This document shows, piece after piece, positions 1-33,026 of a DNA stretch of 33,026 nt. The DNA lies in contig CALVSZ010000003.1 of assembly GCA_944359705.1 (NCBI GenBank), positions 1-33,026 of the forward strand, in the 5' to 3' direction. The stretch's first letter is position 1, and the number at the start of each line of letters is the position of its first letter. The position numbers were made by a program, and so were the translations under genes. This DNA comes from an uncultured Bacilli bacterium (GTDB lineage: Bacteria > Bacillota_I > Bacilli_A > RF39 > UBA660). The notes below the pieces were generated by a model. It did no database searches, had not been told where the DNA came from, and saw nothing but the letters and a program-made list of their open reading frames with translations.

Positions 1-22
1 ATCTTATATACCTACTAAAGTC

Positions 23-57
23 AAAAAAAATATAAAATAGTATTTATGCTATTTTAT
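23..57 (-). terminator. Intrinsic terminator after the M14-like gene
   Basis: On the minus strand a 9-bp stem (ATAAAATAG pairing with CTATTTTAT, plus-strand 49-57 and 32-40) with an 8-base loop is followed by a run of eight T (30-23). The TAG stop codon of the upstream gene lies inside the 5' arm. It would end the four-gene operon that starts near 4200. Confidence 0.75.
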
Positions 58-1557
58 TTTTTTTATGTCTTGTTGATATTCGTGATTTAAAATATTAGTT
101 AAAGCCTTTACTAAATTGGTATTTTTTACAAATTGAATATGAGAGTTATCTATACATTTTTTATAACTTCCCAATATATCACTATATGGAGCAATAAATT
201 GTCCGTTGTCTATTGGTAAGTTAATTAAAAATACGGATGGATAAATACTTCCAATAGCACTAGTCCCATAATCAATAGAACCGCTTTCTCCTAATTCATA
301 TAAGGAATTTAGAGAAGAATTTAATTCACACGGAAAGTCTCCATGTATTTGTTTATTTATGTATATTTTATTATTAGATGCTTGATAACTAATTACTCCA
401 GCATAACAACCACTTTGATATAATCTAGCAATATAATTAAATAAACTTATATTTTCTATTTCAAAAACAAATTTACTTGGATTAATTGACGGAACACCAA
501 TTGGACCTGGCATGCTTTTTACTACTTTACTATTAATACCTTCTCCAAATAATACTTCTCCATTTAAAATACGTTCAAAATCAGGATTTTCTGGAGAATT
601 AAATGTTAAATTTACTCCACTTCCATTAGACTTCCACTCAATTATACTTTGAGGTTGATAATGATTATATTCACATATTTTTCTTACTGCCTCTCTTAAT
701 TTATGATGTTTTGAAGGAATTAATTGCCAAGATGCTTTATCAAATAAGTAATATCTAGAAGTACTCTTAGAATCATTATTATCAATATTATAAGACATTT
801 TATATAAAATACACTTATCTTGAAGCTCTGATATAGTCATATCACTATGAAAATAATAATCTAAAATAGATGTAGATATAATAAATCCTTCAGGATTATG
901 TAAAGGAAAGAAATCAATTGTAAAATAATCTAAATCAATATCAGAAAGATTTCCATTTGCTATTTCTTCCATAAGAGATAATACATAATCTACAGTAATT
1001 ATTTCATCTCCATTAGTTCCTCCGATTACTATTAAGTGCTTATTACCAGTACCAACACTATAATGTTCTACTTCATAACCATATCTAGTAGTAGCAATGT
1101 TCTTACACTTATTTATTTTGTTTTTAGCATTTCTATTATTTAGAATACGATTAATTCTTTCTTTATATCGATCATAATTTAAAATTTGCGTATCTTTTAA
1201 TTTATAATATTCTTCTAAAGAAATTTGATATTTATTTAATTTCTCTGCTATATTTTTACCGACATAACGAATTAAAAATTTATTATTTTCTTTTTTTATT
1301 ATAACAAAGCCATATTCTTCAAATAACTTACTTAAAAGATTATCAATAAAATCTCTATCTTTTTCTAAAGAAGTAATATCAATCATAAGATAATTTCCTT
1401 CTGTATCTAAATTATTAATTAAATTAATAGAAATATTCCTTAATAAAAGATAATTTTTTAATCTATCAAACTCACTTAACATTTGACTATGTAAAATTTC
1501 TTCTACTTCTTTTCTATCTTCTAAAGATAATTCTAAACTATAATTACTTTCATCCAT
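49..1557 (-). CDS. M14 carboxypeptidase-like protein with altered zinc site
   Basis: 502-residue soluble protein without a signal peptide. Residues 1-150 are helical and charged and not recognised. From about 170 it resembles the M14 zinc carboxypeptidase fold: a hydrophobic strand leads into GGTNGDEI (179-186), where the family has HxxE, and PLHNPEGF (218-225) matches the family's NPDG region. GVNLTFN sits where M14 enzymes have the Arg-containing DLNRNF segment. The first zinc ligand His is replaced by Asn182 (Glu185 is kept) and the substrate-binding Arg-Asn is missing, so it may be inactive or bind a different ligand. The start is set by GAGGTGAG just upstream. It is last in the operon with cysteine desulfurase and two thioredoxin-type genes; the functional link is unclear. 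The fold assignment is by motif only. Confidence 0.6.
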   Translation of the reverse strand: MDESNYSLELSLEDRKEVEEILHSQMLSEFDRLKNYLLLRNISINLINNLDTEGNYLMIDITSLEKDRDFIDNLLSKLFEEYGFVIIKKENNKFLIRYVGKNIAEKLNKYQISLEEYYKLKDTQILNYDRYKERINRILNNRNAKNKINKCKNIATTRYGYEVEHYSVGTGNKHLIVIGGTNGDEIITVDYVLSLMEEIANGNLSDIDLDYFTIDFFPLHNPEGFIISTSILDYYFHSDMTISELQDKCILYKMSYNIDNNDSKSTSRYYLFDKASWQLIPSKHHKLREAVRKICEYNHYQPQSIIEWKSNGSGVNLTFNSPENPDFERILNGEVLFGEGINSKVVKSMPGPIGVPSINPSKFVFEIENISLFNYIARLYQSGCYAGVISYQASNNKIYINKQIHGDFPCELNSSLNSLYELGESGSIDYGTSAIGSIYPSVFLINLPIDNGQFIAPYSDILGSYKKCIDNSHIQFVKNTNLVKALTNILNHEYQQDIKKIK

Positions 1558-1576
1558 TTTCTCACCTCAATAAAAA

Positions 1577-2788
1577 TTAAAAATTGAGCATTAGCCATTC
1601 TGGTTTTAACAATAATAATATACCAATTAATAGTAAAATAATTCCTCCCAATATTTTAGATATTTTTCCATATTTAACTGATATTCCCGATACTTTCATA
1701 GTTGAGACTGCTATTATAAAAATAAGTAAGTCATCAATTAAGAAGAAGAAGATATAAACCATTATGTAAATAAAGTACTCTATTTTAGATAAATCATTAA
1801 TTACTAAAATTTGGGTAAACATAACAGGAAGTCCCGCAGAACAAGCAAGTTCAATTAAACTAACAGATATTGCTAAAGCAATAACCCCAATTAAAGATAA
1901 CCATATACTTTTTTCACTAGTAAATTTTTTTATTCGTTCCATAATTTTCTTTCGATCTTTTTTATCTGTAGCATTACAACCATTTTCACTTGTTTTAAAA
2001 GTTGTAATAATATTATATAGACCTCCAATTATAGCAATAAAGCCAATTACTGATCTTATTATATTTACTTTAGTAATTAGTACAGCTACATTTAACCATG
2101 CTAACATTATTAAAAAGTAAATTAAAGCTGAAGTAATCAAAAAGGTAGAACCTAAAATCCACATTTTCTTGCGATCTTTCATACTAATTAACATTGTAAT
2201 TAAAAATAATAAAATCCACATTGCACATGGATTAAATCCATCAATAAATCCCATAACTACTGCTATCATAGGAATAGTGAGTGTTTTGGTATTTACTTCT
2301 CCTATTATAGGAATATTAAAGCTATAATTACCATAATCTTCTAAGTATTCATCTATAGAAGTATCATAATCATTTATTTCATAAGTTGGCAATTCTTTAT
2401 TTAAATATTGTCCTACTTTATCAACATATCCATGTTTAGAATAATACTCAATACAGCCAATAATTGTCTTCTTACTATTTTCACCATATCCAATAAAAGT
2501 TTTTTCCCCAATAATTGTAAATGGAACACCTGATACATTTAAATCAAATAATGTTGCTACATTTTTAAAAATTTCACTATTATTATCTTCCGATAATTCG
2601 TATTTATAAATCCTTAAATTTTTATAATCATCTTTAATTGAATCAAGCATTTTTATTTCTTCTTCACAATGCGGACAAGTTTTCGAATAAAATAAATATA
2701 AATTTACTAAATTATCCTCTGCTTTTATATTACATATTGCTATCATAAATAAAAATAATGAAAATATTACATATTTAATTTTATTCAT
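1577..2788 (-). CDS. Thioredoxin-CcdA fusion, membrane thiol-disulfide transporter
   Basis: About 403 residues. An N-terminal signal/anchor (about 5-22 counted from the GTG at 2797) is followed by a thioredoxin-like domain with the redox motif CPHC at 41-44 and a cis-proline context SGVPFTI. After it comes a DsbD/CcdA-type membrane domain with six predicted helices (about 175-400). The CcdA cysteine pair is visible at DGFNPCAM (Cys191) and ELACSAGLP (Cys319). By family knowledge such proteins carry electrons from cytoplasmic thioredoxin across the membrane to reduce outside disulfides. ATG at 2788 is preferred over GTG at 2797 because AAGGTGA lies at good spacing; that ATG overlaps the TAA of the upstream thioredoxin by 8 bases, so translation is probably coupled. 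The small thioredoxin next door is the obvious electron donor. Confidence 0.85.
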   Translation of the reverse strand: MNKIKYVIFSLFLFMIAICNIKAEDNLVNLYLFYSKTCPHCEEEIKMLDSIKDDYKNLRIYKYELSEDNNSEIFKNVATLFDLNVSGVPFTIIGEKTFIGYGENSKKTIIGCIEYYSKHGYVDKVGQYLNKELPTYEINDYDTSIDEYLEDYGNYSFNIPIIGEVNTKTLTIPMIAVVMGFIDGFNPCAMWILLFLITMLISMKDRKKMWILGSTFLITSALIYFLIMLAWLNVAVLITKVNIIRSVIGFIAIIGGLYNIITTFKTSENGCNATDKKDRKKIMERIKKFTSEKSIWLSLIGVIALAISVSLIELACSAGLPVMFTQILVINDLSKIEYFIYIMVYIFFFLIDDLLIFIIAVSTMKVSGISVKYGKISKILGGIILLLIGILLLLKPEWLMLNF

Positions 2789-3047
2789 CCAACTCACCTT
2801 CCACTATTTTTATTAATTCTTTCAAAGAAACTTCACCAATTACTCTCTTTACTTCTAAGCCATCATTATTTATGAATATTATAACAGGAAGAATAGATTC
2901 TACATTATATTTACTTACCATATCTTCATCTATATCATAATCATACTCTACGATATCTATATTGTACTTTCCTACAATCTTATTAATTCTAGAATTCATA
3001 ATTAAACAAGATGGGCACCATAAAGCACTAAACTTAATTATTCTCAT
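2781..3047 (-). CDS. Small thioredoxin-like protein
   Basis: 88-residue cytoplasmic protein with the thioredoxin strand-motif arrangement: FSALWCPSC at about 7-15, then a helix, and ILPVIIFINNDG near 53-64 holding the expected cis-Pro. It is shorter than classical thioredoxin (about 105 residues), like other minimal thioredoxins. AGAGGTAATA precedes the ATG. It overlaps the cysteine desulfurase by 14 bases and the CcdA fusion by 8, which implies translational coupling and equimolar production. Likely role: cytoplasmic electron donor to the CcdA fusion and/or acceptor of persulfide from the desulfurase; the second option is inference. Confidence 0.85.
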   Translation of the reverse strand: MRIIKFSALWCPSCLIMNSRINKIVGKYNIDIVEYDYDIDEDMVSKYNVESILPVIIFINNDGLEVKRVIGEVSLKELIKIVEGELDE

Positions 3048-4179
3048 TATTACCTCTTTTAAGCATTAATTTATTATAACATTCATCAAATACTTTTAAG
3101 AATTCATCTACTTCTTCTTCAGTTGTTAAATATGATAAACTAACTCTAATAGTATTACTAGCTCTATTTTTATCTTTATAAATTGCATAAACTGAATTTG
3201 ACATAGATTCTGCACTTGAGCAAGCACTTTTAGTAGATACATATATTTGATGAGCATCTAAAGCATGGATAAACGTTTCTGGTTTTATTCCGATTAAACT
3301 AAAGTTAATAGTGTTACATACTGATTTATTTGTACTATTTATAAATACATTATCATACTTTTCTAACTTATTTATAATCTTTTTATTTAGTTTAGAAATA
3401 TATTCAATATTTTTATCTATATTAGGTATAATTAGTTCTAATGCTTTCATAATAGATGCATAAAGAGCTATGGCAGGAGTTCCAGCACGATATACTGTCG
3501 TAGATTTTCCACCATGAATAAGTGGCTCTATTACAATATTTTCTTTCTTTATAAGAAGAGCTACCCCCTTTAATCCATATATTTTATGCGCAGATACACT
3601 AGCTAAATCTATATTTTTAAAATCAACATTAATTTTTCCTACTGCTTGAGTACAATCGACATGTAAAAATGTCTTAGGGTTCTTTTTTACTATTTTAGCT
3701 ATTTCTTCAATTGGTTGAACTATTCCAAGTTCACTATCTACATAGGAAATACTAACTAAAATAGTATCATCTCTAATTAAACTTTTTAAATGATCTAAAT
3801 CGACCGTTCCATCACTTTTTAAATTAACAAAATCAACTTCAATTCCATGCTTAGTTAAGTAATTTAAAGGAGCAATTACTGATGAATGTTCAAGAGAAGT
3901 CGTAATAATATGCTTACCTCTATTTTTATATTTAAAACATATTCCCTTAATTGCAGTATTATTTGCTTCACTAGATGATGAAGTATATATAATTTCTGTC
4001 GGTTTTACTTTTAAAATATCACCTATTTTATTGGTAATATAATCTTCTAATTCTTTAGATTTTATTCCAAGGCTATGTAATGAATTACTATTTCCTGGGT
4101 AATCTAAACAAACTTTATTAAAAGTATCTAACACTCTTTTATCTACTGGCGTTGTTGCTGAATAATCTAAATATATCAT
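3034..4179 (-). CDS. Cysteine desulfurase (NifS/IscS family)
   Basis: 381 residues, full length for a class V aminotransferase-fold desulfurase. It converts L-cysteine to L-alanine and leaves a persulfide on the enzyme, supplying sulfur for Fe-S clusters or tRNA thiolation. Visible landmarks: N-terminal YLDYSATTP, EANNTAIKG (71-79), LEHSS with His98, FLHVDCTQ with the PLP-contacting Asp175, SAHKIYG with the PLP Lys199, and the active-site loop STKSACSSAE with Cys320. RBS AGGAAGTG. It heads an operon with thioredoxin, Trx-CcdA and the M14-like gene. No IscU/SufU scaffold or MnmA is in the window, so which sulfur pathway it feeds cannot be decided; I therefore give no symbol. Confidence 0.93.
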   Translation of the reverse strand: MIYLDYSATTPVDKRVLDTFNKVCLDYPGNSNSLHSLGIKSKELEDYITNKIGDILKVKPTEIIYTSSSSEANNTAIKGICFKYKNRGKHIITTSLEHSSVIAPLNYLTKHGIEVDFVNLKSDGTVDLDHLKSLIRDDTILVSISYVDSELGIVQPIEEIAKIVKKNPKTFLHVDCTQAVGKINVDFKNIDLASVSAHKIYGLKGVALLIKKENIVIEPLIHGGKSTTVYRAGTPAIALYASIMKALELIIPNIDKNIEYISKLNKKIINKLEKYDNVFINSTNKSVCNTINFSLIGIKPETFIHALDAHQIYVSTKSACSSAESMSNSVYAIYKDKNRASNTIRVSLSYLTTEEEVDEFLKVFDECYNKLMLKRGNNENN

Positions 4180-4198
4180 TTAATCACTTCCTAAAGAT

Positions 4199-4207
4199 AT
4201 TTTATCA
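4199..4207 (-). promoter_or_regulatory. Extended -10 promoter for the desulfurase operon
   Basis: Minus strand TGATAAAAT (-10 TAAAAT at 4204-4199 with upstream TG) lies about 20 bases before the start codon at 4179. No good -35 box is seen. A second TATAAT at 4232-4227 also lacks a -35. Confidence 0.45.
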
Positions 4208-4235
4208 TAAATATAAATTAAGGTCTATTATATAC

Positions 4236-4274
4236 AAAAAATATTAAAAGAAAAGAAGAATTATTTTCCTCTTT
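4236..4274 (-). terminator. Intrinsic terminator after the HELEH gene
   Basis: Minus strand AAAGAGGAA pairs with TTCTTCTTT (9 bp, one G-U) across a 5-base loop, followed by a T-rich stretch. A 16-base palindrome (AAAAATTATAATTTTT) lies just upstream, overlapping the end of the gene. Confidence 0.5.
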
Positions 4275-4287
4275 ATATACTTAAAAA

Positions 4288-5187
4288 TTATAATTTTTGA
4301 TTTAATGAATTATATTCTAGCTCACTAATCGGTAATCCTAAAGATAACCTCTTCTCTAAAGAATATTTAGAATATACCGTCTTAGTTAGTTTCTTAACTT
4401 TTTTATTATAAAAATCTAAATCTTTCCAAACGTCCTCTAATTCAACTCCAAATAAAAATATTTGCGCAGGACAAATACCAATCTGCCAAGGATTAGGATA
4501 TCCATTTAATTTTTCTTTTAATAAAGTTAAATATTCGTGGTTATATAAGTTAGGCACTTGATCTCTTACTGGAGTTAATAAATTAACTATAGTTTTATAA
4601 GAATTAATTTGTGCTAATCTTTCTGAAGGATTAACTTTATAATATTGTTGGTATAAATTTTTATATTTAGATAGCAACGCAGATAAATCATTTTCATCTA
4701 TCTTTCCAGTACTAATTGCCTTAAAAATTTCCCAATTATTTAAAGACTTTTCTAATAAGAAAGAAGCATTTATTAATTTAAAATAAATTGAATTATCATG
4801 CCTATTATCGCATAGCTTATTCTGATATACATGTTCTAATTCATGTAAAATAATTTGAACTATTAATAAATTTTTAAACATAAGACGTTCAAGTGAATTA
4901 AATAGATAATAATATTGATAATGTTTACTTTTACTTTCTATAATTCTTTGAATACTCCCACTATGTATTGAAATATCCATTGATGTAAGATTATATTCAG
5001 CTCCTATTATACCATTACTACTTTTAATTAATTTATCTGTGATATTTACTCTTTGAATATAATTATAAAGTCTCTTTTCCAAAACGACAATTTCAACTAA
5101 TCTATCAATAAATGTTTTATCGATAATTTTCCCATTAATAGAATAATCATAAACAAGTTTGAAAATATAAAATTCCATAAAATTCAC
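4288..5187 (-). CDS. Putative zinc metallopeptidase-like protein (HELEH)
   Basis: 299 residues, no signal peptide. A zincin motif HELEH stands at 115-119 at the end of a hydrophobic helix (LLIVQIILHELEHVYQ). A downstream acidic residue in NPSERLAQ (Glu189) could be the third zinc ligand, as in gluzincins; that assignment is inference. The rest (helical N-terminus, C-terminus with several YxxEY/KRLSLGLP segments) matches no family I recognise. RBS AAGGTGA. It is the last gene of an operon with a TasA-like membrane protein (5197-5697) and an unknown (5720-6166). Motif-level call only. Confidence 0.55.
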   Translation of the reverse strand: MNFMEFYIFKLVYDYSINGKIIDKTFIDRLVEIVVLEKRLYNYIQRVNITDKLIKSSNGIIGAEYNLTSMDISIHSGSIQRIIESKSKHYQYYYLFNSLERLMFKNLLIVQIILHELEHVYQNKLCDNRHDNSIYFKLINASFLLEKSLNNWEIFKAISTGKIDENDLSALLSKYKNLYQQYYKVNPSERLAQINSYKTIVNLLTPVRDQVPNLYNHEYLTLLKEKLNGYPNPWQIGICPAQIFLFGVELEDVWKDLDFYNKKVKKLTKTVYSKYSLEKRLSLGLPISELEYNSLNQKL

Positions 5188-5196
5188 CTTACATTA

Positions 5197-5697
5197 TTAA
5201 ACTAACACAAATGCATAAGACAAACTATTACCAATCATCATAGCGTTATCTTTTAGATAAATATTATATTCAAGCAATTCATAATCATCAATATTACTAT
5301 TATATAAAATATAGTAATTGTAATTAGAATCAGCATAATTATACAATGAGTCTAAATCATAAATTTTATTATTAAATAATATTTTTAATTCACTGTCTTT
5401 AACCGTAGAATCTCTATCTATTCGCAAATAAAGAGAATATTCACTACTTCTTTTACCACAATTAGATATCTCGATTTTATTACTAACTAAATTATTAATC
5501 GCATATTCATCAGTCATTGGGAACCATTTTTCTCCGTAATCAGTTAATTTAATAGCTAAATTATTATTTAAGGATTCAACAATTGATTTTTCTTTATTAT
5601 ATTTATCTTCTAAATTAGGGAAAACAAAAATAGCTACTAAAATTACCACTAAGCAAATAAAAATTTCATTAAATATTTTAAAAATTTCTTTATTCAT
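5197..5697 (-). CDS. Membrane-anchored TasA/camelysin-like protein
   Basis: 166 residues. One N-terminal hydrophobic segment (about 9-27) with a short basic/mixed cytoplasmic tail, then an all-beta-looking extracytoplasmic region. Three segments fit the pattern seen in SipW-dependent secreted proteins: FPMTDEYAI (59-67), ISNCGKRSSEYSLYL (77-91, like the family's NTGD..S.Y.IYL), and a C-terminal EYNIYLKDNA..IGNSLSYAFVLV stretch (like Y.L.LWL.E....GK.F...I.V). The ATG at 5697 is used because AAAAGGG lies 8 bases upstream. There is no clear cleavage site, so it may stay anchored. It lies one operon away from sipW. The family link is by pattern, not by close identity. Confidence 0.5.
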   Translation of the reverse strand: MNKEIFKIFNEIFICLVVILVAIFVFPNLEDKYNKEKSIVESLNNNLAIKLTDYGEKWFPMTDEYAINNLVSNKIEISNCGKRSSEYSLYLRIDRDSTVKDSELKILFNNKIYDLDSLYNYADSNYNYYILYNSNIDDYELLEYNIYLKDNAMMIGNSLSYAFVLV

Positions 5698-5719
5698 AAC
5701 CAAAACCCTTTTTTATATT

Positions 5720-6166
5720 TTAATTTATTTTTTTATTTTTTAATTTCTTTTCAAATATTTTTACTTCTTGATGATATAACAGTTGTTTTTTTACATCGTA
5801 GTATTTAGAAATTACTCCAACTCCTAATTCCTTTTCAATAAACGCTTTTGCTTTTTCTTTATTATAAACTAAACCAAGCCATTCATCATAAACGTAATCT
5901 CTATTTGTTAAATTAATTACGTCAGGAATAGTAATTGAGTCTGGCATTTCCTCTATAGTAAAAGCACTAAAACCTGCTAATCTAAAAAACAACTCTAAAT
6001 CACTTAAATTATGATTAACTATAAAATGAAATACTAAAAATGGCAAAGAATTAAAATTTCCTACTTTGTTATCTTTATTTTGAAAAACATATTTACTTGG
6101 TGCAATTAATTCACTCCAATTATCGCCATACATATCAAATCTAAAATAATTATCATTTTGAATCAT
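5720..6166 (-). CDS. Protein of unknown function
   Basis: 148 residues, soluble, no signal peptide or membrane helix, no motif I recognise. Acidic and aromatic-rich N-terminus (YFRFDMYGDNW), mixed alpha/beta centre, and a very basic C-terminus ending KIFEKKLKNKKIN, which could be a nucleic-acid or membrane-facing tail (inference). A GGGGGG ribosome binding site is 6 bases before ATG 6166; an upstream in-frame TTG at 6169 is too close to it. First gene of the operon, driven by a near-consensus promoter at 6199-6227. Confidence 0.7.
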   Translation of the reverse strand: MIQNDNYFRFDMYGDNWSELIAPSKYVFQNKDNKVGNFNSLPFLVFHFIVNHNLSDLELFFRLAGFSAFTIEEMPDSITIPDVINLTNRDYVYDEWLGLVYNKEKAKAFIEKELGVGVISKYYDVKKQLLYHQEVKIFEKKLKNKKIN

Positions 6167-6198
6167 CAAAATCCCCCCAGTACCATTAAGTGATTAAT

Positions 6199-6227
6199 AT
6201 ATTACCACAATTTATTATAATTGTCAA
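6199..6227 (-). promoter_or_regulatory. Sigma-A-type promoter for the 6166-4288 operon
   Basis: Minus strand TTGACA (6227-6222), 17-base spacer, TAATAT (6204-6199) with an extended -10 TGG just before it. About 33 bases before the ATG at 6166. Confidence 0.8.
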
Positions 6228-6271
6228 ATTTACAAGCATAATAAAAAGAATAATATAAAATTACTCTTTTA

Positions 6272-8371
6272 TTAATTGTCCATCCATGCATAAGCTTTTA
6301 TTGTACCAATGAATGCACTATTTTGTTCATTATTAGTCATCTTTTCATAATCTAACCACATATTTAATGACACATTTACAGTACTTTTAGGAGATATTAT
6401 ACCCTCATACAAGATAAATGTTGGCCTTTCAATTTTTAATCCACCTTCTAAAATATCATCAATAGTCCAAATATTATTATCTAAATATTTAATACCATTG
6501 TTAACGTATTCTACATCTACTTGATATTTTACAAATTTACTACTTAATTTTTTAACATTGTATTTGTCATAATCTTCTGTTTCTTCAATTACTAAACGAT
6601 ATTTTAATTCTTTATCAGTAGGATTAGTAATCTTTATATTATTTTCAATTTCATTTTCTTCATCAACATCATCCATGTCCACTACTAATCCGGAATCAAT
6701 TTTATCTATATTACCGTCTTCATCATATTTTATATTATCTTTATCCACTATAACAGAACTGCCATCAGGATATTCTACTAATACTTTATCGTTTTCATAT
6801 TCAGTTAAATTTGTGCCGTCAGGTAAATTTTTCTCAGTAGTATCATTTATAGGATCATTTTTTATTTTTTCAATATTACCATCTTTATCATAAACAATAT
6901 CTTCTTCTCTAACTAAATAACGATCTCCATCAGGTTCACACACTTCAGTAATACCATTTTCAAATTTCGTAATTAAAGTACCATCAGGGAGTGTTTTACT
7001 AGTATCAACATCTGATGTAGTTCCATCTATCTTATTTATATTTCCCGATTCATCATACTTTATATCATTATAATCATCAACATATATTTTAGTACCATCA
7101 GGATAATCTATTACAGCTTCACCATTTTCATAAATAGTAATAATTTCCTTAGAAGGTAGAGTCGTTTGTTTTTCAATATCATCAGTTTTTCCAAAAATAT
7201 CTTTAATATTACCATTATCATCATACTTTATATTAGAATTTTCATCAATATATTCACTACTTCCATCAGGATATTTTATAACAGCACTTCCATCATCAAA
7301 GATTAAAACAGTATCACCGTCTGGAGTTTTCTTTTCATAAATTTTTCTTCCTATATCATCTTTAATTATTTCTTTAATAATATTCTCTTTATCATTTAAA
7401 GAAATATCACCAGAACGTCTTACCATTATAGTTTCATTAGTACTAGTAATTATCATTGCACTTCCATCACTATAATATTTTATAACTGTTTTATCAGATA
7501 ACTTTATTTCGTTAATTTTAAAAGCTGCATTATTATTAGGAAAAGATACATTTTTTCCATCTATATTTATATCTTCCTCATTTCTAACAATATACTCAGT
7601 ATTATTCATAACTACCAATATAGTACCATCACTATAATAAGTTATTTTAGTATTGCCTTTATTATCGTGTTCATATTCAAAACTAATTCCACTAGGATTT
7701 ATTTTTACTATGTACTCATTATCTTTAGATATTAAGATATTACTTCCATCACGCACTAATAAATCTTCACCTTTTCTTTTTACAATAGCACACCCATCAC
7801 TATAATAAGTAATAATCGTTCCATCTTTTAAATTTTTAGTTTCAAAAATACTTACTTTCAAAGTTTTAGCATTCTTATATATTTTACCATCATCACTAAC
7901 TCCATAAGCATCATCAACAGATGAAACTCTAGTTATTGTACCATCATTATAAATTATCATTGCACTTTTATCACTAAAGAATTTTATAATACCAAATTGG
8001 GTAGTTATTTCTTTTACTTCAAATATAACCCCATCTTTTAATCCTATATTTCCATATTTTTGATATAACTTATATTTAGCATTATTATCAGTAAAAGGTT
8101 TTCGATTATTAACACTAATATTAGAACTACCGCCATCAAAATCTAAGATTAACGAAGTTAACAAGTCATATGGATTAGATGAACGATTTAGAGAAGAAAT
8201 AGCAAGATTTAGCCCTAAAATTAATATTAAAAGAATAAATATTAATAGCAAAATTAACATCTTTCTATTTTTAAATAATAACCATTTTTTATCTTTTCTT
8301 TCTTCTTCTATGACTATTTTATTTTTATTAGTATCAAATTTTTTTACTTTAAATTCTTTTGGTCTTCCCAT
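6272..8371 (-). CDS. Membrane-anchored beta-repeat surface protein with TasA-like C-terminus
   Basis: 699 residues. A basic cytoplasmic tail (1-37) and one membrane helix (about 38-60) suggest a type II anchor. From about 111 to 560 there are some eight repeats of about 56 residues. The first half uses the unit core YYSDGxAxI...VR (near 189, 245, 299; a weaker copy at 131); the second half uses LPDGT...YENG...YPDGS...IKYDxDGNI (starting near 349, 405, 461, 516). The alternation of PDG and NG turns with short strands resembles the Tcp10_C/CPAP G-box type of exposed beta-sheet repeat; this comparison is by pattern. The final 140 residues (ITNPTDKELKYRL..., MWLDYEKMTNNEQ, IGTIKAYAW) follow the TasA/camelysin pattern. 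RBS GGTGA; starts 8 bases after sipW, so it is co-transcribed with the peptidase. Likely a stalk or matrix component outside the membrane. Confidence 0.75.
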   Translation of the reverse strand: MGRPKEFKVKKFDTNKNKIVIEEERKDKKWLLFKNRKMLILLLIFILLILILGLNLAISSLNRSSNPYDLLTSLILDFDGGSSNISVNNRKPFTDNNAKYKLYQKYGNIGLKDGVIFEVKEITTQFGIIKFFSDKSAMIIYNDGTITRVSSVDDAYGVSDDGKIYKNAKTLKVSIFETKNLKDGTIITYYSDGCAIVKRKGEDLLVRDGSNILISKDNEYIVKINPSGISFEYEHDNKGNTKITYYSDGTILVVMNNTEYIVRNEEDINIDGKNVSFPNNNAAFKINEIKLSDKTVIKYYSDGSAMIITSTNETIMVRRSGDISLNDKENIIKEIIKDDIGRKIYEKKTPDGDTVLIFDDGSAVIKYPDGSSEYIDENSNIKYDDNGNIKDIFGKTDDIEKQTTLPSKEIITIYENGEAVIDYPDGTKIYVDDYNDIKYDESGNINKIDGTTSDVDTSKTLPDGTLITKFENGITEVCEPDGDRYLVREEDIVYDKDGNIEKIKNDPINDTTEKNLPDGTNLTEYENDKVLVEYPDGSSVIVDKDNIKYDEDGNIDKIDSGLVVDMDDVDEENEIENNIKITNPTDKELKYRLVIEETEDYDKYNVKKLSSKFVKYQVDVEYVNNGIKYLDNNIWTIDDILEGGLKIERPTFILYEGIISPKSTVNVSLNMWLDYEKMTNNEQNSAFIGTIKAYAWMDN
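6500..8040 (-). repeat. Tandem ~168-bp (56-aa) protein repeats, about eight units
   Basis: Coding repeats within the surface protein: two sub-families, an N-terminal YYSDG type and a C-terminal LPDGT/YPDGS type, with a shared period of about 55-58 residues. DNA identity between units is modest, so these are old protein repeats rather than recent DNA duplications. Boundaries are approximate. Confidence 0.7.
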
Positions 8372-8379
8372 TTTATCAC

Positions 8380-9009
8380 CTAACTTTTAATAAGATTTGC
8401 CTTTTTACCAACTTTTTTAAACAATTTCATAATATCATAAGATATAATTGCTAAACATGGTAATAAAATTACATAAATCCATCCACTCATATCTACTAAA
8501 AACTCTTGTAGGAATCCTAATTTAGGGATTTTAAAGATGACTTTTCCAATAACATTATAACTTGGTGCTAAAGTAGCATCTGCTGTATTATTATTATCAC
8601 CCTTTGTTTGAAATTCAATTTCTCCAGTAGTAGGATCTGCATATACCTCATTAATTCTATGAGTCACAGTAATATCAGGAAGTCTAGGATCACTAGATAT
8701 AAAAGTTATAATATCACCTTTTTTTAATTCACTAGCATCTACTTTTTTAGTAATTACGACATCTTTAATTTGAATTTCTGGAAGCATGCTTCCCGTTTCG
8801 ACAACATAAGCATTTAGTTTAGGAGGCGTATAATCCCCTTTCATTGCTCTTATTTTTATATCTCCAACATATATTAACAATGCTCCACCAATTAATAATA
8901 ACCATATAAAAATGGCATAAGATATAACACTTAAAATAAATTTTAATGGGTTTTGTTTTTCTTTAACAACTTTAACTTTATAATGTTTAACTTTAAACTT
9001 TTTAGTCAT
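8380..9009 (-). CDS. sipW: SipW-type signal peptidase I
   Basis: 209 residues. Membrane helix at about 24-48, extracytoplasmic catalytic domain, second helix at about 176-195. The nucleophile is Ser74 in ETGSMLPEI, and the general base is His117 in VTHRI, in place of the lysine of ordinary bacterial SPase I; Ser-His is the mark of the ER/SipW class. FQTKGDNNNTAD (133-144) is the conserved third box. In Bacillus SipW processes TasA and TapA for biofilm fibres; here the likely substrates are the TasA-like proteins encoded on either side. RBS GGGAGAGA. It has its own promoter at 9038-9066 and is followed after 8 bases by the beta-repeat protein. Confidence 0.92.
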   Translation of the reverse strand: MTKKFKVKHYKVKVVKEKQNPLKFILSVISYAIFIWLLLIGGALLIYVGDIKIRAMKGDYTPPKLNAYVVETGSMLPEIQIKDVVITKKVDASELKKGDIITFISSDPRLPDITVTHRINEVYADPTTGEIEFQTKGDNNNTADATLAPSYNVIGKVIFKIPKLGFLQEFLVDMSGWIYVILLPCLAIISYDIMKLFKKVGKKANLIKS

Positions 9010-9037
9010 AATGTCTCTCCCTTACTATTCTAAAATT

Positions 9038-9066
9038 ATTATACAATAAATATATTTAATATACAA
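9038..9066 (-). promoter_or_regulatory. Promoter for sipW
   Basis: Minus strand TTGTAT (9066-9061), 17-base spacer, TATAAT (9043-9038). The weak -35 follows directly on the T-tract of the upstream terminator. Confidence 0.55.
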
Positions 9067-9101
9067 GAAAAAAAAAGAAAACTATTCAATACTTTGAATA
9101 G
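9067..9101 (-). terminator. Intrinsic terminator after TasA-like gene 2
   Basis: Minus strand CTATTCAA pairs perfectly with TTGAATAG across the loop AGTA, followed by TTTTC and nine T. The stem encodes the last residues and stop codon of the upstream gene. Confidence 0.85.
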
Positions 9102-9657
9102 CATCAACTCCTAAATTAATCTTTAATTTTTTACCTTGTTGATCATCTTGATTAACCCCTGTTTCTTCTAAATACAACATTAATGTATATTTTTTAGTTT
9201 CCCCACTTGCTAAATGTTCACCACTACTTATATATACTTGACTAGCATCTGCAATAGCACCTGTAGTTAATTTATTTCCAAATTCGTCAAATAAAACATA
9301 TTTAATGGCATTTCTATCAAATTCATTGTTGATTATTTCCATATAAATATCAATTGTTTGATCTAAACTACCAGCACTTTCTACTTCAAAATTACTAACA
9401 TAACAATTTTCAATATCATCTATTGTATTAGGTTCATTTCTTGGAATAAATTTAGGATTATTGATAATTTGACCATCAATAAAATTAATAACTAAAGAAC
9501 CAGTATATATTTTAGTATCATCTTTATTCTGACTAGCAACTAAAGCAAAGTATGCAATTGTAACACTAGAGACCATAATTATTAAACTAATAATTAGAAT
9601 AACTAAATAAAAGATATCTTTAGAAGACATTTCCTTTTTCTTTTTTGCTAATTTCAT
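9082..9657 (-). CDS. TasA/camelysin-like SipW cargo protein 2
   Basis: 191 residues from the ATG at 9657, chosen because AGGTGA lies just upstream; an in-frame ATG further 5' would place codons over the preceding T-tract and lacks a ribosome binding site. Basic N-terminus, long hydrophobic segment about 15-40 with SVTIAYFALVAS at its end, like the SipW-dependent signal region. The rest is predicted beta: NCYVSNFEVESAGSLDQTIDIYMEI, then YTLMLYLEETGVNQDDQQGK near the C-terminus, the same C-terminal pattern as in the neighbouring cargo. Expected to be exported and cleaved by the SipW next door and to assemble outside the cell; assembly is inference. Confidence 0.75.
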   Translation of the reverse strand: MKLAKKKKEMSSKDIFYLVILIISLIIMVSSVTIAYFALVASQNKDDTKIYTGSLVINFIDGQIINNPKFIPRNEPNTIDDIENCYVSNFEVESAGSLDQTIDIYMEIINNEFDRNAIKYVLFDEFGNKLTTGAIADASQVYISSGEHLASGETKKYTLMLYLEETGVNQDDQQGKKLKINLGVDAIQSIE

Positions 9658-9681
9658 CCTATCACCTAGTATAATGGTATC

Positions 9682-9711
9682 AAAAAAAAAAGAAAAATGC
9701 AATATTTTTCT
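9682..9711 (-). terminator. Intrinsic terminator after TasA-like gene 1
   Basis: Minus strand AGAAAAAT pairs perfectly with ATTTTTCT across ATTGC, followed by a run of T (9690-9682). It separates the two cargo genes. No convincing promoter fits between it and the next start codon, so cargo gene 2 may depend on read-through. Confidence 0.75.
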
Positions 9712-9731
9712 CTTAAGGATTAAACTGATTA

Positions 9732-10379
9732 TTAAGCTGAAATTACAAAAGAAGATGTTAATTTATCGCCATGGATGGATTCAAACCCCATTATACAATT
9801 ATAACTCTTACCTTGATCTTCATTCTGACTAGCTTCTATTTCACTAATCCAAAATACTACATAATAACTTATTGTTTGAGGACTAGTGGTACCATCGCCA
9901 ATATTAGTAATGTAAGTACTACTATTCTTTTTAAAATACATAGTATCTCCAGAATTATGTGTTATAGTTATTATGTCAGTTATAGGAGTATACACATTAC
10001 CATTTTTTGTATAAATCATAAATTTTAAATTATCGCTTGTATAAGTACTATTAGAAGTTCTAATAAATCCATGTAAATCTAATGGTAATCCATTGTTTAC
10101 AACATCTAATTTATATAAACTGCAGACTTCTTGTCCATCATTATCCATACACTGATTACTAGATTTACTTATTAACGTGGTTATTAAATCGTCTTTTACT
10201 GGCATTAAGGAAGATGATTTTTTTATTTCATATACTTCTACCCCAAAATTAGCATTATAAGTACTTCCTACTATATTGTTATTCCGAGTAGAAGCATTAA
10301 AAAATGAAAATGTTGTTCCAAAAACAACTGCACATATAATTAATACTATAAGAATTGCTAAAAAAATACTTTTTTTCAA
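9732..10379 (-). CDS. TasA/camelysin-like SipW cargo protein 1
   Basis: 215 residues. TTG start at 10379 with GGTGATAGA before it. Signal-like N-terminus: MKKS, hydrophobic core about 5-21, then GTTFSFFNAS, close to the GTTYAFF-type segment after which SipW substrates are cut. The mature part contains a cysteine pair in NQCMDNDGQEVCSLY, a VVNNGLPLDLHGFI strand region, and a C-terminal YYVVFWISEIEASQNEDQGK motif shared with the other SipW-cluster proteins. Probably a secreted fibre subunit or its accessory. First gene of the cluster, with a promoter at 10405-10433. Confidence 0.75.
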   Translation of the reverse strand: MKKSIFLAILIVLIICAVVFGTTFSFFNASTRNNNIVGSTYNANFGVEVYEIKKSSSLMPVKDDLITTLISKSSNQCMDNDGQEVCSLYKLDVVNNGLPLDLHGFIRTSNSTYTSDNLKFMIYTKNGNVYTPITDIITITHNSGDTMYFKKNSSTYITNIGDGTTSPQTISYYVVFWISEIEASQNEDQGKSYNCIMGFESIHGDKLTSSFVISA

Positions 10380-10404
10380 TCTATCACCGCTTCCTATTGT
10401 AATA

Positions 10405-10433
10405 AATATATCAAAATACTAAAAAAAAAGCAA
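10405..10433 (-). promoter_or_regulatory. Promoter of cargo gene 1, overlapping a terminator
   Basis: Minus strand TTGCTT (10433-10428), 17-base spacer, TATATT (10410-10405). TTGCTT is the 3' arm of the terminator at 10421-10465 plus the first T of its tract, and the tract forms much of the spacer. Confidence 0.6.
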
Positions 10434-10465
10434 CTGATATTATATAAAAATATAATATTATTGCT
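10421..10465 (-). terminator. Intrinsic terminator after the 508-residue repeat protein
   Basis: Minus strand outer stem AGCAA/TTGCT, inner 9-bp stem ATATTATAT/ATATAATAT with a 4-base loop, then nine T. It begins directly after the stop codon of the upstream gene. Confidence 0.8.
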
Positions 10466-11992
10466 CTATATTTTTTTAAATATTGCCCTTGTTAAACATA
10501 ATGATTTATATTTCATTTTTAATTTCACATTATTTTTATCGAAAAGATTGTCTTCTTCCATAGTACCCTTTAAATATATACTTATTTCATTTATTTTATT
10601 TAAATCGATAAGTTTTTTTATTTTTTCTAAAATTATACCTCGCTTAGTATCACTAATTCCTTTAGGATTAAGCATATAATACGACAAAATTTTAAAAATA
10701 TCATTAGTTAAATGTTTACTTTCCAGATTAAATACATAGCAAATATCGTCTTCATGAGTATTCGACAAAATACTATTAGAATTAGATGCCATCTCTAATA
10801 ACAATTTTCTAATATTAGAATTTTTTGTTTTACTAATATAATTAATATCTTCTATATGATAAATAGAAGTTTGAAGTTCTTCTCTATGTAAATAAATTAC
10901 CAAATCTTTAAAAATTTCATCATCTTTAATATTTTCTAGAACATGTAAATCAAATTTCTTATATTGACTTTTTCTAAACTGTGGATTTATTAATAACAAT
11001 GCATAATGAATAACACATTTATCAGAAATATAATTAATAGAATATACATCTTTTTCAAAATTTTCATCGTAATCACATCTAACAGTATTCATTAAAAGTT
11101 CTTTAGTTTCTCTATTAATATTATTACTGTCAATAATTTTATATTTTTTTATCTCTTCTTCTGATATTTTTTTTATATAAATATACATTGCTATAGCAGT
11201 TTGCCTACTTTTAGCCATAGCAATGACCCCTACTTTAAATCTGTATTTTTTATCTTTAATTATTTTAGGATCAGTCATCAATTTAAAAAGAAACTGATTA
11301 GCAATAGGATTTACAGTCAATAATTTCATGTTATCAACATGAAATTTATCGGATAAAGATATTTTATTAACTGCTAAATTATTAACACTATATTGTTCTT
11401 TACAACCATCTAATTGTAAGCAATTACTATCACAATTAAAAACTATTTTCATATCAATTTGATGATATTTACTATTAATTGAATTTTTATCACATGCTAT
11501 TTTTACAAGCGCTGAAGAAATGAGAAAATCAATACCATTAACACTTCTGTCTTTAGCAGTTAATATTAATTTCAAATCCTCATCATGATATTTACTTTTT
11601 ATAAAAAATTCATTTGCTAAAAATGACAAAGAGATAGTTGGAATACCATATTTAGAAAGCGCATCTATATCTTGATAAAAAGTTCCACTATTAAGGAAAT
11701 CTCGATTACATAATTCTTTTTGTAACCCTATGTTTTCTTGACACTTTCCTAATTTCGATAAGCTTTCTATTCTTTTTTTATAATCATGACACTTCAGTAA
11801 ATTTTTATCTATTAAAATTGTTAATGGGAAACTAATTGAATTAAAATCAATATCTAGACTAAGAAAATTTTGAATTTGTCTAGATGATAAAGTAGATAAC
11901 CAATTATAAATAGCATCTCTTCCACCGATAAAATCATTTAAATGATATTTTTTTAATTGTCTAAATACTTTACTTATATATTTATATTTCAT
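10466..11992 (-). CDS. Helical repeat protein with YHxxD motifs, function unknown
   Basis: 508 residues, soluble, no signal peptide. A short motif of the form (Y/F/C)HxxD-hydrophobic recurs at about 68, 135 (YHDEDLKLI), 176 (YHQIDMKIV), 217 (FHVDNMKLL), 344, 378 (YHIEDINYI) and 413 (HEDDICYVF), most often 33-41 residues apart, each followed by a predicted helix. This suggests a helical solenoid used for binding. A cysteine-rich patch (NCDSNCLQLDGC, 186-197) lies between repeats; metal binding is possible but not shown. RBS TGGAGG 5 bases before ATG. It lies 26 bases downstream of hisS and is probably co-transcribed. I do not recognise the family. Confidence 0.7.
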   Translation of the reverse strand: MKYKYISKVFRQLKKYHLNDFIGGRDAIYNWLSTLSSRQIQNFLSLDIDFNSISFPLTILIDKNLLKCHDYKKRIESLSKLGKCQENIGLQKELCNRDFLNSGTFYQDIDALSKYGIPTISLSFLANEFFIKSKYHDEDLKLILTAKDRSVNGIDFLISSALVKIACDKNSINSKYHQIDMKIVFNCDSNCLQLDGCKEQYSVNNLAVNKISLSDKFHVDNMKLLTVNPIANQFLFKLMTDPKIIKDKKYRFKVGVIAMAKSRQTAIAMYIYIKKISEEEIKKYKIIDSNNINRETKELLMNTVRCDYDENFEKDVYSINYISDKCVIHYALLLINPQFRKSQYKKFDLHVLENIKDDEIFKDLVIYLHREELQTSIYHIEDINYISKTKNSNIRKLLLEMASNSNSILSNTHEDDICYVFNLESKHLTNDIFKILSYYMLNPKGISDTKRGIILEKIKKLIDLNKINEISIYLKGTMEEDNLFDKNNVKLKMKYKSLCLTRAIFKKI

Positions 11993-12018
11993 TAAAAACC
12001 TCCAGTAAAAAATATTTA

Positions 12019-13314
12019 CTATCGATTAATAATTTCACAAATTTTTTGGATGTCATTTATTTCAACCTCAATCTCCTTATAACTGTTCATATCTTTAATT
12101 TTTATTTTTCCAGTGTTTATTTCATTTTCACCAATAACTATGGTAAATGGAATATTATTTTTATTTGCCCATTCAAAAGCCTTTTTTACTTTTTTATTAT
12201 TCATCTCTATAATTGTTTTAATTTCTTTTTTTCTAAGATCAGTGGCTAACTTTAAGCATTCAAATTCCTTTCCCATTGGAATAATATATAATTGATAAAA
12301 TACGTCAGAATCATTTTTAGAAATAATTTCAAAAATTGGAACTAATCCAAAAGTCATTCCTACAGCAGGATAACTATTACCATCATTAATAAAATTAGTA
12401 ATTATTTTATCATATCTTCCACCAGCTCCGATGCTAGAAGTTATTCTTCTTTCTTTATCAAATACTTCCCAAATAGTTCCAGTATATATATCTAATCCTC
12501 TTGCTAAATACGGAGTAAATACGCATTCCTTCAAATTAAATTTTTCTATATAATCATTTAACATTTTTATTTCAACAATTCCTTCTTTTAATTGAGAATT
12601 GGTCGTATTATCAAATGCATTTAATAATTCACTATTTTCCATTTTAAAATAATTAAATAATTTATCTAAGCTTTGATTACTTATATCCAAAGCCTTAATT
12701 TCTTCTTTTACACCGTTTTCTCCTATTTTAGCTAATTTATCTACAGCCAATATAACTTTGGATATAACCGATTTTTCGATTCCACATTCCTCTATTAAAC
12801 CTGATAAAAATTTTCGGTTATTCCATTCAATCTCTATATCTATTCCTAACTCGTTATAACAATTAATTGCCATAAGCAACATTTCTATCTCCGGATATGT
12901 TCCCTCTAATCCACATAAATCTACATCACATTGATAAAATTCTCTATCTCTACCTAATTTAACCGGTCCATCTCTAAATACTTTACCTATTTCATATCTT
13001 CTAAATGGAAGAGTTATTTCTCTATTAATGTTAGATGCTATAACCTTGCAAAATGGCACAGTCAAATCATATCGAAGACCAATATGTCTTTTTCCTTGAT
13101 CTTCTAATGTATATACTTCTTTTAATATTTCAGCACCACCAGCATACTTAGATGCTAATAAATCATAATTACATAAAATTGAAGTTTCTAATGGTAAATA
13201 ACCATATAATTCAAAATTTTTACGTAATTTATCAATTATATTTTGTTTAATAATTTGATCTTTTGGCAATGAATCAAATGTCCCTTTTACATTTTTTAAT
13301 ATATTATTATCCAT
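12019..13314 (-). CDS. hisS: Histidyl-tRNA synthetase, archaeal/eukaryal motif type
   Basis: 431 residues. Charges tRNA-His with histidine in the cytoplasm. Class II motifs: motif 1 region near 45-60, motif 2 FRDGPVKLGRDREFYQCD (about 113-130), and GLDIYTGTIWE, ending with IGAGGRYDKI (motif 3 region). The histidine-binding segment is RYDLTVPF (81-88) instead of the bacterial RPEGT, FYQCD replaces the bacterial FHQ type, and YTG replaces YTR. These are the variants usual in archaeal/eukaryal HisRS. The C-terminal anticodon domain is present (FTIVIGENEINTGKIKIKDM). ATG at 13314 is chosen for GGAGG 5 bases upstream; an in-frame TTG at 13326 overlaps that site. Confidence 0.93.
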   Translation of the reverse strand: MDNNILKNVKGTFDSLPKDQIIKQNIIDKLRKNFELYGYLPLETSILCNYDLLASKYAGGAEILKEVYTLEDQGKRHIGLRYDLTVPFCKVIASNINREITLPFRRYEIGKVFRDGPVKLGRDREFYQCDVDLCGLEGTYPEIEMLLMAINCYNELGIDIEIEWNNRKFLSGLIEECGIEKSVISKVILAVDKLAKIGENGVKEEIKALDISNQSLDKLFNYFKMENSELLNAFDNTTNSQLKEGIVEIKMLNDYIEKFNLKECVFTPYLARGLDIYTGTIWEVFDKERRITSSIGAGGRYDKIITNFINDGNSYPAVGMTFGLVPIFEIISKNDSDVFYQLYIIPMGKEFECLKLATDLRKKEIKTIIEMNNKKVKKAFEWANKNNIPFTIVIGENEINTGKIKIKDMNSYKEIEVEINDIQKICEIINR

Positions 13315-13349
13315 ATAATCCTCCAAAAATAATTAAAGTTCTATGACTA

Positions 13350-13378
13350 ATTATAGCATAACATCTTACTTATATCAA
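13350..13378 (-). promoter_or_regulatory. Promoter for hisS
   Basis: Minus strand TTGATA (13378-13373), 17-base spacer, extended TGC then TATAAT (13355-13350). The -35 lies in the palindrome CTTATATTGATATAAG, a possible operator. The leader is only about 30 bases, too short for a T-box. Confidence 0.8.
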
Positions 13379-13402
13379 TATAAGCATTTCTACAAAATTA
13401 AA

Positions 13403-14212
13403 CTACCTTTTACACAATTTTTTAATTTGTTCCTTTTTCCCAGAAAATTCATACCACTCATTACAAAAACTATATAAATTTTTAAAAATAGGAGTTTTAG
13501 ATAAATCCGATAATACTTCTTCTATTTCTTCATTTAAACTATGAATATATTTTTCTATATCTCGTTCTAATTTCTTTATAGTAATTTTCTTCATTAACAT
13601 TGATATAATTATATTTAATAAATCATTATTATTTTTAACATCTTCATATTGATAACTTAAATCACCGCTATCATATAATGTAATTTTTTCATATTGTTCA
13701 TTTATATTTAACTTTTTCTCAAGCTGTTTTTCTCTTTCTTTAATAAGAATAATATTTTTTTCATCGATCATTTTTTTTATATCACTTTTTCTTAATATAT
13801 CACCATCTTCCAATTCAACATCACTAGAAACTGCTGCAATATATCTAATTTGATATGAAACATTTTCATATTCAGTACTTTTTCCTTCTTTCCAATGTTT
13901 AGTAGCAGGAAATGTCATATAAGTACCAAATTCAACAAATCTATTATATTTTTTATTATATTTTTGAGAAAGCACTTTCAAACAATCATTATCATCAAAT
14001 AAAATATCATATAATTTATAAAGTAAATCATACATTTCTAAATTTGATAAATTTTCTAAACCTTTATTGTAAAAAGTAATAACATTCACATATTCATCTA
14101 TCAATTTCTTAAATCTATTGAAAGCATCATTATCAGACTCTCTATACATATAATCACTAAATTCATAAAATAACATAATATCTTTTTTAAAAATTTCCAT
14201 ACAAACATCCAT
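13403..14212 (-). CDS. Protein of unknown function, predicted coiled coil
   Basis: 269 residues, mostly helical and charged, no membrane segment. The middle (about 155-185) is a Lys/Glu-rich stretch (KEREKQLEKKLN) likely to form a coiled coil; the C-terminus has ITIKKLERDIEKYIHSLNEEIEEVL. No catalytic motif is recognised. ATG 14212 and ATG 14200 are both possible; neither has a strong ribosome binding site (GGATG stands before the second). Stand-alone gene with its own extended -10 promoter and separate from hisS, which has its own promoter downstream. Confidence 0.65.
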   Translation of the reverse strand: MDVCMEIFKKDIMLFYEFSDYMYRESDNDAFNRFKKLIDEYVNVITFYNKGLENLSNLEMYDLLYKLYDILFDDNDCLKVLSQKYNKKYNRFVEFGTYMTFPATKHWKEGKSTEYENVSYQIRYIAAVSSDVELEDGDILRKSDIKKMIDEKNIILIKEREKQLEKKLNINEQYEKITLYDSGDLSYQYEDVKNNNDLLNIIISMLMKKITIKKLERDIEKYIHSLNEEIEEVLSDLSKTPIFKNLYSFCNEWYEFSGKKEQIKKLCKR

Positions 14213-14229
14213 AAATAATTTTGCATTAT

Positions 14230-14238
14230 ATTATATCA
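14230..14238 (-). promoter_or_regulatory. Extended -10 promoter for the 14212-13403 gene
   Basis: Minus strand TGATATAAT with a T-rich region but no clear -35, about 18 bases before ATG 14212. Confidence 0.5.
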
Positions 14239-14249
14239 TATTTAAATAA

Positions 14250-14286
14250 AAAGAAAAGAACTATCAACATTTTGCCGATAGTTTAA
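14250..14286 (-). terminator. Intrinsic terminator after the HAD gene
   Basis: Minus strand AACTATCGGCA pairs with TGTTGATAGTT (11 bp, two G-U) across AAA, followed by CTTTTCTTTTT. It starts directly after the TGA stop codon. Confidence 0.85.
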
Positions 14287-14775
14287 TCAAAACATATCTA
14301 TTATTTGATCTAATTTAGTAATTGAAGGATATTTACATTTTTTATTACTATCAGAAAATTTAATAGCAATTCCACCTTTATTACTCCATAAATCTAAATT
14401 ACCTAAATAGTCATCTACTAATATTGCATTTTTAGGATTTACAATATCACATTTATTTATTTCCTTGGGTACAAGTATTACTCCAACATCCTTTAATTTA
14501 TTATTAATATATTCAATCTTACCTACTCCTTCATTATATGAATGAATATGAGTAAGTACATTTACTTCAAACTTATTAGTAGCCATTATCTTTTTAATAC
14601 AAGATATACTTTCTTTTAGTTCTGGGGTTTGTTTAATTATATGATTCCAATCTAAATTATAATAGAAATCTCTTATTTCTTCATCTGTTCCTAATTTTAA
14701 ATTAGCAATCATATCATATGTTACCCTAATTGTATCTAAAATAACACCATCAAAATCAATATATAACTTCTTCAT
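14287..14775 (-). CDS. HAD-superfamily phosphatase, 5'-nucleotidase-like
   Basis: 162 residues. HAD motif I is YIDFDGVILDT (5-15) with nucleophile Asp7 and acid/base Asp9. Motif II is the LTH segment (NVLTHIHS, about 73-80), and motif IV is ILVDDYLGNLDLW near 118-130 with the paired acidic residues. The small helical cap and short length fit the 5'(3')-deoxyribonucleotidase-like group. Substrate cannot be told. It has no Shine-Dalgarno site: its ATG follows the stop of the thioredoxin-like gene by one base (TAATATG), so translation is probably by termination-reinitiation. Confidence 0.8.
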   Translation of the reverse strand: MKKLYIDFDGVILDTIRVTYDMIANLKLGTDEEIRDFYYNLDWNHIIKQTPELKESISCIKKIMATNKFEVNVLTHIHSYNEGVGKIEYINNKLKDVGVILVPKEINKCDIVNPKNAILVDDYLGNLDLWSNKGGIAIKFSDSNKKCKYPSITKLDQIIDMF

Positions 14776-14776
14776 A

Positions 14777-15307
14777 TTAATTTAAACCATTAATTATACC
14801 ATTTTCTGTTTCATAATAAGATACAATTTGATCATTAATAATTTTAATTAAAGTTGGAGCTTTAACCTTTAATTCTTCTAAATTTTTAGCATTAGGATTA
14901 CTACTATCTTCACTTACGTAATTTTGATTAAGCGAACTACTAGTATCTACCCTATACACTTTATAATCACTTAATTTATTAGAAATAGTTGATTCAATAT
15001 TACTATTAGTTTCTTCAAAATTATAAAAATATACATAATATTCTTCTTCTTTTTGTTTAAAAATGGCACTTGCAATTATATTATTACTAACAGTATCTAC
15101 CACATCATTTTCTGAATTATTACCAAACCATTTTATTTCTTTAGTAATAAATATTCCAATTAATAGATATATAACTACACAAAGAATAATTAAAATAATT
15201 GACATCTTATCCAATTTTTGGACCTCATTATCATCATTATTATTAGTTTCTCTTTTTAAACTTTTTCCTTCTATTTTACTTTGTTTTCTTCTTAATTCTC
15301 TACCCAC
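14777..15307 (-). CDS. Membrane-anchored thioredoxin-like protein lacking CxxC
   Basis: 176 residues. Charged N-terminal tail, one membrane helix at about 36-55, then an extracytoplasmic domain laid out like thioredoxin: EYYVYFYNFEE where active ones have a CxxC, YKVYRVDT as the next strand, and VKAPTLIKIINDQIVSYY containing the cis-Pro strand and the final beta hairpin. There is no cysteine anywhere in the protein, so it cannot do dithiol chemistry and may act as a binding or scaffold module. GTG start at 15307 with GAGGTG 7 bases upstream. The promoter carries an inverted repeat. Confidence 0.6.
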   Translation of the reverse strand: MGRELRRKQSKIEGKSLKRETNNNDDNEVQKLDKMSIILIILCVVIYLLIGIFITKEIKWFGNNSENDVVDTVSNNIIASAIFKQKEEEYYVYFYNFEETNSNIESTISNKLSDYKVYRVDTSSSLNQNYVSEDSSNPNAKNLEELKVKAPTLIKIINDQIVSYYETENGIINGLN

Positions 15308-15326
15308 AAATATACACCTCGTAGAT

Positions 15327-15355
15327 ATTATAACAAATATTATCTACATCGTAAA
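15327..15355 (-). promoter_or_regulatory. Promoter with overlapping inverted repeat
   Basis: Minus strand TTTACG (15355-15350), 17-base spacer, extended TGT then TATAAT (15332-15327). An inverted repeat GTAGATA-N13-TATCTAC spans 15321-15347 and covers the -10 box and most of the spacer, so it could be a repressor operator. Confidence 0.6.
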
Positions 15356-15365
15356 GTAAAGATCT

Positions 15366-15872
15366 TTATTTTCCAAAATAATCATTATAGATTTTTTTAA
15401 AAATACTTAAATGAATTTGTTCGTCTACTATTATTCTTTTTAAAATATTAACAATAAATTTGTCTTTAATTACTTTTGTTAAATAATTATAATAATTTAT
15501 TGCTTGTATTTCAGCATTAATATTTATTCTAAGAATATCATTCAAATTATTATTATATTTTACATAAGAAGTATTAAAATATTTACTAAGTCCATTTTTA
15601 TATGGTGATGAATATACTGGTTTTACACCAAGAAGTAATACTAGTTTACCTAATATTTCTAAATGTTTCATTTCTACAACAGAAATTTTTTTTAAAATGT
15701 TAGATATATCTTTATATTTTTCTTGTAATATTAATGATTGATATAAATATAAATGTATTGCTGTATCTTCACTAGTTTCACTTGCATATGCTTTTCTAAG
15801 CAAATTAGCATATGTATAATTTTTAGTCTCTACTTCTATATTTGGATAAGGTATTTTACTTTCAAATATCAT
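15366..15872 (-). CDS. Ferritin-like / rubrerythrin-type di-iron protein
   Basis: 168 residues from ATG 15872 (GGAGGGATA upstream); an in-frame ATG 7 codons earlier lacks a ribosome binding site. Four-helix ferritin-like pattern with candidate metal ligands: Glu35 in helix A, ExxH at Glu67/His70 (VEMKHLEILG), Glu121 (NAEIQAINYY) and ExxH at Glu151/His154 (VDEQIHLSIF). No rubredoxin domain is attached. The family handles iron or peroxide; in an anaerobe it most likely removes peroxide or stores iron (inference). It follows the DUF1653 gene but has a terminator and a candidate promoter in between. Confidence 0.75.
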   Translation of the reverse strand: MIFESKIPYPNIEVETKNYTYANLLRKAYASETSEDTAIHLYLYQSLILQEKYKDISNILKKISVVEMKHLEILGKLVLLLGVKPVYSSPYKNGLSKYFNTSYVKYNNNLNDILRININAEIQAINYYNYLTKVIKDKFIVNILKRIIVDEQIHLSIFKKIYNDYFGK

Positions 15873-15891
15873 ATTATCCCTCCAATATATC

Positions 15892-15920
15892 ATAGTACTT
15901 AGAAAAGAAAAAAATGTTAA
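15892..15920 (-). promoter_or_regulatory. Candidate promoter of the ferritin-like gene, inside a terminator
   Basis: Minus strand TTAACA (15920-15915), 17-base spacer, TACTAT (15897-15892). TTAACA is the 3' arm of the hairpin at 15902-15932; its T-tract is the spacer. Confidence 0.45.
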
Positions 15921-15932
15921 TTTTCTTTAACA
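15902..15932 (-). terminator. Intrinsic terminator after the DUF1653 gene
   Basis: Minus strand TGTTAA pairs with TTAACA (6 bp, 6-base loop), followed by seven T, C, four T. The gene's TAA stop is in the 3' arm. The short AT-rich stem makes it moderate at best. Confidence 0.55.
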
Positions 15933-16165
15933 CTTTTTATATTTTGCAATTCAAAACGATATTCTTGCTTAACGTTTGGATATTTAACTTTATCTACTTT
16001 GGAAGTAAACATATCATAAGGTCTTATATATAATTGGTTATCTCCATATAAAGCTCTATACACAACACATTTTTCCATAGTTTCAGAATATAGACCTATA
16101 TCCTCAACAATATAATAGTCTCCTTTAAAATGTTTATATACTCCTTTAATTTTAACTTCATTCAT
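15917..16165 (-). CDS. DUF1653 family protein
   Basis: 82 residues, a single compact domain. The sequence VYKHFKGDYYIVEDIG, followed by VVYRALYGD and IRPYDMFTSKV, is the hallmark of DUF1653: an SH3-like small barrel beginning with a Y-x-H-[FY]-KG-x-x-Y motif. Molecular function of the family is unknown to me. Its ATG overlaps the end of murC by one base, so the two are translationally coupled and co-regulated. Confidence 0.85.
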   Translation of the reverse strand: MNEVKIKGVYKHFKGDYYIVEDIGLYSETMEKCVVYRALYGDNQLYIRPYDMFTSKVDKVKYPNVKQEYRFELQNIKSVKEN

Positions 16166-17451
16166 TATAACAACTCCTTTAACTCTTTTTCTAAAACAGA
16201 TAAATCATTAGGACTCATAAATATGTAAACACTACCTTTATGTTTAGATAATATTTTAGCATCATTCATATTTAAATGATAACCATTATTTAATTTATCT
16301 ATTATTATATTGGATGTAATATTAGGATAATCTTCTTGTTTTTCCCTAGCAGGATGAATATCTAATACATATGCATAGTTAGCAAGATTTAAATATTTGG
16401 CAATATCACTAGCAAATTCTTCTGTTCTAGTAAAAGTATGGGGCTGAAATATTGCTACAATACTCTTATTGGGATACTTTTGTTTTATTGCATTCATTGT
16501 TGCTTTTATTTCATTAGGGTGATGAGCATAATCATCAATTATTATAGAATCGTTAATAAATTCCTCGCTAAATCTTCTTTTAGCTCCTTTAAATTTGCTT
16601 AAGTTATATTGAATTTCTTTACTATTTAATCCCTCTAAATAACACGTAGTTATTACTGCTAGAGAATCTAATAATTGATGTTCTCCATATAATGGCAAAG
16701 TAAATTTACCAAATAAATTATCATTTATATATACTTCAAATTTAATGCCATTTTCATTATATTCAATATTTTTAGCAATTACATCATTATTGTTAGATAA
16801 ACCATAGGTAATAGGTTCTTTATCTAATATCATTTTACCAGTATATGGATCATCGCCATACATAATTACTTTTTTAACAGTTTTATTCGCTAAACTATTA
16901 TAAGCATCAATTACATCATCTATATCTTTAAAATAATCAACATGATCTAAATCAATATTAGTAATTATTAAATAGTATGGCGTATAATTTAAGAAATGCC
17001 TTTTATATTCACAAGATTCTAATGCAAAATAAGTATTTTCTTTACTAGCATATCCTGTTCCATCTCCGATTAAATAATTGGTATTAGGCAAAGTAATAGA
17101 TAACATTGCTGTTGTCGTAGTCTTTCCATGGCATCCTGATACGCATATTGTTTTAAACTTAGTCGTTAATCTTCCAACCATCTCTTCATATGTTATAATT
17201 TCTAAATTAAGTCTTTTTGCTTCAATTATTTCTGCATTATCATCAGTAATAGAAGCTCCCCTAATTATAATTAAACCTTCTTTTATGTTATTTTTATCAT
17301 ACACCATAATCTTTATATTTCTTTCATTTAAACCTATTTCTGTAAAAAAGTGTTTTTCAACATCACTTCCTTGAACACTATATCCTAAATCATGCATAAT
17401 ATTTGCAAGAGAACTCATCCCTGCTCCTTTAATTCCAATAAAATGATACAT
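16165..17451 (-). CDS. murC: UDP-N-acetylmuramate--L-alanine ligase
   Basis: 428 residues, near the normal length (about 430-460). Adds L-alanine to UDP-MurNAc with ATP in the cytoplasm, the first peptide step of peptidoglycan synthesis. Rossmann-type N-terminus FIGIKGAGMSSLA (4-16) binds UDP-MurNAc, the ATP loop is SGCHGKTTTT (105-114), TNIDLDHVDYF and YDDYAHHPNEI (DDYAHHP) are the Mur-ligase centre, and FQPHTFTRT is the C-terminal domain signature. Its presence shows the cell makes a murein wall, which argues against a true wall-less mollicute. GGGGGAATAAGT precedes ATG; trpS ends 2 bases upstream. Confidence 0.96.
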   Translation of the reverse strand: MYHFIGIKGAGMSSLANIMHDLGYSVQGSDVEKHFFTEIGLNERNIKIMVYDKNNIKEGLIIIRGASITDDNAEIIEAKRLNLEIITYEEMVGRLTTKFKTICVSGCHGKTTTTAMLSITLPNTNYLIGDGTGYASKENTYFALESCEYKRHFLNYTPYYLIITNIDLDHVDYFKDIDDVIDAYNSLANKTVKKVIMYGDDPYTGKMILDKEPITYGLSNNNDVIAKNIEYNENGIKFEVYINDNLFGKFTLPLYGEHQLLDSLAVITTCYLEGLNSKEIQYNLSKFKGAKRRFSEEFINDSIIIDDYAHHPNEIKATMNAIKQKYPNKSIVAIFQPHTFTRTEEFASDIAKYLNLANYAYVLDIHPAREKQEDYPNITSNIIIDKLNNGYHLNMNDAKILSKHKGSVYIFMSPNDLSVLEKELKELL

Positions 17452-17453
17452 AC

Positions 17454-18554
17454 TTATTCCCCCTTATTTTTATATTTTTCAATATGTGATTTAATCAATT
17501 CTTTATCATCAAAATAATTAATTTTCATAGCATCTTTTACTTCTTTTAAAGTAATACTAGCTTTTGCTCTTGCTTTAAGACTACCTTGCTCTAATATATT
17601 ATATACTTCTTCAATTTTATTTTCATATATTTTTCTTCTTTCCCTAATTGGAGTTAGTATTTCTTCTAATACATTAAATAAAAATTTCTTTATTTTAACA
17701 TCCCCTAAACCTCCACGATCATAATGAGCTTTCAATTCATCTAAATTTTTATATTCTGGCAAATATTTAGAAAAATGTTCATCTGTACAAAATGCATCTA
17801 AATATATAAAGACAGTATTACCTTCAATTTGTCCTGGATCATCTATCTTAATATGATTAGGGTCCGTATACATTGACATAACTTTTTTTCTTACTTCTTC
17901 TGTTGAATCTGATAAATATATACAATTCCCTAAACTTTTACTCATTTTTGCTTTACCATCTATTCCTGGCAATCTTAAACAAACTTCATTATCTGGAAGT
18001 ACTGCTTTAGGTTCTACTAATACTTTGCATTTATACGTACTATTAAAAGAACGTACAATTTCTCTTGCCTGTTCAATCATTGGAAGTTGATCTTCTCCAA
18101 CCGGGATAACATTAGCTTTAAAAGCCGTAATATCGGCCGCTTGACTAATTGGATAAGTCCAAAAGCCAACAGGAATTGATGTATTAAAATTTCTTAATTT
18201 AATTTCTGACTTAACCGTTGGATTTCTCTCTAATCTAGATACCGTAACTAAATTCATATAAAAGAATGTAAGTTCTGTTAATTCTGGAACCTGTGATTGA
18301 ATAAATAGTGTTACTTTTTCAGGATTTAATCCTACTGATAAATAATCAAGAGCTACTTCAATAATATTTTCTCTAATCTTATTTGGATTATCAGCATTGT
18401 CAGTAAGTGCTTGAGCATCTGCTATCATTATATACATCTCATCATAATCATTGCTATTTTGTATGTTTATTCTTTCTCTTAGAGAACCAACAAAATGCCC
18501 TAAATGTAGTTTACCTGTTGGTCTATCTCCTGTTAAAATTATTTTTTTAGACAT
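17454..18554 (-). CDS. trpS: Tryptophanyl-tRNA synthetase
   Basis: 366 residues, class I synthetase that charges tRNA-Trp. The HIGH-type signature is GKLHLGHFVGS (HLGH 17-20), and the KMSKS loop is intact at 203-207 (GKAKMSKSLGN). QVPELTEL and PVGEDQLPMIEQAREI are typical TrpRS segments. It is somewhat longer than the usual 330 residues, with a longer middle and C-terminal part. It heads the trpS-murC-DUF1653 operon from a promoter at 18578-18606. The leader is about 18 bases, so no T-box control is possible there. Confidence 0.96.
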   Translation of the reverse strand: MSKKIILTGDRPTGKLHLGHFVGSLRERINIQNSNDYDEMYIMIADAQALTDNADNPNKIRENIIEVALDYLSVGLNPEKVTLFIQSQVPELTELTFFYMNLVTVSRLERNPTVKSEIKLRNFNTSIPVGFWTYPISQAADITAFKANVIPVGEDQLPMIEQAREIVRSFNSTYKCKVLVEPKAVLPDNEVCLRLPGIDGKAKMSKSLGNCIYLSDSTEEVRKKVMSMYTDPNHIKIDDPGQIEGNTVFIYLDAFCTDEHFSKYLPEYKNLDELKAHYDRGGLGDVKIKKFLFNVLEEILTPIRERRKIYENKIEEVYNILEQGSLKARAKASITLKEVKDAMKINYFDDKELIKSHIEKYKNKGE

Positions 18555-18577
18555 ACCATCATCTCTTTTCTAAATTA

Positions 18578-18606
18578 ATTTTAGCATATTAAGAATTATT
18601 AGTAAA
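18578..18606 (-). promoter_or_regulatory. Promoter for trpS-murC
   Basis: Minus strand TTTACT (18606-18601), 17-base spacer, extended TGC then TAAAAT (18583-18578). Confidence 0.75.
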
Positions 18607-18619
18607 GAAAGAATTTATG

Positions 18620-18649
18620 CAAAAAAAGGAATGAATTAATACATTCCTT
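18620..18649 (-). terminator. Intrinsic terminator after the lipoprotein gene
   Basis: Minus strand AAGGAATG pairs perfectly with CATTCCTT (8 bp, 8-base loop), followed by more T. The TAA stop codon is in the loop. Confidence 0.85.
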
Positions 18650-19136
18650 GAAGTTTCTTTTTATCAATATTACTTAAACTTTCTAATTTCCAATTACCAT
18701 CTTTATCTTTTAATACATCAAGTTCTAATGTATAGGTAACTGTATCATTAGTATTTTCTAATCTCTTAATTTTTTCATCATTGTATTCTTCTAAAGTATA
18801 ATCTTTATCACTATATTCATCATTTAAGTCATTAATAGTTTTTTTATAATCATATACTTTTATTTGAACCGTAATTGTAGAAGTATCACCATCTATTTTT
18901 TCATCTTTTATTTCATAACTTAAATTTTTATATTGTTTTTCAATTAATTGTTTATATTTTTCTTTCTGATTATCATTTAAATTTTCTTTATCAATAATTA
19001 TATCTATTTCTGAAGATATATCACTATCTAACATTTGATATTTAGCTAATAATTCTTCTACTTTACTAGAAGGAGTATTTGTTAATGAACATCCAAATGT
19101 AAAAAATAAAATTAATAGTGGTAATTTCTTTTTCAT
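18636..19136 (-). CDS. Putative lipoprotein of unknown function
   Basis: 166 residues from ATG 19136, chosen for GGAGATGATATT upstream; an earlier in-frame ATG at 19184 would add a non-signal leader. KKK followed by a hydrophobic stretch ends in TFGC, a slightly unusual lipobox with Cys16 as the lipid attachment site. The mature region is charged with alpha then beta pattern (SYEIKDEKIDGDTSTITVQI, TVTYTLELDVLKDKDGNWKLESL), like small NTF2/cystatin-type folds. Expected on the outer face of the membrane. It is the last gene after the WG-like gene and recX. Confidence 0.7.
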   Translation of the reverse strand: MKKKLPLLILFFTFGCSLTNTPSSKVEELLAKYQMLDSDISSEIDIIIDKENLNDNQKEKYKQLIEKQYKNLSYEIKDEKIDGDTSTITVQIKVYDYKKTINDLNDEYSDKDYTLEEYNDEKIKRLENTNDTVTYTLELDVLKDKDGNWKLESLSNIDKKKLQGMY

Positions 19137-19183
19137 AATATCATCTCCACTATTAATATTTATCATATCTATAAAATTATACA

Positions 19184-19807
19184 TTAAAATTCATAATTAT
19201 TTAATACTTCTAATATCATACTAGAAGAATATCCCAAATTAATTAAATTAGTATATATTTTATTTTTCAACAAAAACCCTTTGTATTTCTTATTAGATTT
19301 TATAAACTTAGTTATTAACTTATTTATTTTTTCATATATAATATCTTCATCTATAGTGCTTATACATTTACTTATAATATTATTATCTATATTATGTTTT
19401 TTTAATTCTAGTTCAATTTTATATGGCCCCATTGTTGTAAAATTCAACTTGTCATTAATAAAAGCCTGTGTAAAAATAGCATCATTTAACAAATTATTTT
19501 TAATTAATCTTTCTATTATAATATTAATTACTTCTTCACTATATTTTTTACTTTTCAAATATACTTTCATTTCATTAATACTTCTAAGCCTTATTCCAAT
19601 ATAATTAATGCTTTTACTATAAGCCTCTTCATATACATTATCATTCATAATGATATTATATAAACTATCATCAATATCTTTTTTATATAATAAGTTATTT
19701 TTTAAAATAACATCTTCATAAGTATCAATAGTACTACCATCTTCTAAAAACAATTTATATTTACCATTATTTTCTTTTTTATATTTAATTATTTTTATAA
19801 CAATCAC
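19184..19807 (-). CDS. recX: RecX-like regulatory protein
   Basis: About 204-207 residues. Matches the RecX layout: an N-terminal strand region (IKYKKENNGKYKLFLEDG), then three-helix repeats with IRLRSINEMKVYLKSKKYSEEVINIIIERLIKNN and the family-typical LLNDAIFTQAFINDKLNFTTMGPYKIELELKKHNI. RecX binds RecA filaments and limits strand exchange. The start is uncertain: GAGAGGTGA is clear, but GTG 19807 lies inside it, and no ATG or TTG follows in frame; an ATA at 19798 has ideal spacing and would give a protein beginning (M)KIIKYKKE. Located between the WG-like gene and the lipoprotein; recA is not in the window. Confidence 0.82.
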   Translation of the reverse strand: MIVIKIIKYKKENNGKYKLFLEDGSTIDTYEDVILKNNLLYKKDIDDSLYNIIMNDNVYEEAYSKSINYIGIRLRSINEMKVYLKSKKYSEEVINIIIERLIKNNLLNDAIFTQAFINDKLNFTTMGPYKIELELKKHNIDNNIISKCISTIDEDIIYEKINKLITKFIKSNKKYKGFLLKNKIYTNLINLGYSSSMILEVLNNYEF

Positions 19808-19820
19808 CTCTCAAGCAATA

Positions 19821-20570
19821 TTATTTGCGTCTTTTCACATTATTAAAACTATTATCAATTGCTTCTGATAGTTTTAAAAAGGTTCCATTTTGTTTACATA
19901 TTTTTATAAAATCGTAAATAGTACAAAAATATCCTTTGGCAAATAAAATTTTCTCATCATCTATAGCTATTCCATTACCATCAAATAATCCACCTACATT
20001 AAATGAAGTGTAAGGATAATCACTAAATTTTCCATCATACATATAAAATTCTTTTATTTTTCCATCTAAGCCAAAATAGGATACTTTTCTATCTGTAGAT
20101 ACTTTGGATAAAGGAATTGAGCCATTTGTAAAATTATAAACATCTATATAGCCTTTAAAAGAGGATTTATTATTTATATAATCTTCAACCATCATTCCAT
20201 CTGAAGATAAATACTTAAAAGTTCTATCAATCCATGATACCAAACCATCTTTGGCAACTAGTGCGTAACCTGAATTATTAAAATCAGTAGCATAATCATA
20301 ACGATAAGGCAATAATTTATTATCAGCTTCACGTAAATAACCATATTCCCCATTTTCTAATTTAATAACTTTTACTCCATTTATAAATTCATGAGCATCA
20401 TCTATAATTGCACTTGTAAAAGTAGGCCTACCTGTTAATGGTAAAATTACAGTAATAGAAAAACTATCGCCGTTTTTTAAATAAACTTTATATAAAATAT
20501 TACGATATTTTTCATCTATAACAGCTGTACTTATACTTCTTATTCTATAAATTTCATTTATATCATTCAT
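19821..20570 (-). CDS. WG-repeat-like protein
   Basis: 249 residues, no signal or membrane segment. The region about 75-140 follows the WG-beta repeat pattern: YGYLREADNKLLPYRYDYATDF, NNSGYALVAKDGLVSWIDRTFKYLSSDG. Further aromatic-Gly strands (YFGLDGKIKEFYMYDGKF, FNVGGLFDGNGIAI) suggest a beta-rich body. WG repeats are usually binding modules; partner unknown. GAGGTGAAATAG precedes ATG. First gene of a three-gene unit with recX and the lipoprotein. Confidence 0.6.
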   Translation of the reverse strand: MNDINEIYRIRSISTAVIDEKYRNILYKVYLKNGDSFSITVILPLTGRPTFTSAIIDDAHEFINGVKVIKLENGEYGYLREADNKLLPYRYDYATDFNNSGYALVAKDGLVSWIDRTFKYLSSDGMMVEDYINNKSSFKGYIDVYNFTNGSIPLSKVSTDRKVSYFGLDGKIKEFYMYDGKFSDYPYTSFNVGGLFDGNGIAIDDEKILFAKGYFCTIYDFIKICKQNGTFLKLSEAIDNSFNNVKRRK

Positions 20571-20592
20571 CTATTTCACCTCGAACAATTTC

Positions 20593-20602
20593 ATTGTACC
20601 AT
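20593..20602 (-). promoter_or_regulatory. Extended -10 promoter for the WG-recX-lipoprotein unit
   Basis: Minus strand TATGG then TACAAT (20598-20593). A weak -35 TTGTTT lies 18 bases upstream, next to the T-tract of the nrdG terminator. Confidence 0.45.
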
Positions 20603-20620
20603 AATTTTAATAAAACAAAC

Positions 20621-20677
20621 AAAAAAAGTATAATCAAATATACATATTTTTACGTTGTAATGGATTATACTTTTTTT
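20621..20677. terminator. Long hairpin terminator at the end of the nrd operon
   Basis: A perfect 15-bp inverted repeat (20621-20635 with 20663-20677) encloses 27 bases. On the minus strand the 3' arm ends in seven T; the other strand is symmetrical, so it could work in both directions. The 5' arm lies inside the nrdG coding region. Confidence 0.75.
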
Positions 20678-21194
20678 CTTCCTTATAAAATTTTTCTACT
20701 AAAGATATTTTATTTTCTTTTAAACTCTTAGGAACGTCAATTATTCTTTGATTGTATGAACCCCTAAATAATGCATCAAAACTTTTTTTACTAATATCAA
20801 ATTTCCCGTCCACTAATACATCAATATTATTTAATAAATTTAAAATACCTTGATCATTTTTACTTCTTCTTACTAATACTTCAAAGTCAAATCCTGTATA
20901 ACACCAAACATCTAAATTTTTGCTTTTTGCATATTTAGCAATTTCTGCACATTCATTTGGTTGAAAGAAGGGATCACCACCAGATAATGTAATCCCTTGA
21001 TGTCCCTCCAATTCATCAATCCAAGATTTAACTTCTTCAAAATCAATTAACGCCCCGCCTTCAAAAGAATGAGTTTGAGGATTTTGGCATCCCTTACAAT
21101 TATGTGAACATCCTTGCGTCCACAAAACTGCTCTTACTCCTTCACCATCAACAATGCTATCTTTTTGAAGTTCTGCAGCTAATCTTATTTGCAT
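20634..21194 (-). CDS. nrdG: Anaerobic ribonucleotide reductase activating protein
   Basis: 186 residues, radical SAM enzyme. The [4Fe-4S] motif CxxxCxxC is Cys29-Cys33-Cys36 (QGCSHNCKGCQNP), with GEGVRAVLW before it and the SAM-contacting GITLSGGDPFFQP after it. It reduces SAM to form the 5'-deoxyadenosyl radical that makes the glycyl radical on NrdD. Here the glycine is on a separate 59-residue protein whose TAA overlaps the nrdG ATG (TAATG), so the activase is translationally coupled to its own substrate peptide. The C-terminus (KKYNPLQRKNMYI) is coded by the terminator region. Confidence 0.94.
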   Translation of the reverse strand: MQIRLAAELQKDSIVDGEGVRAVLWTQGCSHNCKGCQNPQTHSFEGGALIDFEEVKSWIDELEGHQGITLSGGDPFFQPNECAEIAKYAKSKNLDVWCYTGFDFEVLVRRSKNDQGILNLLNNIDVLVDGKFDISKKSFDALFRGSYNQRIIDVPKSLKENKISLVEKFYKEEKKYNPLQRKNMYI

Positions 21195-21373
21195 TATGCT
21201 AATTTCTCATCAAAAATACCTTTAGTACTATGTTTTACTCTATCTCTTTCTTCTGCTCTTTTTCCATTATTAAATCTATCAGTAGTACCTACTAGATATC
21301 CTGTAATTCTTCTAATTCTTTCAAATTCAACGCCTTCCCCAACTTTTTTAACTTCTCTTACTTCTTCTTTCAT
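21194..21373 (-). CDS. Stand-alone glycyl-radical subunit of class III RNR
   Basis: 59 residues. Start ATG 21373 is fixed by AGGAAGG seven bases upstream; a longer in-frame reading back to 21409 has no ribosome binding site and overlaps nrdD. Residues 17-48 (FERIRRITGYLVG, then DRFNNGKRAEERDRVKH) correspond to the C-terminal glycyl-radical segment of single-chain NrdD; the E. coli end has RRVCGYLG and KRRVKH. The radical glycine is predicted to be Gly25. The nrdD gene just upstream lacks this segment entirely. The product should dock into the NrdD barrel and be activated by NrdG. Separate spare glycyl-radical parts are known for pyruvate formate-lyase (GrcA/YfiD), but here it seems to be the sole copy. 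Confidence 0.85.
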   Translation of the reverse strand: MKEEVREVKKVGEGVEFERIRRITGYLVGTTDRFNNGKRAEERDRVKHSTKGIFDEKLA

Positions 21374-21392
21374 TTTTATCCTTCCTTTCTTT

Positions 21393-23693
21393 TTATCTAC
21401 AGCATTCATTAATACTGTTTATTTTTTCAATACTAACTCCCTCACCTGAATGTCTTCCACATCCTGGGCAAATATCACCAATTACCCCAACGTAACCACA
21501 TACAGGATCTCTATCAACTGGATGATTAATAGCAGCATATCCCATATTATTTTCTTTCATAAGTCTAATTATTTGCTCAAATGCATCTATATTATTAACA
21601 GCATCTCCATCTAGTTCTATATAACTGATATGACCGGCATTAGTAAGTTCATGATAAGGTGCTTCTTTCTTTATTTTATCTACTACAGAGATATTATAAT
21701 ATACTGGTACATGAAATGAATTAGTATAGTATTCTCTGTCAGTAACGCCCTTTATTCTTCCATATATTGCCTTATCTATATTTGTAAATCTTCCTGATAA
21801 TCCCTCTGCTGGTGTTGCTAAACATGTAAAATTCAAATTGTATTCTTTTGCATATTGATCACATTTGTCACGCATAAACTTAATAATTTTAAGTCCTAAT
21901 TTTTGAGCTTCTTCACTCTCACCATGATGCTTTCCTATAAGTGCTTTCAAGCATTCTGCTAAACCAATAAAACCAATACTTAAAGTACCATGCTTTAAAA
22001 TTTTTCTAAGTCTGTCATTTGGTTTTAATTTTTCGCTATCTAACCATACTCCTTGACCAAGTAAAAATGGGAAATTATACATTTTTTTACTACATTGAAT
22101 TTCGAATCTTTCTAAGAGTTGATCTTTAACCATATCCATAAGTTCCTCTAACTCATCGAAAAATCCTTTTAAATCTGTTTTTTCATTAGTAATAATTCCA
22201 TGCTTTATTCCAAGCCTTGGTAAATTAATTGTAGTAAAAGATAAATTACCACGTCCCGGTGTTACTGCCTTATTAGGATCTGCTACATTTGCAAGTACCC
22301 TTGTACGACATCCCATATATCCAACTTCAGTAGTAAAATCTCCTTCTTTATAATATTGTTTATTAAAAGGTGAATCAATAAATGAAAAATTAGGAAACAG
22401 TCTCTTAGCAGACACCTTACAAGATAATCTAAACAAATCATAGTTTGGATCTTCTTTATTGTAGTTTACTCCTTCTTTAACTTTAAATATTGATATAGGA
22501 AATATTGGTGTTTCACCTTTACCCAATCCTGCATCTACTGACAACAAATAATTTTTTATAACCATTCTACCTTCTGGAGATGTATCTGTTCCAAAATTAA
22601 TTGAAGAAAATGGAACTTGAGCACCTGCTCTTGAATGCATTGTATTTAAATTATGAACAAAAGCTTCCATAGCTTGATAAGTTGTTCGATCTGTCTTAGC
22701 AAGTGCTATATCATACGCTTTTTCAAAAATTCTCTTAACTTCTCTTGATTCTTTATATATCCCTTCAAAAATACTTAAATCAAATTCAATACTAGTCAAT
22801 TTATCTATTTCTTTAGCAACTCTATCCATATTTACAAAACTAATAAAATCTGAAAAATCTAATAATTCATATACTGATTGTTTGAATTGCTTTTTAAAAG
22901 TCATAAGAACGCCTGGAGCTAAATAATAATCAAAAGCTGGAATACTTTGACCACCATGTTGATCATTTTGATTTGATTGAATAGCAATTGCAGCTAAAGC
23001 TCCATAAGACATAATATCCTTAGGAGGTCTTAAATGACCATGACCTGTTGAAAATCCATTTTTAAATAACTTATTTAAATCTATTTGCATACATGTAGTA
23101 GTTCCCATTGCTAAGAAATCCATATCATGAATATGTATATCTCCAGCATCATGAGCTTCAGCAAATTTCTTTTTCATTAAATATGCTTTGGCAAATTCTT
23201 TAGATACTGTTGAACCATATTGAAGCATAGTACCCATTGCTGAATTTCCATCAATATTAGCATTTTCTCTTTTAGCATTTTCTTCACTAGCACTTTTTAA
23301 CCCCAAGCCCTCTAAAGATTTTAAAAATTTATGCATCTTCTTTTCATCAGCAAAAGCAAGCCTTGATGCAGCTCTTCTCTCACGATAATTAGAAAATGAT
23401 TCATATACATCTTCATAGCCACATTTCTTTAATTCGTCTTCAATTAAATCTTGAATTTCTTCAATTTTAATTTTATCTATATTTTTAGAAACGTATTCCT
23501 TATCTATTCTTTTAATTACTTTTTGATATACTTTTTGAATATCTTTTTCATTATATTTTTTTTCTTCATCAGTATTAACACTATCAAAGCCTTTTTTTAT
23601 GGCTACTGCTATTTTTGAACCATCAAAATTGGTCTTCTTTCCATTTCTCTTAATTACTGATATAGACAATATTTTATCTTCGATATCTACCAT
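21393..23693 (-). CDS. nrdD: Class III ribonucleoside-triphosphate reductase, large subunit lacking the glycyl-radical tail
   Basis: 766 residues. Oxygen-sensitive reduction of ribonucleotides to deoxyribonucleotides. The ATP-cone allosteric domain is at about 10-105 (SVIKRNGKKTNFD). The ten-stranded barrel follows (DIHIHDMDF 185-193, HSRAGAQVPFSSINFGTD 353-370), with the thiyl Cys462 in GYMGCRTR. The C-terminal zinc region is DPVCGYVGVIGDICPGCGR with Cys732, Cys742 and Cys745; the usual fourth cysteine is missing, though the chain ends in ECCR (Cys764, Cys765). No RxxGY glycyl-radical motif occurs anywhere; that segment is the next gene, 19 bases on. RBS AGGAGGGAG. Promoter at 23724-23752. 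Confidence 0.95.
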   Translation of the reverse strand: MVDIEDKILSISVIKRNGKKTNFDGSKIAVAIKKGFDSVNTDEEKKYNEKDIQKVYQKVIKRIDKEYVSKNIDKIKIEEIQDLIEDELKKCGYEDVYESFSNYRERRAASRLAFADEKKMHKFLKSLEGLGLKSASEENAKRENANIDGNSAMGTMLQYGSTVSKEFAKAYLMKKKFAEAHDAGDIHIHDMDFLAMGTTTCMQIDLNKLFKNGFSTGHGHLRPPKDIMSYGALAAIAIQSNQNDQHGGQSIPAFDYYLAPGVLMTFKKQFKQSVYELLDFSDFISFVNMDRVAKEIDKLTSIEFDLSIFEGIYKESREVKRIFEKAYDIALAKTDRTTYQAMEAFVHNLNTMHSRAGAQVPFSSINFGTDTSPEGRMVIKNYLLSVDAGLGKGETPIFPISIFKVKEGVNYNKEDPNYDLFRLSCKVSAKRLFPNFSFIDSPFNKQYYKEGDFTTEVGYMGCRTRVLANVADPNKAVTPGRGNLSFTTINLPRLGIKHGIITNEKTDLKGFFDELEELMDMVKDQLLERFEIQCSKKMYNFPFLLGQGVWLDSEKLKPNDRLRKILKHGTLSIGFIGLAECLKALIGKHHGESEEAQKLGLKIIKFMRDKCDQYAKEYNLNFTCLATPAEGLSGRFTNIDKAIYGRIKGVTDREYYTNSFHVPVYYNISVVDKIKKEAPYHELTNAGHISYIELDGDAVNNIDAFEQIIRLMKENNMGYAAINHPVDRDPVCGYVGVIGDICPGCGRHSGEGVSIEKINSINECCR

Positions 23694-23723
23694 CTTATTT
23701 ACTCCCTCCTACATTACAAACTA

Positions 23724-23752
23724 ATTTTAATACATCGAAATACCTTTGTCAA
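23724..23752 (-). promoter_or_regulatory. Consensus promoter for the nrd operon
   Basis: Minus strand TTGACA (23752-23747), 17-base spacer, TAAAAT (23729-23724), 31 bases before the ATG. Upstream of the -35 on the same strand lie several A-tracts (plus-strand T runs at about 23765-23815), as in an UP element. The rest of 23760-24077 is AT-rich with no gene; it contains a 14-base palindrome AAAAGTATACTTTT at 23851-23864. Confidence 0.85.
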
Positions 23753-24077
23753 TACATTTTGTTCGTATTTTTCTTTTTTTGTTTTTTTCTGTATTTTTTC
23801 AAATTTGTTTTATATCATTTTTTTGCAAATACTTGTTTCTTATTTTTGACAAAAGTATACTTTTTCCTTATTTTTTAGGTATTTCGTCATTTTATAAATA
23901 TGTATTTTTTAAAATTATTTTAATTTTTAGTAATTTACATATTTTACATTTTTATATTTTTTAACATTTTTTAAAAAGAAAAAAACAAAGAAAGCGAACA
24001 CTACCACTTGTTAATTTTAATATTCTTTTCCTTGTTTTATTTTATATAAAAAAGTTAAAATCGAACTATTATTCGTT

Positions 24078-25685
24078 CTAGTTTATTTTTAAAATTTCTA
24101 TTACTTCTTCTTCTTTAGCATAACTAATATTTATTTTATCATTTACACTTAAAAATGGAAGTATATTATTACTTGCACTTATTATAGCACGATATTTCTG
24201 ACCATTAGTATCTACTATATAATAATAGCTATTTCCAGAAATTAATGCCATGTTAATTTTAGATATTGTAATATCTTTAGTAATTAAAGTATTACTGTCA
24301 TATTCTGTTCCAATAGTAGACAAATATTTATTGGCAGCAGTTTCTATTCCTAAAGAAGAATCGGACACTACTACTTTTTGATAATCAGCAACATCAACAA
24401 AAGCATACATTTTAACTAAACCTGCCGCATCTTTTAAACTAAGTAAATACGTTGGTTTGTTATTTAAATTTATTAACAAAGGGAATGACGCTGTATACTT
24501 CATTTGTTGCACTTGACCTTCGGCAGAAGACATTGCTGAATATTCTTCAGCACCGGGAGCTGTATAAAAGTTTGTTTCTTTAGTACGCATATTACAAAGT
24601 ATAAATCCTAAATTAGATTCATCGTTAGCAACCGAAGTAATTCCTGTATATAAATATACATCATCATTCATTACTGTATAATTATATCCACGAGTAGTCA
24701 TAACTACCCCTTTTTGTCCAAATAAAGAATTTAAATAACCATCTTGATATTGACCCCAGTCATCAACTTGTTCAATAATTAAATCTGCTTTATATACATG
24801 ATCGACCCAAGTTGGAACATCTTTAACATCATATTTTTTACTTTTCCCTGTTATTGGATCTAAAATGATAACTCCAGTTATTTCCTTTTTAACACCTACG
24901 CCTTTATAACTAACAGTAGGAACAATCCAATAAGGGTTTCCTTCATTATCTATTTCAAAATTTGCTTCATCAAATATTTCTGTTGGATAACTAAATCTTA
25001 ATTTTCTCTCTAATTTTTCGTTAAATAATGCACTAGGCATATATTTCATACCTTTATCTAATTTAATTAAATTAGCTTCACCACTTACCGAATTTACTGT
25101 AATATACCCTTTAACGCCATCACCACGATTAGTAAACCATTTAATTATTGATGCATATTCTAGTGGAGTTACTCTTACTATTTCGTTATTATAGTTTATT
25201 TGCGTATATAAATTAGAAACGGTAAATTGACTTACTAATTCTGGCATTTGTCCCATTACTCTATCTCCTAATTTTTCACTAGAATCTTTATCTAAAAGAG
25301 GTAGAGCATTAAAATTAACTTCACTAATATCATCAATAAAGTTTTTGTCTTCATCTATAGTAATTCTACTAGCATAACTCTTAGAATTAAAAAGAGGGGA
25401 TACTACAAGATTGGAAAGAACTATTACCAAAAATATTCCTATTACAATATAAATACTATAATCTTTCTTTTTTAAATTATAAACTCTTCCTTTAATAATA
25501 AATTCTCTTATATTATCAATGTTAAATTTAAAGAAAGTTAAACCTTTATAGAACGCAAATATTATAAATAAATAAAACCAAAAATTAAAATCATGATAAT
25601 TAATTGGAGGTAAGTAAAAATAATATAATATTAAAGCAAATACTAAAACCATAATAATTTTTATAAATAAATCTTTCTTTTTCAT
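24078..25685 (-). CDS. Large membrane-anchored protein of unknown function
   Basis: 535 residues. Two or three hydrophobic segments in the first 100 residues (about 8-24, 32-52 and 76-97), then about 430 residues of mostly beta character outside the membrane: GVKGYITVNSVSGEANLIKL, NPYWIVPTVSYKGVG, EITGVIILDPITGKSKKYDV, TTRGYNYTVMNDDVYLYTGI. Repeated short strands with Tyr/Gly recall a propeller-like or PepSY-like fold; I cannot name the family, though proteins of this layout are, from memory, common in Firmicutes. AAAGGAGATG gives a strong start. It follows mutS by 23 bases without terminator or promoter and is probably on the same transcript. Confidence 0.75.
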   Translation of the reverse strand: MKKKDLFIKIIMVLVFALILYYFYLPPINYHDFNFWFYLFIIFAFYKGLTFFKFNIDNIREFIIKGRVYNLKKKDYSIYIVIGIFLVIVLSNLVVSPLFNSKSYASRITIDEDKNFIDDISEVNFNALPLLDKDSSEKLGDRVMGQMPELVSQFTVSNLYTQINYNNEIVRVTPLEYASIIKWFTNRGDGVKGYITVNSVSGEANLIKLDKGMKYMPSALFNEKLERKLRFSYPTEIFDEANFEIDNEGNPYWIVPTVSYKGVGVKKEITGVIILDPITGKSKKYDVKDVPTWVDHVYKADLIIEQVDDWGQYQDGYLNSLFGQKGVVMTTRGYNYTVMNDDVYLYTGITSVANDESNLGFILCNMRTKETNFYTAPGAEEYSAMSSAEGQVQQMKYTASFPLLINLNNKPTYLLSLKDAAGLVKMYAFVDVADYQKVVVSDSSLGIETAANKYLSTIGTEYDSNTLITKDITISKINMALISGNSYYYIVDTNGQKYRAIISASNNILPFLSVNDKINISYAKEEEVIEILKIN

Positions 25686-25705
25686 AAAATAACATCTCCT
25701 TTTCT

Positions 25706-25725
25706 ATTTTATTTTATTTTATTTT
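25706..25725. repeat. Pentanucleotide microsatellite (ATTTT)x4 at the end of mutS
   Basis: Four perfect ATTTT units on the plus strand cover the TAA stop codon of mutS (25709-25711) and the gap to the next gene. Copy changes would alter only the extreme MutS C-terminus or the spacing. Confidence 0.8.
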
Positions 25726-28237
25726 TTAATTTATATAATAAATTAATCGCATCCATTGGTGTTAATTCTAAAACATTGATATTTTTAAGTTCCTTTTCAA
25801 CAACACTTTCTTTAGGTTCAAAGTCTAATGGTAGAGTTGTCTGGACTATTATATCCCTTTTCTTTTCTTTATTTTCATATACTTTTAATATATCTTCTGC
25901 TCTATTTATTACTTCTTTAGGAAGACCCGCTAATGTTGCTACATTAATACCATAACTCTTATCAACACTGCCATCTTTTACTTTATGTAAGAAAGTAATT
26001 TTACCATCTTCTTCAGTTGCTGCGACATGTTTATTTTTTAAGTGTTTAAGTGTTCTATCCAAATCAGTTAATTCATGATAATGGGTAGAAAATAATGTCT
26101 TACATCCAATTTTATCATGAATATATTCTAGTATTGCTTCTGCTAGACTCATACCATCAAATGTTGCAGTACCTCTTCCTAATTCATCAAATAAGATTAA
26201 ACTATTTGATGAAGCATTAGCTATAGCATTAGAAGCTTCTTTCATTTCAACCATAAAAGTAGATTCGCCACTTACTAGATCATCACTTGCCCCAATTCTA
26301 GTAAATATTTTATCAAATATAGGTAAAGTACCTTCTTTCGCAGGAATAAAACATCCTATTTGCGCCATTATAACCGTTATTCCAAGTTGCCTCATATAAG
26401 TAGACTTACCAGCCATATTAGGCCCTGTAATTAATAATATACTAGTATTTTTATCCATTATTATATCATTAGATACATATTCGTCTTTAATTACTTTTTC
26501 TACAACTGGATGCCTAGAATCAATTAATCTTATTTCATTATTATTATTTATATTAGGTCTTACATAATTATATTTTTCAGAAACTAATGCAAAAGATTGT
26601 AAAACATCTATTTCACTAATTACTTTAGAAATTTCTTGTAATTTTGGAATATATTCTTTTACTTTATCTCTAATATTTATAAATAATGAATACTCTAAAT
26701 TAATAATTTTCTCTTCACTAGTTAAGATTAAATCTTCTTTTTCTTTTAATAAAGGATTTATATATCTTTCACAATTAGCTAAAGTTTGTTTTCTAATATA
26801 TCCCATATCTTCTGTTATTTGATTAATACTACCTTTAGATACTTCTATGTAATATCCAAAAACTTTATTAAATCCTACTTTTAAATTTTTTATTCCTGTT
26901 CTCTCACGCTCTTCAATTTCAAAATTAGATATAAAGTTTTTACCACCACTTCTAAGGCTCTTTAATTCATCTAGTTCTTTAGAATATCCTTCTTTTATTA
27001 AATATCCTTCTTTTAACCCAACTGGAGGATTATCACAAATAGATGAATCTAACAATTGAAATAAATCAGCAAGTACCTCTATATCATCATAAAAGTTAAT
27101 ACTATTTAATATATACTTTATCGTAGGAAGCTGTTTTAGTGAATTTTTTAATTGTAACAAATCTCTAGCATTAGCATTCCCTAGAGCTACACGTCCTGAT
27201 AATCTTTCTAAATCATATACTTCGTATAGTGCTTTTCGTAAGTCTTCACACATTAAAAATTCTTCTAATAACTTACTTACGACATCATACCTATTATTAA
27301 TTATTTTTTCATCTATAAGTGGATTTTCAATCCAATTTTTTAATTTTCTAGAACCCATTGCTGTTTTGGTGTTATCAAGAAGCCATAATAAAGAATAAGT
27401 TCTCTCTTTTAATCTTAAACTTTCCGTTAATTCTAAATTCCTTTTCGTATGAATATCCATTTTTAAATATTCATCATTCTTTATTATTTTTAATTTTTGT
27501 AAATGTGTCATATTTCTTTTTTGATCTATTACTAAATAGTATAATAAATGATTTATAGATATTTTATAACGTTCATCTTCAATTCCTTCTATTACATACG
27601 TAAAATCAGTTTCTGTATATAAATTATTGGTTATTGTAATAGGTATTTTATATTGATTTTTAAATACATTAATTATATTTGACTTAACATTATTTATAAT
27701 TAATTCTTTTATACCTAAAGACACAACTTCATTAATTAATTTATTATCATCATTATCTATTATTTTTGAATAAATTTCTCCAGTTGTTATATCTGAATAA
27801 CTAAGTATATAACAATATTCAAAATTATAAATACTGCCTATATAATTGTTTTCTTTCTCATTTAGTGTATCACTTATAATTGTTCCTGATGAAATTACTT
27901 CGGTAACACTTCTTTCTACAATCCCTTTAGCATCTTTAGGATCTTCCATTTGCTCACATATTGCTACCTTATATCCTTTTTTTATAAGTTTATCTACATA
28001 TATATCTACCGCCTTATGAGGTACACCACACATAGGAACTCTCTCTTCTAATCCAGCTTGTCTTCCTGTTAAAGTTAATTCTAACTCATGTGATACAAGG
28101 ATAGCATCTTCAAAAAACATTTCATAAAAATCCCCAAGACGATAGAATAATATTACATCTTGGTATTTATCTTTCAAATCAGCATAGTGTCTCATCATCG
28201 GTGCTAATTTGTTTCTATCTACTTCACTTAACTTCAT
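25709..28237 (-). CDS. mutS: DNA mismatch repair protein MutS
   Basis: 842 residues, full length. Mismatch recognition domain at the N-terminus with the Phe-x-Glu motif context LFYRLGDFYEMFFEDA, where F-Y-E contacts the mismatch; Walker A is TGPNMAGKSTYMRQ, Walker B is LILFDELGRGTATFDG, then the STHYHELTDL signature, and a C-terminal dimer helix (LTPMDAINLLYKLKN). It scans DNA as a dimer and recruits MutL, which is not in this window. Start ATG 28237 has GAAGGT before it; the in-frame ATG 18 codons earlier would read through the preceding T-tract and has no ribosome binding site. Its promoter overlaps the upstream terminator. Confidence 0.97.
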   Translation of the reverse strand: MKLSEVDRNKLAPMMRHYADLKDKYQDVILFYRLGDFYEMFFEDAILVSHELELTLTGRQAGLEERVPMCGVPHKAVDIYVDKLIKKGYKVAICEQMEDPKDAKGIVERSVTEVISSGTIISDTLNEKENNYIGSIYNFEYCYILSYSDITTGEIYSKIIDNDDNKLINEVVSLGIKELIINNVKSNIINVFKNQYKIPITITNNLYTETDFTYVIEGIEDERYKISINHLLYYLVIDQKRNMTHLQKLKIIKNDEYLKMDIHTKRNLELTESLRLKERTYSLLWLLDNTKTAMGSRKLKNWIENPLIDEKIINNRYDVVSKLLEEFLMCEDLRKALYEVYDLERLSGRVALGNANARDLLQLKNSLKQLPTIKYILNSINFYDDIEVLADLFQLLDSSICDNPPVGLKEGYLIKEGYSKELDELKSLRSGGKNFISNFEIEERERTGIKNLKVGFNKVFGYYIEVSKGSINQITEDMGYIRKQTLANCERYINPLLKEKEDLILTSEEKIINLEYSLFINIRDKVKEYIPKLQEISKVISEIDVLQSFALVSEKYNYVRPNINNNNEIRLIDSRHPVVEKVIKDEYVSNDIIMDKNTSILLITGPNMAGKSTYMRQLGITVIMAQIGCFIPAKEGTLPIFDKIFTRIGASDDLVSGESTFMVEMKEASNAIANASSNSLILFDELGRGTATFDGMSLAEAILEYIHDKIGCKTLFSTHYHELTDLDRTLKHLKNKHVAATEEDGKITFLHKVKDGSVDKSYGINVATLAGLPKEVINRAEDILKVYENKEKKRDIIVQTTLPLDFEPKESVVEKELKNINVLELTPMDAINLLYKLKNKIK

Positions 28238-28262
28238 TTTACCTTCATCCCTTACCAAGAAA

Positions 28263-28291
28263 ATTATATCAAAAAAAAGAAAAAAGGACAA
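28263..28291 (-). promoter_or_regulatory. Promoter of mutS, nested in a terminator
   Basis: Minus strand TTGTCC (28291-28286), 17-base T-rich spacer, TATAAT (28268-28263). The -35 is part of the 3' arm of the terminator hairpin and the spacer is its T-tract. Confidence 0.75.
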
Positions 28292-28303
28292 TTAGTTATC
28301 CTT
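28270..28303 (-). terminator. Intrinsic terminator after paralog 3
   Basis: Minus strand AAGGATAA pairs with TTGTCCTT (8 bp, one T-G) across a 4-base loop that holds the end of the stop codon context, followed by more T, C and eight T. Confidence 0.85.
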
Positions 28304-29929
28304 GTTTCTTACTAGTTTTTTTGCTTCATAATGTTCTTCAATTTCGTTAAAATTCTCTAAATATTCTTTTGCGTGCATTAATAAATAACTATACTGATTA
28401 TATAAATTATAAAACTCTTTCTTTATAGAGTCATCTGCTGTTACATGAGAATCAAATATTTTTTTTGCTAATTCTATTTTTTCTATAGCATCTTCTATTT
28501 CTTTAATATTATTTTTATATTGTTTATAAATTGAGGGATTTATTGGACAACCTCCAAATAACTCTTTTAAATTGTAAAGAATTCCAGGAGTAAGTCCATT
28601 TTTCTTAGAAAAATATATTTCTGATCCCCAAACATATGCAACTTCATTAAGTAAAACAAAGGCACTAATTAGTAAAGAATAATCTATAGAATCAAATTTT
28701 TCATATTCTTCTTTATCATTAATTTCAGTAATTACCACTTCACTATATTCAGAACTAGTTGTATCTTTACCATATGACATTAAATTAATATCGTATGGCA
28801 TATTATCTAAATTTAAATCTAGATAATCTTTAATATCAGAAAGTTCTATATCACTAACATCATATGTAGATACTGTCCTTAGTCTATTAAATACTTTACT
28901 ATATACATTAATTTTAGTACTATTTGTCGGATTACTAGATACTTCTACTTCTATTGGTTTTTCTTTTGTACCATAATCACTAGAATATGATTTTTCTATT
29001 CCTTTGTAAACTTTATCTATTGCATGTTTTTTTAAACCACCACTAGCTAAAATAGTAGCTCCTGTCATAAGACTTATAGATAATATAATTGACCATACTC
29101 GCATACGAATATACTTTTTGGTTTTATTCAAATTGTCTTTTAGATTTTCTAAATGTTCTTTTTTATATCCTATGTTTTCTTGATATGAATCAATCATATT
29201 TTTGTTATTTTCATAACGTTTTAATAAATAATCAAGTCTTCCATAAATACTTTTTTTATATTTTTTTTCATTTTGTTCATATCTTAATATCAATTTTAAA
29301 TTATCTAAACTATAATAATCTTCTACATTATTAATATTAATATTTAATAATGCTGTGCTGTAAGTATCGTCAAATTCATCCTTTACTAGCTTTTTAAATT
29401 TGGCATATAAGATAACAAAATCTTCTTTCATGAAATTACCTATAAATTGTTTACTTGAATTTTTGTCACTAAAATAATCAAATAAACTTGTTTCATTGGT
29501 ATATAAAACCTCTTTTTTCATAAAATTATAAATTATACAATAAATTTTAGATAATATTTGATTTTCAATAATACCATCAATATTTTCTAACCAACTTAAG
29601 TTATTAAAGTTATTAATTATTTGTTTTACAGCCACTTTTGTGTGTTCTTCTAGTTTTTCGACATCTTTTTGTCCATAAAATTCAAGTTCTATCTTTTCCA
29701 AAACTTGTAGTATACTTAATAATTGTTCATAATTAAATAACTCAGTTTCCAATGCAGTCAATTGGTCTTCACTTATTTGGTTTTCATATAATTTTTCAAT
29801 ATCTAATACAGTTTTATATTTTTTGTATAAACTATCTTTATCAATTCCATAATAATAAAATTCTTCAAGTTTTTTACATGCAATAGTAATTCTTTGCTTT
29901 AAAGCTTCCATTTTTTTTATTTCATCCAT
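28292..29929 (-). CDS. Two-helix membrane protein, tandem paralog 3
   Basis: 545 residues from ATG 29929; a GTG at 29938 lies only 2 bases from GGGG and is less likely. Layout: about 275 mostly helical cytoplasmic residues, membrane helix at about 278-298, about 115 extracytoplasmic residues, helix at about 416-436, and a helical cytoplasmic C-terminus of about 100. The outside domain carries the shared signature YKGI...Y, then TYDVSDIELSDIKDYLDLNL (355 on), then SEYSEVVITEI. The same order occurs in the two upstream genes. Its own promoter at 29963-29990 allows independent expression. No known family is recognised; role unknown. Confidence 0.75.
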   Translation of the reverse strand: MDEIKKMEALKQRITIACKKLEEFYYYGIDKDSLYKKYKTVLDIEKLYENQISEDQLTALETELFNYEQLLSILQVLEKIELEFYGQKDVEKLEEHTKVAVKQIINNFNNLSWLENIDGIIENQILSKIYCIIYNFMKKEVLYTNETSLFDYFSDKNSSKQFIGNFMKEDFVILYAKFKKLVKDEFDDTYSTALLNININNVEDYYSLDNLKLILRYEQNEKKYKKSIYGRLDYLLKRYENNKNMIDSYQENIGYKKEHLENLKDNLNKTKKYIRMRVWSIILSISLMTGATILASGGLKKHAIDKVYKGIEKSYSSDYGTKEKPIEVEVSSNPTNSTKINVYSKVFNRLRTVSTYDVSDIELSDIKDYLDLNLDNMPYDINLMSYGKDTTSSEYSEVVITEINDKEEYEKFDSIDYSLLISAFVLLNEVAYVWGSEIYFSKKNGLTPGILYNLKELFGGCPINPSIYKQYKNNIKEIEDAIEKIELAKKIFDSHVTADDSIKKEFYNLYNQYSYLLMHAKEYLENFNEIEEHYEAKKLVRNKDN

Positions 29930-29962
29930 TTTTACCACTACCCCACATGAAATATGCTACTT

Positions 29963-29990
29963 ATATTACCATAAAAATTAAATATGTCAA
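29963..29990 (-). promoter_or_regulatory. Promoter for paralog 3
   Basis: Minus strand TTGACA (29990-29985), 16-base spacer, TAATAT (29968-29963) preceded by TGG. Confidence 0.7.
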
Positions 29991-30008
29991 TTTTTTATCC
30001 AAAGAAAA

Positions 30009-31232
30009 CTACTTAAATATATATTTTCTTATAATTGAATTGGATTTTATTGATTCAACTCTATTTAATAAATCTTGGGAACCATCTATTACTTTTCCAT
30101 ATCTTTGATATAATTGATAAAATTCAAGTAAATTTTTTTCAAAATCTAAAATTAATTTATTCTTTTCTACATCTAAATTACTAATATCATCTATTAAATT
30201 TAATATATTTTCTTTCATTTTTTCTTTTTCTTCAAAGAAATTTCTTTTTTTGAACAAAGAAATTAAATTTAAAGAAATACCTAAACATAATTTTTTATAA
30301 TCATTTTGTTTTTCTTTATGACTAGAAACAATAATTAAAAATAATTCTAGTAAAAGCATACAACCAAGTTGAATTAAATAATATAAAAAATTATTTAGCT
30401 TTGGTATTATAGTACTTTTATCAATTTCTATTTTTACAACATCACTATATTGTTGATAGGGAGTTTTACTTATATAATCTACTTTTTTTATACTATATGT
30501 AAAACTTGATAAATCAATACCTAAATAATCTTCTATATCACCATAATAATAATCAGACACATCATATGATGAAAGTATTCTACTTTTTTTTAGGTCAAAT
30601 AATCCCGTTTTATATACTTCACTATAAGTATTTATATATGTGCTATTTTTATCATTTAAATCAAAAGATGTAATCTTCTCTTTTGTGGAATTATCTAAAG
30701 AAGAATATATGGTTATTTTCCCATTATAAAAGTCATTTGTACAAATTTTCTTGCTATAACTTCCTATACCTAACCATATTGACCCATATATCCCTAAAGT
30801 CAAAAAAATAGATATAATTCTATTTTTTATTTCTTTTGAACATAAAAATTTACTTTGATAAGCCTCATTTAAAACTTTCATAAAATCTTTTCTAGAATTA
30901 ATATTATGATTTAATGATGATAAATATAATTCTAGTTCACCTACAATATTATCTAACTCATTTTTTGCTAACTTAATATAATAATTATTATACTTTGACA
31001 GTAATTTTAATAATTCAACGTCAATATAATTTATATCTTTTCTAACTTCTTCTAAACTATATAACATTATTTTTATTTCTTCATCATTATTTTCATACCC
31101 AAATATCTCTAGTATATCTAATAATTCATCTATAAAACTAATACATAATTTTTTTTCTAGTATAGTCTCTTCATTTAATTTGTTTTTTAAGTCAATTATC
31201 AAATTATATGCTAAATCATAATTACTAGCCAT
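30009..31232 (-). CDS. Two-helix membrane protein, tandem paralog 2
   Basis: 407 residues from ATG 31232 (AGGAGG 10 bases upstream; the in-frame ATG at 31259 has none). Same layout as its neighbours but the first cytoplasmic part is about 130 residues shorter: helical N-terminus, membrane helix at about 138-158, extracytoplasmic domain with SYDVSDYYYGDIEDYLGIDL (222 on) and QQYSDVVKIEID, second helix at about 280-303, helical C-terminus. It lies 45 bases after paralog 1 and is probably on the same transcript. Possible internal deletion relative to the others, or a distinct sub-type. Confidence 0.75.
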   Translation of the reverse strand: MASNYDLAYNLIIDLKNKLNEETILEKKLCISFIDELLDILEIFGYENNDEEIKIMLYSLEEVRKDINYIDVELLKLLSKYNNYYIKLAKNELDNIVGELELYLSSLNHNINSRKDFMKVLNEAYQSKFLCSKEIKNRIISIFLTLGIYGSIWLGIGSYSKKICTNDFYNGKITIYSSLDNSTKEKITSFDLNDKNSTYINTYSEVYKTGLFDLKKSRILSSYDVSDYYYGDIEDYLGIDLSSFTYSIKKVDYISKTPYQQYSDVVKIEIDKSTIIPKLNNFLYYLIQLGCMLLLELFLIIVSSHKEKQNDYKKLCLGISLNLISLFKKRNFFEEKEKMKENILNLIDDISNLDVEKNKLILDFEKNLLEFYQLYQRYGKVIDGSQDLLNRVESIKSNSIIRKYIFK

Positions 31233-31277
31233 AATATAAAAACCTCCTAAAATATTCATTAATAGGAAAAGAAATTA

Positions 31278-32879
31278 TTACTTATTTTCTTTTAATAATT
31301 TTTTAGAAAAAACTTTTGATGTATCTTCCAAATTGGCTTCTAGTAATAATTTATCTTTATTGTCTAATAAATACAAATATTGATAATACAATTTTTTAAA
31401 TTCTTCTTTTAATTTTAAATCTCTTTCCAATAAATAATTAAAAGTTTCATCTAAAACTTCAATATTAGTTAAAATTAAATCTTCTTTTTTTAAATATTTA
31501 TTCGTTAATTGAATTATATTTAAACCTGTAGCATTTCTAGCTAATAATGAACATATGTTGTAAAAAACTCCTAAAGTAATTACTGGTCTATTCTTCGCTT
31601 TTCGTCTTGCTAAAATTGAATATACTGTAAAAGAAGGTTCTAAAACTCCTAAAAGAATAAGTATATAAATAAAGAATGATAAATAAAAACTGTTTTCATC
31701 TATAACTTCATAAACATTTGTGGTATCAATTTGCGTATCAACTATTTCACTATATTCTAAATCTGATTCACCCTTTATATAAAAAGACGAAGCGTAATCA
31801 GATTTTTTACTATATTCACTTAAATTTAACATATCATAATCTTCTATATTATCCAAATTAGCTGATGAAACATCATAAGTTGTATAAGATCTACGTCCAT
31901 CTATTATTGGTCCATATTCATTAACCACAGTATTAGAAACGGGATTATCAGAAACATTAAATAATTTAACTTCTTCTCTATTACCATAAATATTTGAATA
32001 AGAATAAACATTACCCTTATAACATTTTTTTAAATTGTTTTTCTCTGCCACATTTTTAGATAAAACCACACCACCAAAGAGAATTCCAAAGCTCAAAGAA
32101 ATTGATGTTAATCTTACTAATAATTCTTTTTTCTTTTTGTTAAGTTTTCTTTTTATAATATCTAATTTTTTGACAACTAATTCTTTTTCTGCCAAATGTT
32201 CTTGTATTTTATTATCATTAATTTTTATAGAATTAATAATACGATGTGCCTCTTGATTTACTTCTTCTTTTATCTCAGAATCCCCAAAATATTCAATCAA
32301 TTCCTTAATTACTTCCATTTTCTTTTCTTCATATTCATTTCTTAAATCTGAATAATTAATAATATTAACAGCTTCATCTCCAAATATATGTTGATTAGCT
32401 TTAATATTGTCTAATTCATCTTTAATGGATGCTACAAAATACTTTTTATTAATATCGCTATTTTCAAAATATAACCATATTTTACTTTTTTTACCTTGAA
32501 CAAACTCTTCAACCATAATATCAAAAATTACTTTATAAATTCTCTTAGCGATGTAATTATTATCTTCCCAAACATTATAATATTCCTTAGTATCTTCTAT
32601 AATTTCTAAAATTTTAGTTATATTTTCATCCAATTTATAACTAGGAAAAGTCATAAGTTCATTAGATGTTTTATTACATATCATTAGACATTCAACAATT
32701 TTTTCATAAATGCATATTAAATTATTTAATTCGTCTACCTTATCTCGATATAAATATTCTTCATCTTCTATAAATATTTCATTTAACTTACTTTCTAAAT
32801 AATTTACATTTACATTTTTTAATCTAAGTGAATTTATTTTTTGTTTTATATCAATTAATTCATATATTCTACTATTCAT
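31278..32879 (-). CDS. Two-helix membrane protein, tandem paralog 1
   Basis: 533 residues. Helical, charged cytoplasmic N-terminus (1-253), ending in a very basic KRKLNKKKKELL before membrane helix 254-275; extracytoplasmic domain with CYKGNVYSYSN, TTYDVSSANLDNIEDYDMLNL (333 on) and LEYSEIVDTQID; second helix at about 398-423; helical C-terminus. GGGGGGAT ribosome binding site. First of the three paralogs, with a promoter at 32909-32937. Topology (both ends inside) follows from the positive residues flanking the helices; it is prediction. Confidence 0.75.
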   Translation of the reverse strand: MNSRIYELIDIKQKINSLRLKNVNVNYLESKLNEIFIEDEEYLYRDKVDELNNLICIYEKIVECLMICNKTSNELMTFPSYKLDENITKILEIIEDTKEYYNVWEDNNYIAKRIYKVIFDIMVEEFVQGKKSKIWLYFENSDINKKYFVASIKDELDNIKANQHIFGDEAVNIINYSDLRNEYEEKKMEVIKELIEYFGDSEIKEEVNQEAHRIINSIKINDNKIQEHLAEKELVVKKLDIIKRKLNKKKKELLVRLTSISLSFGILFGGVVLSKNVAEKNNLKKCYKGNVYSYSNIYGNREEVKLFNVSDNPVSNTVVNEYGPIIDGRRSYTTYDVSSANLDNIEDYDMLNLSEYSKKSDYASSFYIKGESDLEYSEIVDTQIDTTNVYEVIDENSFYLSFFIYILILLGVLEPSFTVYSILARRKAKNRPVITLGVFYNICSLLARNATGLNIIQLTNKYLKKEDLILTNIEVLDETFNYLLERDLKLKEEFKKLYYQYLYLLDNKDKLLLEANLEDTSKVFSKKLLKENK

Positions 32880-32908
32880 ATTTTATCCCCCCAAAAAATA
32901 TATAGAAT

Positions 32909-32937
32909 ATAATACCACTAAAAAAAAGAATAGTCAA
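32909..32937 (-). promoter_or_regulatory. Promoter for the paralog operon
   Basis: Minus strand TTGACT (32937-32932), 17-base T-rich spacer, TATTAT (32914-32909) preceded by TGG. Confidence 0.75.
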
Positions 32938-32948
32938 ACGCCATTCTT
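32919..32948 (-). terminator. Possible terminator overlapping the paralog promoter
   Basis: Minus strand AAGAATGG pairs with CTATTCTT (8 bp, one G-T; 7-base loop), followed by more T. It would serve a gene beyond the right end of the window, which cannot be seen. Confidence 0.45.
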
Positions 32949-32977
32949 CATAGATTGTGTAACATGGTATCGGAAAA

Positions 32978-33006
32978 TTGAAAAAAACACTTCAATATGT
33001 TATACT
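32978..33006 (+). promoter_or_regulatory. Candidate divergent promoter reading out of the window
   Basis: Plus strand TTGAAA (32978-32983), 17-base spacer, TATACT (33001-33006) preceded by TGT. It is the only plausible rightward signal seen; the target would lie past 33026. Confidence 0.5.
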
Positions 33007-33026
33007 ATAATCGCAAAAAAATAGCA

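Follow-up and report, generated by a model that had tools for sequence, protein, structure and literature searches.

Introduction

To our knowledge, little is understood of the way in which TasA-type fibres are attached to the cell, and this holds even for Bacillus. TasA of B. subtilis polymerises by means of donor strands at its N-terminus, the first of which is believed to come from TapA (PMC9674648, PMC10151520). We analyzed a stretch of DNA of 33,026 nucleotides, here called the window, which is one contig of a genome of 1.23 Mb with a G+C content of roughly 24% and a completeness of 92%. The window codes for a SipW signal peptidase, three small TasA-like proteins (TasA1, TasA2 and TasA3) and a large anchored protein that we call the stalk protein. 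We give a probability of about 0.6 to the reading that these genes form a locus for extracellular fibres of the SipW/TasA type, the membrane base of which is stalked.

The gene set and its surroundings

The original prediction placed one SipW, two small TasA-like proteins, a large anchored repeat protein and a further TasA-like membrane protein in this part of the window. All of these genes were found on the minus strand where they had been placed (Table 1). The first four genes, TasA1 to the stalk gene, are separated by short intergenic gaps, and the gap between SipW and the stalk gene is 8 bp. Translation of TasA2 probably begins not at the listed start but at an internal ATG at about 9657, which gives a protein of 191 residues.

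Table 1. Positions of the genes and of the parts of the stalk protein in the window
Feature	Positions	Strand	Description
TasA1	9732..10379	-	215 aa, TasA-like, SipW-type signal peptide; first gene of the conserved set
TasA2	9082..9702	-	206 aa as listed, TasA-like; matched by Foldseek (8aur_A) and camelysin profile
SipW	8380..9009	-	ER-type (Ser/His) signal peptidase; Ser74, His117
Stalk protein	6272..8371	-	699 aa; N-terminus in the cytosol, then signal anchor, 8 beta-repeats and TasA-like domain at the C-terminus
Stalk transmembrane anchor	8195..8266	-	aa 36-59; not followed by a SipW-type cleavage motif
Stalk beta-repeat region	6698..8029	-	aa 115-558; period of about 56 aa, 8 units, Pfam Tcp10_C
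Stalk C-terminal TasA-like domain	6281..6640	-	aa 578-697; AlphaFold and profile comparison
149-aa ORF	5720..6169	-	between stalk and TasA3
TasA3	5197..5703	-	168 aa, TasA-like; N-terminal membrane anchor that appears to be uncleaved; position downstream of stalk conserved

The 149-aa ORF was rejected as a part of the system, because one relative (L042) has a 377-aa ORF in its place and others lack it. The 377-aa ORF (L042:10278-11411) has no Pfam match and by eye resembles a nuclease-type mobile gene. The interval between the stalk gene and TasA3 is thus a spot prone to insertion of unrelated ORFs. Adjoining TasA3 is a gene for a 299-aa protein (window 4288-5187) with an HELEH motif like that of zinc peptidases; the protein has no significant family match, and its position is not kept in relatives. 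At window 28292-32879 lie three tandem genes for similar-looking membrane proteins of 548, 416 and 533 aa. These have two hydrophobic segments, and none of them is convincingly matched by a Pfam family.

Scans for promoters and terminators gave results no better than shuffled sequences. A phage origin was rejected, since no phage record matched the locus and the viral structures that were found were low-TM matches to the repeats. A sortase-built pilus was also rejected, since the gene set does not include a sortase; the genome has four sortase matches, all of them on other contigs.

SipW and its substrates

SipW matched the NCBIfam model TIGR02228 (E=1.8e-27), and it matched the SigPepSipWBacil model with E=1.3e-22, which is below the cut-off of that model. 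In an alignment with nine relatives, Ser74, His117, Asp138 and Asp144 were invariant, and the residue pattern thus fits an ER-type Ser/His enzyme (PMC10269814). Judged from these sequence features, the identification of SipW is firm. The SipWs of L046 and L048 (415 and 510 aa) have a long N-terminal extension, which is acidic in L046.

The aromatic end that is typical of SipW-type signals, A-[YF]-F or similar, follows the hydrophobic core in every relative of TasA1 and TasA2 examined. In the window it is S-F-F in TasA1 (10299-10307), the relatives of which have A-Y-F, and A-Y-F in TasA2 (9547-9555). The model of SipW-type signals, TIGR04088, matched TasA1 weakly (E=0.077). When we scanned for the motif with a regular expression, no such end was found after the membrane core in any of the 18 aligned stalk proteins or the six TasA3 relatives; two matches in stalk proteins fall inside the membrane core. 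This split between the two signal types is consistent across distant relatives. Thus, the stalk protein and TasA3 look like uncleaved membrane anchors.

SipW of the window is the only SipW-type peptidase that was found in the source genome. The genome codes for SipW-signal proteins on other contigs as well. Contig C2 has a tandem of three TasA-like genes whose products carry SipW-type signals (L105:3701-5900), and two larger proteins are coded on contigs C44 and C30. For this reason SipW of the window probably serves distant loci as well. The TasA-like triplet on C2 has no SipW of its own and lies beside two ABC-transporter genes. The larger proteins, at L104:5010-6359 and L106:4070-5554, have a camelysin-like N-terminal signal region, and the former carries DUF6273 (E=4.6e-6).

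Two short cytosolic N-terminal segments are conserved across distant relatives, namely (K/R)HYxVK(I/V)(V/I)K in SipW and FxVK...IxxEEE in the stalk protein, the latter even in the form without repeats. These segments are possibly a site of contact.

Relation of the small proteins to TasA

TasA2 showed a weak match to the Pfam family Peptidase_M73, which covers camelysin and TasA (13.5 bits against a gathering score of 22.5, E=0.063). We compared profiles after removal of the signal peptides, using unrelated pairs and column shuffles as controls. TasA1 matched TasA2 with 97.6% and TasA2 matched the camelysins with 95.8%, and the values were 52% for TasA3 against the C-terminal domain of the stalk protein, 40% for that domain against the camelysins, and 35% for TasA3 against the camelysins. 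Each of these five scores exceeded every column shuffle. TasA1 against the camelysins gave 34%, and the unrelated control pairs gave at most 0.5%. When TasA1 and TasA2 were compared directly with TasA3 and the stalk protein, nothing, or barely anything, rose above the shuffles. The claim that the four proteins are related can thus be held firmly for TasA1 and TasA2, and only moderately for TasA3 and the stalk protein.

In the AlphaFold model of TasA2, the domain has eight strands and a pLDDT of about 88. The best match of this model in the PDB was the B. subtilis TasA fibre (8aur, E=1.2e-5 in Foldseek), and the next match had an E value of 6e-4. The TM-scores are modest (0.42/0.38), and we therefore read the relation predicted by the model as kinship at the level of the fold. 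The original prediction had made its reading depend on a resemblance to the TasA/camelysin fold, and this match, together with that of SipW, bears out the assignment to the SipW/TasA type. Lower Foldseek matches included donor-strand-bound FimG and a filament of the archaeon Sulfolobus acidocaldarius (0406). A segment of low confidence that follows the signal in the TasA2 model could be such a donor strand. When the profiles of TasA1 and TasA2 were searched against PDB sequences, no useful match came up.

Structure of the stalk protein

The AlphaFold model of the stalk protein (pLDDT 80.5) consists of a cytosolic segment, a membrane helix, the repeat region and a beta-domain at residues 578-696. 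The repeat region is modelled as all-beta, with pLDDT values mostly of 75-94, and its best period of 56 residues gave a self-identity of 0.175, compared with a maximum of 0.142 in 500 shuffles. The Pfam family Tcp10_C, that is, the TCP or G-box repeat, was matched with E=9e-17 (60.8 bits against a gathering cut-off of 36), and a search of PDB sequences found CPAP (4bxq, E=4e-4). Foldseek also gave a local match to CPAP (4bxr, E=2e-7), with a TM-score below 0.2. In CPAP, the TCP domain stands free as a sheet of a single layer, which has PDG turns and about 20 strands, and its repeats form a surface that binds a proline motif as ligand (PMC3776556). If the repeats of the stalk protein likewise form a single sheet, its length would be at most roughly 22 nm, as calculated from about 47 modelled strands of 4.7 Å each.

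Closed beta-propellers were the top Foldseek matches, and these too were local. However, the TM-scores to designed propellers were 0.08-0.14 and the number of repeats varies from about three to eight, so that a closed propeller is unlikely. Matches of the stalk protein to the Pfam families aRib and Myosin_N scored below the cut-offs of these families and were rejected. In the Foldseek search with the whole stalk protein, matches to the repeats dominated and no TasA match was listed. A literature search for the MiiA motif gave no relevant paper.

The related stalk proteins have fewer units: about seven in some, and six, four to five or only three to four in others. One relative (L070) is a protein of 236 aa with no repeats at all, although it keeps the cytosolic motif, the anchor and the TasA-like head, and its gene lies between those of SipW and TasA3. 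Since their number varies in this way, the repeats look like an adjustable spacer.

Conservation and distribution of the locus

SipW lies directly upstream of the stalk gene on the same strand in the window, in all of those related loci whose upstream DNA was covered (19 of 20), and in L070; the gaps are from -4 to 27 bp. The conserved gene order that the original prediction had called for is thus present. The genes farther out mostly differ between lineages and are shared by close relatives. TasA3 follows the stalk gene in the window and in L039, L040, L041, L042, L047, L052 and L070; in L039 (10171-10431) it has only 86 aa, owing to a frameshift, decay or an assembly error. No TasA1 or TasA2 was found beside the stalk gene in L047, L049-L053 and L055-L058. 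Taken together, the sequence comparisons indicate that the locus is real and conserved.

The related loci come from metagenome genomes of uncultured Bacilli, 'Tenericutes' and Erysipelotrichaceae, several of which have sample names from the gut (goat jejunum and colon). The stalk protein is rare: about 8 of 145 genomes of the family gave strong matches, and a sample of 392 genomes of the phylum gave only weak partial matches beyond the family. SipW, in contrast, is common in the family (121 of 141 genomes) and usually lies beside TasA-like substrates. The proposal of a distinct machine was therefore too strong.

A short anchored TasA-like protein often adjoins SipW in the family (for example in L070, L073 and L077). 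It resembles the stalk protein in its gene position, its N-terminal membrane segment and its TasA-like C-terminal domain, and differs in that it has no repeats. In the tree, the SipWs found with stalk proteins and that of L070 form one clade (support 96/95). The simplest reading of these sequences would be that the anchored protein either gained the repeats by insertion or lost them; the tree gives no direction. In lineages with short stalks, a SipW-signal protein of 412-761 aa is coded directly after the stalk protein. Several of these proteins have a camelysin-like N-terminal part, and two that were scanned carry a LamG lectin-like domain (E=3.7e-9 and 3.7e-11), which suggests that they are a putative adhesive cargo.

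Proposed function and alternative explanations

We propose that the compact gene set of this gut bacterium, the genome of which is tiny, probably builds TasA-like surface fibres in the following way. SipW would remove the signal peptides from TasA1 and TasA2, and it probably does so for TasA-like proteins from other loci of the genome too. Once free, TasA1 and TasA2 would be expected to form polymers outside the cell through donor-strand exchange, in the manner of TasA. The stalk protein and TasA3 have anchors that are not sites for SipW and would for this reason stay membrane-bound. On its rod of beta-repeats the stalk protein would hold its TasA-like head, probably at the level of the cell wall or farther out, where the head may join the end of the fibre and anchor or nucleate it; TapA helps with such a role in B. 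subtilis. As the base of the fibre, the strongest candidate is the head of the stalk protein or TasA3. The base in B. subtilis gives a strand from a free N-terminus, and a C-terminal head lacks one, so that a different geometry of the join would be needed; a C-terminal head on a rod would accept a strand more easily than give one. Of the predicted role of the 699-aa protein as anchor or stalk, its place in the membrane and its fitness as a base are retained, and the anchoring of fibres is what we infer. As a more tentative proposal, the adjustable TCP/G-box rod between anchor and head may set the height at which the fibre is seeded and held, with neither TapA nor a sortase.

Some of our observations count against the stalk protein as fibre base, namely the moderate match of its head to the camelysins, the Foldseek search with the whole stalk protein in which TasA was not listed, and the loci that have a stalk protein but no adjacent TasA1 or TasA2. 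Since the stalk protein and SipW occur in many relatives with no TasA1 or TasA2 beside them, the stalk protein might instead be a working surface protein, that is, a tethered adhesin or receptor with a ligand-binding TasA-like head, with TasA1 and TasA2 secreted separately and no fibre on the stalk. The head domain occurs on many large proteins of the bacterial family, and the ligand binding of the CPAP repeats would also agree with such a role. However, the stalk gene is fixed beside SipW although its product has no SipW site, most loci without TasA1 and TasA2 have another SipW-signal or TasA-like protein after the stalk protein, and the head belongs to a fold class that self-associates. We consider an adhesin or receptor unlikely.

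A somewhat smaller chance is given to the idea that the stalk protein and TasA3 are membrane chaperones, which would keep SipW close to its substrates and pass on the folded subunits while staying outside the fibre. The conserved cytosolic segments of SipW and the stalk protein and the strict adjacency of their genes would suit such helpers, and CapP and TapA show that helpers of this kind exist, but a chaperone at the membrane needs no long beta-rod of variable length. It is very improbable that the TasA-like proteins are surface metallopeptidases like camelysin. The related Pfam family is indeed named for the camelysin metallo-endopeptidase; however, the Pfam matches do not reach the gathering score, and among solved structures the nearest is that of a structural fibre protein.

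The fibre locus with a stalked base is the reading that we prefer, and it would point to TasA-like surface structures in uncultured gut Bacilli with small genomes, of which we found no published account in the literature searched. The relatives with none to eight repeats offer a natural series in which the proposed spacer between the membrane and the fibre-binding domain changes while the rest is constant. The stalk protein also provides a bacterial setting for a repeat that is otherwise described in centriole proteins.

Comparison with known systems

In this locus, as in the tapA-sipW-tasA operon of B. subtilis, an ER-type SipW is coded next to substrates that have the TasA fold and signal peptides of the SipW type. 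The locus differs in that it has two TasA-like subunits, the sequences of which score below the Pfam gathering score, and in that an anchored repeat protein and TasA3 are present instead of TapA. The absence of TapA, which had been predicted, agrees with our search of the 92%-complete genome, in which the best score of the TapA (YqxM) model TIGR04087 was 11.7 bits against a cut-off of 80, while the B. subtilis control was found. The TasA-CalY-CapP system of Bacillus cereus and the sipW-bsaABC system of Clostridium perfringens also combine SipW with several related secreted subunits and a helper, and they too have no dedicated sortase; their helper is of the CapP or BsaB/BsaC type, whereas in the window it would be an anchored beta-repeat protein with a TasA-like head. 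The repeats themselves resemble the TCP (G-box) domain of CPAP/SAS-4 in having beta-hairpins with xDG turns. Unlike that domain, they are bacterial and extracellular, they lie between a membrane anchor and a TasA-like domain, and their period of 56 residues corresponds to about two hairpins and a short turn. The distinct feature of this locus is the beta-repeat insert in the anchored TasA-like protein adjacent to SipW.
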